Below, piece after piece: positions 1-56,323 of a stretch of 56,323 bases of DNA; within the stretch, counting starts at the first letter, position 1, and the number at the start of each line of letters is the position of its first letter. The notes below the pieces were generated by a model that saw nothing but the letters and a program-made list of their open reading frames with translations, did not search any database and was not told the origin of the DNA. Source of the stretch: an uncultured Armatimonadota bacterium (GTDB taxonomy: Bacteria > Armatimonadota > Fimbriimonadia > Fimbriimonadales > Fimbriimonadaceae); the NCBI GenBank assembly GCA_903833215.1, contig CAILEM010000134.1, positions 1 to 56,323 of the forward strand, given 5' to 3'. The position numbers and the translations under genes were made by a program.

Positions 1-49
1 ATCGATCCGAAGCAGCCCGCATCAACTCGTTCCTAGCATCGATTGCCAT
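1..49 (-). CDS. Start of an unidentified protein (partial)
   Basis: The window edge cuts a minus-strand reading frame after 16 codons; the visible N-terminus is MAIDARNELMRAASDR. A perfect GGAGGT ribosome binding site (complement of 56-61) lies 6 bases before the ATG at 49 and 3 bases before another ATG at 52, so 49 is the better start. A TAAGAAT-like -10 lies further upstream near 90. Too little is visible to name a function. Confidence 0.55.
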   Translation of the reverse strand, partial: MAIDARNELMRAASDR

Positions 50-133
50 CATCGCACCTCCGTTCTAAGCCGGAATTACGGTGCGATTCTTATGTGAGGC
101 AACGACTAGATTTCGGTGCGAAAATAGATGAGG

Positions 134-1123
134 CTATGCGTCCCGCACAGCGTCCGTGGACGATGCTTTCATCATCTTAATCCTCGAATTCTTCTCGCCA
201 TCAGTATCTACAATAATCACATCGTCGCCTTGGGCACCCCAAATGCTTTCCGGTTGCTGACCAAGCCGTTTGATAACGACCGTCGCGATCGCAAATTTGT
301 GCCCAGGCTCAGGTGCTTGACCGTCAGCAATTGCGTCCGAAGTTGTTGTGACGCTCTGCAGCTTGTAGGCAAATATTCCTGCCGCGCACCAAGTATTGAG
401 TTTCCCGTGGCCCTGTGTCATTGCGGTGGCACCCGATTTATCTGCCGGGTCCGCAACCTCGGGAGGCAAAGGCGCGATGACATTGTGAGGGTCTGCGGCA
501 GGATCAGATCCGGCCATCAGGAGGCGCATGACACTTTCGTTCTTGCTCGCTCGACCAGGGGTGATGAACATTTTGGTGATTTTCGTCGCCAGCGGCACCT
601 CGAAGACCACTTGGAGTGGGTTGTTGAGGGCGGCTTGACCGAGACCTTGACCTGGCTTCAAATTAACGTAGAACGACTCACCCTTGGTGCTTTGAAGAGA
701 CACTTGTCCCGAACCCGTCGGATATTGCGTTCCCGATTCGTCAACGAGGGTTAGGTAATTTGAATCCCCCCCAAACGACATCTCGCTTGGCGACGCATTC
801 TTGACGGCGATGTCGACGACGACAAGCTTTGTCTTGCTGGTGGCGCAAATTCTGGAATAGCAGAGTACGGGTTCAACTGAGTATTTGGCCCGAAGGATCT
901 GATAATTCATTTTGTCGCTGAGCGTGTAGATTTCGCCAAACTTGACAAGCCCGCCCGAGAGCTGGGACTGGCCCTTGGTTTCATTCTTAGCCTGCTTCTT
1001 GGCACTCTTTTTCTTTGCCTTTTGAGCATGCGCCTCATTCGGCGAAAGAAGGCTCATCGAAAGAATGAGTCCAACGGTCACGAAGCTAACGGTGGTTCGG
1101 GTCGGAATGCGGACGAATCTCAT
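134..1123 (-). CDS. Secreted DUF4352-like protein
   Basis: A 329-residue protein with an N-terminal signal peptide: Arg-rich start, hydrophobic stretch at about 12-27, and an AHAQ cleavage region near residue 34. A Lys-rich linker follows. Two beta-rich domains resemble the DUF4352 immunoglobulin-like fold: phrases such as VVVDIAVKNAS followed by FGGDSNYLTLVDESG are typical of that family, which occurs in exported lipoproteins and is thought to bind proteins or ligands outside the membrane. I chose the ATG at 1123 rather than 1156 because it puts the signal peptide at the N-terminus and an AATACT-like -10 lies 9 bases upstream. The next gene upstream on this strand, the SARP-like regulator, ends 55 bases away, so co-transcription is possible. 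The molecular role is unknown. Confidence 0.7.
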   Translation of the reverse strand: MRFVRIPTRTTVSFVTVGLILSMSLLSPNEAHAQKAKKKSAKKQAKNETKGQSQLSGGLVKFGEIYTLSDKMNYQILRAKYSVEPVLCYSRICATSKTKLVVVDIAVKNASPSEMSFGGDSNYLTLVDESGTQYPTGSGQVSLQSTKGESFYVNLKPGQGLGQAALNNPLQVVFEVPLATKITKMFITPGRASKNESVMRLLMAGSDPAADPHNVIAPLPPEVADPADKSGATAMTQGHGKLNTWCAAGIFAYKLQSVTTTSDAIADGQAPEPGHKFAIATVVIKRLGQQPESIWGAQGDDVIIVDTDGEKNSRIKMMKASSTDAVRDA

Positions 1124-1178
1124 CAAGCAGTGAGTATTGCGACCACCCGTGAGCAAATCGTGAGCAAGGTGATTTCAG

Positions 1179-3542
1179 CTATGGAAATGGATCTTCTGAC
1201 AGCCGATGAGCGTTTTCAAGAGCCTGTTGCGCGGCCGCCAAATCACCACGCAGCCGATAGCAATCAGACAGGGCTTGCCAAGTCTGGGATTCGCGGATGA
1301 GTTCGCCAAGCAACTGAAAATCACCAATGGCCTGTTTCATCATGAGTTCTGCTTGATCGTAATCCTCACGGAACATCGCACAACGGCCAAGGCTGCGTGT
1401 GATGACGGCTCGATGCCCGGTCGAGTTTGGCTGAGTCTGCCAGAACTCAAGCATCGATCGATAGAGGCCTTCCGCTCGATCAATATCGCGTGTCTTTTCC
1501 ATGAGAATGCTCGCAACGTGGGCCAAATTGATGTAATAGCTTTGGCGGTCGTCATCCGGGATGAGGCGAATAAGCTGCTCAAGTTCTTCCAAAGCACCTT
1601 CGAAATCACCAAGCTCTTCACGGTAATGTGAATTTGCGCGATAGTTTTCGATCCTCAACTGCAGATCATTCTCAGTGTCAAGGCAATCCTTGGCCTCAAG
1701 CGAAAACTGGATCGCCTTTTCAAGATCCCCATCATTGGCAGCAACGCTTGCTGCCGCGGCGAGGACGAGTCCTCGTAACGATCCTGAAATTGGCTCAGTG
1801 ATACGGGTGGCTGCTTTCGCCAAAAGCGCGTTCCAGTCCGATCCATATCCACGCACCCACCAACACCACTTCACACGATACAATGCCCGCAGGGTCGATT
1901 CCAGAAGGTCCTGAGGGCCGGTCACTCCGAAATCAAATGCATCAAAGATATTCGGATGCTCCCGAGCCAACGAATCGAATGCTGTGTAAGCATCCTGTGC
2001 GTGGCGTTTTGCCTCGAAACACGCTAGGTCAGCAAAGAAACGGTGGTGGCGCCTTCGCACTTCGAACAGATCTTCACTCGAAAGCACGCTCGCACCAAAG
2101 TCACGGACCGACTCCAATTGATGAAATCGGACCGTTCCTCCAACCACATCGGACTGGATGAGGGATCGTTCTGTGAGGAACGAGACCGTAAGGGCGGCGC
2201 CCGAACCCAAAATTGCCTCGGCAGCTTCGAGTGTCCAGTTTCCGCGGAGCACACTTAGCATTCCTAAACTCGTTTGAAGTCGGCTGTCTGCGGGGCAACT
2301 CCATTCAATCACAGCGTAGAGGCTCTGATGCCTTTCTGCGATCATACGCTTCCGGCTTTGCATCAAATCGAAGCGCTGCGACAACCCCGCAAGCATTCGA
2401 CTGGCAGACAGCACATGAGCCCACGAGGCGCAAAGTACGATTGCCAGAGGCAAGCGATCGAGGGAGTCACAGAGCTTGGGCAAGTCGGTTGAGTAGGGGA
2501 AATCTGGAAGAACATGGCGAGCACGATCCATGAACAATGCCATGGCTGCCGACTGCGATAGCGGACGCACGGAACAAACTTGCTCTCCTTCGATTCCAAG
2601 CACGAGCCTGGAAGTTACGAGAGCAGAGAGTGAAGGCGACTCCGACAGCAACTCTTGGAGCCATTGGCAGGGCTCCTCGTCAACTAATTGCTCGAAGTTA
2701 TCGAGTACAAGTAGAGTAAGTTCTGACTTGAGTTCAAGAAACAGCCTGGATTCCAGGGAATCGGTTGGTGTGCGGCTAACTTCCAAAGTATCGGCAACTT
2801 GCAGAATCAAGCCATTCGTGTGGGATTGCTCGGCAAGTCCTACGAACACCACTCGACAATGTGAAAAAGTCCTGGCGGCCTCGATGGCTAGTCGCGTCTT
2901 TCCGATCCCACCAATTCCCACGAGCGAAACGAGCCGACTGCGCTCCTCTACGAACAATTTCCGAATCATTTCGATCTCTTCAACTCTTCCATAGAAGCTA
3001 GAAATCGGAGTCGGAAGCTTCTGGACGGGTGAGCGTTGCCCGACGCCAGAAACGTTCGGAAAGATTTTGTCAGGTGTAGTCTGTAGCCTGGCCTCAAAGA
3101 GTTGAGCTTGCTCGAACAGAGCTTCTAGCCGGAGGCGTTCATCTAGCGCCCAATCGTAGTAACACCCTGACAGCAGGGGTCCCGTGTACAAGAGGTGGGA
3201 GCCGGAGTCTTGCCGGGCTACTGCCTGTTCAAATTCGTGAACATCTGTGACGATCGCATTGGGGTTAATCCGAATCGTGTCGGTTGCTCCGTCGAGAAAC
3301 AAATCCGGACAGTCGAGTTGCCTACGCAACGATGAGAGAGCGGTTCGCAAGCAGGTCCTAGCCTTAGATAACTCCTCTTCCGGCCAAAATATCTCCAGGA
3401 GTTCTTCGCGCCCATGCGCGCGAGTAGGATTGAGCGCAAGGTAGGCAAGCAGATGCGCATATTTCTGGGCACGCAACCTGCGGAATTCCACTCCACTCCG
3501 ATGAAGTGAAAGGTCTCCCAGCAAACGCAGCCGCCAAATCAC
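1179..3542 (-). CDS. SARP-like regulator with NB-ARC ATPase and TPR domains
   Basis: A 787-residue cytoplasmic regulator. Residues 1-95 form an OmpR/SARP-type winged helix (LLGDLSLHRSGV, then YAHLLAYLALNP and a REELLEIFWPE segment), which in this family binds promoter DNA. The bacterial transcriptional activation domain after it is short. Residues 209-216 are a Walker A loop (GIGGIGKT), and LLVLDNFEQL near 280 is the Walker B region of an NB-ARC/STAND ATPase. The C-terminal 230 residues are TPR-like helical repeats. STAND proteins usually keep the ATPase closed until a ligand binds the repeats. The start is GTG at 3542, preceded by a CAAAAT hexamer 7 bases upstream, which fits leaderless transcription. 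The same ATPase-TPR body recurs in the cyclase protein at 17217. The target genes are not evident; the secreted protein downstream is a candidate. Confidence 0.85.
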   Translation of the reverse strand: MIWRLRLLGDLSLHRSGVEFRRLRAQKYAHLLAYLALNPTRAHGREELLEIFWPEEELSKARTCLRTALSSLRRQLDCPDLFLDGATDTIRINPNAIVTDVHEFEQAVARQDSGSHLLYTGPLLSGCYYDWALDERLRLEALFEQAQLFEARLQTTPDKIFPNVSGVGQRSPVQKLPTPISSFYGRVEEIEMIRKLFVEERSRLVSLVGIGGIGKTRLAIEAARTFSHCRVVFVGLAEQSHTNGLILQVADTLEVSRTPTDSLESRLFLELKSELTLLVLDNFEQLVDEEPCQWLQELLSESPSLSALVTSRLVLGIEGEQVCSVRPLSQSAAMALFMDRARHVLPDFPYSTDLPKLCDSLDRLPLAIVLCASWAHVLSASRMLAGLSQRFDLMQSRKRMIAERHQSLYAVIEWSCPADSRLQTSLGMLSVLRGNWTLEAAEAILGSGAALTVSFLTERSLIQSDVVGGTVRFHQLESVRDFGASVLSSEDLFEVRRRHHRFFADLACFEAKRHAQDAYTAFDSLAREHPNIFDAFDFGVTGPQDLLESTLRALYRVKWCWWVRGYGSDWNALLAKAATRITEPISGSLRGLVLAAAASVAANDGDLEKAIQFSLEAKDCLDTENDLQLRIENYRANSHYREELGDFEGALEELEQLIRLIPDDDRQSYYINLAHVASILMEKTRDIDRAEGLYRSMLEFWQTQPNSTGHRAVITRSLGRCAMFREDYDQAELMMKQAIGDFQLLGELIRESQTWQALSDCYRLRGDLAAAQQALENAHRLSEDPFP

Positions 3543-3852
3543 AGGCCAGATTTTGGCATTTTTGAACTCATTGAGAGATCAGTTAGGATCAAGAGAACGG
3601 TATTAAGTGCCAACTCGGATACTGCCTTGGTGGTCTTGATCAATCTTGTATAAAGGCTTCGGCAAAATGCGAATCACCGGATAGCGGATCTCCGTCTCAT
3701 GTTAGGTAACTCTCGAACCAATCTGAGAGTAGACCGGCGTGTGGCCAAGAAACAATCTCTAGTGCCCACAACACGCTTTGTGTCTTGGTAGTTTGAATGC
3801 GCCGAAAGCTTGAGAAAGTTAGAATTTTCCCGGTAGGAAACGTGCGTCAAAG
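3543..3852. other. Divergent intergenic region
   Basis: 310 bases between the SARP-like gene (minus) and the helicase gene (plus). No reading frame with a credible start is visible. It contains a TATAAA at about 3647 and a TAGAAT hexamer at 3820-3825 that suits the -10 of the helicase gene; the remainder shows no repeat or RNA-like structure that I can identify. Confidence 0.5.
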
Positions 3853-5715
3853 ATGATCGCCCGCCACCTCTTTGAGGATGACGACGCTGTCGTCAAAGGC
3901 CAAGCTGCGCCCATCATCCTGCGCGAGTACCAAGAGCGAGCACTGGCAGCCGTCCTTGCCGCAAAAGATCGCGGACTACATCGCGTGATGGTTGTGATGC
4001 CGACCGGGACAGGAAAGACCACTCTCTTTGCAGCCCTGGTTGACGAATTTGATTTCAGCTACGCAGAAAACTCCCTTGTCGTCGCTCACCGAATTGAGCT
4101 TCTTGAACAAGCAAGCGCCCGAATTGCCCAGCGCGCTCCGCGCCTAAACGTGGGAATTGAAGGAGGTGACCGCGAGGCACCTCCCGAGTCGCAGGTGGTC
4201 GTCGCCGGAGTCCAGACCATCGGCAAGACCGGCACCAAGCGACTTGGTTGGTTCCACCCAGGTCTGCTCATCATGGACGAAGGACATCACGCTCCGGCCG
4301 ACACTTGGCAAAACGTGATGCGCAGATTTGGAGCCTATGAGGGTCTTTGCTTCACGCTAGCCGTTACTGCCACCGATCACCGAATGGACAACAAGCCGCT
4401 GCACGGCAGCGAGCAGGCGATCTTTGAGGACGTTGTCTTTCGCTACCCCTTGCGCCAAGCCGTTCAAGATGGATGGCTCGTCGATATCCGTGGGTTTCGG
4501 GTGGCAACCGGCGTCGACCTCTCCAATGTAAAGACTACTGCTGGTGATTACAATATCGGGCAACTCGCCCGCGCCGTAAATACTGAAGCGCGAAACCACA
4601 CCGCTTTCAAGCACTGGGCCGAGATTGCCAGTGATCGTCGCACCATCGTGTTCTGCGTCGATGTCCAACACGCGAAAGACGTCGCCCAACTCTTTCGTGA
4701 CAACCATATCACGGCCGAGAGCATCGATGGAACCATGCCGCGCGACAAGCGCGAAGGTGTGATGCGACGATTCTCTTCGGGTCGAACTCAGGTCTTGACG
4801 AACGTCGATGTCGCCACTGAAGGCTTCGATATTCCTGCTGTCGGATGCGTTTTGATGCTTCGTCCCACCCAGTCTTGGGGGCTGTACACCCAAATGGCCG
4901 GCCGAGGTGTTCGTGTTCTGCCTGGCGTGGTCGATAAGATCGACATCCCGAATCTTCGCCGCGCCGCCATTCTCGACAGCGAAAAACCTGACTGCTTTGT
5001 GATCGACGTTGTCGACATGTCTGAGAAATTCGGCCTCTCTGGTCCGCCCGATGAAGAGGACAATCAGCCGAAACAGAAACCTGTCCCTGCCAGCGTCGCC
5101 GGTTTGGTGGGCTTGCCTCCAGACTTTGACCTACAAGGTCATAGCTTGTTCGAAGCCGCCAAATGGGCCGATGAACTTGAACCCTCGCGCCGAAATCAGA
5201 TGTTTCGACGCCCGATGTCCTTCGAGGATCTGTCGACGGTCCTGTCAGAAGTCGATCTCATCAAAGAACTCTCAATTCCCGAAGAAGTCATGGGGGTCAG
5301 CCGTCTTGCCTGGATGAAGACGGGTGAGAACGAATACACCCTTCCCTGCGGCTCGTCTCGAACCGAAGTCGGTCGCTCCGCGATCATGACGATTGACCTT
5401 CTCGGGCGGTTCTCGATAACGCTCAAATCCACCCGCATGGAATATCCGGTCCTCCCCCTTGGAACCGACTTGGCCAAAGCGTTCGACGAAGCTGACCGCA
5501 TCATACACCTGATGTTCCCCGACTGCGGTCCGATTGTTCAGGCCAATTCTGGCTGGCGAAGCAAGGCCGTTTCGGAGAAGCAGATCGAGGTTCTTCGAAC
5601 CATGGGAATCGAAGAAGACGTCATCGCCATGCTCGAAAACATGGGTCAAGCCAAAGCCCTCATCGACCAAAGAAAACTAGGCGCCGGCCAGCGGCGGCGG
5701 CGACCGACGGCTTAG
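3853..5715 (+). CDS. SF2 DEAD/DEAH-type helicase (RadD/type III restriction-like)
   Basis: A 620-residue superfamily 2 helicase. It has the Q-motif-like region LREYQERAL (residues 23-31), Walker A MPTGTGKTT (50-58), Walker B MDEGHH near 137, motif III VTATD, a C-terminal RecA domain with ATEGFDIP and motif VI QMAGRGVR near 360. This layout is shared by RadD-like repair helicases and the ATPase subunits of restriction and defence systems. The last 220 residues are unassigned and contain no nuclease motif that I recognise. A TAGAAT -10 lies at 3820-3825. No methylase or other defence partner lies next to it; an AbrB-type antitoxin gene follows 67 bases later. A general DNA-repair role is as likely as defence. 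Confidence 0.85.
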   Translation: MIARHLFEDDDAVVKGQAAPIILREYQERALAAVLAAKDRGLHRVMVVMPTGTGKTTLFAALVDEFDFSYAENSLVVAHRIELLEQASARIAQRAPRLNVGIEGGDREAPPESQVVVAGVQTIGKTGTKRLGWFHPGLLIMDEGHHAPADTWQNVMRRFGAYEGLCFTLAVTATDHRMDNKPLHGSEQAIFEDVVFRYPLRQAVQDGWLVDIRGFRVATGVDLSNVKTTAGDYNIGQLARAVNTEARNHTAFKHWAEIASDRRTIVFCVDVQHAKDVAQLFRDNHITAESIDGTMPRDKREGVMRRFSSGRTQVLTNVDVATEGFDIPAVGCVLMLRPTQSWGLYTQMAGRGVRVLPGVVDKIDIPNLRRAAILDSEKPDCFVIDVVDMSEKFGLSGPPDEEDNQPKQKPVPASVAGLVGLPPDFDLQGHSLFEAAKWADELEPSRRNQMFRRPMSFEDLSTVLSEVDLIKELSIPEEVMGVSRLAWMKTGENEYTLPCGSSRTEVGRSAIMTIDLLGRFSITLKSTRMEYPVLPLGTDLAKAFDEADRIIHLMFPDCGPIVQANSGWRSKAVSEKQIEVLRTMGIEEDVIAMLENMGQAKALIDQRKLGAGQRRRRPTA

Positions 5716-5782
5716 GTCAGTCGCCCTTCCATTTGGCGCGACCACTGGCTTGTATTACCATGAACCTCCTTGCGGCAAATCA

Positions 5783-6007
5783 ATGGTGGAACTCAGCGTA
5801 ATTCAAATTGGCAGTTCCCTCGCAATTGTCCTTCCCGAGGAAGTGACAACTCGGTTGAATGCCACCGAAGGCGACAGCCTCTTCCTTGTTCAGGAAGAAG
5901 CCGGATACCATTTGACCGCCTTTGATCCAGAATTGACACATCAGGTCGAGATGGCGGACGAAATCTCAAATCTGTACCGCAACACTCTCACGAATCTCCC
6001 AGAGTGA
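5783..6007 (+). CDS. AbrB/MazE-type antitoxin (Doc-associated type)
   Basis: A 74-residue SpoVT/AbrB swapped-hairpin DNA-binding protein. The N-terminus QIGSSLAIVLPEEV and the block LNATEGDSLFLV are the family signature, and the tail DPELTHQVEMADEISNLYRN matches antitoxins normally paired with Doc/Fic-like toxins. The ATG at 5783 gives the normal family length; the earlier TTG at 5750 adds an atypical leader. By family rule it would bind its own operator and neutralise a toxin encoded immediately downstream. Here the stop codon overlaps a GTG that opens only a short, broken Doc-like frame, so the antitoxin looks orphaned. Confidence 0.75.
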   Translation: MVELSVIQIGSSLAIVLPEEVTTRLNATEGDSLFLVQEEAGYHLTAFDPELTHQVEMADEISNLYRNTLTNLPE

Positions 6008-6116
6008 AAGCATTTCTCGTACAGGTCCTCTTATTCGTGGATAGACAACTTGGAGAGACACAACAACATCCATGCTGACCTGGGAATTTCGCCCTGAAGG
6101 ATCACTCGCAGTGCCA
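6004..6116 (+). pseudogene. Possible relic of a Doc-type toxin
   Basis: A GTG at 6004 overlaps the antitoxin stop, the usual arrangement in AbrB-Doc operons. The frame reads VQVLLFVDRQLGE before stopping within 25 codons; this resembles the Doc N-terminus pattern VLAIHDRQLAEHGG with the His lost. In another frame, at about 6084-6115, EFRPEGSLAVP resembles the next Doc block (LRDEGLLESALARP). No Fic-like HxFxDxNKR motif remains. The reading as a deleted, frameshifted toxin is inference from short similarity and gene position. Confidence 0.35.
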
Positions 6117-6224
6117 TGAGATGAACGTTTAGCCGGATGATGCAAGGTCCTGTAGAGGCAAAAAGTGAGAGCCCAGTTAGCGTCAATTAGAGATTTGGAT
6201 GTCAACCACCATCAATTACCGGCG

Positions 6225-6230
6225 TAGAAT
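6225..6230 (+). promoter_or_regulatory. -10 element of the antitoxin/PIN operon
   Basis: TAGAAT ends 6 bases before the ATG at 6237, so transcription should begin at or beside the start codon. This favours 6237 over the ATG at 6231 as the true start. Confidence 0.55.
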
Positions 6231-6236
6231 ATGTTC

Positions 6237-6461
6237 ATGGGTTGCGTAGCAAAATTGACGTTGAGTGGAAGGGTTTCAGGCAACAGCGTTCTGCTCGAGG
6301 GAGACGCTAGTGCATTTGAAGGGCATGAAGTTATTGTCCAACTCGAAGATGCGCTCCCAAAACCTGGCACTTGGGAGGCTGTCACTGCTGTATGTGGTCT
6401 GATTAGCTCGCCAGCAGGATTTGATGCCCAACTTGTGAGCCGAGATGATATCTACGAATGA
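6237..6461 (+). CDS. Putative antitoxin of a PIN toxin pair
   Basis: A 74-residue protein rich in beta-strand and acidic residues (VIVQLEDALPKPGTWEAV), lacking an AbrB or ribbon-helix-helix motif that I can name. It is called an antitoxin because it ends 17 bases inside a PIN-domain gene, the standard antitoxin-toxin order with translational coupling. Members of this group often encode a short beta-rich N-terminal domain and a C-terminal toxin-wrapping tail. The ATG at 6237 sits 6 bases after a TAGAAT -10, so the message is probably leaderless. The specific family is not recognised. Confidence 0.6.
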   Translation: MGCVAKLTLSGRVSGNSVLLEGDASAFEGHEVIVQLEDALPKPGTWEAVTAVCGLISSPAGFDAQLVSRDDIYE

Positions 6462-6900
6462 AGCGAGATACCTGGTGGATACGAATGTCTTGCTCAGACT
6501 CGTTGCTCCATTGCCAGGAGAAGACTTCGGCAAAGACCTCAGGGGGCAGCTTGGGTTAGATTCTCAACTCTGTATCGCGCAACAGAGCCTGTTTGAATTC
6601 TGGACGGTAGTTACCCGCCCCGTAGAAGTAAACGGAATGGCCCAAAGCTCAACCCACGCGTTTGAAATGGTGTCATTGCTTCGGCGTGCATTTCAAGTCC
6701 TTCCGGACCCCGAGGATCTTCTTGACAGGTGGCTGAATATCTGCAAGCTCTACTCCATTCTCGGAAAGCCCGCACATGATGCTAGACTCGTCGCCGTCGC
6801 TGAGGCGAACGGAATTTCACAGTTGGTAACGCTCAACGGTGGGCACTTTCAACGATTTGAGAATATGCACATCATCGAGCCGAAATTCTTAGTGCGGTAG
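6445..6900 (+). CDS. PIN-domain toxin, VapC-like
   Basis: A 151-residue PIN-domain ribonuclease candidate. The first acidic residue is in YLVDTNVLLRL near residue 11, the second is the Glu of QSLFEFWTVV, and the third is the Asp of PAHDARLVA; these coordinate metal ions in VapC enzymes, which cleave tRNA or rRNA. The fourth block reads LNGGHFQRF where the family usually has N-x-x-DF, so one conserved acid is replaced by His. The start overlaps the putative antitoxin by 17 bases. Whether the toxin is still active is uncertain given that substitution. Confidence 0.75.
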   Translation: MISTNEARYLVDTNVLLRLVAPLPGEDFGKDLRGQLGLDSQLCIAQQSLFEFWTVVTRPVEVNGMAQSSTHAFEMVSLLRRAFQVLPDPEDLLDRWLNICKLYSILGKPAHDARLVAVAEANGISQLVTLNGGHFQRFENMHIIEPKFLVR

Positions 6901-6966
6901 CCCTATACGGGATATCTTTACCAACCCTAGATTTTTGTCTTCCGCAGACAGGTGCTACGTCTCAAC

Positions 6967-7737
6967 CTATTTACTGAGTGACTCAAAGTGACTCACGGCT
7001 TCATCAATAGACGCGTATGGCATCTTGTCCACGTGAACCTTTTTCGTCTTGGAATCGACGCCTACTCCTTGAGGCAACTGCACGCCCATTTGACGCTGGA
7101 GTGCGAAGGCTAGTTCTATTGGAAAGTCCCAGAAGCTATAGGGGCGTTTGTTCTGTGCGTAGCTTGAGTTGACCCGGGACATTGCGTGATATTGCTTACA
7201 AAGCGCAGCCAGTAATTCCTTTTCGTGGTCCTTGAACGCACTGAACTTCGGTGGGTACCCGATGAGATTTGCGATCAAACCAAGTCCTACCGATCCAGAG
7301 TTGCGCTCATAATTGGGATTCCGCTTTGGGTCCACGTTAAACTCAGCGTAAGCCTTGATGAGTCCGCGTGCATAATCCGACCTCTTAAGAAGCTCGGCCA
7401 ATGAGGGCGAAGTTTGGCTTAGCCTGTAGATGCCGACATTTGGATTATCGTAGATGGTCATGTCGACCCAAAGACCGGACCTTAGGAAGTCAATGACAAG
7501 ATCCGGAGTTGCCTCCGATTTAGCCTTAGCCACAGAAATATCAAAGCGCGCCGCCAATTGCGCGTCAAAAGCCTTTACTTGTGCAAGTTGGCGCCTAAAT
7601 GCAACCAAGTCTTGGCCAGTATCACCCGTTGCAGCTGTGATAGGGTCTTCCGACTTCTGAAACCCAGAATTGCCACATGCAATGCCGCCCATCAAAACCA
7701 CCACGGCAAAAGCAGGTGCTCTCGATTTCGTTGTCAT
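6967..7737 (-). CDS. Exported protein of unknown function
   Basis: A 256-residue protein beginning MTTKSRAPAFAVVVLMGG followed by IACGNSG: a signal peptide with a Cys that could be a lipoprotein attachment site, although the -3 position is Gly rather than the usual Leu. The mature part is helical with no domain that I recognise. The ATG at 7737 has an AGGGA ribosome binding sequence upstream and sets the signal peptide at the N-terminus; a TTG at 7761 is possible. A TAGAAT hexamer (complement of 7765-7770) is a probable -10. The gene faces the PIN toxin convergently and shows no functional link with its neighbours. Confidence 0.6.
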   Translation of the reverse strand: MTTKSRAPAFAVVVLMGGIACGNSGFQKSEDPITAATGDTGQDLVAFRRQLAQVKAFDAQLAARFDISVAKAKSEATPDLVIDFLRSGLWVDMTIYDNPNVGIYRLSQTSPSLAELLKRSDYARGLIKAYAEFNVDPKRNPNYERNSGSVGLGLIANLIGYPPKFSAFKDHEKELLAALCKQYHAMSRVNSSYAQNKRPYSFWDFPIELAFALQRQMGVQLPQGVGVDSKTKKVHVDKMPYASIDEAVSHFESLSK

Positions 7738-7867
7738 TTGTCTTGTCCCTAGTTGCAACAATCTATTCTACATGGGAGAACTGAAAAACGGATGACAACT
7801 TGTAGACGACTCTTCCTCAAGTGGGTAGCACTACAGAGTTCGCGATCTTGACTAGGTCTAGAGCAGA

Positions 7868-8524
7868 TTAGGGTGCTAACTCTGCTGCCAAGGCTGCATG
7901 CCCACCCGCTTTTGCCAGACTCGCTGGTGTTTCATCTCCGGCAAGTGCGGTTTTGGACGCTCCGAATCTTAATAGGAGTCCGACAATCTCGGCACTCCCG
8001 TTTTGGGCAGCAATGTGTAGAGGTGTAAATCCTTGGACGTCTGGAATGTTCGGATCGGCGCCCGAGGCAAGAAGTGCATGGACAATCATCGGGCTCCCAC
8101 CGAAAGCGGCAGCATTGAGCGGTGTGTTTTTGGCAAATGCACTCGTTCCCAGGATCTTCAGGTCTGCCCCACTTCGGATCAATAGAACTGTGCAGTCAAA
8201 CTGCCCAAAGGCTCCAGCCAAGTGAAGTGGAGTAAATCCTTCAGGTGAAAACGAGCTAACGGCCGCAGGATCGGCCGACAGTCCATCCTTAAGAGAGCAC
8301 CAACGCCCAAGGATCGCTGACTCATAGATTGTCAATGTGCTCTTGTGATCCGCGACAAACTGAGCCAGATCCATCTGGCCATTAAAGGCGAGAAATGTCG
8401 GGACGGTCATACCACTGGAATCGCACTCCTCAGCCAGGCCGGGATAGTGGGCAATCGCTTGCCTGGCTTCACCCCAAGACTTCTCTTTCAGAAGCTTCCA
8501 AATATCCAGTTGTCCAGCGTTCAT
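7868..8524 (-). CDS. Ankyrin-repeat protein
   Basis: A 218-residue protein with no signal peptide. Three or four ankyrin repeats are visible from about residue 95 on: GFTPLHLAGAFGQFDCTVLLIRSGADL is one full unit with the TPLHxA signature, followed by NTPLNAAAFGGSPMIVHALLASGADP and GFTPLHIAAQNGSAEIVGLLLRFGAS. Ankyrin repeats bind other proteins; no partner is obvious. The ATG at 8524 is used here; an in-frame TTG at 8533 lies only three bases after an AGGAC sequence and is an alternative. It is divergent from the gene at 8563, with only 38 bases between the two starts. Confidence 0.8.
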   Translation of the reverse strand: MNAGQLDIWKLLKEKSWGEARQAIAHYPGLAEECDSSGMTVPTFLAFNGQMDLAQFVADHKSTLTIYESAILGRWCSLKDGLSADPAAVSSFSPEGFTPLHLAGAFGQFDCTVLLIRSGADLKILGTSAFAKNTPLNAAAFGGSPMIVHALLASGADPNIPDVQGFTPLHIAAQNGSAEIVGLLLRFGASKTALAGDETPASLAKAGGHAALAAELAP

Positions 8525-8562
8525 ATTTACCAAGACGTCCTGCCCACACCCGAAGGTTTACA

Positions 8563-9333
8563 ATGGATCCTTCAATGGACATCCCAATTGACCTCCTGCT
8601 AGACCGCCTTTACGACGAACTAGTCTATTGCATCAAGGACGGCGTTCCTCTTCCTAACCCCCATGTGTATCGACGGCCTTGGCACCGAGATGCCGCAATG
8701 ATGGCGATGGTTTTAGAGCGAGTTGGTGAAACGGAGCTTATTCGCGATTGGATACTGAACCTGGAAGCCCCCTATGATCGGAACAATGGAGGGATCGAAG
8801 AACCCGATAACCTGGGACAGGTCCTGTTTCAATTGGGTGTTGCAGGGGCAGACCATTCTCATCCATTAGCAACGAAGACAATTGAAATCGCGAAGACACG
8901 GTTGGGTTCAGAAGGACACCTGGTTGGCCAAACAGATTTTGCCTTCCATCCCGTCTATCAGACGAAGTGGCTCAACTACGGCCTTAAGCGCATAGGACTC
9001 AACGAGCGATATCCCATCCCAAAGCAATACGACTCGTATTCCGCTCTTTTCTGGATGGATGACAAAGAAAGTCACGTAGCGGGTCCGCCGTCGATAGACC
9101 TCGGGAACACTCACTACCCTTACCTTCAATGGGCGGAAGCTCACTTCCACGGAACGCCCCCTCCATATGAGCTGTTGGGCCGCGGGAAATGGCTCACTTG
9201 GGAATCCAATGCGAGTCATGCCGACTACACTCCCGCGGATGGTTCCTTGGGAGAACCTATTTGCACACCCCACTCCTGGCATGCGGCTGAGGCGTGGCTA
9301 TATCTCGATGAAATCCGTGAGAATATCGGCTAG
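8563..9333 (+). CDS. Hypothetical protein, possibly alpha/alpha-barrel glycosidase-like
   Basis: A 256-residue soluble protein rich in Trp, His, Tyr and Pro. Segments such as YRRPWHRDAAMMAMVLERVGE, NNGGIEEPDNLGQVLFQLGV and HSWHAAEAWLYLDEI look like the helices and loops of an alpha/alpha-barrel carbohydrate-active enzyme, but I cannot place it in a named family. There is no signal peptide, so any substrate would be cytoplasmic. The in-frame starts at 8563 and 8575 are both possible; a TTTACAAT sequence overlaps the first. It is not evidently co-transcribed with the DinB-like gene 79 bases downstream, which has its own TAGAAT promoter. Confidence 0.5.
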   Translation: MDPSMDIPIDLLLDRLYDELVYCIKDGVPLPNPHVYRRPWHRDAAMMAMVLERVGETELIRDWILNLEAPYDRNNGGIEEPDNLGQVLFQLGVAGADHSHPLATKTIEIAKTRLGSEGHLVGQTDFAFHPVYQTKWLNYGLKRIGLNERYPIPKQYDSYSALFWMDDKESHVAGPPSIDLGNTHYPYLQWAEAHFHGTPPPYELLGRGKWLTWESNASHADYTPADGSLGEPICTPHSWHAAEAWLYLDEIRENIG

Positions 9334-9412
9334 ATGGGACGAGCAAGGCACCAATCCAAGGAACTGAACTGATATTAGTTGACGTGTTCCATAGAGTAGA
9401 ATCTCGCGCACT

Positions 9413-9880
9413 ATGAGTTCAGAGCCGACCGCAGTAAGAGGGCTGAGAAATGCCTTCAAAATATTCCTCAAAGATCTTCAGTCGCTTCCCGACGAGGCTT
9501 TTGACAAGAGCTTTGGACCGAAGACACGCACGGTTGAGGATATCGTTTACGAAGTCAACCTAGTGAATCACGATATTGGCATGGTCATTCGAGGTGAAGC
9601 ACCACCACCTTGGCCCGACGGCGGATGGATTAAGGCACCTGCGGATTTCAAGGGCAAAGCAGTCGTTCTGAGTGCCTTTGAGGAGTCCAGTGAATCCATC
9701 CTGTCTACGGTAAGCACCTACTCTGCAGACCAACTAGAAGAGAAGATTAAGACCGAAGATGGGGAAACAACGCGCTCCGAAAGGTGCCGGTTCATGACCC
9801 TTCACCTTTGGTATCACAGCGGCCAACTTAACTTCATCCAGACACTCTTGGGCGATGATGAGTGGCATTGGAATAGCTAG
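9413..9880 (+). CDS. DinB-superfamily four-helix protein
   Basis: A 155-residue protein of the DinB/YfiT metal-binding four-helix-bundle superfamily. The first metal-ligand His lies in NLVNHDIGMV near residue 53 and the other two in the C-terminal helix LHLWYHSGQLNFIQTLLGD, the typical HxxxH...GQ arrangement. Characterised relatives are thiol transferases or metal-dependent hydrolases and some are damage-inducible; the substrate here is unknown. A TAGAAT -10 at 9397-9402 ends 10 bases before the ATG, so the leader would be only a few bases long. Confidence 0.8.
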   Translation: MSSEPTAVRGLRNAFKIFLKDLQSLPDEAFDKSFGPKTRTVEDIVYEVNLVNHDIGMVIRGEAPPPWPDGGWIKAPADFKGKAVVLSAFEESSESILSTVSTYSADQLEEKIKTEDGETTRSERCRFMTLHLWYHSGQLNFIQTLLGDDEWHWNS

Positions 9881-10032
9881 GGCGCTCGGCAGCCTGATTT
9901 CGTTCGGCGTGGGCACGTGCAACCGACTTGTCCGTTTTGGACTACGGACTGACGCGATTGAACTGGTATTGCGGAGGACGGCTCAACTATCCTGATCTCC
10001 TGTCCAACGACTTCGTTGGCATGAGGTCACAG

Positions 10033-10824
10033 ATGAGCCACACCACCCCAATACCCACTGCCGACGAGATCCGAGCCCAATTCCTCGAGCACGGCTACTA
10101 TCATGCAAAAGGGGTCTTTTCCCCATCGGAGGTCGCCGAACTTGAGCGCGATTTTGATCGTATCGTGCACCAACTCCTAAGCTCTGACGAAGAGACCAAT
10201 GCCCGCTGGTCAGGGCCCGAGATGGACAAGATGAACGTGAGCGACACCATTGTCACCCACACCCACAACGTCCAGAAATATTCTGCCGCTTGGACAAAAG
10301 CACTTCTTCACAAGGGATTCTTGGACGTAGCCGAGGCGATTTTAGGTGAGGACATCGTGCTTCACCACACCAAGCTGTTCCAAAAGCCCGCAGAGAATGG
10401 AGCTCCATTCCCAATGCACCAGGACTGGGACTACTTCCCAAGCGTGAAAGATACGATGATCGCTGGCGTCATCCATGTGAGCCGAGCGACGGACGAAATG
10501 GGATGCCTTCGGGTTTTCCCAGGCACACACAAGCTTGGCCGACTCGATCAATCCAACGGTCACTCTGATGGCGAAATCCTGAGGAATTATCCGATTGAAA
10601 AAGCGATGCCTGTTGAAGCGGAACCTGGCGACGTGGTGTTCTTCCACTACTTCACCATTCACGGTTCCTACCCAAACCGCTCGCAGGACATCCGAAAGAC
10701 CGTGCTCGTCCAACTACTCTCGGGTGATGACCGAATCGAAGACGGGATCGGACACCCCAATGCTCGAATTGCTCTGCGCGGATTCAACCACCACATCACT
10801 CGTTCGATCGCTAACGAAGACTAG
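10033..10824 (+). CDS. Phytanoyl-CoA dioxygenase (PhyH) family protein
   Basis: A 263-residue Fe(II)/2-oxoglutarate-dependent oxygenase of the PhyH family. The iron ligands are visible as the HxD of PMHQDWD (His129, Asp131) and a distal His at about 210 in FTIHGSYPN; the Arg near 221 in QDIRKT is placed to hold 2-oxoglutarate. Family members hydroxylate lipids, secondary metabolites or amino acids; the substrate is not evident. I chose ATG 10033 because a GAGGT ribosome binding site lies 6 bases upstream; longer starts at 10021 and 9928 give a nonhomologous leader. It converges on the ECF sigma gene, with a hairpin between them. Confidence 0.8.
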   Translation: MSHTTPIPTADEIRAQFLEHGYYHAKGVFSPSEVAELERDFDRIVHQLLSSDEETNARWSGPEMDKMNVSDTIVTHTHNVQKYSAAWTKALLHKGFLDVAEAILGEDIVLHHTKLFQKPAENGAPFPMHQDWDYFPSVKDTMIAGVIHVSRATDEMGCLRVFPGTHKLGRLDQSNGHSDGEILRNYPIEKAMPVEAEPGDVVFFHYFTIHGSYPNRSQDIRKTVLVQLLSGDDRIEDGIGHPNARIALRGFNHHITRSIANED

Positions 10825-10829
10825 ACGGG

Positions 10830-10860
10830 TAGGGGTATGTCGTGCGGCGCCATGCCCCTA
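10830..10860. terminator. Bidirectional hairpin between convergent genes
   Basis: The 10-bp arms 10830-10839 and 10851-10860 (TAGGGGTATG with CATGCCCCTA, one G-U pair) enclose a GC-rich 11-base loop. The hairpin lies between the ends of the PhyH and ECF sigma genes. There is no strong U-tract on either side. Confidence 0.5.
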
Positions 10861-10879
10861 TTACGTTGATTATCGCGGC

Positions 10880-12295
10880 CTAACTGGCCGGCAGCCAACT
10901 CAACGCGCGTTGAAGCAACTCGTGATACGAACCCTTCGGATAGTTTGAATCTTCCCGAATGGAGGTGACTTCTGCTTCCCTGACGACGATTGTTAGGGCC
11001 TGCACGCCAAGTCGAACTGCGAACTCCTCTCGGGAGATCCCATGCCGTACCATGTACTGCTCCACAAAACCCGTGTGGACGAACGGATAGCAGTCATAGA
11101 TCCAAACCATCGAGAGCCCAAGCAATGGGTCCTCGATCTGCCCGAACGGATAGACGACTTCGCTTAAACTTCCCTCTTTCACCCGATACCAGTTCGGGAA
11201 GAAGTGTAAGTAGCTGGTGTAGCTTAGTCGCTTGTCTGCGCTCCTGACGTGAGGTGCCAATTGCTCCATAGCGTCCTTGAATAGGGACTGCTCAGCCCAA
11301 GGTCCTGTGTAGGAAATGAGGCGACCAAAGCGATCTTCCAAGGTCTCCGTCGCAACGCCAAGTTCTCGTGCCTTCTCCGTGAAAGCTTCGAATCGGTCGA
11401 GGATGTCGAGAGTTATATCGGTGGCTGTTCGGAACCGATGATACGTGCCGTCCATAGTCCATTGGGTTAGGTTTTGTCCGTCAGGAGTCTTCCAGAGACT
11501 CCAATTAGCACCCACAGCAGTCGTAGGCCCACCCACAAGGGTCGGGGTTGCAATGCCAGCCGCCTTGAGGTGTGGCAGCATCGCAGAGAGTCGGTGGTCC
11601 ACGTCCTTGCGAACGTCGACAGTGATTTGCTCGCCATTCAGGTTGACGATGATCCTCTGTGAATATGGGAGCCACATTTCTGGATCTGTCGTTGCTGACT
11701 CGACTGTCGAGCCAGGAAAAGCATTATCAATCAGTTGTTTTACGATGGGATCAAGTTGCATATATGGGTCTTCTTGGAGAGATCGAAGCTCGCGACGCAG
11801 ATGGCGCTTGGCCGACTGGAGTCGGCTCCGCACTGTTGCGACCGCGACATTCAGCGTCTGAGCAATGTCCTCATGCTTGTATCCGGCAACGAAATCCAAG
11901 ACGATGGTTTCGCGCTCAGCTGGAGAGAGCACTTCAAGGCCCGCCCAAACCGCTAGTCGATCAGCGATTTCTGTTTCTTCCGATTCACTTCCGATTTCTT
12001 CAGCGGACATGCTCGGCACGCTCCGTGTAGCTCGCCGTCGACGGAAGTCGAAACTCTGATGGAGAACGACTTGACGTATAAAGCTGGGCAATGCATCGAT
12101 ATCCCGGACCTCGCCAAGGCGAATGCTCAGCTCAAGCAATGCATTTTGGGAAACATCCTGAGCATCATCCGGATCTTCGAGAATCCGGTGAGCCATCCGA
12201 TAGACATCATTTCGCCACGCTTCAAGGAGCGCGACCATTGCTGATCGCTCACCCTGACGAGCCCGAATGATAAGGTTCGACTGTTGTTCGATCAC
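10880..12295 (-). CDS. ECF sigma factor with long C-terminal domain
   Basis: A 471-residue protein. Residues 1-175 are an ECF sigma factor: region 2 with the DDAQDVSQNALLEL core (residues 42-55) and region 4 with YKHEDIAQTLNVAVATVRSRL as the -35 reading helix-turn-helix. Residues 185-471 are an extra domain of about 285 residues containing a SnoaL- or GyrI-like beta-rich segment (WSLWKTPDGQNLTQWTMDGTYHRF), whose exact family I cannot name. ECF factors with such extensions usually lack a separate anti-sigma and are thought to be controlled by the extension itself; no anti-sigma gene is next to this one. The start is GTG 12295, with a TATTCT -10 ending 6 bases upstream. Confidence 0.8.
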   Translation of the reverse strand: MIEQQSNLIIRARQGERSAMVALLEAWRNDVYRMAHRILEDPDDAQDVSQNALLELSIRLGEVRDIDALPSFIRQVVLHQSFDFRRRRATRSVPSMSAEEIGSESEETEIADRLAVWAGLEVLSPAERETIVLDFVAGYKHEDIAQTLNVAVATVRSRLQSAKRHLRRELRSLQEDPYMQLDPIVKQLIDNAFPGSTVESATTDPEMWLPYSQRIIVNLNGEQITVDVRKDVDHRLSAMLPHLKAAGIATPTLVGGPTTAVGANWSLWKTPDGQNLTQWTMDGTYHRFRTATDITLDILDRFEAFTEKARELGVATETLEDRFGRLISYTGPWAEQSLFKDAMEQLAPHVRSADKRLSYTSYLHFFPNWYRVKEGSLSEVVYPFGQIEDPLLGLSMVWIYDCYPFVHTGFVEQYMVRHGISREEFAVRLGVQALTIVVREAEVTSIREDSNYPKGSYHELLQRALSWLPAS

Positions 12296-12301
12296 TCCGG
12301 A

Positions 12302-12307
12302 AGAATA
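12302..12307 (-). promoter_or_regulatory. -10 element of the ECF sigma gene
   Basis: On the minus strand TATTCT is followed by 6 bases (TCCGGA) and then the GTG start. The spacing places the transcription start on the start codon, so the message would be leaderless. Confidence 0.5.
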
Positions 12308-12404
12308 GGCGCAACGACTCGAAAAAAGTGATGATCACATCGGAAACATTCTCCAACTTTTGTTCACTTAGCATTTTCCAACCAACAACCGACCCTGAAA
12401 AACG

Positions 12405-12410
12405 TAGAAA
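12405..12410 (+). promoter_or_regulatory. -10 element of the MFS gene
   Basis: TAGAAA is followed by 5 bases and ATG 12416; no ribosome binding sequence is present. It fits the leaderless pattern seen elsewhere in the window. Confidence 0.45.
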
Positions 12411-12415
12411 CCTGT

Positions 12416-13669
12416 ATGGGAGAAACGTTTCGAGCTTTGCGATCTCGAAACTACCGCCTTTTCTTCATCGGCCAAACCCTCTCCCTTACCGGCAGCTGGA
12501 TGCAGACCGTAGCGATGAGTTGGTTGGTCTACCGGCTCACTGGCTCAAAAGTGATGCTTGGCACGGTTGCGCTGGCATCTCAGATTCCTATGCTAGTGGC
12601 GGCTCCCATTGCGGGAGTCATCACGGATAAGGTCAATCGCCAGAAGCTACTCGTAATGACGCAGGCGCTCGCCTTGATTCAGGCAGCTGTTCTTAGTGCA
12701 CTGGTTCTGACCGGGCACGTACTTCCATGGCATGTGATCGTGTTAAGTGCCTTTATCGGCATCGTCAATGCGTTCGACATGCCGGGCAGGCAGGCATTTG
12801 TGCCAGAACTTGTTGAAGACCGAAAAGACCTGTCGAACGTTATCGCCCTAAACTCCGCGCAGTTCAACTTAGCTCGACTTATCGGTCCGGTTGTAGCTGG
12901 TGTGACCATTACTCTTGTTGGCGAAGGTGTCTGCTTCCTCATCAACGCGGTGAGTTTTTTGGCCGTCATCTGGGCGTTGTTACAGATTCATGTCACAAAC
13001 GAGCGACAGGTTGTCAGCACCCAAAATCCGCTGGCTGAACTCATCGCAGGGGCAAGATATGCTTGGAAAATCCAACCCATCCGAGCTTTACTCGGCCTGA
13101 TCTCCGTAGCGAGTTGTGCGTCCGGCTCCCTTCAGCAAGTCTTCCTGCCGGTGTACGCTAAGGAGGATTTCAAAGGGAACTCGAGCACGCTCGGCAACAT
13201 GTACGCGGCAGTCGCGGTGGGTGCGTTGGTTGCCGCATACATGCTCGCAAAGCGCAAGAGCATTGTCGGGTTGGGACGTTGGATCATCATCTCGTCCTTT
13301 ATCGCAGGAATCTCCGTTGGCCTTTTCGGCATAGCCCCCAATGTATGGGTTGCCATTCCGATCCTTATTCTTCACGGGTTTGGAGGAATGAAGCATATGG
13401 CGGCAACAAACACCCTTATCCAAACGATCGTTGACGACCATATGAAGGGGCGAGTGCTGTCGTTTTATGCCATGGCGATGGTCGGAGCGATGCCGGTGGG
13501 CAGTTTCCTGTCGGGAATCATGGCTGCACACTTTGGATCTGCCGAAACGCTGTTAGTATTTAGCCTTTCAAGCATCCTCGCGTCGCTCTTGTTTATACGG
13601 GCCTTCCCTACTTTTCGCCAAGAGATCAGACCTATTTACGAACGGAAAGGTATCGAGTTCTCAACCTGA
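12416..13669 (+). CDS. MFS transporter (EntS/MFS_3 type exporter)
   Basis: A 417-residue integral membrane protein with about 12 hydrophobic segments. The N-terminus FRALRSRNYRLFFIGQTLSLTGSWMQ is the hallmark of the MFS_3 subgroup that includes the enterobactin exporter EntS and multidrug exporters, and the cytoplasmic loop GVITDKVNRQKLLVMTQ matches the family's loop 2-3 motif. It probably exports a small molecule by proton antiport from the inner membrane; the substrate cannot be told. It is divergent from the ECF sigma gene across 120 bases, so that factor could regulate it, but this is inference. Confidence 0.85.
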   Translation: MGETFRALRSRNYRLFFIGQTLSLTGSWMQTVAMSWLVYRLTGSKVMLGTVALASQIPMLVAAPIAGVITDKVNRQKLLVMTQALALIQAAVLSALVLTGHVLPWHVIVLSAFIGIVNAFDMPGRQAFVPELVEDRKDLSNVIALNSAQFNLARLIGPVVAGVTITLVGEGVCFLINAVSFLAVIWALLQIHVTNERQVVSTQNPLAELIAGARYAWKIQPIRALLGLISVASCASGSLQQVFLPVYAKEDFKGNSSTLGNMYAAVAVGALVAAYMLAKRKSIVGLGRWIIISSFIAGISVGLFGIAPNVWVAIPILILHGFGGMKHMAATNTLIQTIVDDHMKGRVLSFYAMAMVGAMPVGSFLSGIMAAHFGSAETLLVFSLSSILASLLFIRAFPTFRQEIRPIYERKGIEFST

Positions 13670-13688
13670 AGAATCACAAATCAATGGA

Positions 13689-14381
13689 TTAGGATCGCCG
13701 GAGGCGGAATGTGATTCTTCCTGATGGAATAGTGATCTCCCCTTCTGAAGACCTGACTGCTCCCGTTTTCAGATTGATTCTTGCGGTAGATGTAAATCCT
13801 GACGGTCCGGTCTGAGCCTCTGAAATTTTCTCACTCGTTTGGATACTCAGGTCTAGTTTGATCGTACAGTCCTGACCTCGGCCCTTGGCATAGGTACCAC
13901 TACCGGAAACATGAACATTGCCTTCGAACTCAGTGTCCGCAATTTGAAACGTAGAATCGGCAGCCACAGGCTCTTTCGGCACGTACCAACTCAAAATGGG
14001 AAGGACAAACGTGCTGTTGGCCCCGGCAATCGCCAGGCCCTCTGGGAAGCCTGTTGGGTTCAAACGGAAGGCGGCAGATCCAAAGTTCTTCGTTTGAGGC
14101 GCAGCTCGTCCGTCGTAGCTAGCCTTCAAATGTCCAAAGGTCGCCGAGACCTTCTCATAGGGTGATTTATCATCGGAAAGCTCCCCAAGCAGCTTGAGTT
14201 CGAACTCATAGTGAGCTTTACCCATGTCACCTTCCCAGTCCATGACGACGGAATAGCGCTCGATCTCCTTTTTGTGAAGCGTCCTCAAGATCGGTGCAGG
14301 ACCCACTTGAGTTTGTGCAATCACACCAAAAACGGAGAACAGGGAAAGGACAACCACGATCAAATATTCGACGACTTTCAA
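13689..14381 (-). CDS. Exported protein of unknown function
   Basis: A 230-residue protein with a clear signal peptide: KVVEYLIVVVLSLFSVFGVI, then AQTQ cleavage near residue 23. The mature protein is rich in beta-strand (YSVVMDWEGDMGKAHYEFELKLLGE) and repeats of Ser/Thr/Gly, which suggests a periplasmic or surface beta-sandwich; no named family is recognised. The start is TTG 14381 with a TAGGAT sequence upstream. It converges on the MFS gene with a 19-base gap. Confidence 0.55.
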   Translation of the reverse strand: MKVVEYLIVVVLSLFSVFGVIAQTQVGPAPILRTLHKKEIERYSVVMDWEGDMGKAHYEFELKLLGELSDDKSPYEKVSATFGHLKASYDGRAAPQTKNFGSAAFRLNPTGFPEGLAIAGANSTFVLPILSWYVPKEPVAADSTFQIADTEFEGNVHVSGSGTYAKGRGQDCTIKLDLSIQTSEKISEAQTGPSGFTSTARINLKTGAVRSSEGEITIPSGRITFRLRRS

Positions 14382-14465
14382 AACCTAATCATCCTATCTT
14401 TCGTGGTACATTACTCGAACGGCGCTTTTTGCGTCCGAAATACACCCAGGAGGAAAGTGAGAAAC

Positions 14466-14519
14466 ATGACACCTATTGCCACACCCACCATCACGCCTAC
14501 CTGCGGCTACCGATTCTAG
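14466..14519 (+). CDS. Possible 17-residue leader peptide upstream of rsgA
   Basis: ATG 14466 opens a 17-codon frame, MTPIATPTITPTCGYRF, preceded by a perfect AGGAGG at a long spacing of 12 bases; an in-frame GTG sits only 3 bases after the AGGAGG. A TACATT -10-like sequence near 14409 could drive it. The Thr-Pro repeats could slow ribosomes, which would suit a leader peptide, but nothing else supports function. It lies in the 240-base gap between two divergent genes. Confidence 0.25.
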   Translation: MTPIATPTITPTCGYRF

Positions 14520-14621
14520 ACATCGTACTAGATCGTTCTCAACTGCTTGACTAGGCACCCTTTCGCCTCTTTGCATGACCGACATGTCGTCGGCGTGCCA
14601 TGACCGAATTCCATCAGGTCA

Positions 14622-15713
14622 ATGCAGAAAGAACAACAGAAGATTTTTAATGAGCGCCTTTCGTCGCTCGACACAAATGAACGGAAGAAACTCTATAAGC
14701 GGGCGTCAATGGTGCGAAAGCTCACCCAGAACAAGCGCAAACCACAGGATGATGAGACGGTTCGGAAGTCCAAGTCCCTCGACGAAATCGTGCTCCAACT
14801 TCTGTTGCAGGAAGAGAGCGAAGCTGCGACTGGGCCAGCGACGGGCCACGGCACCGTCGTTTGGTTGGGACCTAAAACCTGTCAGGTTCGCAGCGGGGCG
14901 TCGATCACAGAGTGTGCCCTCAACCGACTCCATTCCGTTGCGATCGGCGACCGTGTGAATTTTCGTCCTCACGGTGATACCAACGCGATCCTTCAGGTTA
15001 TGCCAAGGACGACTGTATTGTCGAGACCAGATGTAGCCAACGGGAATGTCGAAAGAGTGATCGCGGCGAATATCGACATTGTTGTCGTGGTGGTTTCGGT
15101 CGTCGCTCCCCCGCTCCATGCTCGAATTATCGACCGGTATATGGTGGCCATCCAGCGGGGTGGGGCAAAAATGGTTCTCGCTGTGAACAAAATCGACCTT
15201 TTCGATGAGTCAAACAGAACTGTAGAACTGGAAAAGCTGAGACCCTACGACGGAATGCTCACCATGATTCAATGCTCTTCGGAAAGTCATGATGGCATCG
15301 AGGAATTGCGCCAGCTACTTAAGGGGCAGACCTGCGCCTTTGTCGGCCATTCTGGTGTGGGGAAATCCTCACTGATTAACGCATTTGAACCAAAGTTAGC
15401 GATCTTGACCGGTTCGGTTTCAGAAGGCTATGGCAGGGGGACGCACACCACCACATCATCTACTCTCCACGAGCTTTCAGGCGGAACTCGTCTCATTGAT
15501 ACGCCTGGAGTTCGGAGTTTTGGGCTATGGGATATCGACGCGGCGGGTCTCGCTTGGTACTTCCCAGAGTTTGAGGAATTCCGTCAGACGTGTAAATTTC
15601 GAGACTGCTCTCATACCCATGAACCGCAGTGCGGAGTGAAGGATGCTGTCATGCGCGGGCATGTCTCCCAGGCTCGTTACGATACATATTTGAGGATTCT
15701 TACTTTCCTATAA
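14622..15713 (+). CDS. rsgA: Ribosome small-subunit GTPase RsgA
   Basis: A 363-residue circularly permuted GTPase. An OB fold near residues 75-125 is followed by the G4 motif NKID (about 189), G1 GHSGVGKSSL (about 241), a switch region GRGTHTTTSS and G3 DTPGVRS, then the C-terminal zinc site with Cys-Lys-Phe-Arg-Asp-Cys-Ser-His and a later Cys. RsgA binds the 30S subunit and promotes its final maturation and the release of RbfA. The N-terminal 70 residues, charged and helical, extend beyond the usual start of the family, and the protein is slightly longer than typical bacterial RsgA. The stop codon forms part of a TATAAT promoter for the next gene. Confidence 0.93.
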   Translation: MQKEQQKIFNERLSSLDTNERKKLYKRASMVRKLTQNKRKPQDDETVRKSKSLDEIVLQLLLQEESEAATGPATGHGTVVWLGPKTCQVRSGASITECALNRLHSVAIGDRVNFRPHGDTNAILQVMPRTTVLSRPDVANGNVERVIAANIDIVVVVVSVVAPPLHARIIDRYMVAIQRGGAKMVLAVNKIDLFDESNRTVELEKLRPYDGMLTMIQCSSESHDGIEELRQLLKGQTCAFVGHSGVGKSSLINAFEPKLAILTGSVSEGYGRGTHTTTSSTLHELSGGTRLIDTPGVRSFGLWDIDAAGLAWYFPEFEEFRQTCKFRDCSHTHEPQCGVKDAVMRGHVSQARYDTYLRILTFL

Positions 15714-15714
15714 T
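15709..15714 (+). promoter_or_regulatory. Consensus TATAAT -10 spanning the rsgA stop codon
   Basis: The last rsgA codons CTA TAA followed by T make a perfect TATAAT. Transcription would start near 15721, giving a leader of about 40 bases that carries an AGGAC ribosome binding site before the ATG at 15762. Confidence 0.6.
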
Positions 15715-15761
15715 CTTAACCGGTGTAAATTTGGCGTCGGAGTAGCTTAGGACATCCAAAA

Positions 15762-16241
15762 ATGAAGAAACTCACCCTCGCATTAATCGTAGCGCTAGCG
15801 GCGTCGCTAGCCATAGCTCAAGGCCCAGGCGGCAAACCTGGCGGACCCGGAGGCCCTGGTGGCCCTGGCGGTCCTGGTGGCGGACGGGGTCGAATGGACC
15901 CGAAAGCACAACTCAAGAAACTAACCGATGATCTCAAGCTTTCGCCAGCTCAGGTCAAGCAAGTTTCGACCTTAATTGACGGCCGTAAGACAGAAATGGA
16001 CAAGCTCCGTGCTGCTCCCGGCGAACGAGAAGCAAAGCGACCTCAGATGATGAAAATCATGCAGGGTTTCAACGACAAGTTGAAGAAGATTCTCACCAAG
16101 GATCAGTCAGCCAAGTATGAAAAAATGCAGGCTGAAATGAGAGCTCGCTTCGGCGGTGGACGAGGCGGTTTTGGCGGCCCAGGCAAGGGTGGCCCCGGAA
16201 AGGGTGGACCTGGTGGTCCTCCGAAAGCTGGCGGTAAGTAG
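15762..16241 (+). CDS. Spy/CpxP-like periplasmic protein with Gly/Pro-rich ends
   Basis: A 159-residue exported protein: signal peptide MKKLTLALIVALAASLAIAQ, then a PGGPGGPGG collagen-like tract (residues 22-43), a helical core with the LKLSPAQVKQVSTLI segment that matches the LTxxQ repeat of Spy/CpxP and heavy-metal-resistance proteins, and a second Gly/Pro/Arg/Lys-rich tail (residues 128-159). Spy-like proteins are small helical chaperones or stress sensors of the periplasm. The flanking low-complexity tracts could make it stick to the envelope. It has its own TATAAT promoter and AGGAC ribosome binding site and ends in a strong terminator. Confidence 0.75.
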   Translation: MKKLTLALIVALAASLAIAQGPGGKPGGPGGPGGPGGPGGGRGRMDPKAQLKKLTDDLKLSPAQVKQVSTLIDGRKTEMDKLRAAPGEREAKRPQMMKIMQGFNDKLKKILTKDQSAKYEKMQAEMRARFGGGRGGFGGPGKGGPGKGGPGGPPKAGGK

Positions 16242-16251
16242 CCCCAGAAAC

Positions 16252-16290
16252 AAAAAGTGCCCCAAGTTGAAAAACTTGGGGCGCTTTTTA
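16252..16290. terminator. Strong bidirectional intrinsic terminator
   Basis: The 17-bp arms 16252-16268 and 16273-16289 (core GCCCCAAGTT with AACTTGGGGC) around a GAAA tetraloop, with A-rich and T-rich outer ends that give U-tracts in both directions. It serves the Spy-like gene on the plus strand and surE on the minus strand. Confidence 0.9.
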
Positions 16291-16352
16291 TTTGCTTAGT
16301 CGTCCTTCCGTGGCCCTTCCGTGAAGAGTGAATGAGCCTGAAAGTTAACTCA

Positions 16353-17123
16353 CTATTTTTCCCGAGAGCGCATTTCGGTTTCCAGCTGCTTCATAAGTTC
16401 ATGGTTGGTCCAGTCAAGACTCACTGGAGTTATGCTGACAAATCCCTCGTCAACCGCTTGAACGTCCGTTCCGGGCTGATTGGGTTCCATAACCACTACT
16501 CCACCTTGCCAATAATAAATTCTTCCCCAAGGATCACTTCGAGCCTCAACTCGATCCTGATAAACCCGTTGCCCCATCTGCGTAATGCGATGTCCCCTCA
16601 ACTCGGGATAAGCGATGCTGGGAATATTTACATTGAGGAAGGAGAGTCGTCCTTGGGGTGCCGTCACCAACATCTCCCAGTTTTCTTCCAACCATGCCGC
16701 TCCGGTCTCATAGTGAATGGGGGCTCCACTGACAAACAGTGCCATGCTAAGCGAAATACTTCGAATGCCATTGATGGTTCCTTCCATCGCTCCCGCGACG
16801 GTGCCACTGTAAGTGATATCGAACCCGAGATTCGGCCCATTATTGATGCCGCTCAAGATCAGATCACACCCATCTGGCCAGGCCACAGTAAGTCCAACAT
16901 TCACACAATCCACAGGTACGCCATTGACTTCTATAGCTTCGATACCGGGCCACGGGTAAGGTGTGGCACGCAACGGGTCCCGCATTGTCATTGAGTGCCC
17001 ACAGGCTGATCGCTCTCGATCAGGAGCTACAATCTTGACTTCGCCAAATTTCGACGCAACATTAACGAGTGCCTCCATGCCGGGGGCTCGAATTCCATCA
17101 TCGTTCGTAATTAAGATCCGCAT
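16353..17123 (-). CDS. surE: 5'/3'-nucleotidase SurE
   Basis: A 256-residue SurE family phosphatase. The metal-binding acid pair is in the N-terminal ITNDDGIRAPG (Asp8, Asp9), the conserved Ser is in DRERSACGHSMT (Ser39), and the Asn of SGINNGPNLG near 92 completes the site. SurE hydrolyses nucleoside monophosphates and short polyphosphates and is linked to stationary-phase survival. ATG 17123 is preferred over 17150 because it gives the standard MRILITNDDG start and has an AGGGTGG ribosome binding sequence. It is transcribed away from the cyclase gene and ends at the shared terminator. Confidence 0.95.
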   Translation of the reverse strand: MRILITNDDGIRAPGMEALVNVASKFGEVKIVAPDRERSACGHSMTMRDPLRATPYPWPGIEAIEVNGVPVDCVNVGLTVAWPDGCDLILSGINNGPNLGFDITYSGTVAGAMEGTINGIRSISLSMALFVSGAPIHYETGAAWLEENWEMLVTAPQGRLSFLNVNIPSIAYPELRGHRITQMGQRVYQDRVEARSDPWGRIYYWQGGVVVMEPNQPGTDVQAVDEGFVSITPVSLDWTNHELMKQLETEMRSREK

Positions 17124-17216
17124 ACGCCACCCTAGCGTACCTACACACATTCCCCGGTACGATTAAGGGCAACGTTTGCCACTTCAACGAGTCAAACTGT
17201 TAGATCAGGAAACAAA

Positions 17217-19841
17217 ATGTCCTACACGTCGACACTAACCTTCCTGTTCACAGATATAGAAGGGAGCACTCGCCTGTGGGACAGTCATCCTGACCTTATG
17301 CGAACAGCCTTGGCTCGACATGATCAAATCATGCGCGAGGCCATCCGCGGAGGTGGAGGACTCGTTTTCAAAACTGTTGGCGATGCGTTCTGTGCTGCTT
17401 TCCCTGAACCCAGCGGAGCGGTGTCTGCGGCCCTGCAGGCCCAATTGGAACTTTCAGTCGAATCTTGGGATGGAATGGATCCGATACGCGTTCGAATGGC
17501 GATCCATACCGGAGAGGCTGAGTGTCGCGACAATGACTATTTCGGCCCGCCGCTCAATCGGGTTTCCCGAATGCTCACTCTCGGACAAGGTGGCCAAACA
17601 CTTCTTTCATTTCCCACCTATTCTCTCGTTCACGGACTAGATGAAAAAGTTGAGTTTAGGGATCTTGGTGAACACCGACTCAAGGATCTGCAGCGGCCGG
17701 AGCACATCTATCAACTGATTCATCCGCAGTTACAGGAAAGCTTCACTCCCCTTGCTTCCCTGAACACGTTGCCTAACAACCTTCCACTCCAATCTACGAC
17801 GTTTATAGGACGGGAACGGGAACTTCGGGAAATCAAACGGCACCTTTTGACGGCGAGATTGCTGACTCTCACTGGCTCGGCAGGTACGGGCAAAACCAGG
17901 CTAGGTCTTCAGGCCGCTGTAGACCTTCTCGACTCATCGAGCGATGGGTCATGGCTTGTGGAACTTGCAGCGATTACAGATCCAGGTCTTGTGCCCCAAA
18001 CCATTGCCAGCACGTTGAGCATTCGCGAAGAACCCGGCAAGAAACTCGTTGACACACTGATTGACACCCTCAGAACCAAGAAGATGTTGATCATGGTTGA
18101 CAACGCAGAGCACCTCCTTAATGCGGTGGCTAGCTTGGCCGACCAGATACTACGTAACTGCCCCCAGGTCCAAATCCTAGCAACGAGCCGAGAGGCTCTT
18201 GCCGTCAATGGAGAACAAACTTTTCGGGTGCCTTCGATGACGATGCCTGATCCGGCTCGTCGCTATACGAGAGAAGCGCTTGTTGAATTTGAGTCCGTCA
18301 AACTTTTTATTGACCGTGCTGTTCTTTCACAACCCACTTTTGAAGTCACAAATCAGAACGCTGGAGCAATTGCGCAGCTTTGCCATCGACTGGATGGAAT
18401 TCCGATGGCGATTGAATTGGCCGCAGCCCGCGTCCGGGCGCTCCAGGTAGAAAGAATCGCTGAACGACTGGATGATCGGTTCAGGCTCCTTACAGGGGGT
18501 GCTAGGACAGCCCTACCGCGGCAACAGACTCTTCGCGCAATGATTGATTGGAGCTACGACCTCTTAACGATCAACGAAAAGACTCTGCTCCGACGACTCT
18601 CGGTATTTTCGGGTGGTTGGACGCTCGATGCCGCTGAGCAAGTGTGTGCCGGTGTTGGGGATGCCCTCGAGTCTTGGGAAATTCTCGATTTACTGCAATC
18701 GCTGGTAGACAAGTCTCTTACGATCTACGATGACACGACCCAACGTTATCGCCTAACTGAAACCATCAGGGTCTATGGACGTGACGCTCTTGAGGAACTC
18801 CTCGAAGCTGTGGGAGTTCGAAACAAGCATCTTGAGTACTTCCTCAACCTAACGGAGACGACGGAAGAACTGATTCTCGGGCCAAAAGCTGTTGAGGCCC
18901 TTTCGATGCTTGACGCCGAGCAGAAAAACCTGCGCTCCGCGATGGAGTGGGGTCTTGACCGTGGCGATCCTGTCCGCGCTCTACATCTGGCAAATTCTCT
19001 TCTTCAATTCTTCCAGATGCGTGGCGAGTACACGGAAGCAAGCACCATCTACCAAGCACTTTTGGCAAAAGCTCCTGAAGATGCCAAATTGGAACGTGCA
19101 CTTGCCTTGGCAGCGCTAGGCATTCTGGGTTTTCGACTGACTCAATTCGCGGCAGCGAGAGAACCACTTCTCTTGGCCCACCGCCTATTTTCGGAGTTAG
19201 GCGATGAATCGGGAGCGGCGCGTGTAGTCAACACACTTGGTGTGATTGCCCTCCAACTCGGTAATTTTGAGGACGCAGCGAGGTCGTTTGAAAAGGCACT
19301 TCCCATTTTTGAGAAATCCGGAGATCCGGTCCGTCTCGCCGTCTTGTACAACAACCTCGCCATTCTTGCGATCCACCATGAGAAGGATCTTCAGCGAGCG
19401 AGAATGTACTACACCGATGCCTTGGCGTTGAATCGACAAGTTGGGAATCGAACCTATCAGGCTGGCAATCTCTCCAATCTCGCTGACATCTACCACAAAG
19501 AAGGGGATGCGGAAACGGCAAGAACTCTGGCCCGTGAAGCATGCGAAATGCACCTCGAACTAGGTGACATGCAAAATCTGCAAGACAGCATCGAGGTTTT
19601 GGCACCAGCAGAGCTTGCCCTCGGTCGACCGAAAGTCGCCGCAATGTTGATCGCCACCAAAGAAGCGGCTATGGAACAGCTCAGCACGCAGGTCGCACCC
19701 TACATTGTTGAGGAGTACCGGCACAACGTTTCAGCAATTCGAGCCGCGCTCGGCGATCAAGAGTTTGACGCCATCACTGCTCGGGCCAAGCTGATGACGC
19801 TGGAGGAGGCTTATCGAGCCTCCCTCGATGACAAAATCTAA
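17217..19841 (+). CDS. Class III cyclase-like regulator with ATPase and TPR domains
   Basis: An 874-residue protein. Residues 5-175 are a class III nucleotide cyclase domain: metal Asp13 in FTDIEGST, Lys52 and Asp56 in FKTVGDAF, and the Asn/Arg pair of LNRVSRM that stabilises the transition state, so the catalytic set looks complete. Next comes a STAND-type ATPase (Walker A GSAGTGKT near 220; IMVDNAEHLL as Walker B), and the last 300 residues are TPR repeats. In related actinobacterial and chloroflexal proteins the C-terminal part is often a LuxR helix-turn-helix, which I do not see here. It could make cAMP in response to a ligand, or use the domain only for regulation. The ATG has an AGGA sequence 8 bases upstream. 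Confidence 0.85.
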   Translation: MSYTSTLTFLFTDIEGSTRLWDSHPDLMRTALARHDQIMREAIRGGGGLVFKTVGDAFCAAFPEPSGAVSAALQAQLELSVESWDGMDPIRVRMAIHTGEAECRDNDYFGPPLNRVSRMLTLGQGGQTLLSFPTYSLVHGLDEKVEFRDLGEHRLKDLQRPEHIYQLIHPQLQESFTPLASLNTLPNNLPLQSTTFIGRERELREIKRHLLTARLLTLTGSAGTGKTRLGLQAAVDLLDSSSDGSWLVELAAITDPGLVPQTIASTLSIREEPGKKLVDTLIDTLRTKKMLIMVDNAEHLLNAVASLADQILRNCPQVQILATSREALAVNGEQTFRVPSMTMPDPARRYTREALVEFESVKLFIDRAVLSQPTFEVTNQNAGAIAQLCHRLDGIPMAIELAAARVRALQVERIAERLDDRFRLLTGGARTALPRQQTLRAMIDWSYDLLTINEKTLLRRLSVFSGGWTLDAAEQVCAGVGDALESWEILDLLQSLVDKSLTIYDDTTQRYRLTETIRVYGRDALEELLEAVGVRNKHLEYFLNLTETTEELILGPKAVEALSMLDAEQKNLRSAMEWGLDRGDPVRALHLANSLLQFFQMRGEYTEASTIYQALLAKAPEDAKLERALALAALGILGFRLTQFAAAREPLLLAHRLFSELGDESGAARVVNTLGVIALQLGNFEDAARSFEKALPIFEKSGDPVRLAVLYNNLAILAIHHEKDLQRARMYYTDALALNRQVGNRTYQAGNLSNLADIYHKEGDAETARTLAREACEMHLELGDMQNLQDSIEVLAPAELALGRPKVAAMLIATKEAAMEQLSTQVAPYIVEEYRHNVSAIRAALGDQEFDAITARAKLMTLEEAYRASLDDKI

Positions 19842-19845
19842 GACA

Positions 19846-20037
19846 CTAGAGGGGTTCGAACGGCTTGATCATCCGGACATTCACGGTTGTGAAGAACATG
19901 GTCTCACCATCTGCTTTTCGAAGCCGGATCCAATCTCCCTCGACAGCCTCCAACATTCCTACATCTTGCTTTTCTGTATCTCCCAAGCGAGAATAAACGG
20001 TCACCTTTTTTCCGATCAGAACTGAAACTAAACTCAT
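19846..20037 (-). CDS. Small beta-rich protein, Sm-like candidate
   Basis: A 63-residue protein starting MSLVSVLIGKKVTVYSRLGD and continuing with alternating beta-strand residues (GDWIRLRKADGETMFFTTVN). The length and the strand pattern with a small hydrophobic core resemble an Hfq/LSm-type barrel, but the Sm signature residues are not clear enough to claim that family. It is a real gene by its GGGAG ribosome binding sequence 8 bases before the ATG and by its tight convergent packing, ending 4 bases from the cyclase stop. It would be cytoplasmic; RNA binding is speculation. Confidence 0.6.
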   Translation of the reverse strand: MSLVSVLIGKKVTVYSRLGDTEKQDVGMLEAVEGDWIRLRKADGETMFFTTVNVRMIKPFEPL

Positions 20038-20110
20038 ATCGACGCTCCCTAGGGCAATTTTTCTAGACGCTTGTATGAATCGCGCCGTACGGGAACGATG
20101 TTAGCATCTC

Positions 20111-20902
20111 GTGGGGTTCAATCTCCTCGTGAAGCTAGTAGTTCGTGCCGGTTCATTTGCTTTCGGGGCATTTGGCACGGCAATTATCGTTGGCGTGATC
20201 AACGATGTCTACGCTTGGTTTTGGTTGCCAATTCTGCTAGGCCTTGCCGTTTCGTTGGTCGTAACCTTTCAGCCTTGGTTTCAAGCGACAAGGCTCAGTC
20301 TGCCATTTTGTGCTTCGCTGACATCGGGTACTGCCCTAACCTATTGCCTATCGACGCCAGCGGGCCATTCAAGCATCTCGCTGCTGCTGCCCAAGATTGC
20401 GATCGCCGGCCAACTGCTCGTTTTCATCTGCGTCTTTGGTTGGTTTCTAGCTGGCGGGTTAAGTCAACGCAAGACAGCCGCAATGAGTCTATGGCTTTCC
20501 ATTCCCATTCTCGCTGGATGTGTTCTCGGATATGTCAGTGGAGGGATCGGCGGCTCCAGCCACATGTTGGAGTGGGTCATTCAGACTCTTCATCTATCCA
20601 AAGGTCAAGCTGAGATCGTCATTTTCTATTTCAGAAAAACGGTCCATTTCACCGCTTACGGGACGGTGGGACTTGCTCTATTTCGGGGTGCCATTGCTGG
20701 TGCGGCGACAAAAAAGGGGGCCATTGCCTTTGCACTTCTTGTCGTCCTGTGTATTTCCAGCTTCGATGAGATTCGCCAAACGACTGCCAGCAATCGAACC
20801 GGCACTCCTGTAGACGTTGCCCTAGACCTTTCCGGTACTTCTGTGTTCGTGCTCTTGGCTGCCGTCCTTGTTCGAAGTCCTCGACGACCCGCAAAGAAGT
20901 GA
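20111..20902 (+). CDS. VanZ-like membrane protein
   Basis: A 263-residue membrane protein with about seven hydrophobic segments. The C-terminal half carries the VanZ signature: RKTVHFTAYGTVGLAL (residues 178-193), then SSFDEIRQTTASNRTGTPVD and a final DLSGT. VanZ proteins sit in the inner membrane; some raise teicoplanin resistance, most have no known substrate. The N-terminal 120 residues are additional membrane helices not found in the shortest relatives. The start is GTG 20111 with a TTAGCAT sequence immediately upstream. It is followed by the STN-domain gene 88 bases later. Confidence 0.8.
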   Translation: MGFNLLVKLVVRAGSFAFGAFGTAIIVGVINDVYAWFWLPILLGLAVSLVVTFQPWFQATRLSLPFCASLTSGTALTYCLSTPAGHSSISLLLPKIAIAGQLLVFICVFGWFLAGGLSQRKTAAMSLWLSIPILAGCVLGYVSGGIGGSSHMLEWVIQTLHLSKGQAEIVIFYFRKTVHFTAYGTVGLALFRGAIAGAATKKGAIAFALLVVLCISSFDEIRQTTASNRTGTPVDVALDLSGTSVFVLLAAVLVRSPRRPAKK

Positions 20903-20977
20903 CGGTTTTTCGCGAGGAAGGCGAATCTTTCTCTGCATAGCGAACTTTGCATCTAAACTTACTGTCACCTTCGGGCG

Positions 20978-20983
20978 TAACAT
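20978..20983 (+). promoter_or_regulatory. -10 element of the STN-domain gene
   Basis: TAACAT is followed by 7 bases and ATG 20991 without a ribosome binding sequence. This supports the internal ATG, which begins with a signal peptide, over the upstream frame start. Confidence 0.5.
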
Positions 20984-20990
20984 ATCTGTC

Positions 20991-23267
20991 ATGCGTTCCT
21001 TTATTTTTGCCGCGGCCATTTCGTCGTGTTGTATTTCTGCCGCGCAAGATACATCCACGCACGTGACCTACTTCACAAGAGCGTCGCGGGCTAGTCAAGT
21101 TCTGAAGGAACTGGGCAAACTCGCAAAAGTCGACCTCCAAGCCTCACCCCAAAACCAGAACGACGTGCTTGTGATCTCGGTCAAAGACCTTCCTCTGAAA
21201 GATGTGATGACAAGAATTGCCCTCGCGACGAGCGGTGACTGGAAACAGGAGGGATCGACCTACCGTCTCGTTGCGTCAACCATCATTCGGAAGCAAGAAG
21301 ACCGAGAAGAGTCAGCAAAACGAACCGCGAAAGTTCGCAAAGCGATTAATTCTCGATTGACTGAAGAGAAAAAGGCGCTTGATGAAGCAGCCAAAGCCGA
21401 ACTGGCCACGAAGAAAGGCAATAAAGCCGACACTACTGCAAAAAAGAAGACCGCAGATGAAATTGCAGCAGATGCCATTGAAGCCTTTGGCCAGCGAGGG
21501 ACGCCTGAAGAGTCTGCCATTACCGCTCTCCTTGCAGACATTGATCCTTCAGTCTTGGCGCAAATCGATGAAGGAGACAGGATCGTCTTTTCCACCGACC
21601 CAACGCGAATGCAGCGTAGCCTCGGCGGAGGTGCCACAGAAATCATTAATAACCTCATTCAGAGGCACGACAGTAACGTCGGGGACAAGAAGCCCGATTT
21701 GAACGATGCTCTGGGTGGAATGACTGAGCAACAAGCGGACATGGTTCGCCAAATGATGCGCCGTCAGAATACGGGAAAAATTGGCGCAGTGGCCAAAGCA
21801 CTCCTGATTGCCTCAAACGCATCGTCTGGCTCTTTCTTGAATTCCGATACCTTGGGAATTGAGCTTCGGCTTTATGACGCTAAGGGCAAGGTTGTCTTTA
21901 CTTCCACTAGCAACCTGCAATTCGACGACGATAACGTGATGCAGAAGGTTATGGCAGCAGCAGCGACTGCAGCCGCTGCTCGGTTGGGTACCCCAACAAA
22001 CAAGCCTGAAGTCGACAATTCGAAGAAAACTCCAATCGAATATTCCGCCGATTCGAAGGCACTTCAAGAGTCGGTTAAAGGGATGATGGTTGGAAAGTGG
22101 ACCGTACAGCTAAAGCGTGAGCTGCGGCAAAAGCTGTTCCTTCCAAACCTGTACGATCCCCTTTCTTTTGGTGAAACCGATCAGGTTTTGTCCTATGCGA
22201 AATATGTGGGGAAACCGCTGGTCGCGAACATTCCAGACTCAGCCTCGGAGGGCATCCAACCGTTTGGCGACGGAAATTCAACGACTGTAGAATCCTTTGC
22301 CGAAGATCTGAAGAAGGCTGTAAAGATGCAGATCGTCCAAGACGAAGCATTCACTGTCCTTAAGCCTGCGTTTCCCGTTCGAGCCCGAGCAGAGCGTCTA
22401 GATCGGCTTGCACTGGCTGCGCTCCTTCAAGCGACGCAAGAGAAAGGAATTCCAACTCTTGATGACTTGGCAAACTACGCCGCGGTGTCGCCGAACCCGA
22501 TGGCGGGTGGTGTTGGCAGTCTGTACCTCTTTCTCTTCGTTCCAGGAGGCATGCCAATGGGATTCGATGGAATGCAGAGCTGGGATATGCTGAAGTTCTA
22601 CTCTCAACTGACACCTGACGCAAGAGCAAGTCTGCTGAATGGCGGCAAGATACCGCTCGGTGCTCTGTCCGGCCTTCAACGGACGGCAGTAGAACGAATG
22701 ATTTATGGTGCTGGGGCCCAGCTTTCGATTGAAGATCCTCAAAAGAAGCCAAGTGAAGACGTGCCAGCTTGGATGAGCATGATGGGTGGCGGAAGCAGTG
22801 CCGAAGACTATCGTGGTGAACCCACCGAAGTTGTGCCTAACGGACTGCCTGGGACGGGATACCTTGAGATGAAGGGAACCTCGGAACCCTTTGCCGCTCC
22901 GATGCCAACTGGGGACACTTCAACCATGGCAATGCTGGGAGTTCTGGGGCCAGATGAGCTAGCACTTTTCAAGATGCTCCGCACTTCTCCAGGGGCTGAG
23001 CAGTTGAGCGGGATGTTCCCGAAATTCCCGCAACTCCGGGTTGGAGAGAGATCGGTAATGAAATTCAGCTTTCATCTTGCCCCGCTCGTTTCAATCCAAC
23101 AAACGCTCAAGGACAATCGCCTTGGAAAGGACGCAGCGCTTTACTCTGAAGACGGCCTCCCTGCCGATCTTCAGAAACGGGTGGCGGCTCGCACCGAGGC
23201 TCTCAAGAAGTCCCCATTTGGGGCAATCGGAAGCTTTATGGGTGGCGCACAGGGCATTCACCCCTGA
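20991..23267 (+). CDS. Large secreted protein with STN-like N-terminal domain
   Basis: A 758-residue exported protein: signal peptide MRSFIFAAAISSCCISAAQ, then an STN-like domain (residues 22-95, VTYFTRASRASQVLKELGKLAKVDL with DLPLKDVMTRIALATSGDW), the small fold at the N-terminus of secretins and TonB receptors. A Lys/Glu/Ala-rich coiled coil follows (about 100-160), and then a long region with no family that I know. No secretin beta-barrel domain is visible, so it is not itself a secretin. It probably lives in the periplasm. It ends before a strong hairpin. Confidence 0.65.
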   Translation: MRSFIFAAAISSCCISAAQDTSTHVTYFTRASRASQVLKELGKLAKVDLQASPQNQNDVLVISVKDLPLKDVMTRIALATSGDWKQEGSTYRLVASTIIRKQEDREESAKRTAKVRKAINSRLTEEKKALDEAAKAELATKKGNKADTTAKKKTADEIAADAIEAFGQRGTPEESAITALLADIDPSVLAQIDEGDRIVFSTDPTRMQRSLGGGATEIINNLIQRHDSNVGDKKPDLNDALGGMTEQQADMVRQMMRRQNTGKIGAVAKALLIASNASSGSFLNSDTLGIELRLYDAKGKVVFTSTSNLQFDDDNVMQKVMAAAATAAAARLGTPTNKPEVDNSKKTPIEYSADSKALQESVKGMMVGKWTVQLKRELRQKLFLPNLYDPLSFGETDQVLSYAKYVGKPLVANIPDSASEGIQPFGDGNSTTVESFAEDLKKAVKMQIVQDEAFTVLKPAFPVRARAERLDRLALAALLQATQEKGIPTLDDLANYAAVSPNPMAGGVGSLYLFLFVPGGMPMGFDGMQSWDMLKFYSQLTPDARASLLNGGKIPLGALSGLQRTAVERMIYGAGAQLSIEDPQKKPSEDVPAWMSMMGGGSSAEDYRGEPTEVVPNGLPGTGYLEMKGTSEPFAAPMPTGDTSTMAMLGVLGPDELALFKMLRTSPGAEQLSGMFPKFPQLRVGERSVMKFSFHLAPLVSIQQTLKDNRLGKDAALYSEDGLPADLQKRVAARTEALKKSPFGAIGSFMGGAQGIHP

Positions 23268-23290
23268 GCAATTTGTTCGATGGACAGACT

Positions 23291-23325
23291 CGTCATAGGC
23301 TGCGGAACTCCCGCAGTCTATGACG
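23291..23325. terminator. Bidirectional hairpin between STN gene and carB C-half
   Basis: The 15-bp arms 23291-23305 and 23311-23325 (CGTCATAGGCTGCGG with CCGCAGTCTATGACG, one G-U pair) around the loop AACTC. It lies between two convergent genes and probably ends both transcripts, although U-tracts are weak. Confidence 0.65.
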
Positions 23326-23335
23326 ACGAACGATC

Positions 23336-25039
23336 TTAAGCGGGCCGAACGAAATACTCTTCGAGTCGCAGGCATGAAGCAGCATCGGGGTTGGCATAAA
23401 CATCCAATGCCCGTATGAGGGCTCCCGCAGTATCGATACTTGTGACACAAGGAACGCCAGACTCAATGCAGGCTCGACGAATTCGAGCCGCTTCCGATTC
23501 ACTGGTTTCATTGAGGCTGGGAGTGTTGATCATGATGCTCACCTTGCCCGCCATGATCAAGTCGAGGATATTCGGTGAACCGCTCTGAATTTTGTTGACG
23601 GTATCGCAGGCTATTCCAGCATCCAAAAGCGTCTTCGCCGTACCTGGCGTCGCCGCGATTTTTCGTCCGGCCGCATTTAAGCCTCTTGCGATCTCAAGCG
23701 CGGCTGCCTTATCGGCATCATTGACGGTCAGCAAGACGACTCCGTCACCTTTGAAGTGAATTCCGCTGGCAACTAAAGCCTTGTAGAGCGCTCCCTCAAA
23801 CGTATGATCGATTCCCAGAATTTCCCCGGTCGATTTCATTTCTGGGCCAAGACTTGGCTCAACCTTGGCCAACTTTTGGAAACTGAATACGGGCGCTTTT
23901 ATTGCGAAGAGATAAGGTTCTGGCAATTGGGCGGTTCCATCAATGAATTCCTGCTCGGCAACTATATAGCCGGGGGCATGAGGTTTGGGATTCCTTTCTG
24001 AAGGATTCAAGTCATCCGCAACTTGCGCCCCCGCTTCCGGCTGCGGTGCGGTTCCCAGCACCCAAAGGCCGCTGGAGTAACCCATATCCTTTAAGGTTTG
24101 ACCCATCATGCAACGAGTCGCGATGTCGACCATTGGAATACCGGTCACCTTGCTCAGATATGGCACGGTTCTACTGGCACGTGGGTTGACTTCAAGCACG
24201 TACGCAATCTCGTCTTGCACGACAAACTGAATGTTCATCAATCCCTTGACGTTGAGGGCTCTCGCAATCTTACAGGCGCTCACAACCATTTGAGCCTTGA
24301 TCGATTCACTCAAGCTAATGGCTGGATAGACTGCCATCGAGTCTCCACTGTGGACGCCAGCACGCTCGATATGCTCCATGATTCCAGGCACAAGCGTATC
24401 CACACCGTCGGACATCACATCGACTTCGGCCTCTTTGCCCAACAAATACTTATCAACAAGGACAGGCTGCCCAGGGTTGGCATCTTCTGCCTCTTGATAG
24501 AATCCACCGAGCTGAGCTTCACTGAACACGATTTCCATGGCTCGACCGCCAAGCACAAAACTTGGGCGAACCAATACGGGGTATCCAACTTCTTGCGCGA
24601 CAACCTTGGCCTCAGCCAAGGATCGAACGGCTTTGCCCTTGGGTCGCTTGATCTCCAGCCTTTCCAAGAGAGCTTCGAATTGCTCGCGATCCTCTGCCAT
24701 CGCGATGGCGGATGGGCTCGTGCCCAGAACCTGCACACCGTTATCGTGCAGGCCCTCAGCAAGGTTGATTGCCGTTTGACCGCCAAATTGGCATACAACA
24801 CCGATCGGATTTTCATGCCGAATCACATCGAGGGTGTCTTCAAGCGTCACAGGCTCAAAGTAAAGTCCATCACCGGTGTCGAAGTCGGTACTCACCGTCT
24901 CCGGGTTGTTGTTGACGATAATGGCGCGGTAACCCATCTCCCGCAAGGACCAAACGCAGTGAACGCAGGAGTAGTCAAATTCGATCCCCTGCCCGATGCG
25001 AATGGGGCCAGACCCGAGGACCAGAACAGTAGGCTTCAT
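23336..25039 (-). CDS. carB: Carbamoyl-phosphate synthase large subunit, C-terminal half
   Basis: A 567-residue protein equal to the second half of a normal 1070-residue CarB. It opens PTVLVLGSGPIRIGQGIEFDY, the pre-ATP-grasp fold of the carbamoyl-phosphate domain, followed by an ATP-grasp domain that phosphorylates carbamate and, from about 430, the MGS-like allosteric domain that binds UMP/ornithine in E. coli. Its partner N-terminal half is a separate gene at 26494, and carA is at 29278. Such splitting is known in Methanocaldococcus and Aquifex. The ATG at 25039 has a TGTCACAAT element 10 bases upstream, almost identical to the one before the N-terminal half. Confidence 0.93.
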   Translation of the reverse strand: MKPTVLVLGSGPIRIGQGIEFDYSCVHCVWSLREMGYRAIIVNNNPETVSTDFDTGDGLYFEPVTLEDTLDVIRHENPIGVVCQFGGQTAINLAEGLHDNGVQVLGTSPSAIAMAEDREQFEALLERLEIKRPKGKAVRSLAEAKVVAQEVGYPVLVRPSFVLGGRAMEIVFSEAQLGGFYQEAEDANPGQPVLVDKYLLGKEAEVDVMSDGVDTLVPGIMEHIERAGVHSGDSMAVYPAISLSESIKAQMVVSACKIARALNVKGLMNIQFVVQDEIAYVLEVNPRASRTVPYLSKVTGIPMVDIATRCMMGQTLKDMGYSSGLWVLGTAPQPEAGAQVADDLNPSERNPKPHAPGYIVAEQEFIDGTAQLPEPYLFAIKAPVFSFQKLAKVEPSLGPEMKSTGEILGIDHTFEGALYKALVASGIHFKGDGVVLLTVNDADKAAALEIARGLNAAGRKIAATPGTAKTLLDAGIACDTVNKIQSGSPNILDLIMAGKVSIMINTPSLNETSESEAARIRRACIESGVPCVTSIDTAGALIRALDVYANPDAASCLRLEEYFVRPA

Positions 25040-25049
25040 CTAAAGGAGC

Positions 25050-25058
25050 ATTGTGACA
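25050..25058 (-). promoter_or_regulatory. Extended -10 element of the carB C-half
   Basis: On the minus strand TGTCACAAT, then GCTCCTTTAG, then ATG. A TTGGAT sequence 16 bases further upstream could serve as the -35. The element is nearly identical to that of the carB N-half. Confidence 0.5.
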
Positions 25059-25104
25059 TGCTTCGACCGGCATCCAACTTCGAGAAGTGAATAGAACTGG
25101 TAAA

Positions 25105-26376
25105 TCAGCTCTTTTCGGATCCCAAGTTGTTCGAGATCGCGCTCTTCCCCGCACTTCGATTCTCGATATGAAATGAACCTGGCGTGAGGTTATCGCTGAT
25201 AATGGCTCGCTTTACGTCCTTGCCAAGACGGACATGCAGTTTGTCCTCACGGAACTCGCAGTCCTTAACGAGGACGGTGCCACCTAGAGCATCAATGGCA
25301 GGGGTTCGCTTGTTCAGCCCATCCCACTGGACAAAGGTGCAGCCATTGAATCCCACGGTCCCCTCGCCTTGAATCTGAGCAACTTGAGAACAGGGCCCCC
25401 AGAAAGCACAGTTCATAAACCGAACGGAGCCACTATTTTTGGGTCCAACCCCCACCATTGTCGGATTTGGGCCATGAAAGGCAGTAAATTCTCCGTTCGT
25501 TATCAGGAGCCCAAACGGGGCGCATTGATCGACTTGCACCGCTGTATAGCAATCATCGGCTCCGATCCCAAGGAAATTCCCATTACAGGAACCGGTCTTC
25601 GTCTCGATAAAACGATATCCGACGTTATAGCCAAAGCAGAACGTGTTCAGGACGTATTGCCAGTCGCTTCTGCCAAAAATGAATGCCTCCCCATGTTCCT
25701 TTTGCCAAGTGAACAATTTGTCATTCAAGCTCCACCAAGGGTTGAAGTGGACGTTTTCGATGCGACCAATATCGGCAATGAAGTCGACATAGATGCCTCT
25801 GCGAAGCGGTTGCCCTTGAACATTTCGGATGAGGTGCCGCTCGTTGTTACTGGCGTCGATGCCGTTGTAGGGATTGAGCAGTTCAACGTCTAGGACAGCT
25901 GGGTTCTTACCGCGCATGGCAATTGCGTACGGATACGGCACTGGAATCTCCTTCGGATTCTGCAGGGGATAGAACAGGACGACTCCCTTCAGCGTGCTGT
26001 TGGTATTCAGCGTGATGAATGGAGGTGCAGTCTCAGTGCCCTTCCCCGCCTCGATGAGCAACGTGGTCCCATCATCCGTTGGCTTTGGCAAGCCCGTATC
26101 TCGAATTCCGTTATGTGCTGGAACGGATTGCCACGAACCGGCAAGCGTCACAGCATTTGGCACGTTGAGAGTCCCCAAAAAACGGTAAGACCCTACAGGC
26201 AAGTAGACAGTGCCACCGTGATGGGCAGCCGCAGCATCAAGAGCCCTCTGGACGGCCGCCGTGTCATCAGTCTTTCCATCTCCCTTCGCCCCATAGCCAC
26301 GAACATCAAATGTGTCGGAAACTTGCAATCCGATCAGACAAGAAAAGAGTCCAACAACGCATCCGAATATCGGCAT
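25105..26376 (-). CDS. Secreted pectate-lyase-fold (right-handed beta-helix) protein
   Basis: A 423-residue exported protein. After the signal peptide MPIFGCVVGLFSCLIGLQVS it has the pectate_lyase_3 start VRGYGAKGDGKTDDTAAVQRAL, which marks glycoside hydrolase/lyase beta-helices such as GH55 and polygalacturonase-like proteins, and then a long run of short beta-strand turns. It may bind or cut polysaccharide outside the cell; catalytic residues cannot be assigned. The open frame extends to 26472, but the extra part lies in a terminator hairpin, so ATG 26376 is the start. It is inserted between the two halves of carB with no pathway connection. Confidence 0.8.
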   Translation of the reverse strand: MPIFGCVVGLFSCLIGLQVSDTFDVRGYGAKGDGKTDDTAAVQRALDAAAAHHGGTVYLPVGSYRFLGTLNVPNAVTLAGSWQSVPAHNGIRDTGLPKPTDDGTTLLIEAGKGTETAPPFITLNTNSTLKGVVLFYPLQNPKEIPVPYPYAIAMRGKNPAVLDVELLNPYNGIDASNNERHLIRNVQGQPLRRGIYVDFIADIGRIENVHFNPWWSLNDKLFTWQKEHGEAFIFGRSDWQYVLNTFCFGYNVGYRFIETKTGSCNGNFLGIGADDCYTAVQVDQCAPFGLLITNGEFTAFHGPNPTMVGVGPKNSGSVRFMNCAFWGPCSQVAQIQGEGTVGFNGCTFVQWDGLNKRTPAIDALGGTVLVKDCEFREDKLHVRLGKDVKRAIISDNLTPGSFHIENRSAGKSAISNNLGSEKS

Positions 26377-26442
26377 TTGTCTATGGGACGAACAGGCAGT
26401 TCCCTTCGGCGCGCACTGTTGGTGTCCCTGGAGTTGATAAAT

Positions 26443-26475
26443 GTCTTGGGCCACCCATAACGGGTGGCCCAAGAC
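26443..26475 (-). terminator. Terminator hairpin after the carB N-half
   Basis: Perfect 14-bp arms 26443-26456 and 26462-26475 (core TTGGGCCACCC with GGGTGGCCCAA) around a 5-base loop, 18 bases after the carB N-half stop. The minus-strand tail ATTTAT is only weakly U-rich. Confidence 0.7.
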
Positions 26476-26493
26476 GAGAACCTACGATCAAGC

Positions 26494-28209
26494 CTAATGA
26501 ACAGGCAGGGCGTCGTCTTCTTGCTCGAAGGTGCCGTAGTAGTACGGCGTCCGGGACTCGAATTCGCCGGCGCAGGTATCAACCATTTTGAATACGGGCA
26601 TCACCTTTTGACGCTCGATCTCCCACGCAGCCACATGTTGCCAGTCTTCGTCCAGTGGGGGAGCCTCGTTAGCGCGATACTGCTTTCCGACTGCCATCAT
26701 GGTTTGAGAATCAATCCCAAGGATGGATGCAATCGTCGGGCTTGGGAACCCGATCAAGAACGCTTCCTGGATGACTTCACCAACTACCGGACCTGTTTGC
26801 CCCTGAATGGATTGCAGTTTCTTCTCCATATTGAGAAGCGAACTAATCTTTCTCAGGAACCAGCGATCCACTCGGCTTATGCGATTGACTTCATCGACAG
26901 TCCAACCCCTTCGTAGTCCTTCTGCAAGAGCCCAGAGGCGCTCATCGGTCGGTTTGCGGATGGCCTCTCTCAACAGATCCGCATCCATGTCTGAAAACTT
27001 AGGGTGCCTTAAGTCTTTCTGCTTGACCTCAAGCCCTCTTAGCGCCTTCATCAGGGCTGCTTCAAAGGACCTATCAATGGCCATAACTTCACCTGTGGCC
27101 TTCATCTGGGTGAAGAGCGACCGATCACCCGTCGAGAACTTATCAAATGGCCAACGTGGAATTTTGACGACGCAATAGTCAAGCGCAGGCTCAAAACATG
27201 CCCGTGTGGTGCCTGTCACCTGGTTGTCAATTTCATCAAGCGTCTTTCCGACTGCGATCTTAGCCGCAACACGAGCGATCGGGTAGCCCGTTGCTTTGGA
27301 CGCCAACGCCGACGATCGAGAAACTCTTGGGTTGACCTCAATGATGTAGTAATCAAAGCTGTCCGGATTGACCGCCAGCTGAACATTGCATCCGCCTTCA
27401 ATACCGAGGGCTTGGATGATCTTCAAAGATGCGGTGCGAAGCATGTGGTACTCAAGATCGCTCAGCGTTTGAGATGGGGCGATAACGATTGAGTCACCGG
27501 TATGCACACCCATTGGATCGAGGTTTTCCATGTTGCAGACCGTGATGCAGTTTCCTGCCCCGTCTCGCATCACCTCATACTCCACTTCTTTCCAGCCAAG
27601 GAGGCTCCGCTCAACCATGATCTGGCTTCGCATCGAGAGCTTGATTCCCTTTCTGCCAATCTCCCAGAGTTCTTCTCTCGTATTGGCAATTCCACCGCCT
27701 GTACCACCTAAGGTGTACGCGGGCCGGATGATACATGGATAAGGAACGACATCCATGATCGCGGCAAGCTCATCCTCAGTCTGAATGATCCAACTCTCAG
27801 GCACGGGCTCTTTAATCTCGCGCATGAGATTTCGAAAACTCTCGCGATCTTCGGCTTTCTTAATGGCGCTCAGGGGTGTCCCCAAAACCTTGATATTGTA
27901 TTTCTCAAGGATTCCGGCATCTGCCAACTGAGTCGCGAGGTTCAAACCCGTTTGCCCGCCCAAGGTTGGCAACATGGCATCTGGACGTTCACGCTTAATG
28001 ACACGCTCACAGAAATCTACATTCAGTGGTTCGATGTAGAGCGCGTCGCTGACCCCAGGATCGGTCATGATGGTGGCCGGATTGCTGTTGATCAGCACGA
28101 CCTCATGGCCCTCTTCCTTGAGGCTCTTACAGGCTTGTGTACCTGCATAATCAAACTCGGCCGCCTGACCGATTACGATCGGGCCAGAGCCGATGACGAG
28201 GACCTTCAT
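26494..28209 (-). CDS. carB: Carbamoyl-phosphate synthase large subunit, N-terminal half
   Basis: A 571-residue protein covering the carboxyphosphate domain and the oligomerisation domain of CarB. It begins [20 protein letters not shown], has an ATP-grasp core with [15 protein letters not shown] near 165, and ends just after [20 protein letters not shown], exactly where fused CarB runs into its second repeat. It makes carboxyphosphate and, with ammonia channelled from CarA, carbamate. I use ATG 28209; a GTG at 28230 is inside the promoter. The cut between halves is clean, with no missing segment, so the pair with the gene at 23336 should give a full enzyme. Confidence 0.95.
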
Positions 28210-28220
28210 TCTAAGGACGT

Positions 28221-28229
28221 ATTGTGACA
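28221..28229 (-). promoter_or_regulatory. Extended -10 element of the carB N-half
   Basis: TGTCACAAT, then ACGTCCTTAGA (11 bases), then ATG, on the minus strand. No Shine-Dalgarno sequence is present. The nonamer is identical to that before the carB C-half. Confidence 0.5.
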
Positions 28230-28253
28230 CGCCGAGGGCCCGCGTTGCCGGTT

Positions 28254-29255
28254 CTATTTCAGATACTTCATCATCCAGGCGGCGAGTTGGTCCAAAGCCT
28301 TGGCTTGTTCTTTCTGCCTGCTGGAGATTCCATGCTCCATACCGGCAATGAACAGAGCCTCAGTGGGAACACCAAGCTGCTTCAGTTTTGAGGCCGCCAG
28401 ATTGGTTTGAGCGGCAGGTACGAGAGGGTCATTCCGCCCCTGTATGAACATTGTTGGCGCCGTCTTGGAGTCCACAAAGGTCAGCGGACTAGCTTGCGAT
28501 CGAATTTCCTGATTCACCGTGGACCCCTCACCAGTAAGGGCTTGAACTATTCGGTATTGCTCCCCGGCGGTCGTCATGGGTGAATTCAAATCATGAATGC
28601 CTGAAATACTGCCTACGGCTTGAACACGACTCGATATGCCTGCGTATTCGGATGCCTTCCGCGTCTCTACAGAGCCCAAGAAGAGTGAGAGGTGCCCGCC
28701 CGCACTGACCCCGGCGGCTCCGATTTTTTCCCCTGAAATATCGAGTTCCTTTGCATGGGTCCGAATGTATCGGACCGCAGTTTGGACATCGTCAAGTTGG
28801 GCGGGCCAAATGTCTTTGGGGGCAAGGCGGTAGGTCACTGATGCAGTGAGGAATCCTCGTTCGGCGAAGAAATGGGCGAGATCATCCATCTCCCTCATCG
28901 TTCCACCAACCCATCCCCCGCCGTGAATCAGCACAATGCACCTGTGTACCGAATGTTCTGGCTTCGGCTTCAGAATGTTCATCGGCAGCGAGTAATTCGC
29001 GGGATGCGAGAAAACGACAGTTTCTCCATCCGATTTTCCTAAATTGGGCTTGGCACCTGTGTTGGCCTTCACTGAGTCACCTCCGGTATCTACCATTGGT
29101 TCCTCGGAAGAGCATCCCAAGGTAAGCCCAGCGATAAGAATAACGAATGTCCAGAGGAACTTGGGGCGCCGTCGTAGTTCAAGGGATCTTAAAGTAGCAA
29201 AATCCAAGACAGCTCTGCGAGGACCGCGATCTGAATTTGCCGCTTTCGTAAACAC
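28254..29255 (-). CDS. Exported alpha/beta-hydrolase (BD-FAE-type esterase)
   Basis: A 333-residue alpha/beta hydrolase. HGGGWVGG (about residue 110) is the oxyanion-hole motif of hormone-sensitive-lipase/BD-FAE esterases, [13 protein letters not shown] (about 185) contains the nucleophile Ser, and the closing GMEHGISS carries the catalytic His. A membrane segment [17 protein letters not shown] near residues 34-50 with a Cys suggests a lipoprotein or an anchored enzyme. Related enzymes deacetylate xylan or other esters. The start is GTG 29255, 6 bases after a TAATCT -10. It sits between carA and the carB N-half, separated by 22 and 44 bases. Confidence 0.85.
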
Positions 29256-29261
29256 CCAGCC

Positions 29262-29267
29262 AGATTA
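29262..29267 (-). promoter_or_regulatory. -10 element of the esterase gene
   Basis: TAATCT, six bases, then GTG 29255 on the minus strand. It lies in the 22-base gap after carA and shows that the esterase can be transcribed separately. Confidence 0.5.
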
Positions 29268-29277
29268 GTTGAAAAAC

Positions 29278-30381
29278 CTACTTAGCCTTAGTCATTTTCT
29301 CGACAAATTCAAAGAAATAAGGCCGAGAGTCCCAAGGGCCGGGAGCAGCTTCTGGGTGATATTGAATGCTCGAAGCATCGGCTCCGACCACGCGCATCCC
29401 TTCGACCGTCCCATCGTTCAAATTCAACTGTGTAACTTCCCCGCCGGTCCCATCCAGGCTAGATGGATCAATCGCATAGCCGTGGTTTTGGCTAGTAATC
29501 GTGACCTTGCCCGTGATGAGGTCCTTAACTGGGTGATTTGACCCATGGTGGCCAAATTTGAGCTTGTATGTATCGCCACCAACTGCATGGCAAAGTAGCT
29601 GGTTACCCAAGCAGATGCCAAAGATCGGCCTCACTCCAAGCAAGCCTCTGACTGTATCAATCACAGGTCCAAGGAGCTTTGGATCTCCCGGTCCTGGTGA
29701 CAGTAGGATGCCATCGGGTTTCCATGCCATCACCTCGTCGACAGAAGCCGATGCAGGCAACACGATTGGCTGACACCCAGCTCTCCAAAACCGCCGCAAA
29801 ATATTGAATTTCAGGCCGCAATCAATGACGACAAGAGTCGGCCGGGTCGTATCCCGAGGATCTCCGATCGATTGCTTCCCTTCTCGACCCCACGCGTAAG
29901 GCTCTCGGGTTGTCACTCCCATCACAAAGTCGGTATCGTCGTACCGTTGTGTTGCCGATAGGTGGGCTTGGCCAACCTCCACCTCATCGCAGATACATCC
30001 GGTTGTCACGCCGCCCGATCGAATTCGCTTGGTGATCGCTCGTGTATCGACACCTTGAATGCCGACCGTTCCTCGCTCTTTCAAGAGCTGATCGAGACTT
30101 TTCGTCGATCGCCAGTTGCTAGGCGCTTCACAGGCCTCGCGAACAATAAGCCCCATCGGCTGTATGCGATCCGACTCAAAGTCATCGTCGTTAATGCCAT
30201 AGTTCCCGATCAAGGGATAGGTGAACAGGACGATCTGGCCAGCATAGCTTGGATCCGTGAGGATTTCTTGGTAGCCGGTCATGCCAGTGTTGAAGACAAC
30301 TTCCCCAACGGTATGCCCATCTGCCCCCAGGGCTTTGCCCGTGAAAACAGTTCCGTCGCCGAGGATAAGGTAACGCTTCAA
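29278..30381 (-). CDS. carA: Carbamoyl-phosphate synthase small subunit
   Basis: A 367-residue glutaminase subunit. The N-terminal CPSase_sm domain includes GTVFTGKALGADG and FNTGMTGYQEILTDPSYAGQIV; the C-terminal class I amidotransferase domain has GICLGNQ near 253-259 with the nucleophile Cys, and the His/Glu of the triad in YHPEAAPGPWDS. It hydrolyses glutamine and feeds ammonia to CarB for arginine and pyrimidine synthesis. The start is TTG 30381, since an upstream TATCAT -10 sits 11 bases before it. It lies 63 bases after a phosphoglycerate-mutase-like gene and is followed by an esterase, not by carB. Confidence 0.96.
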   Translation of the reverse strand: MKRYLILGDGTVFTGKALGADGHTVGEVVFNTGMTGYQEILTDPSYAGQIVLFTYPLIGNYGINDDDFESDRIQPMGLIVREACEAPSNWRSTKSLDQLLKERGTVGIQGVDTRAITKRIRSGGVTTGCICDEVEVGQAHLSATQRYDDTDFVMGVTTREPYAWGREGKQSIGDPRDTTRPTLVVIDCGLKFNILRRFWRAGCQPIVLPASASVDEVMAWKPDGILLSPGPGDPKLLGPVIDTVRGLLGVRPIFGICLGNQLLCHAVGGDTYKLKFGHHGSNHPVKDLITGKVTITSQNHGYAIDPSSLDGTGGEVTQLNLNDGTVEGMRVVGADASSIQYHPEAAPGPWDSRPYFFEFVEKMTKAK

Positions 30382-30392
30382 ACTAAAGCGAG

Positions 30393-30398
30393 ATGATA
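30393..30398 (-). promoter_or_regulatory. -10 element of carA
   Basis: GG-TATCAT, then CTCGCTTTAGT (11 bases), then the TTG start. The pyrimidine-rich CTTTAG just before the start is shared, with small changes, by both carB halves. Confidence 0.45.
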
Positions 30399-30444
30399 CC
30401 TCGGCTCCGTCCCAATCGGCTCACAACAGAGCGCCCTTGTTCAT

Positions 30445-31584
30445 CTATTCGCTGAGAAGTCCACGAAGTACCAGCGTTGAGAGGTCGATCATGGCAATCT
30501 TTTGCTCTTCAAGCGTACGTTCATCGAAAGGCATATGGCTGGACGACAACACATTCGATTCGGCAGAAAGGGCCAAACCAACCGGAGACGGTTGCATATC
30601 CGTTTCGGCGAACCCATCAAGTGACCCGGGCGCTATCAGTGTGAGCCTCGATGGCGTCTTCACGTGATCCTCGATCAGAGGCTGCAGGAGGTTGCGATCC
30701 AGTTCTCGCAGAAACCATTCGAGCTCCTCGGGCTTAATTTGGCGGCGGAGTTCTACGGGAGCGTCGATATAGATGACGGTCAAGTCACGTTTGGTGGCTC
30801 GATCGGCAATAGAACGGAATTGAGTGTGTAGCCCACGGCCAAACATGGCGCGATCGATGTGTCGGTAGCCGGTGAGCCTCGTCAGCCCAGCAAGACGCAT
30901 AGAACAACTCTCTACCCAGGCGGGCTCCCCACGGCTGAGTGCGAGATTCGGCACCTTCTGCCGCACTCCCTGTCCCCAAGGCCACAACAGGTTGAATGGC
31001 GGCAGACCTTCATCAACCCGACGCACATTGATTTCAAGCTCAGATAGCAAATTGATGGAGTCGTCGATGAGTCGCCGAAGCAAAATATCTCCATCACCTT
31101 CCGGCAGAGATTTGATAATTTCCAGGGGTTGGCCCACCTTGGGCTGAGTCGTCCCAAGGTCACCAAAGGCCTCCCAAACGAGGCCATGATCAAGCCCTTC
31201 ACCTTTGCAGATTGTCAGAAGTCGACCATTCAGTCGCTTCGCTTCATTTAGGAGGATTTCAGCTTCTTCAGGCTGGGGAGCGGCGTCGGGCATCACCGCA
31301 GTCCCATCACAAAACGACATCAATGAGAGATGAAAGTGCGTTGATTTTTCTGGAGGGTCAAAACCGAATGCAGACACCGTAAGCGGGCCCTGGTTCAGGC
31401 GAACCGTATCGGGCTTCATTCCGAGCAGGAGGACTTCGGGCGTCTGTGAATTCGGAATCGGTGCAACCCTACTAAGCTGGCCGATCTCAGAAAAAGTAGT
31501 GAGCGCTGGCAACTTTTGCCGGAGAAATGAGTCCGCCTCAGGCATAGAGAGCATGCCTGGCACGATTAATATTGTTCGACGCAT
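30445..31584 (-). CDS. Degenerate cofactor-independent phosphoglycerate-mutase-like protein
   Basis: A 379-residue relative of archaeal-type iPGM (ApgM, alkaline-phosphatase superfamily). Recognisable parts are NQGPLTVSAFGFD (aligned with the GP-x-E-A block) and NLLWPWGQG near 200, close to the family's NMIWLWGQG. However, the metal ligands are gone: the start reads IVPGMLSMP where active enzymes have DGMxD, there is no nucleophilic Ser block, and the GDHSTPC...H metal motif is replaced by APGSLDGFAETDM. It therefore looks like a pseudoenzyme with a non-glycolytic role. It starts 7 bases after the purF stop, and its AGGAG ribosome binding site overlaps that stop codon, so it is translated with purF. 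Confidence 0.7.
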   Translation of the reverse strand: MRRTILIVPGMLSMPEADSFLRQKLPALTTFSEIGQLSRVAPIPNSQTPEVLLLGMKPDTVRLNQGPLTVSAFGFDPPEKSTHFHLSLMSFCDGTAVMPDAAPQPEEAEILLNEAKRLNGRLLTICKGEGLDHGLVWEAFGDLGTTQPKVGQPLEIIKSLPEGDGDILLRRLIDDSINLLSELEINVRRVDEGLPPFNLLWPWGQGVRQKVPNLALSRGEPAWVESCSMRLAGLTRLTGYRHIDRAMFGRGLHTQFRSIADRATKRDLTVIYIDAPVELRRQIKPEELEWFLRELDRNLLQPLIEDHVKTPSRLTLIAPGSLDGFAETDMQPSPVGLALSAESNVLSSSHMPFDERTLEEQKIAMIDLSTLVLRGLLSE

Positions 31585-31591
31585 GCGTCTC

Positions 31592-33064
31592 CTAAATTTC
31601 GATCAAACGAAGCTGAGTGTGACTTAGCGCTGCAATCTCACCGACATCAGCGGTGCCCTCAAGGGCATCTTTCGTGAGATCATCAGGAACCTCAACCGGA
31701 TATTTGCCCGTGAAGCATGCCGTGCAGAAATTGTTATGAGGTCGTCCAACCGCGTCCATTGCGCCTTCAACGCTCAGGTAACCAAGGGATGTTGCACCGA
31801 GGTATTTTTCGAGTTCCTCGATGGACATAATGGCTGCTGCCAGTTCTTTGGTGCTGGCCATGTCAATCCCATAAAAGCAAGGATGCTTGATCGGCGGGGC
31901 CGTAATTCGAACATGAACCTCTTTGGCTCCAGATTCAAAAAGCAGTCTGACGATTTGTTTGGTCGTTGTCCCGCGAACGATAGAGTCATCAACCAAAACC
32001 ACGCGTTGACCCTGTAGGTGATCGACTAGTGGTGACAATTTCATCTTCACACCCAACTCGCGCATTCTTTGGTCGGGTTGGATAAATGTGCGATGGATGT
32101 ATCGACTCTTGATCATGCCTTCGCGGAACGGAATTCCTGTTTCAGCGCTGTAGCCCATTGCGGCAGGAATACCACTATCCGGTACTGGCACGACAATGTC
32201 AGCCTCCGTGGGGTGCTCCAGAGCCAATTTGCGGCCCATTCTCTCTCGAGCTGAGTAGATCGCGGTGCCATACATCACAGAGTCGGGACGAGCAAAGTAG
32301 ATCAGTTCGAAAAGGCACATTGCCTTGCATGTGGATTTAGCACCACACGCGAAGCGCATCCCTCTCGAATCGATGATGACCATCTCCCCTGGTTCAAGCT
32401 CTTGGATTGCGGTAGCCCCCACAGGATTAAAGGCGCATGTTTCACTTGCGATGACATACCCATCGCTCCCGAGCGAGCCTACAACTAAGGGTCGGATGCC
32501 CGCAGGATCTCGAAAACCGATGAGCATGCGGGGGGTTAGGACTGTAACGCTGTACGCCCCCTTCGCTCGCCGCATCACTTCAGCCACCGCCACCTCAGGC
32601 CCCTTGTGAAGATTGCGGACAATAATTCGCGCTAGGATCTCGGAGTCGCTGGAGGAATCGAAATGTTCCCCATCGAGTTCCATTTCTATCCGCAGTTCGC
32701 GCGCGTTCACGAGATTTCCGTTGTGGGCTACGGCGATGTCGCCGACTTGGCTTTGGCAGAACACGGGCTGTGCGTTACGAAGTACGCTCGCTCCGGTTGT
32801 GCTGTACCGCGTGTGTCCAACGGCAATGTGTCCCTTTAATTCTTCGAGAGCTTGGGCATCAAAAACCTGATTGACGAGACCCATTCCACGGCGGAGCCTG
32901 ACCTTTTCGCCATCACTTACAGCGAGGCCTGCAGACTCTTGACCACGGTGCTGAAGGGCGAAGAGGCCAAAAAAGCCAATTCGGGCAGCGCTCTCATCTG
33001 GAGCAAAAACGCCTAAGACGCCGCACTCCTCCTTGGGACTATCATCGAGTTCGACGTCAATCAC
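31592..33064 (-). CDS. purF: Amidophosphoribosyltransferase
   Basis: A 490-residue first enzyme of purine synthesis, which makes phosphoribosylamine from PRPP and glutamine. The 13-residue propeptide ends before Cys14 of EECGVLGVF, the catalytic nucleophile exposed by autocleavage. The PRTase signature VVLVDDSIVRGTTTKQ is near 350. Cysteines in AMCLFELIYF, KHPCFYG and NNFCTACF match the iron-sulfur cluster ligands of the B. subtilis-type enzyme, so it should carry an oxygen-sensitive 4Fe-4S centre. The start is GTG 33064, 6 bases after a TATACT -10, which implies a leaderless message. Confidence 0.97.
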   Translation of the reverse strand: MIDVELDDSPKEECGVLGVFAPDESAARIGFFGLFALQHRGQESAGLAVSDGEKVRLRRGMGLVNQVFDAQALEELKGHIAVGHTRYSTTGASVLRNAQPVFCQSQVGDIAVAHNGNLVNARELRIEMELDGEHFDSSSDSEILARIIVRNLHKGPEVAVAEVMRRAKGAYSVTVLTPRMLIGFRDPAGIRPLVVGSLGSDGYVIASETCAFNPVGATAIQELEPGEMVIIDSRGMRFACGAKSTCKAMCLFELIYFARPDSVMYGTAIYSARERMGRKLALEHPTEADIVVPVPDSGIPAAMGYSAETGIPFREGMIKSRYIHRTFIQPDQRMRELGVKMKLSPLVDHLQGQRVVLVDDSIVRGTTTKQIVRLLFESGAKEVHVRITAPPIKHPCFYGIDMASTKELAAAIMSIEELEKYLGATSLGYLSVEGAMDAVGRPHNNFCTACFTGKYPVEVPDDLTKDALEGTADVGEIAALSHTQLRLIEI

Positions 33065-33070
33065 GGGTTA

Positions 33071-33076
33071 AGTATA
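33071..33076 (-). promoter_or_regulatory. -10 element of purF
   Basis: TATACT, then TAACCC, then GTG 33064 on the minus strand. The 6-base spacing puts the transcription start on the start codon. Confidence 0.6.
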
Positions 33077-33134
33077 TCGGACGGTTGGTTAAGAGCGCTT
33101 CCACTCTTAAAGGAACGACGAGGCCCCAAAATGG

Positions 33135-33172
33135 AACCGGGGGTACGACATATAGACGTCGCACCCCCGGTT
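33135..33172 (-). terminator. Long hairpin after rpmB
   Basis: The 15-bp arms 33135-33149 and 33158-33172 (AACCGGGGGTACGAC with GTCGCACCCCCGGTT, one G-U or A-C position depending on strand) around an 8-base loop. It lies 18 bases after the rpmB stop and just before the purF promoter, so it separates the two genes. The U-tract is weak. Confidence 0.65.
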
Positions 33173-33189
33173 CTTGATTCAGAGTCTGC

Positions 33190-33459
33190 TTACAGATCGT
33201 ATGATGGTTTCTTGAGCCAAGCTTTTGGCACTGGTCGAAGACCACAAGCAACCATGTTAAATTCTTCGGATTTGATAACCGATGTAGCGACCTTCAATCG
33301 AATGACGCCATTGGGAGTTCGCAACCGAACAACCTGCAGATTGGGTGACTGCACGCGATTTTTGTGCGGCGCTTTATATTTCCAGCCCTGGGAGTGCTGG
33401 TTCCGGATGTGCTTTGCGTTGTTACCGCGCTTGCCGCTTACCTGACAGATCTTAGCCAT
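33190..33459 (-). CDS. rpmB: 50S ribosomal protein L28
   Basis: An 89-residue protein, somewhat longer than the 62-78 residues usual for L28. The N-terminus MAKICQVSGKRGNNAKHIRN and the central PNLQVVRL...GVIRLKVATSVIKS block are diagnostic; only one Cys of the zinc-binding form is kept at the N-terminus. The last 20 residues (ACGLRPVPKAWLKKPSYDL) are an unusual extension. ATG 33459 has a GAGGAC ribosome binding sequence; the upstream in-frame start at 33498 is not needed. It sits between asd and purF, ends at its own hairpin, and is basic as expected for a ribosomal protein. Confidence 0.88.
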   Translation of the reverse strand: MAKICQVSGKRGNNAKHIRNQHSQGWKYKAPHKNRVQSPNLQVVRLRTPNGVIRLKVATSVIKSEEFNMVACGLRPVPKAWLKKPSYDL

Positions 33460-33503
33460 ATTCGTCCTCGACCGCGATGGGACGCGGCGAATGTTCACTA
33501 TAC

Positions 33504-34526
33504 CTAGCCTACAGCTTCCCTTGCAAGCACGGCTTCCGCGATTTGAACAGCATTTAACGCGGCGCCCTTCAACAACTGATCCCCAGACACCATAAAGCAG
33601 ATAGCCTTTGGATTGCTGAGGTCCTGGCGAATCCGGCCCACCAGAACGTTATCCTGGCCGCTTGCATCAAGCGGAGTTGGGAATCGATTTCCGCTACGGT
33701 CGTCAACGACTCGAACTCCTGGTGATGATTCCAAAACACTTCGTACATCTTCTAAGGAAGGCGCGTCACCCTCGAATTCAATGGTGACCGTCTCCGTGTG
33801 AGCGCGCAGTACTGGCACTCGAACACAGGTGACATTAACTTTGAGTTCAGGCATGGACAGAATCTTTCGACTTTCGAAGATAACTTTGGATTCTTCTTCG
33901 TTGTAACCAGAATCGTCTATGGGCGTGTTGTGGCTAAATAGGTTGTAGGCGTACCGCGTTGACAGCGGCGATGGTGGAAGTTCTGTTCCCAAGACAAGTG
34001 CCTTGGTCTCATCTTCCAAAAGTCGCATCATTCCCGCGCCTCCGCCACTGGCACTCTGATAAGTACTAACGATCAGTCGATCGATTGTTCCCAATTTCCG
34101 AAGTGGGTTCACTGCCATCAGGAGAATGATCGCCGAACAATTCGGCACTGCCACCAATCGGTCCGAGGCACCAACCGCGTCCAGGTTGATCTCAGGAACG
34201 ACCAAAGGAATGTTCGGATCCGTGCGAAAGGCGCTTGAGTTATCGACGACGAGCGCACCCGCTTTCAGAGCATGTGGCACCAACTCTCGCGATCGAGATG
34301 CCCCTGCGCTGAAGAATGCTACGTCAACGTTCTCAAAGGAATCGGACTTAGCTTCATGAATCGTGTATTCGACCCCTTTGAACGTCGAAGTCTTACCTTC
34401 CGACCGTTTGCTTGCCAACAGACGCAAATCGCGTACCGGAAAATCACGTAGATCAAATAGACGAAGAAACTCCTGGCCAACTGCGCCGGTGGCACCGACG
34501 ATGGCTACGGACAAACCCTTGTTCAC
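33504..34526 (-). CDS. asd: Aspartate-semialdehyde dehydrogenase
   Basis: A 340-residue NADPH enzyme of the lysine/threonine/methionine branch. The Rossmann motif is VGATGAVGQEFLRL (residues 9-22); Cys130 in VAVPNCSAI is the thiol that attacks aspartyl phosphate, and RVPVLRAHTETVTIEF near 230 has the phosphate-binding Arg and base His. It is of the usual length. The start is GTG 34526 with TATTAA 7 bases upstream, again a leaderless layout. It faces an AraC-type regulator gene across 140 bases, so the regulator could control asd, but no operator is identified. Confidence 0.96.
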   Translation of the reverse strand: MNKGLSVAIVGATGAVGQEFLRLFDLRDFPVRDLRLLASKRSEGKTSTFKGVEYTIHEAKSDSFENVDVAFFSAGASRSRELVPHALKAGALVVDNSSAFRTDPNIPLVVPEINLDAVGASDRLVAVPNCSAIILLMAVNPLRKLGTIDRLIVSTYQSASGGGAGMMRLLEDETKALVLGTELPPSPLSTRYAYNLFSHNTPIDDSGYNEEESKVIFESRKILSMPELKVNVTCVRVPVLRAHTETVTIEFEGDAPSLEDVRSVLESSPGVRVVDDRSGNRFPTPLDASGQDNVLVGRIRQDLSNPKAICFMVSGDQLLKGAALNAVQIAEAVLAREAVG

Positions 34527-34533
34527 GTGATGG

Positions 34534-34539
34534 TTAATA
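34534..34539 (-). promoter_or_regulatory. -10 element of asd
   Basis: GG-TATTAA, then 7 bases, then GTG 34526, on the minus strand, without a ribosome binding sequence. Confidence 0.5.
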
Positions 34540-34666
34540 CCTCAACTAGGTTGGCCGATGTTGGGGCACACCTTGCAGAGTTATTAACAACTGCACCCCG
34601 TAATTGCCAATCGGGTTTACGCGTTGTTGTACACTCACGATTGAGTCGAGTTAAGAGAGAGAATTT

Positions 34667-35590
34667 GTGAGGACCGAAGCTAACGAACCCCACATCGATT
34701 TGAACTTCGATTGCGGTGCCTCACCAGGCGCTCTAAAGCGATCGGATGTTTCAGGCATGAATTACATTCGCCTGGAAAACGTGAGCGGAACTGTTGCTAG
34801 AACAGCTACCGGCTATTTTGTGGTGCCTCAGGGAATGTGCGCACTTTGCGTGAACTTGAAGGGCACACTGATTGTTCGCTCTGGGGTCCAAGGGAAGCTT
34901 GTCCTAATTCCACCGCGCAGCATCACGTTTGTACGAGGAACAAAGCTCATCGTGCAAGCAGCTCGAGGCGAGCACCAAAGCCAGCTATTGTCTTGGGAAG
35001 GCAGAGTGACGCCTCTCCTCGATAATTGGATCACCACTCGAATTAATCGTGCGGCAGGCTCTGCCCCTCGATCTGTGGCTTGCCGACCGATCGATCCCCA
35101 TTTTAAAAGCACAATCGCACGATTTGATCATGCAGTAGCGCACCCGAACGACACGATGGAGCCATTAATGGTTTCCGTGATCTACGAATTTGTCGCCAAG
35201 CTGATGGTCGGTTCGGATCAAGTTCAATTAGCCGCAGTGCCGATGGACCTCCCCGACACCATCAAGGATCTCGTCCTGCGCGTACGACAAAACCCGTCAA
35301 TGGGCTGGCCGTTACGTGATGCAGCCGATGCGGCGGGATACTCGCCGTTCCACTTCTCGCGGGTTTTCAAGAACCTCGTCGGATACGGGTTCCACGAGTA
35401 TGTCGATCGCTGCCGGACCGAATGCGCGGTGGATCTGCTGTGCTCCACGGACCAGGCCGTCGATCAAGTCGCGTCGAGCTGTGGATTTGGCACCACCCAG
35501 GGACTCAGAGAGTCCGTTAAGGAATATCTTGGCCTCGTGCCCTCAGAGCTCAGATCGATACCTGAGCCTCTGATCGAAGGACTCGAGTAG
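34667..35590 (+). CDS. AraC-family transcriptional regulator
   Basis: A 307-residue protein. The N-terminal 190 residues are a cupin-like sensor (GYFVVPQGMCALCVNLKGTLIV, a beta barrel); the C-terminal 110 are two helix-turn-helix motifs: LRDAADAAGYSPFHFSRVFKNLVGYGFHEYV and VDQVASSCGFGTTQGLRESVKEYLGLVPSEL, the AraC signature. The ligand and target are unknown. GTG 34667 follows a GAGAGAG ribosome binding region, and a TACACT -10 lies at about 34630, so unlike many genes here it has a leader. Its stop codon lies in the same palindrome as the guaA stop. Confidence 0.88.
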   Translation: MRTEANEPHIDLNFDCGASPGALKRSDVSGMNYIRLENVSGTVARTATGYFVVPQGMCALCVNLKGTLIVRSGVQGKLVLIPPRSITFVRGTKLIVQAARGEHQSQLLSWEGRVTPLLDNWITTRINRAAGSAPRSVACRPIDPHFKSTIARFDHAVAHPNDTMEPLMVSVIYEFVAKLMVGSDQVQLAAVPMDLPDTIKDLVLRVRQNPSMGWPLRDAADAAGYSPFHFSRVFKNLVGYGFHEYVDRCRTECAVDLLCSTDQAVDQVASSCGFGTTQGLRESVKEYLGLVPSELRSIPEPLIEGLE

Positions 35591-35607
35591 GCGGCCGCCT
35601 ACTCGAG
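35582..35607. terminator. Perfect 26-bp palindrome spanning both convergent stop codons
   Basis: CTCGAGTAGGCGG joined directly to its reverse complement CCGCCTACTCGAG. It contains the last codon and the TAG of the AraC-type gene, 8 intergenic bases, and the TAG and last codon of guaA on the other strand. As RNA it would fold into a stem with a small GC loop for both transcripts, so it can act as a bidirectional terminator. Confidence 0.6.
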
Positions 35608-37131
35608 CTCAATCGTTGCGGGCGGCTTGCTCGTAAGATCGTAAAACACGCGATTGACGCCTTGAACTTCATTCACGATGCGGCGTGAAATCGCCTCCAA
35701 AGCCTCAAACGGGATATTCACGGCTGTCGCCGTCATTGCGTCTTCGCTTTCGACTGCTCTCAACACGATAGGCTGCTCATAGGTGCGTTCGTCTCCCATG
35801 ACGCCAACGCTGCGAACATCCAATAGGGCTGCATAGCTTTGCCAGATTCCCTTGTTGAGTCCACGTGCCTTTAGCTCGGATCGGAAGATGTAGTCCGCTT
35901 CCTGGGTCATGTGAACTCGTTCTGGAGTCACTTCCCCCAACACACGTACCGCAAGTCCAGGTCCTGGGAACGGCTCTCTCTCCACCATATCTTCAGGAAG
36001 GCCGAGCCGTCTGCCAACATTTCTGACTTCGTCCTTAAAGAGCCAACGCAAAGGTTCGATGAGTTTCATCGTCATCCAAGCTGGAAGCCCACCTACATTG
36101 TGGTGGGTCTTGATCTTTGCCGCCGTTGGGGATCCTGATTCAATGACGTCCGGATAGAGCGTCCCTTGCGCCAAGAAATCACAGCCCTGAAGCTCGTTGG
36201 CATGATCCTCGAAGACTTTGACAAAGTTCTCGCCGACGATCTTCCGCTTGCGTTCCGGCTCCGTTACACCCTTAAGCGCGGAAAAGAACTGATCTTGAAC
36301 ATCGAAAACCTTTAGGTTGCCCTTGAAATGATCAAGGAATGTTTCGCGAACCTGCTTGCCCTCATCCTTTCTTAACAAGCCGTGGTCTACAAATACACAT
36401 ACCGCCCGGTCGCCGATGGCTTTGATAAGCAGCGCAGCCATAACTGAACTGTCGACTCCACCGGAAACCGCGCAAAGGACCTTTCCTTCACCAACCGTCT
36501 TTCGAATGGAATCTATCTGCTCATCGATAAAGCTCTCGCTTGTCCAATCGGCAGTCAACTTCGCGTGATCAAACAAGAATCGTTTCAGAACCGTCTTCCC
36601 CGCTGGTGTGTGTGTCACCTCGGGATGGAACTGAACGCCGTACTGGACAGCGGAAGGATTTTCAAATGCGGCAACTGGGCAAGAATCGGTGGACGCGGTC
36701 ACCACAAAACCAGGTGGCACCGCAAGCACTTGATCACCATGGCTCATCCAAACCTGATCGCTGGAGAGATTTCCAACAAGCGAATGGGAACTACCGGAAC
36801 CAACAACGAGAGTGCGATGACCGTACTCCTTGTGGCCAGCCTTTTCGACTTTGCCTCCGAGTTTGAGGGCCATCAATTGCTGTCCATAACAGATTCCAAG
36901 AACTGGTATGCCCTCAAGAACCTTGAAGTCGATGGTAGGTGCCCCCTCCTCTAGGACCGATTTCGGGCCGCCGCTGAGGATAACAGCGTGCGGTTTATGT
37001 GCAGCTATTTTTTCTGCAGCTGTTGTCCAGGGGATCATTTCTGAGTACACCCCCATCTCGCGGACGCGTCGAACGATGAGTTGCGTGTACTGGCCGCCGA
37101 AATCGACGACGAAGACTGTCTGGTGGGTCAT
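35599..37131 (-). CDS. guaA: GMP synthase (glutamine-hydrolysing)
   Basis: A 510-residue enzyme that converts XMP to GMP. The class I amidotransferase domain has GICYGQQ (Cys81) and the triad His/Glu in FHPEVTHT near 170; the ATP pyrophosphatase domain has the P-loop SGGVDSSV near 221; and the C-terminal dimer domain closes with the conserved YDLTSKPPATIELE. The length is near normal. ATG 37131 follows TGTCATACT by 11 bases, very similar to the elements before the carB halves. It ends 8 bases from the AraC-type gene inside a palindrome. Confidence 0.97.
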   Translation of the reverse strand: MTHQTVFVVDFGGQYTQLIVRRVREMGVYSEMIPWTTAAEKIAAHKPHAVILSGGPKSVLEEGAPTIDFKVLEGIPVLGICYGQQLMALKLGGKVEKAGHKEYGHRTLVVGSGSSHSLVGNLSSDQVWMSHGDQVLAVPPGFVVTASTDSCPVAAFENPSAVQYGVQFHPEVTHTPAGKTVLKRFLFDHAKLTADWTSESFIDEQIDSIRKTVGEGKVLCAVSGGVDSSVMAALLIKAIGDRAVCVFVDHGLLRKDEGKQVRETFLDHFKGNLKVFDVQDQFFSALKGVTEPERKRKIVGENFVKVFEDHANELQGCDFLAQGTLYPDVIESGSPTAAKIKTHHNVGGLPAWMTMKLIEPLRWLFKDEVRNVGRRLGLPEDMVEREPFPGPGLAVRVLGEVTPERVHMTQEADYIFRSELKARGLNKGIWQSYAALLDVRSVGVMGDERTYEQPIVLRAVESEDAMTATAVNIPFEALEAISRRIVNEVQGVNRVFYDLTSKPPATIELE

Positions 37132-37142
37132 AGACCCTTTGT

Positions 37143-37151
37143 AGTATGACA
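37143..37151 (-). promoter_or_regulatory. Extended -10 element of guaA
   Basis: TGTCATACT, 11 bases, then ATG on the minus strand. It differs at two positions from the TGTCACAAT of the two carB halves. Confidence 0.45.
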
Positions 37152-37230
37152 GCGGTTCGCCGAGAAATCTCTATCCAACACCCTCGGAGCATGCCGACTC
37201 ATGCAGCAAAATCCTTCGCGGTTGCCGAAA

Positions 37231-38304
37231 TCACGGTTTTGAAGCTTGAGGATGCCCTGCCTTCCATGCTTTCACGTAGGCCGCCGTCTTAGGGTTGGAT
37301 TCGTTCCACATTGGAATCGCAGGAGAATCCGCGATCATGAGCAGTCCAAGCGCTACCATCTTGTCAACTTTTGCCATGTTCGTGTAATCCACCTTTTCGC
37401 GATGGTCGCCCGGCTGGTGATAGTCAGGATAGGTGAACGCGGTGCAAATCGTATGCGCAGGAACGCCGAAGTACGCGATCGCTTGATTATCGGAGCGACT
37501 GAAGAACGCATCACTGAATCGAGGGTGCTTCTGAACACCGACCCCGACGGCCTTACCGGCCGCAGCGAAGATCTCCCCGACCTGGGAGTAGTCGTAACCA
37601 GTCATCGACGCTGCCCCCACCCTCGGCCCTTCGGAGTCATCCGTTCGACCGACTTGCTCAAGATTTACGTCGGCAATCGTATTAGCGAGAGGCACGACAG
37701 GATGCCTCCCGTAGTAGGCGGAGCCCAGTTCCCCTCTTTCCTCACCAAAGAAAGTCATGAAAACGATGGATCGCTTTGGGCGGACCTTTAGCGATGATAT
37801 TGCCTCCGCCAACTCAAGAACGGAGACCGTTCCGCTTCCGTCGTCATTGGCGCCATTGTAAATGGTATCGACATCTTGACGCTTTCGAATACCGAGGTGA
37901 TCGTAATGCGCAGTGACCATCACGTAGGTGTCACGAAGTTTCGGATCGGATCCCCGCAGAATTCCGATGACATTTCTGACTTTCTGAGGCTCGGCGCTGC
38001 CCCTCCCGGTCATCGTTGTGGTTTGGAAATAGTCGTCATCCCCGGCAGGTTCAAGGCCATCTCGCCGAAACTGCGCGGCGATGTACTCCGCAGCTAAGTC
38101 GAGGCCCCTCGAAGGGGTTCCTCTGCCCTCCAGAAGATCTGATGCAATGAACCACAGATGTCCTTTGAGCGATTCCGCCCGAACGTGATCGAGTACCTGT
38201 TTTCGCTCGTTGGTGAGCCGTGCTTTCCAGGGAAAGTCATCTGAAGCTCGGCATAGGAAGGCAAGCGCAACTAGAAAGCTGGTTGTGGCAAATCGGTGCT
38301 TCAT
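37231..38304 (-). CDS. Secreted M28-family metallopeptidase
   Basis: A 357-residue zinc aminopeptidase-like protein. The signal peptide is MKHRFATTSFLVALAFLCRA. Metal and catalytic residues of family M28 are present: His133 and Asp135 in AHYDHLG, Asp154 in GANDDGSG, Glu188/Glu189 in FFGEERG, Asp near 220 in QVGRTD, and a C-terminal His in PDYHQPGDH. It probably removes amino acids from peptides in the periplasm or outside the cell. ATG 38304 gives the signal peptide; GTG 38340 would add 12 residues. It lies 99 bases from guaA on the same strand and is divergent from the kinase gene. Confidence 0.9.
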   Translation of the reverse strand: MKHRFATTSFLVALAFLCRASDDFPWKARLTNERKQVLDHVRAESLKGHLWFIASDLLEGRGTPSRGLDLAAEYIAAQFRRDGLEPAGDDDYFQTTTMTGRGSAEPQKVRNVIGILRGSDPKLRDTYVMVTAHYDHLGIRKRQDVDTIYNGANDDGSGTVSVLELAEAISSLKVRPKRSIVFMTFFGEERGELGSAYYGRHPVVPLANTIADVNLEQVGRTDDSEGPRVGAASMTGYDYSQVGEIFAAAGKAVGVGVQKHPRFSDAFFSRSDNQAIAYFGVPAHTICTAFTYPDYHQPGDHREKVDYTNMAKVDKMVALGLLMIADSPAIPMWNESNPKTAAYVKAWKAGHPQASKP

Positions 38305-38509
38305 GATGTAAATCCCACGGAATACCGACACTACCCCCAAAATGGGTCTTTATGGCACCAAGATTTTGGTTAATGGTCTCTGCGCGGCTTCACTAAATGC
38401 AGCCATAAATCCCGGATATTTTTCGCATTTAAGCGGTTCATAATCTGGTAGTAATGCCTGAATCCCTCCAGCTGCAACACAATGAACTTCCATTCGGCTT
38501 TCTCCGCGC

Positions 38510-38515
38510 TATATT
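38510..38515 (+). promoter_or_regulatory. -10 element of the Ser/Thr kinase gene
   Basis: TATATT is followed by five bases and ATG 38521; no ribosome binding sequence is present. It belongs to the leaderless class. Confidence 0.5.
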
Positions 38516-38520
38516 GACGC

Positions 38521-40677
38521 ATGCGTTCTGAGCCAAAAGCTTTAGATCCAGGTTGGGTGTTTGCCGATCGGTTCGAATCGATCCGCCTACTCGGCCGTGG
38601 CGGCTTTGGAATTGCATATCTCGCGACCGATTTGCACCGAGGTGACTTGGTGGTTGTGAAGGAACTCGCACCCCAAGGGACACCAAGGTCTGCCCAGGGG
38701 GTTATGCGGCTGGACGAATCTGTCGGTCGAAGGCTCCGAGAGCAGTTCCTAGAAGAGGCCGGCCTCCTGAGTCGGTTCGATATCAAGGGTGTTCCTCCGA
38801 TTCGGGCAACTTTTCAAGAAAACGGAACCGCCTATTTCGTTACCGATTACGTTGCCGATTCGCAAACCATCGACAGTCTATTAAAGACGAGTGGACGTTT
38901 CTCGCCCGAAACGGCTCTCCAAGTCTGCACCGGACTCCTTGATACGCTCGAAGCGGTTCATGCCAAAAGGATCCTTCACAGGGATATCAAGCCTTCTAAC
39001 GTCCTCGTGACCTCAAACGGCGACGTGTACCTCATCGACTTCGGTGCGGCGAGGGAATGGCACGCGGATTGCACGATCACGCATACCGTTCAACATACTC
39101 CGGGTTACGCACCTCCTGAGCAGCTTTCCGAACGCGCTTGCCGCGGCCCTGCTTCTGACCTGTATGCCGTCTGCGCCACGATGTTCATCATGCTTGCTGG
39201 CGTTGCACCCCCAAGTGCTTCGGACCGAGCCGCAGGTATTGCGCTTCCGTCCCTCCTTTCCATTCGCCCCGAACTGGACCCGATAGTCGTTCGTGCTATT
39301 GAAGCGGGCTTGACGCTCGCCTATGCTGCAAGACCACAAACGGTCGAAGATCTCAGAGACCTACTTTTCGGCGAACTCGAACCGCAAGGCAGCACCACCC
39401 TCGAAGAGCTTGACGAGACCCTGCTTCGGTTAAACCGGTTCTCGTTTGATCGACGCTCCTGCCCAGCCTGCAAAGGATTGATGGAGGAGCCGAGGCCACT
39501 GAAGCGATACGCGTGCCCTGTTTGCCGTTCTGGCAGTATCCGACGGCGTGAGATCAACGAGCGACTGTGTCCGACATGCCATTCTGGTGTCCTTTCCCAC
39601 ATCAAGAATTCGATCCCGCTGGCAATTTGCCCTAGTTGTTGCGAAGGCACACTCGTATACAAACGGAAGTCGATTGTTTCAACGGAACAAATGGCGACTT
39701 GCGACAAATGCCACGCTCGCTACGATGTGAAGCACGGAAAGATGGCCTCTAGTGACACTCCAGAGGAATTCCACGGCTTCGATTACTGGTGTTCCCTGTC
39801 GGGTCGTTCCACCGAGATATGGAAATGCCCAGATTGTCCCAGTCAGTTCGATGTACTTCCGGATGGTAGGTGGGAGAAATATGGGTCAGCCCGCAGTGCG
39901 GGACATCGAGTGCTTTATCCAGACGAATGGGCTCGTGTAGCTGTCGGACTTGAACCTGGTGCGGGCAATGCTCTTTGCGACGCTTGCGGTGCCGACTACT
40001 ACGTCGAACGCGAACAACTCACCCTACTGGACGCACCGGAAGTTCCTGGCACATTCGCTGCCGATTATTTGGGTCGACTCTTGTCCCTTGAAGACGCGCG
40101 CTGGCTAGGTGCAGGCAAGACCAGCCCCCATCCTGGATTCGTTTGCGAACAATGCCGAACGGAATTGGACAAGGACCAGCAGTATTTCCGGCTGGTAGCG
40201 ACATCGCACCGTAGACTCGCACGATATATCGACCAACCGATGGTGCTAGAGGATTGGCATCGAATTGGTCAAGGCCTTCCAACCATTCACCAAGAAGCGG
40301 AATTTGAGGACACAGTGACGGAAGCGCTGTCCTATGCCTACCGCGACGGCACCATCAGCTTTGACTCGGACAGCATCACCCTGTGGAGAGGCGATGCCAC
40401 TCGATCGGGTGAAAGCAAGACATCGACTCTCACGGTCACGGTGTATGAATTCACTTTCGGCGGAATATTGATGAAGCGAAAGTTCCCTACCGACGCCATT
40501 GTCGGCGTATGGGCTGACGAAGAGGAACTTCATGTTCAACTGTCGGGAGAGAGAGAAACAGTGGGGTACCGAATTGCCCCGGTTGAACTCATCGTTCACC
40601 TCGAGTCAGGGGATCGAAAGGTCGTTGTCGACGCCCGAGACTTGGCAGCACGACTCACGCGAGAACTCAACCTGTAG
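38521..40677 (+). CDS. Ser/Thr protein kinase with tandem zinc ribbons
   Basis: A 718-residue protein. Residues 18-290 are a Hanks-type kinase with glycine loop GRGGFGIAYLA (25-35), Lys47 in VVVKEL, HRDIKPSN (153-160), DFG at 173-175 and PGYAPPEQ in the activation segment, so it should be active. Residues 313-545 hold eight CxxC knuckles (CPAC, CPVC, CPTC, CPSC, CDKC, CPDC, CDAC, CEQC), enough for about four zinc ribbons, followed by a beta-rich C-terminal domain. No transmembrane segment is evident, unlike PknB-type kinases. The ribbons may bind nucleic acid or proteins. It converges on the permease gene with a 10-base gap. Confidence 0.88.
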   Translation: MRSEPKALDPGWVFADRFESIRLLGRGGFGIAYLATDLHRGDLVVVKELAPQGTPRSAQGVMRLDESVGRRLREQFLEEAGLLSRFDIKGVPPIRATFQENGTAYFVTDYVADSQTIDSLLKTSGRFSPETALQVCTGLLDTLEAVHAKRILHRDIKPSNVLVTSNGDVYLIDFGAAREWHADCTITHTVQHTPGYAPPEQLSERACRGPASDLYAVCATMFIMLAGVAPPSASDRAAGIALPSLLSIRPELDPIVVRAIEAGLTLAYAARPQTVEDLRDLLFGELEPQGSTTLEELDETLLRLNRFSFDRRSCPACKGLMEEPRPLKRYACPVCRSGSIRRREINERLCPTCHSGVLSHIKNSIPLAICPSCCEGTLVYKRKSIVSTEQMATCDKCHARYDVKHGKMASSDTPEEFHGFDYWCSLSGRSTEIWKCPDCPSQFDVLPDGRWEKYGSARSAGHRVLYPDEWARVAVGLEPGAGNALCDACGADYYVEREQLTLLDAPEVPGTFAADYLGRLLSLEDARWLGAGKTSPHPGFVCEQCRTELDKDQQYFRLVATSHRRLARYIDQPMVLEDWHRIGQGLPTIHQEAEFEDTVTEALSYAYRDGTISFDSDSITLWRGDATRSGESKTSTLTVTVYEFTFGGILMKRKFPTDAIVGVWADEEELHVQLSGERETVGYRIAPVELIVHLESGDRKVVVDARDLAARLTRELNL

Positions 40678-40687
40678 CGGCCGGTTA

Positions 40688-41887
40688 TTAGGTTGATGTT
40701 CGATGGCGCAGGGGAACGCTTGGAAGCTTCAGTGCGTCCTGACTTCCAGACGTGATCCGAATCAGGCGATCAAGGATAACCTTCACCGACCCTGCAAGCG
40801 GAAACGCAATGATCATTCCAACGAGGCCAAATAGTGCCCCACCGCTGAATATCACGAACATGCTGACAACGGGGTCGAGCCCAACCGCTCTCCCAACAAC
40901 ACGTGGATAAACCAGGGAGTCGTAGGTGAAGTGGCAGACGATGTAGGTCAGCAACAGGATGGCGGCAAATCCCCACGGAGAACTCGCGTGAAAAAGGAGC
41001 CCACCTGTTTTTCCGCTCAGGCCAGTCACAACCACCAAGAGCGTGCCGCTAATCAGAACATTGAGGTAAGGCACCAGATAGAGTGCGCCGAAGATAACGC
41101 CAAGGAGAATCGAATATGGTGCTCCGATAATCTCCAGCACGATGCTCATGAACACCATGTATCCCAACACTGCCATCGTTACGCCACGAAGGTAGCTCGT
41201 AAAGACTTGGCCAATATCCGTCAAAACCGAGATCGTGTTCGCCCGAATTGCTGGGGGAATCCACGTCACGCTTCGCCGCTTGAACTGATCAAGGTTGAAC
41301 AGCATCAGAAGCACAAGCAAGGGAACAAACATCAACGTGAGAACGTGTGATACCAGGCCACTGGCAATCCCAAGAAAGCCCTGCAAGAAACTCTGCACCG
41401 ACTTCCCTAGCTGGTTCTGCTGCGGTTCGATGTAGTGGGCGATGAACGCCCTCTTGGTTGTTGGTAGCTTGAAGCGTTCAAGTGAATCTTGATACTGCTC
41501 GAAGAACTTATCGAGAACATCGTCGGTCGGATGATTCACCTGCATGGCGGGATTCCAACGCACAAAGAAATTGTCGTTGGCGTCTTGCCTCGTTAGGTTC
41601 GAAGCGAATTCGTCGATCTTGTTCTTAAACCCGCCGACTTGACCACTTACAACGGGCGTAAGCCAAAGTCCCAGGCCGACCATAACCCCAATGAAAACGG
41701 AGAAAATGGACCAAATGGCCAAAGGCCTTGGCCATCCCCTCAGGCGAAGCTTTTTGATCGTTGGGTCAAGAAGTGCACTGATCGCAAAAGCGATCACGAA
41801 AGGCAGGAGAATGCCCCTAACATAGTAAAGGAAAACGAGGATGGTCAAAACAATGACCATCCACAAGGAGATTCTCCAGCCTTGCAT
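40688..41887 (-). CDS. AI-2E family transporter (PerM-like)
   Basis: A 399-residue membrane protein with about eight hydrophobic segments: a pair at the N-terminus (VIVLTILVFLYYVRGILLPF), a long soluble loop (residues 90-160) and a C-terminal membrane block ending with VVSMFVIFSGGALFGLVGMIIAFPL, the typical AI-2E/PerM pattern. Family members export the AI-2 signal, sodium or other small ions; the substrate cannot be assigned. It follows ytxH on the same strand by 12 bases, so the two are probably one transcript. Confidence 0.88.
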   Translation of the reverse strand: MQGWRISLWMVIVLTILVFLYYVRGILLPFVIAFAISALLDPTIKKLRLRGWPRPLAIWSIFSVFIGVMVGLGLWLTPVVSGQVGGFKNKIDEFASNLTRQDANDNFFVRWNPAMQVNHPTDDVLDKFFEQYQDSLERFKLPTTKRAFIAHYIEPQQNQLGKSVQSFLQGFLGIASGLVSHVLTLMFVPLLVLLMLFNLDQFKRRSVTWIPPAIRANTISVLTDIGQVFTSYLRGVTMAVLGYMVFMSIVLEIIGAPYSILLGVIFGALYLVPYLNVLISGTLLVVVTGLSGKTGGLLFHASSPWGFAAILLLTYIVCHFTYDSLVYPRVVGRAVGLDPVVSMFVIFSGGALFGLVGMIIAFPLAGSVKVILDRLIRITSGSQDALKLPSVPLRHRTST

Positions 41888-41899
41888 GTATGAGTGTGT

Positions 41900-42133
41900 T
41901 TAGACGCCCAGTTCTTCGGCTGCGCTCTCTACTGCTCGCTTCGCTCGCTGCTCAGTAATCCAATCTTCGGTCTTGTCCTTTATGTCCTTAATCTTCCCTG
42001 TCAGATCATCGCGAAGCTCGCTACCAGCTTTCGGTGCAAACAGAAGCCCTGCGGCGGCGCCGATAATGGCACCTAAGCCTACTCCCGCCAACATGTAAAT
42101 TAGGACATTGCTTTCGTCGTCGTTTTTGCTCAT
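41900..42133 (-). CDS. YtxH-domain protein
   Basis: A 77-residue protein: one membrane helix VLIYMLAGVGLGAIIGAAAGLLF with a Gly zipper (residues 10-32), then APKAGSELRDDL, the YtxH signature, and a charged coiled-coil tail (IKDIKDKTEDWITEQRAKRAVE). YtxH proteins are linked to general stress in Firmicutes, but their function is not known. The ATG has an AGGGAGGAAT ribosome binding sequence. It precedes the AI-2E family permease by 12 bases. Confidence 0.85.
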   Translation of the reverse strand: MSKNDDESNVLIYMLAGVGLGAIIGAAAGLLFAPKAGSELRDDLTGKIKDIKDKTEDWITEQRAKRAVESAAEELGV

Positions 42134-42160
42134 TTAATTCCTCCCTGTGATTATCTTGAT

Positions 42161-42195
42161 TGTACGCTCCCACAAGCTTGTTTTGGGAGCGTACA
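42161..42195. terminator. Hairpin between mnmA and ytxH
   Basis: The 12-bp perfect arms 42161-42172 and 42184-42195 (TGTACGCTCCCA with TGGGAGCGTACA) around an 11-base loop containing an AAGCTT palindrome. It follows mnmA by about 60 bases on the minus strand and precedes ytxH by about 28 bases. It lacks a U-tract, so it may be a terminator, an attenuator or a protein-binding site. Confidence 0.5.
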
Positions 42196-42254
42196 TATCA
42201 ATACTCAACGTTATTAAGGCAGACGATGGTTTCAATCCCTAGGTTCGTAACAAC

Positions 42255-43346
42255 TTAGGACACTTTGCGAATTGTTCCGCCGGCAAACACAGTCTTGCCT
42301 CGATAGGCAACGGCAATCTGTCCTGGAGTTACGGCTTTCACGGGTTCATCGAAAACCAAACGCGGATGCTCACCTGAAAAAAGCGTTGCCATTTGAGCAT
42401 CCATGTTGTAGCGAATCTTTGCTGAAACACGGATTGGGCGCTTTGGATCGGCTAGCATCCCCCAGGACACATCCTCAAGCGAGACCTCTTTCTGCAAAAG
42501 GTCCTCGGCTTGCCCGATCACGACTCGATTTTCTTTGGGCTTCAGCTCAATCACATACAGGGGTTTTCCGCTCTTTTGGGTGAGGCCGATACCTTTGCGC
42601 TGGCCAATCGTAAATTCGGGAATGCCACCATGCTCGCCGATCCGATTTCCATCCGTGTCGACCATTTCGCCGCGCGCGAAAATCTCCGGTCGATGCTTAC
42701 GCAGAAACTCCGCGTAGCCACCTGCTTCACTGACGAAACAAATCTCCTGCGAGTCAGGTTTATCCGCAACCGATAATCCCAGATCCGCGGCGAGTTGACG
42801 CGTGGCCGCCTTATTTGGCATTTCTCCTAGCGGAAACCATGTGTGTCGCAGTTGGTCTTGGCTGAGAGAATAAAGAACGTAGCTTTGATCCTTCTCGTCC
42901 CCCCTCGCTCGCATAAGCCGGTATAAACCGGACTTCGCATCATAACGAATGCGTGCGTAATGCCCCGTGACAAGCTTTTGGCATCCCAACTCGTGCATTT
43001 TCTGAAGCAGGATCTCAAACTTCACGTGCTTATTGCACTGCACACACGGGTTCGGAGTGCGACCGGCCGCGTACTCATCAATGAAGTTCTCAATTACCGA
43101 AGCTCGAAACTCATCCTTGAAATTCATCACGTAGTGCGGAATTCCGAGGACGCGAGCCACGCGCCTTGCGTCTTCGACGGCCCCAAGAGAGCAGCAACCC
43201 GCGTGTCGGGGATCCGTCTGGCTCTCCTGCCAAATCTGCATCGTCAAACCAATGACGTCGTAACCACGCTTAACAAGCAAGGCGGCGGCGACACTGCTGT
43301 CGACGCCGCCTGACATGGCAACTAATACCGGGCGCTTACTTCGCAT
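42255..43346 (-). CDS. mnmA: tRNA 2-thiouridylase MnmA
   Basis: A 363-residue enzyme that adds sulfur to U34 of Lys, Glu and Gln tRNAs. The ATP pyrophosphatase P-loop is [14 protein letters not shown] (SGGVDSS at 12-18); the first catalytic Cys is in [15 protein letters not shown] near 103, and the second in [10 protein letters not shown] near 201, both needed for persulfide transfer. ATG 43346 is preferred over 43379 because it starts just before the P-loop as in other MnmA proteins. It overlaps the end of the VKOR-DsbA gene by 11 bases, which implies translational coupling. Confidence 0.96.
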
Positions 43347-44508
43347 TCCCAGCAAGGATGGCTTTGTAGAGAGGGCCATTAAGTTTGTCGATCACATCCT
43401 GTGGGCCGTAGCTTTCAGGCTTTAATCCCTTCGCCAGAACGATAAACGTCGGAGTCGCATTTACTCCGAGCGATTTTCCAACGTTGATATCTCGGGTAAC
43501 GCGATCAAAAACAGGGTCCTTCGTATCGGACAGCCGCTTCTTCATATCGGAAGGATCCAGACCTACCGATTTAGCAACATCGAGGAGTTCTTTCACGGAA
43601 CTTGGCTGGCGATCCAAGCCCATCACGCTCATTGTGAAATCCCAGAATCGCCCTTTCTCCGCTGCATATTCGCCCATGGCGGCGCATGTTTGACCGTACT
43701 CATGCATGGCCAACGGAAAGTGTCGGTACACCAGACGCACAGTGTTTGGATTCGCTCGAACAAAGTCCTTAACCTTGGGAGACGTTTTTTGACACGTCGG
43801 GCAGCACATATCTGCGAATTCTACAATGGTAATCGCGGCTGTGGCTGGGCCAAAAACATTCGGCTGATCGGGCACAAGCGACTTCTCGTTCATCTCGATC
43901 TTGCCAAGGTCAATCGCGACCTTGCCTTTCTCGCCACCACTCATCATTCCGAGTGTCATGACGATGACGAAAGGAACTCCCGCGACAAGCCACAAGTCGA
44001 GCTTGGTCATTTCGCGTGGTTCGATCGGAGCCTTCTTGACCTCAGCATTTAACAGCGCATAAACGATGAGCGTCAGCAGCATCGTAATGGCGGAAGTCAA
44101 GCAGTAAGGGCATACGGCGTGGATCTGGAAGAACGACATGTACTGCAGGTACAGGCTGAAAAGCGTGCCGACACCCGCCGCCGCATATCCGAGGGTTACG
44201 AGCCGAAGATCGTAAGGAACTTTGACCGTCCGCGCAATTGCAAGACCGGTCATCAATAAGTAACCGGCAAGCCCGATGTAAGCGACGGGGATAATGCCGA
44301 ACAGCATCGAACTTGGATGGGCCGCAACCATGTCGCACCCAGCAGTGTTTCCACAAGGGAGCGAGATGTTGAGTGCCTTTTCCATGCTGACAGCGCCAGC
44401 GACAAAAAGGCCGACGAACGACAGGACCAGGAGAATTCTATTAAGAAGGAACGCCTTCACTCCACGAGTATACGTTCCCGGCTGGGTTGGATTCATGATG
44501 GCTGACAT
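43336..44508 (-). CDS. VKOR-DsbA fusion for disulfide formation
   Basis: A 390-residue membrane protein fusing a vitamin-K-epoxide-reductase-like domain to a thioredoxin-fold DsbA domain. The VKOR part has five or so membrane helices, the loop cysteines Cys52 and Cys58 (CGNTAGC) and the quinone-side CPYC (133-136); a further helix near 172-190 leads to the periplasmic DsbA-like domain with CPTC (236-239) and a cis-Pro in NATPTFIV. Such fusions oxidise exported proteins and pass electrons to quinone, replacing DsbB plus DsbA. Its last 11 bases are also the start of mnmA. It is divergent from miaB. Confidence 0.93.
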
Positions 44509-44666
44509 AACAGTTCAACCAACAGCAACATCTTCGGTCACAGCCGCGTTCCCTCCGAGTTCGCCAAAGCGACCCTAAAGGATTGCCAAGGTCGCCGCGC
44601 TTCGTTCCGGTATCCTTCTGTGGAACCGTCTGGCCCTCGACATCCGGCAGACTTCGCCAGTCAACA

Positions 44667-46049
44667 ATGATTTCTCTTTCGCCGTCCAACGTCACCTTCT
44701 CTGAGCGTCCTCGCTCTCGGCGAGGAACCTATTTCATTCAAACCTGGGGATGCCAGATGAACGAAGAGGACAGCGAGCAGATGGGGCTGTACCTTGAAGG
44801 CATTGGGTACACCCGGGCGAATTCAATCATCGAAGCCGAGGTCATCTTGCTGAACACGTGTAGCGTGCGGAAGAAGCCGGAAGACAAAGCATTCTCGCTG
44901 CTAGGTGAAATCGAACCTCTTCGACTTGCGAAGCCTGGCCTCATCATCGGCGTTTGCGGATGCATGGCTCAAGCTCGAGCTGACGAGATCAAGCGCAGGG
45001 CGCCGCACGTTGATTTTGTTTTGGGGACCGGTGATCTTGGACAGCTTCCGGGTCTCGTTGAGGAGGCCGCCCAGTCGCGAAAATTCCAAAAGCGAGTGAT
45101 GTTGCCCGAAAGAAAAGGGAATATCGTCGAAGATGTCCCCCAGCGTCATCTCGGTCGTGCGGCGAAGCTGAAATCGTTCGTTCCCATTCAGTACGGCTGC
45201 GACAAGTTCTGCACCTTCTGCATTGTCCCCACGACACGGGGACGCGAACGATCTCGGCCGACTGCTGACATCGTGGAAGAGGTATCCACGCTCGTTCAAG
45301 GCGGTACCCGCGAAGTCACACTACTCGGCCAAACAGTGAACTCCTACGGAAAGAACCTTCTTGAAGGTCGGGTTCCTTTCAGTGCCCTGCTGGAAAAACT
45401 TAGTGAGATTCCGAATCTCGAACGGATTCGATTCATGTCCCCGTATCCAAGAGACTTTCGTGCGGACCTCATCTCCACCATTCGCGACTGTCCGAAGGTG
45501 ATGGAATCGTGCCACCTGCCATTGCAGTCGGGCGATAACGACATGCTGAAAGAGATGCACCGACTCTATACGGTGGAATCCTATCTTGAGATCATCGATA
45601 CGTTGCGAGCGGAGATCCCAAATATTGGGCTAACCACCGATATTATCGTCGGATTCCCAGGCGAAACCGATGAACAATTTGAGAACACCCTGAAAGTGAT
45701 GGAGCAAGTACGGTTTGACGGAGCGTACATGTTCGCCTACTCGATCCGACCAGGAACTCCTGCCGGCGACCGAAAGGATCAGATCCCGGAAGATGTAAAG
45801 AAACAGAGGCTCGCGACCCTTATTGACCGTCAAAATCAGATCACCTGCGAGATCAATGAGACTTACCTGGGTCGAACTCTGGAAGTACTCGTCGAAGGGA
45901 CATCCCCAAGGAACCCTGACAAGCTGCAGGGCTTCTCTCGTGAATCTAAAGTCGTACACTTCAGTGGCCCCGTGAGCCGAATTGGCCGTTTAGCCAAAGT
46001 TCAAATCACGGGAAGCAAACAGTACGGGCTTTCCGGCGAGCTCGTTTAG
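44667..46049 (+). CDS. miaB: tRNA methylthiotransferase MiaB
   Basis: A 460-residue radical SAM enzyme that converts i6A37 to ms2i6A37 in tRNA. The N-terminal UPF0004 domain has Cys29 (GCQMN), Cys65 (NTCSVR) and Cys99 (CGCMAQ) for the auxiliary cluster; the radical SAM site is YGCDKFCTFC near 171-180, and a C-terminal TRAM domain ends the protein. The open frame extends to TTG 44583 (488 residues); I prefer ATG 44667 because the earlier part is unlike MiaB, but the choice is uncertain. It is divergent from VKOR-DsbA and ends 2 bases from the glmS stop. Confidence 0.95.
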   Translation: MISLSPSNVTFSERPRSRRGTYFIQTWGCQMNEEDSEQMGLYLEGIGYTRANSIIEAEVILLNTCSVRKKPEDKAFSLLGEIEPLRLAKPGLIIGVCGCMAQARADEIKRRAPHVDFVLGTGDLGQLPGLVEEAAQSRKFQKRVMLPERKGNIVEDVPQRHLGRAAKLKSFVPIQYGCDKFCTFCIVPTTRGRERSRPTADIVEEVSTLVQGGTREVTLLGQTVNSYGKNLLEGRVPFSALLEKLSEIPNLERIRFMSPYPRDFRADLISTIRDCPKVMESCHLPLQSGDNDMLKEMHRLYTVESYLEIIDTLRAEIPNIGLTTDIIVGFPGETDEQFENTLKVMEQVRFDGAYMFAYSIRPGTPAGDRKDQIPEDVKKQRLATLIDRQNQITCEINETYLGRTLEVLVEGTSPRNPDKLQGFSRESKVVHFSGPVSRIGRLAKVQITGSKQYGLSGELV

Positions 46050-46051
46050 AG

Positions 46052-47881
46052 CTATTCGACCGTTACCGACTTGGCAAGATTCCGAGGCTGATCGATTTCG
46101 CATCCGCGTAGTCTCGCGATGTGATAGGCAAATAGCTGCATCGGAATGATCGTTAGCAATGCGCTCAAGAACCCTAGTTTCGAAGCTGGTATTCGAATGA
46201 TCGCATCGGCGGCACGCTCGGTCACTGTATCGTCTTCCGTAACCACGGCGATTACTGTGCCTCCACGTGCCTGAATTTCTTTCATGCTACTGACAACCTT
46301 GTCCCGCGTTTCAGGATCGGTGGATCCGAAAACAGCGATGACGCCCGGCTGTACAAGGGCAAGTGGGCCGTGCTTCATCTCGCCAGCGGGAGACTCCTGA
46401 GTCGGGATGTATGCAATCTCCTTTAGCTTCAGGGCACCCTCAAGCGCAACGTTGGCGTCAGCACCGCGCCCTAGGAAGAAGCACAACGGCATATCCTTGA
46501 ACTGGGTGGCCAATTCAATCATCTGAGGTTCAAGCTTCAGGCATTCATCGGCCTTCGCCGCCAAGCCACTGAGTTCGGCGACGGCCTCTTCTACGCGAAC
46601 ACCGGGCATTTCTTGAACTTGGGCAATGTACATCGCAAGGAGCGTCAGAACCGTGACCTGCGCTGTGTAGGCCTTGGTACTTGCCACGGAAATTTCGGGG
46701 CCAGCTTGGGTGAAGATCGTTCGGTCGCATTCACGAGCAATGCTTGAGCCGATGACGTTCACAACACCCAGGGTGCGAATTCGTCGCGACTTGCACAGGC
46801 GCAATGCAGCAAGCGTATCGGCTGTCTCGCCAGACTGACTGACAAAAATCGCCAGCGATTTTGGCGATAACACCGGGTCTCCATATCGAAATTCGCTGGA
46901 GTAGTAAACGTCAGTCGGCAACCGAAGTAGCTTTTCAAAGAGGTGCTTACCCATCAGGCCAGCGTTATACGCCGTACCACACGCGATGATATTGACCCGA
47001 TCGATTTCTGTCCAAACGTGCTCTGAGAAGACTTGCTCAAGTCGAACTTGGTAATTATCGTCAATTCGTCCGGCAAGGCACTGCCTTAACACTTCGGGTT
47101 GCTCATGGATCTCCTTGAGCATGAAGTGGTCATATCCACCCCGTTCGGCGGCAGCAATATCCCACTCGATGTGGATCGGCTTCACCGGCTGTTCTCTACC
47201 GTCAAGGTCCATGATCGAGACGTTATCCAGCGTGATCATTGCGATGTTGTTTTCCTCAAGGACCACAACCTCTCGCGTGTACGGCAGCAACGCTGGAATA
47301 TCGCTGGCAAGGAGGTTCTCCCCCGCACCAATGCCTAGAACAAGAGGACTCGCGTTGCGAGCGGCGACGATCTTCCCTTTCTCGTGCTGCGAAAGGACGA
47401 CCAGGGCGTAAGCACCCCTGAGGCGTTTCACTCCTTTTCGAACGGCTTCTTCAAGCGGCACGCCCTCGGTGTACTCCTCGCCAATTACATGGGCAGCGAC
47501 TTCCGTATCCGTCTGCGAACGGAATTTGTGTCCCTTTGCGAGGAGCTCTTCGCGGAGATCAAGATAATTCTCGATGATGCCGTTGTGGATGATCGCAATG
47601 CGTTCGTAAGCATCGTAATGAGGGTGCGCGTTCTCGTTGGTTGGTCCACCGTGGGTTGCCCACCTTGAGTGTGCAATGGCGATTCGAGAGTCACGTGGGA
47701 CCTCGTCAACAAGCTTCTTCAGTTCGGTGAGCTTGCCCGCTCGCTTGAGGACCTCAATATGCCCATTTGCAGGGTACGCGACGCCAGCACTGTCATATCC
47801 TCGATACTCCAACCGCTTTAGTTGATCCAAGACGACTTCAACGGCATTACGCGGTCCAATATATCCGGCTATCCCACACAT
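46052..47881 (-). CDS. glmS: Glucosamine-6-phosphate synthase
   Basis: A 609-residue enzyme, the normal length, that makes glucosamine 6-phosphate from fructose 6-phosphate and glutamine for cell-wall precursors. ATG 47881 is chosen because the nucleophile must be Cys2 of MCGIAGYIG after Met removal; the open frame begins 93 bases earlier and would bury it. Two SIS domains follow (FVSQSGETADT near 350 and ESPAGEMKHGPLALV near 490), and the tail ends PRNLAKSVTVE, as in the family. A TAGTAT -10 lies 7 bases upstream. I see no glmS riboswitch-ribozyme, as the promoter leaves no leader for one. Confidence 0.97.
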   Translation of the reverse strand: MCGIAGYIGPRNAVEVVLDQLKRLEYRGYDSAGVAYPANGHIEVLKRAGKLTELKKLVDEVPRDSRIAIAHSRWATHGGPTNENAHPHYDAYERIAIIHNGIIENYLDLREELLAKGHKFRSQTDTEVAAHVIGEEYTEGVPLEEAVRKGVKRLRGAYALVVLSQHEKGKIVAARNASPLVLGIGAGENLLASDIPALLPYTREVVVLEENNIAMITLDNVSIMDLDGREQPVKPIHIEWDIAAAERGGYDHFMLKEIHEQPEVLRQCLAGRIDDNYQVRLEQVFSEHVWTEIDRVNIIACGTAYNAGLMGKHLFEKLLRLPTDVYYSSEFRYGDPVLSPKSLAIFVSQSGETADTLAALRLCKSRRIRTLGVVNVIGSSIARECDRTIFTQAGPEISVASTKAYTAQVTVLTLLAMYIAQVQEMPGVRVEEAVAELSGLAAKADECLKLEPQMIELATQFKDMPLCFFLGRGADANVALEGALKLKEIAYIPTQESPAGEMKHGPLALVQPGVIAVFGSTDPETRDKVVSSMKEIQARGGTVIAVVTEDDTVTERAADAIIRIPASKLGFLSALLTIIPMQLFAYHIARLRGCEIDQPRNLAKSVTVE

Positions 47882-47888
47882 TGTCGCG

Positions 47889-47894
47889 ATACTA
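47889..47894 (-). promoter_or_regulatory. -10 element of glmS
   Basis: TAGTAT, then CGCGACA, then ATG 47881 on the minus strand. The spacing supports the Cys2 start and a leaderless message. Confidence 0.55.
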
Positions 47895-48024
47895 CCACCG
47901 TCCCCAGGATTCATCGTGTCCTCGCTTTGTGCAAAGTGGGACGTTGGCGGGCAATTTTCGAGGAACGAAGGCATTCCGCCACCTGTCTGTATACTTGGAC
48001 AAGGCTGTTCAATCCTATAAAGCT

Positions 48025-49476
48025 ATGAGTGCTACGACCTTCAACGACCCAACGACTGTCGCGCTGCCCCCAGAACGTATTCATCGATTGGTCGGATACG
48101 GCATGCGGTCGGCGGCCGACGGATATCTATTCCGCCCCACAAGCGTTGATAACATCCGACAAATTCTCGACTTAGCCCGGGAGACCGGCAGAAAAATCGT
48201 TCTACGTGGAGCGGGTCGTAGCTATGGCGATGCGAACGTCGGATCTGAGTGCATCATCGTCGACATTTCACGCATGAATCGCATCCTGAGTTGGGACCCC
48301 AAAACTGGACTCATTGATTGCGAGAGCGGCGTAACCATTGAAGGGCTTTGGCGAACGACACTGGAAGACGGATTTTGGCCACCGGTAGTCAGCGGAACCA
48401 TGTACCCAACGCTTGGCGGAGCCTTAGGAATGAACATCCACGGCAAAAACTCCTTCAAGGTTGGAACCCTAGGAGACCAAGTCGTTGAGCTGGACGTACT
48501 GTTTCCAAACGGTGAATTTCACACCCTGACCCCTAAAGACGATCTGTTCTATCAGGTCATTAGCAGCGCAGGCTTACTTGGAATCATCACCCGCGCGAGG
48601 CTCAAAATGAAGCGTGTGCATAGCGGCGACGTCAAGGTTCTCGCTGTTTCCTGTGACAACTGGGACGACCAATTTGCGTTTTTCGATAAGTTCGAGCATG
48701 ACTCCGACTACATGGTGAGTTGGATCGACTGCTTCGGAAAGGGTGCCCACAATGGGCGGGGCCAAATTCACGTTGCCTGGTACCAGAACGAATCGTTCGA
48801 ATTACCGCCGAGTCTCAAACCTGAATCTCAAGATTTGCCCGATACGATTTTAGGGTTGGTTCCAAAGTCGGTGGTGTGGCGGTTCCTTAAGGTCTTGAAC
48901 AATCGGCCAGGAATGCGCTTTGTCAATTGGGCCAAACATCATGCTTCCCTGCTGCTGGGCAATGGAAAGACGATTGAGCAAAGCCTCGTTGGATTTTCAT
49001 TTCTGCTGGACTACGTTCCTAACTGGCGTAATGCCTATCTGCCGGGAGGCTTCATCCAATATCAGTCCTTTATCCCACGAGATAAGGCGAAGGAGGTCTT
49101 CAGCAAGCAAATCCAGATGCAACAGGATGCGAAGCTCGAAGCATTTCTCGGGGTTTTCAAGCTTCACAAGCCCGACAAGTTCTTATTCAGCCACGCCGTT
49201 GACGGATATTCCATGGCGCTCGACTTCAAGGTAACCCGAAGAAACTGGAAGCGGCTTGAGAAGCTCTGCCACCAAATGAATGAGGTTGTCCTCGAAGCTG
49301 GCGGCAGATTCTACTTTGCGAAAGACAGCACGCTCCGGGCTTCGGATGTGAAGTCGTACCTGGGTGAATCCACCCTCAAGACTTTTCAAACGCTCAAATC
49401 CAAGTACGATCCTGACGGTCTGTTGACGTCCAATTTGGCCAGTCGTCTGGATCTGAACGGCAGTCGAGTACAATGA
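48025..49476 (+). CDS. DprE1-like FAD-linked oxidase
   Basis: A 483-residue flavoprotein. The FAD-binding PCMH domain has VLRGAGRSYGDANVG (residues 57-71) and SGTMYPTLGGALGMNIHGKNS; the C-terminal part is an ALO-type substrate domain. This is the layout of decaprenylphosphoryl-ribose oxidase and related sugar-alcohol oxidases; the actual substrate in this organism is unknown. A TATACT sequence at about 47989 may be its -10, giving a leader near 25 bases; no DprE2-like reductase is next to it. It is divergent from glmS with overlapping upstream regions. Confidence 0.8.
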   Translation: MSATTFNDPTTVALPPERIHRLVGYGMRSAADGYLFRPTSVDNIRQILDLARETGRKIVLRGAGRSYGDANVGSECIIVDISRMNRILSWDPKTGLIDCESGVTIEGLWRTTLEDGFWPPVVSGTMYPTLGGALGMNIHGKNSFKVGTLGDQVVELDVLFPNGEFHTLTPKDDLFYQVISSAGLLGIITRARLKMKRVHSGDVKVLAVSCDNWDDQFAFFDKFEHDSDYMVSWIDCFGKGAHNGRGQIHVAWYQNESFELPPSLKPESQDLPDTILGLVPKSVVWRFLKVLNNRPGMRFVNWAKHHASLLLGNGKTIEQSLVGFSFLLDYVPNWRNAYLPGGFIQYQSFIPRDKAKEVFSKQIQMQQDAKLEAFLGVFKLHKPDKFLFSHAVDGYSMALDFKVTRRNWKRLEKLCHQMNEVVLEAGGRFYFAKDSTLRASDVKSYLGESTLKTFQTLKSKYDPDGLLTSNLASRLDLNGSRVQ

Positions 49477-49509
49477 CGAGGTTTTGACAGGACTTTTTGG
49501 GGGAATGAT

Positions 49510-50496
49510 TTGCCGATAGATATCGTCAGGGAAATGGCATCGGCATTTCAAGAAGAAGTTGGAAAGGCAACTTCCGTGTTGATTGGCACGCATCTTAATC
49601 CAGATGGCGATGCGCTGGGATGCGCCATAGCTTTCTCGTTGTACTTGGATTCCATCGGGATCGAGAACGAGATTGTCTGCCATCACAAGGCTCCACGGAA
49701 TCTGGAATTCCTCCCCAAGGTCGACGAAGTTCACCAAGAAGCACGCAGAGAAAGTTACGATCTGGGAGTTATCCTTGATCTCGATGCGATGGATCGCCTT
49801 GGCCGCACGGAACCATATTTCGCAACCTGTAAGCGGGTGATCGTGATCGATCATCACATTCCGCACCAAAAGCCCGGGGACTTGCGAATCATCGATTCCG
49901 ATTCCCCTGCCACAGCAGTCATCCTCACCCGGCTGCTTATGGAGATCGGCGCCACCATCACCGGCCCAATGGCAACGTGCCTCCTCACCGGCATCGTTAC
50001 CGACACTGGATCGTTCCGATTTAGAAACACCACGCCCGATGCACTGAGCGTGTCGGCATATCTGCTTGAGCAGGGCGGCGATCTCAATGAAATCAGCGAA
50101 GAGGTGTTCCAGAACCGGCCGCTTTCGGGCGCAAGGCTACTGGGACACGTTCTAGAAACGATGAAGCTTGCGTGTGATGACCGACTCGCATGGTCGAGTA
50201 TCAGCTTTGATCGATTTGTCGAGTCTGGTGCAAAAGATGAAGACACGGAAGGTTTTGTCAATGAGATGTTGTTCGTCACGTCGGTCCAGATCGCAGTCTT
50301 GATGCGCGAAACGAAACCTGGCAAAGTGCGCGTCTCAATCCGATCACGACGTGATTTGGATGTTGCGGAAGTCGCGAGAGATTTTGGAGGCGGCGGCCAC
50401 AAAAATGCGGCTGGCTGTGTTTTCGAGGAAATGGCCCTACAAGAGGTTGAAGATCGCCTCGTTCGGAGGCTAAAGGTTTGCTTGGAATCCTCTTAG
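49510..50496 (+). CDS. DHH/DHHA1 phosphoesterase (NrnA-like)
   Basis: A 328-residue phosphoesterase. Motifs are GTHLNPDGDALG (His28, Asp32, Asp34), DLDAMDRLG near 95, the DHH triad in VIDHHIPHQ near 116, and the DHHA1 substrate loop FGGGGHKNAAGC at the C-terminus. NrnA-type enzymes degrade nanoRNA and dephosphorylate pAp, linking RNA turnover and sulfate assimilation. The start is TTG 49510 next to a GGGGGAA ribosome binding sequence; an ATG 4 bases earlier is out of frame. It overlaps truB by 19 bases, a common arrangement in bacteria. Confidence 0.9.
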   Translation: MPIDIVREMASAFQEEVGKATSVLIGTHLNPDGDALGCAIAFSLYLDSIGIENEIVCHHKAPRNLEFLPKVDEVHQEARRESYDLGVILDLDAMDRLGRTEPYFATCKRVIVIDHHIPHQKPGDLRIIDSDSPATAVILTRLLMEIGATITGPMATCLLTGIVTDTGSFRFRNTTPDALSVSAYLLEQGGDLNEISEEVFQNRPLSGARLLGHVLETMKLACDDRLAWSSISFDRFVESGAKDEDTEGFVNEMLFVTSVQIAVLMRETKPGKVRVSIRSRRDLDVAEVARDFGGGGHKNAAGCVFEEMALQEVEDRLVRRLKVCLESS

Positions 50497-51350
50497 TCGA
50501 CAAGCCCATTGGGATGACCTCCCACGATGTGGTCAACGATATCCGCCGTCGATTTGGCACCAAACGGGTTGGCCACGCTGGAACCCTCGATCCGCTTGCG
50601 ACCGGGCTGCTCGTTGTCGCGGTGGGTCCAGCGACGCGATTTCTGCAATATCTTCCCCTTGAACCCAAGGTATACGTCGCCGAAATCTGCTTTGGCCATT
50701 CGACGCCAACCTACGATGCTGAGGGAGAATTATCGGAAGCTCGACCTTTGCCCAACGACTTGGCCGCGGCGATTGACGGGGCTCTCGATGGCTTTCGAGG
50801 ACTCATTCAGCAACTTCCACCCATGTATAGCGCGGTGAAAGTTGGCGGCAAGCCGCTCTACAAGTTTGCACGGGAAGGAAAAGAACAGGTCCGCGAACCT
50901 CGAACGGTTCACATTGCCTCGTTTGAGATTCTGCATGTGGAAGGCGCTGTTGCTGAGGCGAAAATTTCTTGCTCCGGTGGCACCTACATTCGCTCGCTTG
51001 CGAATGACCTCGGTGACGCCCTCGGCTGTGGAGCATATCTGAAAAGCCTAAAGCGCACCGGCGTCGGTAGGTTTGACCTAACTCAGGCCACTCCTTTGAG
51101 CGACGCCAGGCCAGAAATGTTGATCAGCCTGCGCGAGGCATTGCCTCCCATGCCGTTAATTTCGCTTGATGCTGTTCAAACAGCCAATATCCGCGAGGGT
51201 CGACCGATTGGTCAGACAGATCCACCTGAGGGAAGCCTTGCCGGATTGCTGGATCCCCAAGGCAACGTTTTTAGCGTCGCGCGCATCATTGGCAACCTTC
51301 TGCAGCCAGAATGCGTTATTCCAAGCGAGATTCCCTATGGCGCTTCTTGA
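50478..51350 (+). CDS. truB: tRNA pseudouridine-55 synthase
   Basis: A 290-residue pseudouridine synthase that modifies U55 in the T-loop of tRNAs. Conserved: LLVDKPIGMTSHDVVN (residues 5-20), the catalytic Asp38 in GHAGTLDPLATG, and YSAVKVGGKPLYKFAREG near 115, with SCSGGTYIRSLANDLG near 165. The start is TTG 50478 inside the end of the DHH gene, with GGAGGCTAAAGG as the ribosome binding region. It overlaps the DUF2752 gene by 14 bases, so nrnA-like, truB and DUF2752 are probably translated from one mRNA. Confidence 0.96.
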   Translation: MLGILLVDKPIGMTSHDVVNDIRRRFGTKRVGHAGTLDPLATGLLVVAVGPATRFLQYLPLEPKVYVAEICFGHSTPTYDAEGELSEARPLPNDLAAAIDGALDGFRGLIQQLPPMYSAVKVGGKPLYKFAREGKEQVREPRTVHIASFEILHVEGAVAEAKISCSGGTYIRSLANDLGDALGCGAYLKSLKRTGVGRFDLTQATPLSDARPEMLISLREALPPMPLISLDAVQTANIREGRPIGQTDPPEGSLAGLLDPQGNVFSVARIIGNLLQPECVIPSEIPYGAS

Positions 51351-51810
51351 ATATGGCCATCCGCGAAAAGCATTAACGAGCCAAGCCGTCTGGTTTGGCT
51401 CTTGGCTGGTGGTGACGATAATCGGGGCCGTGCTAAACCCTGATCGCAGTGGTCACGGAACCCATCAGCAATTGGGACTTCCCCCATGTCCAAGCGTCCT
51501 ACTATTTGATCGCCCGTGTCCTGGTTGCGGACTCACGACGAGTTGGACGGCGTTTATCCATGGACACTTTGCTGAAGCATTTCACTCACATCCGCTTGGC
51601 CCTATTTTGTACGTTGCCTACGCAGTTTCAGCCCTCATAGCGCTCTTTGGCTACTTCAAGGGCGGTCGGCTCAATACCGATACCAAGGGTTTCAACCGAA
51701 CCACAACCGTGGCCGTAGTGATCTTCGTAGTGTTTGGCGCGGCTCGGATGGCGCTCACTCCTCACTTCGGGACTCAAGCCGAACATATCTTCGCGAACTA
51801 CGCGAAATAG
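51337..51810 (+). CDS. DUF2752 membrane protein
   Basis: A 157-residue protein with three hydrophobic segments. The hallmark of DUF2752 is present: DRPCPGCGLTTSWTAFIHGHFAEAFHSHPLG at about 60-90, where two Cys of CPGC could bind a metal or form a disulfide. The function of the family is unknown. ATG 51337 is used; longer frame starts lie inside truB. It is the last gene of the truB transcript and converges on the PLP-enzyme gene with a 12-base gap. Confidence 0.85.
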   Translation: MALLEYGHPRKALTSQAVWFGSWLVVTIIGAVLNPDRSGHGTHQQLGLPPCPSVLLFDRPCPGCGLTTSWTAFIHGHFAEAFHSHPLGPILYVAYAVSALIALFGYFKGGRLNTDTKGFNRTTTVAVVIFVVFGAARMALTPHFGTQAEHIFANYAK

Positions 51811-51822
51811 GTCGACCATCGC

Positions 51823-52800
51823 TTAGTAAGCAAACAGGGCTGGAATTCCTCCGGTATGCCAAAACAAGACTCGTCCGGTCAGTTCACCCTTCTCCGCAAG
51901 GTCAATCAGACCCGCAAACGCCTTCCCAGAATATATCGGGTCAAGAAAAATCCCTTCAGAACACCCCAGTCGCTTTATCGCTGCGGTACCTGCTTCGCTG
52001 GGAATTCCATATCCAGGACCGACGAACGAGAAGTCCAAGTCATAGTCGTCGGCAAGGATGTCAGGAATATCCGGGAGGTACTGCTTCAGACCTTTTGCTA
52101 GCTCTGCGAAATCTTGGGCGATCTCCGGCTCAGGATCACATGCGATGCCAAGAATCCGAGTTTGGCTGCCCGCAAAGGCCACAGCCAAGCCGGTGTGAGT
52201 GCTCCCGCTCGAACTCGCAAAAATGATCGCGTCAAAGGTCTGGTCAAGCTCTTTAGCCGCTTCGACGAAGGCATACGCCCCCAGAGGTGAAGATCCACCA
52301 ATAGGCATGCGATAGACCGTTTTGCCTTGGGCCTCGTACTCCAGAGCAAGCTGTTCGGCAAGATCGTAGAGCTCCTCCCATGTGCCGTTCGCATGAAACC
52401 TAAGGTCTGTTCCCAAGATGTCGTTCAAAACGAGGTTGCCCCCTGAACCGTGGACGAGCGTTTCAGGCTCCGCATCTTCGTAAGGCATGTTCATCACGGC
52501 GGCCGCGCATCTGAGGTCAAGCATCCGACAGGCGGCCGATAACTGCCGAATAAAGTTCGACTGAGCCGCTCCGCAGGTGACAACAACCTTGGCTTGGGAA
52601 GCGAGGATGTCTGCCATCAGATACTCCAGTTTTCTCCCCTTATTGCCGCCAAGGGCGAATCCGGTTAAGTCATCCCGCTTGATCCAGAGATCAATCCCGA
52701 GCTGTTTTGACATCGCACCTAGCCGATGTAGCGGAGTTGGCGACTGAATTAGTGGAATACGTCCGGGTAGCACGTGTGTCAGTTTACGGTCTGGATACAT
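51823..52800 (-). CDS. PLP-dependent deaminase, D-cysteine desulfhydrase/ACC deaminase family
   Basis: A 325-residue fold-type II PLP enzyme. The Schiff-base Lys54 is in GGNKGRKLEYL; CGAAQSNFIRQLSAACRML near 78 holds the Asn/Ser that contact PLP and substrate; ASSSGSTHTGLA near 193 is the phosphate cup. The family deaminates D-cysteine, ACC or other small amino acids; I cannot tell the substrate from the sequence. It is named from family similarity. ATG 52800 is used because a CATACC -10 lies 7 bases upstream and overlaps the start codon of the divergent gene at 52811. Confidence 0.88.
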   Translation of the reverse strand: MYPDRKLTHVLPGRIPLIQSPTPLHRLGAMSKQLGIDLWIKRDDLTGFALGGNKGRKLEYLMADILASQAKVVVTCGAAQSNFIRQLSAACRMLDLRCAAAVMNMPYEDAEPETLVHGSGGNLVLNDILGTDLRFHANGTWEELYDLAEQLALEYEAQGKTVYRMPIGGSSPLGAYAFVEAAKELDQTFDAIIFASSSGSTHTGLAVAFAGSQTRILGIACDPEPEIAQDFAELAKGLKQYLPDIPDILADDYDLDFSFVGPGYGIPSEAGTAAIKRLGCSEGIFLDPIYSGKAFAGLIDLAEKGELTGRVLFWHTGGIPALFAY

Positions 52801-52813
52801 AATCGTCGGTATG
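52798..52813. promoter_or_regulatory. Interlocked divergent leaderless promoters
   Basis: On the plus strand CATAAT (52798-52803) is followed by 7 bases and ATG 52811; on the minus strand CATACC (complement of 52808-52813) is followed by 7 bases and ATG 52800. Each hexamer contains the reverse complement of the other gene's start codon. Both genes are separated by only 10 bases. Confidence 0.55.
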
Positions 52814-53365
52814 GCTTTTGGTCGTCGGATTCTGCGGCGGGTTGGATTGGGCTGTTTGACCCTCGTGATTCTGGCACTGGCGTTATTGTTTCTCACCAAA
52901 AGCGGTCAAGAGGTTCGAGATCTCGTGTCTCACGGTTTCCTGAATGAATATCTTTCGCCCGAGGAATCGCGAAAATACAATGCGAGTAACCTTCAGAACC
53001 TTAAGAACCTATTTACAGCGATGTCTCTCTACCATGAATCCGAAGGCCAGTTCCCTTCGGCAAATGGCTGGATGGATGCCTTGAAAAGTTACGGTGCTGC
53101 ATCCGATCTCGCCAAAGGCGAAGCTGACAAACGGTTTGTAGCCCCTGAGTTTTCAGGCAAGCCAGGACAATTTGGCTATGCCATGAACGATGCCTTAAGC
53201 GGCAAATATAAGGGCGATATTAAAGACCCCAAAACACCACTCCTATTTGATTCGAGTGACACTTCCCGAAATGCTCACGGCGACCCCAAAAAGTTACTGC
53301 CGTCGCCTGCTCGAGCTGGCGGCAACCTTGGCGTTGCTGTCGACGGCACGATCCTCAAGCTATAA
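52811..53365 (+). CDS. Membrane-anchored pseudopilin-like protein
   Basis: A 184-residue protein: Arg-rich start, one hydrophobic helix LGCLTLVILALALLFL (residues 14-29), then a soluble domain. The latter resembles the globular part of type II secretion pseudopilins seen in Planctomycetes and Armatimonadetes: HESEGQFPSANGWMDALKSYG, FGYAMNDALSGKY and a closing GGNLGVAVDGTI. The prepilin peptidase motif (Gly-Phe-Thr-Leu-x-Glu) is absent, so it is not processed as a pilin; it may be a membrane-fixed derivative. Its last codons CTA TAA form the -10 of the E1 gene. Confidence 0.65.
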   Translation: MAFGRRILRRVGLGCLTLVILALALLFLTKSGQEVRDLVSHGFLNEYLSPEESRKYNASNLQNLKNLFTAMSLYHESEGQFPSANGWMDALKSYGAASDLAKGEADKRFVAPEFSGKPGQFGYAMNDALSGKYKGDIKDPKTPLLFDSSDTSRNAHGDPKKLLPSPARAGGNLGVAVDGTILKL

Positions 53366-53366
53366 T
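53361..53366 (+). promoter_or_regulatory. Consensus TATAAT -10 spanning the upstream stop codon
   Basis: The final CTA TAA of the pseudopilin-like gene followed by T makes TATAAT. A TGTCGA hexamer 17 bases upstream could be the -35. The E1 mRNA would have a leader of about 50 bases with GAGGT before ATG 53422. Confidence 0.6.
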
Positions 53367-53421
53367 TGATGAGCTTCAGTGGCGAAGAAAAGGCCCCATT
53401 TCAACGACGAACGAGGTAACT

Positions 53422-55383
53422 ATGTCAGCCATCTCCGCCAATAAGGCGTTCTCAAAAATCGAGTTCCTAAAACTCATGCTCCTTAGTCGGGAGGGTGACC
53501 GTCGCGAAGGCATCCTCCTAAGGCAAAGCAAAGGTTGGTTCCAAGTGAGCGGCATGGGGCATGAAGCCCTCGGTGCCCTTTCCCTTTGCTTGCAGCCAAG
53601 CGATTACCTCTTCCCTTACTACCGAGACCGATCGATCGTACTTGCCCGTGGCTTGACGAACTACGATCTCGCCTTGGCCTATTTCGCCAAGCGAACCAGT
53701 AGCTCAGCGGGTCGTCAGATGCCAGGCCACTACTCGGATCGATCCAAGAATATTTTTAGCGTTTGCACACCGACGGGTGGATCGCTGTTGCCCGCTTGCG
53801 GTGCCGCTTGGTCGATGAAAATGGCAGGAGATGCTTCTGTCTGCCTTACCACCGTTGGAGATGCCGCCTCTCGCCAAGGTGAGTTCTTTGAAGCGATTGC
53901 CTTTGCCGTCCAGGAAAAACTTCCGGTCATCTTCGTTGTCGAAGATAACAAGTACGGAATTTCAACGCCAACCGATAAGTTCCTACCCTTCAACCTTGGA
54001 ATATTGAGTGAGGACATCGTCGTCAAAATCGACGCCCGATATCCCGATAACGTTTACAACGCCGGACTAGCTGCCGCCGATAAGGCTCGACGTGGCGATG
54101 GGCCAACGATTATCTGGGCAGACATCGATCGGCTATCCCCGCACACCTCAAGCGATGATCACCGCATTTATCGAACTGCGGAAGATATCGAGTCGATGAC
54201 CGCCCGAGACCCTATTCGACTTCTCGTCGAAGAGTTAAAGTCTGCGGGAGAACTCACCGACTCTGAGTGGGAAGCCCTTCAGGAAGAAACGGCGAAGCGG
54301 GTCGACGAGGATTACCTCCTTGCTGAAAAGGAAGAAGATCCATCGCCATCTGACGACCTGATTCATGTCTTCGGTGACCAGCGGCCAGCAGAAGTACCTC
54401 CATTGCCACCTGGCCAACGGTCCACGATGGTCAGCGCCATCAGTACGACCTTGCGCAAGGCGCTCGAAAGCGACCCGACCGTGGTGATCTTTGGAGAAGA
54501 CGTCGAAGATCCCAAGGGTGGCGTTTTCGGGATGACCAAGGGGCTAAGCGATAGCTTCCCCAAGCAAGTTTTCAACTCGCCGTTGGCGGAAGCGACCATC
54601 ATGGGAGTCGCAGTCGGAATGGCGGCGTACGGCTACCACCCGGTGTTCGAGTTGCAGTTTATCGACTTCATCGCTCCTGGTTGGAATCAGATTACGACAA
54701 ACATGTCGACGCTTCGCTGGCGCTCCAACGGGGACTGGAAGTGTCCGCTGGTGATCTATGCTCCTTACGGCGCTTATCTGCCTGGTGGATCGCTCTGGCA
54801 CAGTCACAGCAATGAGTCGTCGCTCGCTCACGTTCCTGGAATTCAAGTTGCGATTCCTTCGACGCCGGAAGATGCCGCTGGACTGTTTTGGTCGGCGATT
54901 CACTCCGATGATCCAAGTTTCATCCTGATTCCCAAGCACATTTTCAGAAAGCAGGTGAACGTAACCACCGTAGAGCCGGTGCCGTTCGGCAAGGCCAGGG
55001 TCGTTGCTGAGGGCACTGACGTCACTCTCGTTACGTGGGGTAACTGCTTAGAATTGGCCGAAGAAGCCGCCGCCGCCGTGAGCGCAAGCATTGAGATCAT
55101 TGACCTCAGATCAATCGTTCCATGTGACTACGACACGATCGTAACGTCTTTGGAGAAGACGGGACGCCTTGTCGTTGTCCACGAAGACAACCGCACCTGC
55201 GGCTTTGGCCAAGCAATCATCGCCGAAATCACAAGAGTCCCCAAGCGTTGGAACCTATTCCTCTCGCCCCCGCAATTGGTTGCAAGAGATGACGTCCACA
55301 TCGGCTTCAACCCGATCTACGAATACGCGTCGCTGCCAGATGTCGATCAAGTGATCGCTGCGATCAACGTCGTCATGGAATAG
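53422..55383 (+). CDS. Fused alpha-beta 2-oxoacid dehydrogenase E1
   Basis: A 653-residue thiamine-diphosphate enzyme in which the alpha subunit (residues 1-325) and beta subunit (about 335-653) of a branched-chain or pyruvate-type E1 are joined. The TPP/Mg motif runs from GDA at 146-148 to Asn176 (FVVEDNKYGIS); GDG is changed to GDA. The beta half has GEDVEDPKGGVFGMTKGL, FNSPLAEATIMGVAVGMAAYG and the transketolase C-terminal WGNCLELAEEAA. Single-chain E1 enzymes of this type occur in several phyla. It decarboxylates a 2-oxoacid and passes the acyl group to E2 lipoate. No E2 or E3 gene is nearby. GAGGT is the ribosome binding site. Confidence 0.93.
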   Translation: MSAISANKAFSKIEFLKLMLLSREGDRREGILLRQSKGWFQVSGMGHEALGALSLCLQPSDYLFPYYRDRSIVLARGLTNYDLALAYFAKRTSSSAGRQMPGHYSDRSKNIFSVCTPTGGSLLPACGAAWSMKMAGDASVCLTTVGDAASRQGEFFEAIAFAVQEKLPVIFVVEDNKYGISTPTDKFLPFNLGILSEDIVVKIDARYPDNVYNAGLAAADKARRGDGPTIIWADIDRLSPHTSSDDHRIYRTAEDIESMTARDPIRLLVEELKSAGELTDSEWEALQEETAKRVDEDYLLAEKEEDPSPSDDLIHVFGDQRPAEVPPLPPGQRSTMVSAISTTLRKALESDPTVVIFGEDVEDPKGGVFGMTKGLSDSFPKQVFNSPLAEATIMGVAVGMAAYGYHPVFELQFIDFIAPGWNQITTNMSTLRWRSNGDWKCPLVIYAPYGAYLPGGSLWHSHSNESSLAHVPGIQVAIPSTPEDAAGLFWSAIHSDDPSFILIPKHIFRKQVNVTTVEPVPFGKARVVAEGTDVTLVTWGNCLELAEEAAAAVSASIEIIDLRSIVPCDYDTIVTSLEKTGRLVVVHEDNRTCGFGQAIIAEITRVPKRWNLFLSPPQLVARDDVHIGFNPIYEYASLPDVDQVIAAINVVME

Positions 55384-55414
55384 TCCGTTGTGGGGGCAGG
55401 CAGCGAGGCACCCC

Positions 55415-55469
55415 TCCGCTGTAGGAGCAGGGCGTGCCCTGCTAACCCAACGTGGGTTGTTACAGCGGA
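55415..55469. repeat. REP-like three-way-junction element
   Basis: An outer 9-bp stem pairs TCCGCTGTA (55415-55423) with TACAGCGGA (55461-55469). Inside it are two hairpins: AGCAGGGC/GCCCTGCT (55426-55443) and AACCCA/TGGGTT (55444-55458). The element folds into a three-way junction on either strand. It lies about 100 bases upstream of a RAYT gene, the usual partner of REP sequences. Confidence 0.7.
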
Positions 55470-55472
55470 AGC

Positions 55473-55496
55473 GGGAGCGAGGCGCGCCTCGCCCCG
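55473..55496. repeat. REP-like palindrome, second copy
   Basis: A perfect 16-bp palindrome GCGAGGCGCGCCTCGC at 55477-55492 preceded by GGGA. It shares the pattern GGAGC-RRGGCG-YGCC-YYGC with the first palindrome at 55424-55443. Confidence 0.65.
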
Positions 55497-55559
55497 ACAC
55501 CACTTTTGCGGGATGGCGCGGCGTCAACAACCGTGATAGGATTGCAACCGCGGGATTCT

Positions 55560-56138
55560 ATGAACCGGAAGTTCTTTAACAGCACACATCGCCTAAAAGG
55601 CTTTGACTACTCTTCAGCGCGATGGTATTTCGTTACGATCTGCACCTATGAAAAGCGATGCAATCTCTCCCGCGTAGACGGTCCGCGAGTTCAACACTCC
55701 CAATTCGGGAGAATCGTGGAAGAGGAGTGGCAACGTACCGGCGAACGGAGGCGCTATGTCGCATTGGGCGAACATGTCATCATGCCGAACCACTTTCACG
55801 GACTGATTGGACTCAGCCCTCTCGAAGATCGCACGAATCCCAACTCTCCCGAGCGCGAACTTTCTGGACAGCTGAATGGGAAGAAGACTCTCAGCTCGAT
55901 CGTCGGCGCCTTCAAGTCGGCGGCAACGAAACGCATTAACGTCCTTCGCTCAACACCTGGAGCCGAATCCTGGCAAATCGGATTTCATGACCATGTGGTA
56001 CGAGACGTCAAGGAATTCGAAGAGATTACGAGCTACATCGCTTTCAGTCCATTGAACTGGCATCTGGACAAGAACAACCCCGATTACGAATCAATCGCAG
56101 ATGAAGTCCGTGACTGGAAATTCGAACACGGCATGTGA
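55560..56138 (+). CDS. REP-associated tyrosine transposase (RAYT)
   Basis: A 192-residue Y1 transposase of the IS200/RAYT class. WYFVTICTYEKRC opens the fold; the metal-binding HxH is in MPNHFHGLI (about residue 80); and the nucleophile Tyr is in EEITSYIAFSPLNWHLD, where most relatives have YIxxNPxxW. RAYTs cut single-stranded REP hairpins and are thought to spread them through the genome; they are usually single-copy and domesticated rather than free IS elements. ATG 55560 is used because upstream frame belongs to the REP region. REP-like palindromes lie upstream, and a group II intron lies downstream. Confidence 0.88.
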   Translation: MNRKFFNSTHRLKGFDYSSARWYFVTICTYEKRCNLSRVDGPRVQHSQFGRIVEEEWQRTGERRRYVALGEHVIMPNHFHGLIGLSPLEDRTNPNSPERELSGQLNGKKTLSSIVGAFKSAATKRINVLRSTPGAESWQIGFHDHVVRDVKEFEEITSYIAFSPLNWHLDKNNPDYESIADEVRDWKFEHGM

Positions 56139-56184
56139 GGCGTCATGACCGGCGCCCCTGAGTAGCGCCCAAACCCGTCCGCTG

Positions 56185-56323
<139 letters not shown>

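Follow-up and report, generated by a model that had tools for sequence, protein, structure and literature searches.

Two kinds of described systems come close to the arrangement discussed here. In Deinococcus radiodurans, about one third of genes possess a -10 motif located 6-7 bp before the open reading frame; when tested, this leaderless -10 motif proved sufficient without a -35 element, and some true starts were found inside annotated ORFs (PMC12340547). Leaderless genes of bacteria in general have been surveyed as well (PMC3160421), and our literature search retrieved no paper on such genes in Armatimonadota. The second kind is represented by bidirectional promoters, which are defined by divergent transcription starts 7-25 bp apart and by shared -10 positions (PMC10268837). 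For five of them, tested in E. coli, no competition was seen at basal activity, and it appeared only under strong activation of one direction (PMC12825309).

The window, by which we mean the whole analysed stretch of 56,323 nucleotides, belongs to a 6.2-Mb genome of an uncultured Armatimonadota bacterium. The sequence CATAATCGTCGGTATG is found exactly at its positions 52798-52813, and the 10-bp gap between the ATG of the plus gene (52811) and an ATG of the minus frame (52800) is real in the letters. A preceding sequence-only reading took both codons for starts of divergent genes 10 bp apart, with a -10 hexamer of each gene (CATAAT on the plus and CATACC on the minus strand) holding the start codon of the other, and predicted mutually exclusive expression. 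There is nothing unusual in such geometry: a sample of 982 kb from the same genome contains 264 instances of CAT-N10-ATG, near the chance expectation of about 240 (1/4096); this sample, 0.98 Mb out of 6.2 Mb, is the source of all genome-wide figures given here. The identical 7-nt spacers, presented as a feature of the pair, carry no information, because a 10-bp gap forces them arithmetically once each hexamer opens with the start codon of the opposite gene. What we propose for the locus, with good confidence, is a divergent leaderless pair with closely set -10-only promoters of opposite direction (Table 1).

Table 1. Features of the divergent pair, in positions of the window
Feature	Position	Strand	Description
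Minus gene (P0001 from residue 10)	51823..52773	-	PLP-dependent enzyme, D-cysteine desulfhydrase / ACC deaminase-related family; 316 aa from GTG 52773
Start codon GTG of minus gene, most likely the true one	52771..52773	-	Conserved CAC in alignment; orthologue starts
Putative -10 element TAAACT of minus gene	52781..52786	-	7 nt before GTG 52773
Minus start ATG of the sequence-only reading	52798..52800	-	Rejected; letters belong to plus -10 CATAAT
Putative -10 element CATAAT of plus gene	52798..52803	+	7 nt before ATG 52811
Plus gene P0002	52811..53365	+	184 aa, small protein, N-terminal hydrophobic helix, family-specific; ATG start 52811

An Rfam search revealed no structured RNA at the locus. 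At the contig end it matched RF00029, a group II intron domain (63.9 bits, 56185-56256, minus strand), which suggests a group II intron as the place where the contig breaks off. Close to this end lies an ORF of 228 aa (55452-56138, plus strand), whose product looks, by eye, like a REP-associated tyrosine (Y1-type) transposase with a PNHFHGL motif.

The product of the minus gene matches PF00291 with an E-value of 1.4e-37 and 130 bits, well over the 35-bit cut-off. The nearest NCBIfam model is TIGR01275 (D-cysteine desulfhydrase family), for which the score of 253.6 bits (2.8e-75) stays below the curated cut-off of 289.4. The enzyme has its closest named relatives in Fimbriimonas and other Fimbriimonadaceae (Armatimonadota). 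Its reading frame stays open past ATG 52800 and further upstream. Over 48 distinct loci, the distance from the in-frame start of the enzyme to a fixed anchor residue downstream is mostly 8-10 and sometimes 12 codons; for GTG 52773 it is 8 codons and for ATG 52800 it is 17. In the footprint alignment of four congeners, CAC (the complement of GTG) is invariant together with TTTACG, CATAAT and TATG, and the arrangement TAAA(C/A)T-7-GTG is retained in congeners G019, G004 and G012. Among about 11,000 internal control starts, just 0.05% score as high as TAAACT-7-GTG. The minus gene thus most likely starts, as predicted from these comparisons, at GTG 52773, nine codons inside the originally assumed ORF, and the true intergenic gap would be 37 bp rather than 10. 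A different start codon inside one of the genes had been named beforehand as an observation that refutes the embedded arrangement, and on the minus side such a codon was found.

The original choice, with a minus start at ATG 52800, a -10 at CATACC and mutual embedding as the basis of exclusive expression, now appears highly improbable. In its favour, G000, G019 and G004 have this ATG in an open, matching frame, and the gene would start with an ATG instead of a GTG. In G012 (L004), however, an in-frame stop separates the ATG from the GTG, in G007 (L115) the frame closes before reaching the place of the ATG, and elsewhere the ATG is absent, while orthologues start at the GTG position. CATACC itself is at chance level, with 33-38% of internal control starts scoring equally or better. 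The corresponding position in the four closest genomes reads CATACC, CATATG, CATAGG and CATATC; the constant CATA is forced, being the complement of TATG at the plus start. Residues added by the longer N-terminus likewise vary among relatives (MYPDRKLTH, MSPQRKLLR, MARSRKLTP) with the exception of RKL, a tripeptide that corresponds to the codons of the -10 sequence CGTAAACT. Of the two embedded elements, the one on the plus strand therefore stands and the one on the minus strand does not, and the notion that each hexamer includes the opposite start codon has to be abandoned.

Orthologues of the plus gene are present in 82 of 101 relatives. The protein has no match in Pfam or NCBIfam, nor in PDB, either by sequence profile or by fold (E <= 0.001); its AlphaFold model has a mean pLDDT of 85. 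Taken by itself, CATAAT matches only modestly in its own genome (its score is reached by 5.6% of controls, and its first base departs from TAnnnT), so that the case for the plus promoter is carried by conservation. In the footprint alignment of the four closest genomes, CATAAT and the ATG are invariant and the spacer between them varies. The expectation of conservation for the whole 16-base block was thus confirmed for CATAAT and TATG, and not for the bases between them. Many of the more distant orthologues carry CATAAT, TACAAT or TAAAAT 5-8 nt before the start. Judged by its orthologues, CATAAT-7-ATG 52811 is a real and conserved element, predicted to act as a leaderless promoter and start. 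A weak -35-like GTGTCA is located 16 bp before CATAAT, and given its presence the promoter may not be strictly of the -10-only type. Beyond the plus gene, the stretch 53365-53422 leads to the next gene (ATG 53422), by eye a fused E1 alpha/beta-type dehydrogenase, whose start is preceded at a few nt by a Shine-Dalgarno-like GAGGT; leadered and leaderless starts hence appear to stand side by side.

Leaderless signatures, as predicted from motif position, are common in this Fimbriimonas-type genome. TAnnnT peaks exactly 6-7 nt before candidate ATG and GTG starts, the values for ATG being 4.3% and 3.4%, compared with 0.3-0.4% for internal starts. Out of 636 genes, a matrix search selected 145 where about 24 were expected, i.e. 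about 120 above chance. In the genome sample, GG is favoured directly before the hexamer of leaderless genes (54% and 49% G), and no conserved -35 was recognized among the 145 sites. Divergent neighbours with both motifs number 9 of 128 against about 6 expected if independent, a rough count given that the gene caller missed the 184-aa plus gene, and there is no clear excess of divergent leaderless pairs among these 128 neighbours of the sample. A TAnnnT-like -10 about 6-7 nt before the start, the mark of the leaderless class, is present in both genes of our pair, and the leaderless signal extends over the genome. The earlier suggestion that neither gene has a leader or an upstream ribosome-binding site agrees with this, as both appear leaderless.

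At the locus, a distance of 17 bp (start to start) separates the two -10 elements, and one of 38 bp the predicted transcription starts. Divergent adjacency is kept across many genera of the family, and with it a variable spacing. Of the 35 divergent orthologous pairs, 23 have their predicted starts 22-49 bp apart and others up to 91 bp; the -10 offset, taken over the pairs with sensible start calls, ranges from 2 to 72 bp, and three of the 35 gave nonsensical calls (start-to-start -50, -29 and 7 bp). Starts scoring at least 1.0 with the -10 matrix were obtained on the minus side in 23 of 35 pairs (null 2.4%) and on the plus side in 20 of 35 orthologues (2.4% of internal best-of-three controls), where the picks used the same motif score, favouring good motifs, and the null relied on a comparable best-of-three pick. 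Some pairs are devoid of a good -10 on one side. In L208 (G044), L205 (G059) and L009 (G011), the two -10 elements overlap at a start-to-start distance of 22-24 bp, and in L208 the sequence ACTATACT is readable as a -10 both ways. By predicted distance, these three are candidates for bidirectional promoters in the strict sense.

From the motifs, their conservation and the genome-wide signature, which come from sequence and comparison, we infer transcription starts, leaderless translation and occupancy at our locus. The plus transcript would begin at the A of ATG 52811, 7 nt after CATAAT, and the minus transcript at the G of GTG 52773, 7 nt after TAAACT. RNA polymerase bound at one such promoter would cover the other, as follows from promoter footprints. 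With the two promoters this close together, only one of them would be occupied by polymerase at a time. To this extent the sequence-only reading, which had a polymerase bound for one gene covering the start of the other, holds with the corrected start: simultaneous binding is not expected. Both genes would still be expressed at ordinary activity.

One could go further and regard the corrected pair as a regulatory switch, in which polymerase occlusion has been selected and the expression of the two genes is anticorrelated. The divergent adjacency conserved across many genera and the short distances in most pairs, some with overlapping -10 elements, speak for this idea. Yet the spacing drifts over the whole range of offsets given above, unlike a precise overlap under selection, no regulator site was identified, and the five bidirectional promoters of E. 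coli are non-competing at basal activity (PMC12825309); we consider the switch unlikely, and with it mutually exclusive expression is not supported. In another alternative, transcription is leadered from true promoters located further away, within the coding region of the opposite gene in each case, and the -10-like motifs at the starts are incidental. Orthologues lacking the motif on one side are compatible with it, whereas the positional peak at exactly 6-7 nt across the genome and the conservation of the motifs at the locus argue against it, and we deem it very unlikely. The divergent leaderless pair is an ordinary arrangement for the group.

A more speculative and rather doubtful extension is that the pairing of the enzyme gene with the gene of the small, presumably membrane-anchored protein is kept in the family through the shared polymerase-binding zone of leaderless -10-only promoters, coupling or limiting the expression of both genes. 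If this were true, the family would present a natural series of promoter overlaps, with shared -10 elements in some genera and a 14-23 bp offset elsewhere. As a set, the orthologous pairs could be useful for testing the effect of promoter distance on polymerase interference, but as a single locus the pair is ordinary. Taken together, a start codon is corrected, and the sequence points to large-scale use of leaderless genes in a Fimbriimonas-type genome of Armatimonadota.

With bacterial bidirectional promoters described by Warman, Grainger and colleagues (PMC10268837, PMC12825309), the locus shares, by prediction, divergent starts, closely set -10 elements, steric exclusion of polymerases and a location often found between divergent mRNA genes. 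It falls outside their definition, as its predicted starts are 38 bp apart and its -10 elements do not overlap (offset 17 bp). With leaderless genes of Deinococcus-Thermus and other bacteria there are these features in common: the TANNNT motif, the spacing of 6-7 nt, the missing -35 signal, the ATG or GTG starts, and a true start that sometimes lies inside the longest reading frame. Unlike those cases, the genes considered here belong to Armatimonadota, are predicted from sequence alone and show slightly different preferences, namely GG before the hexamer and the CATAAT variant.
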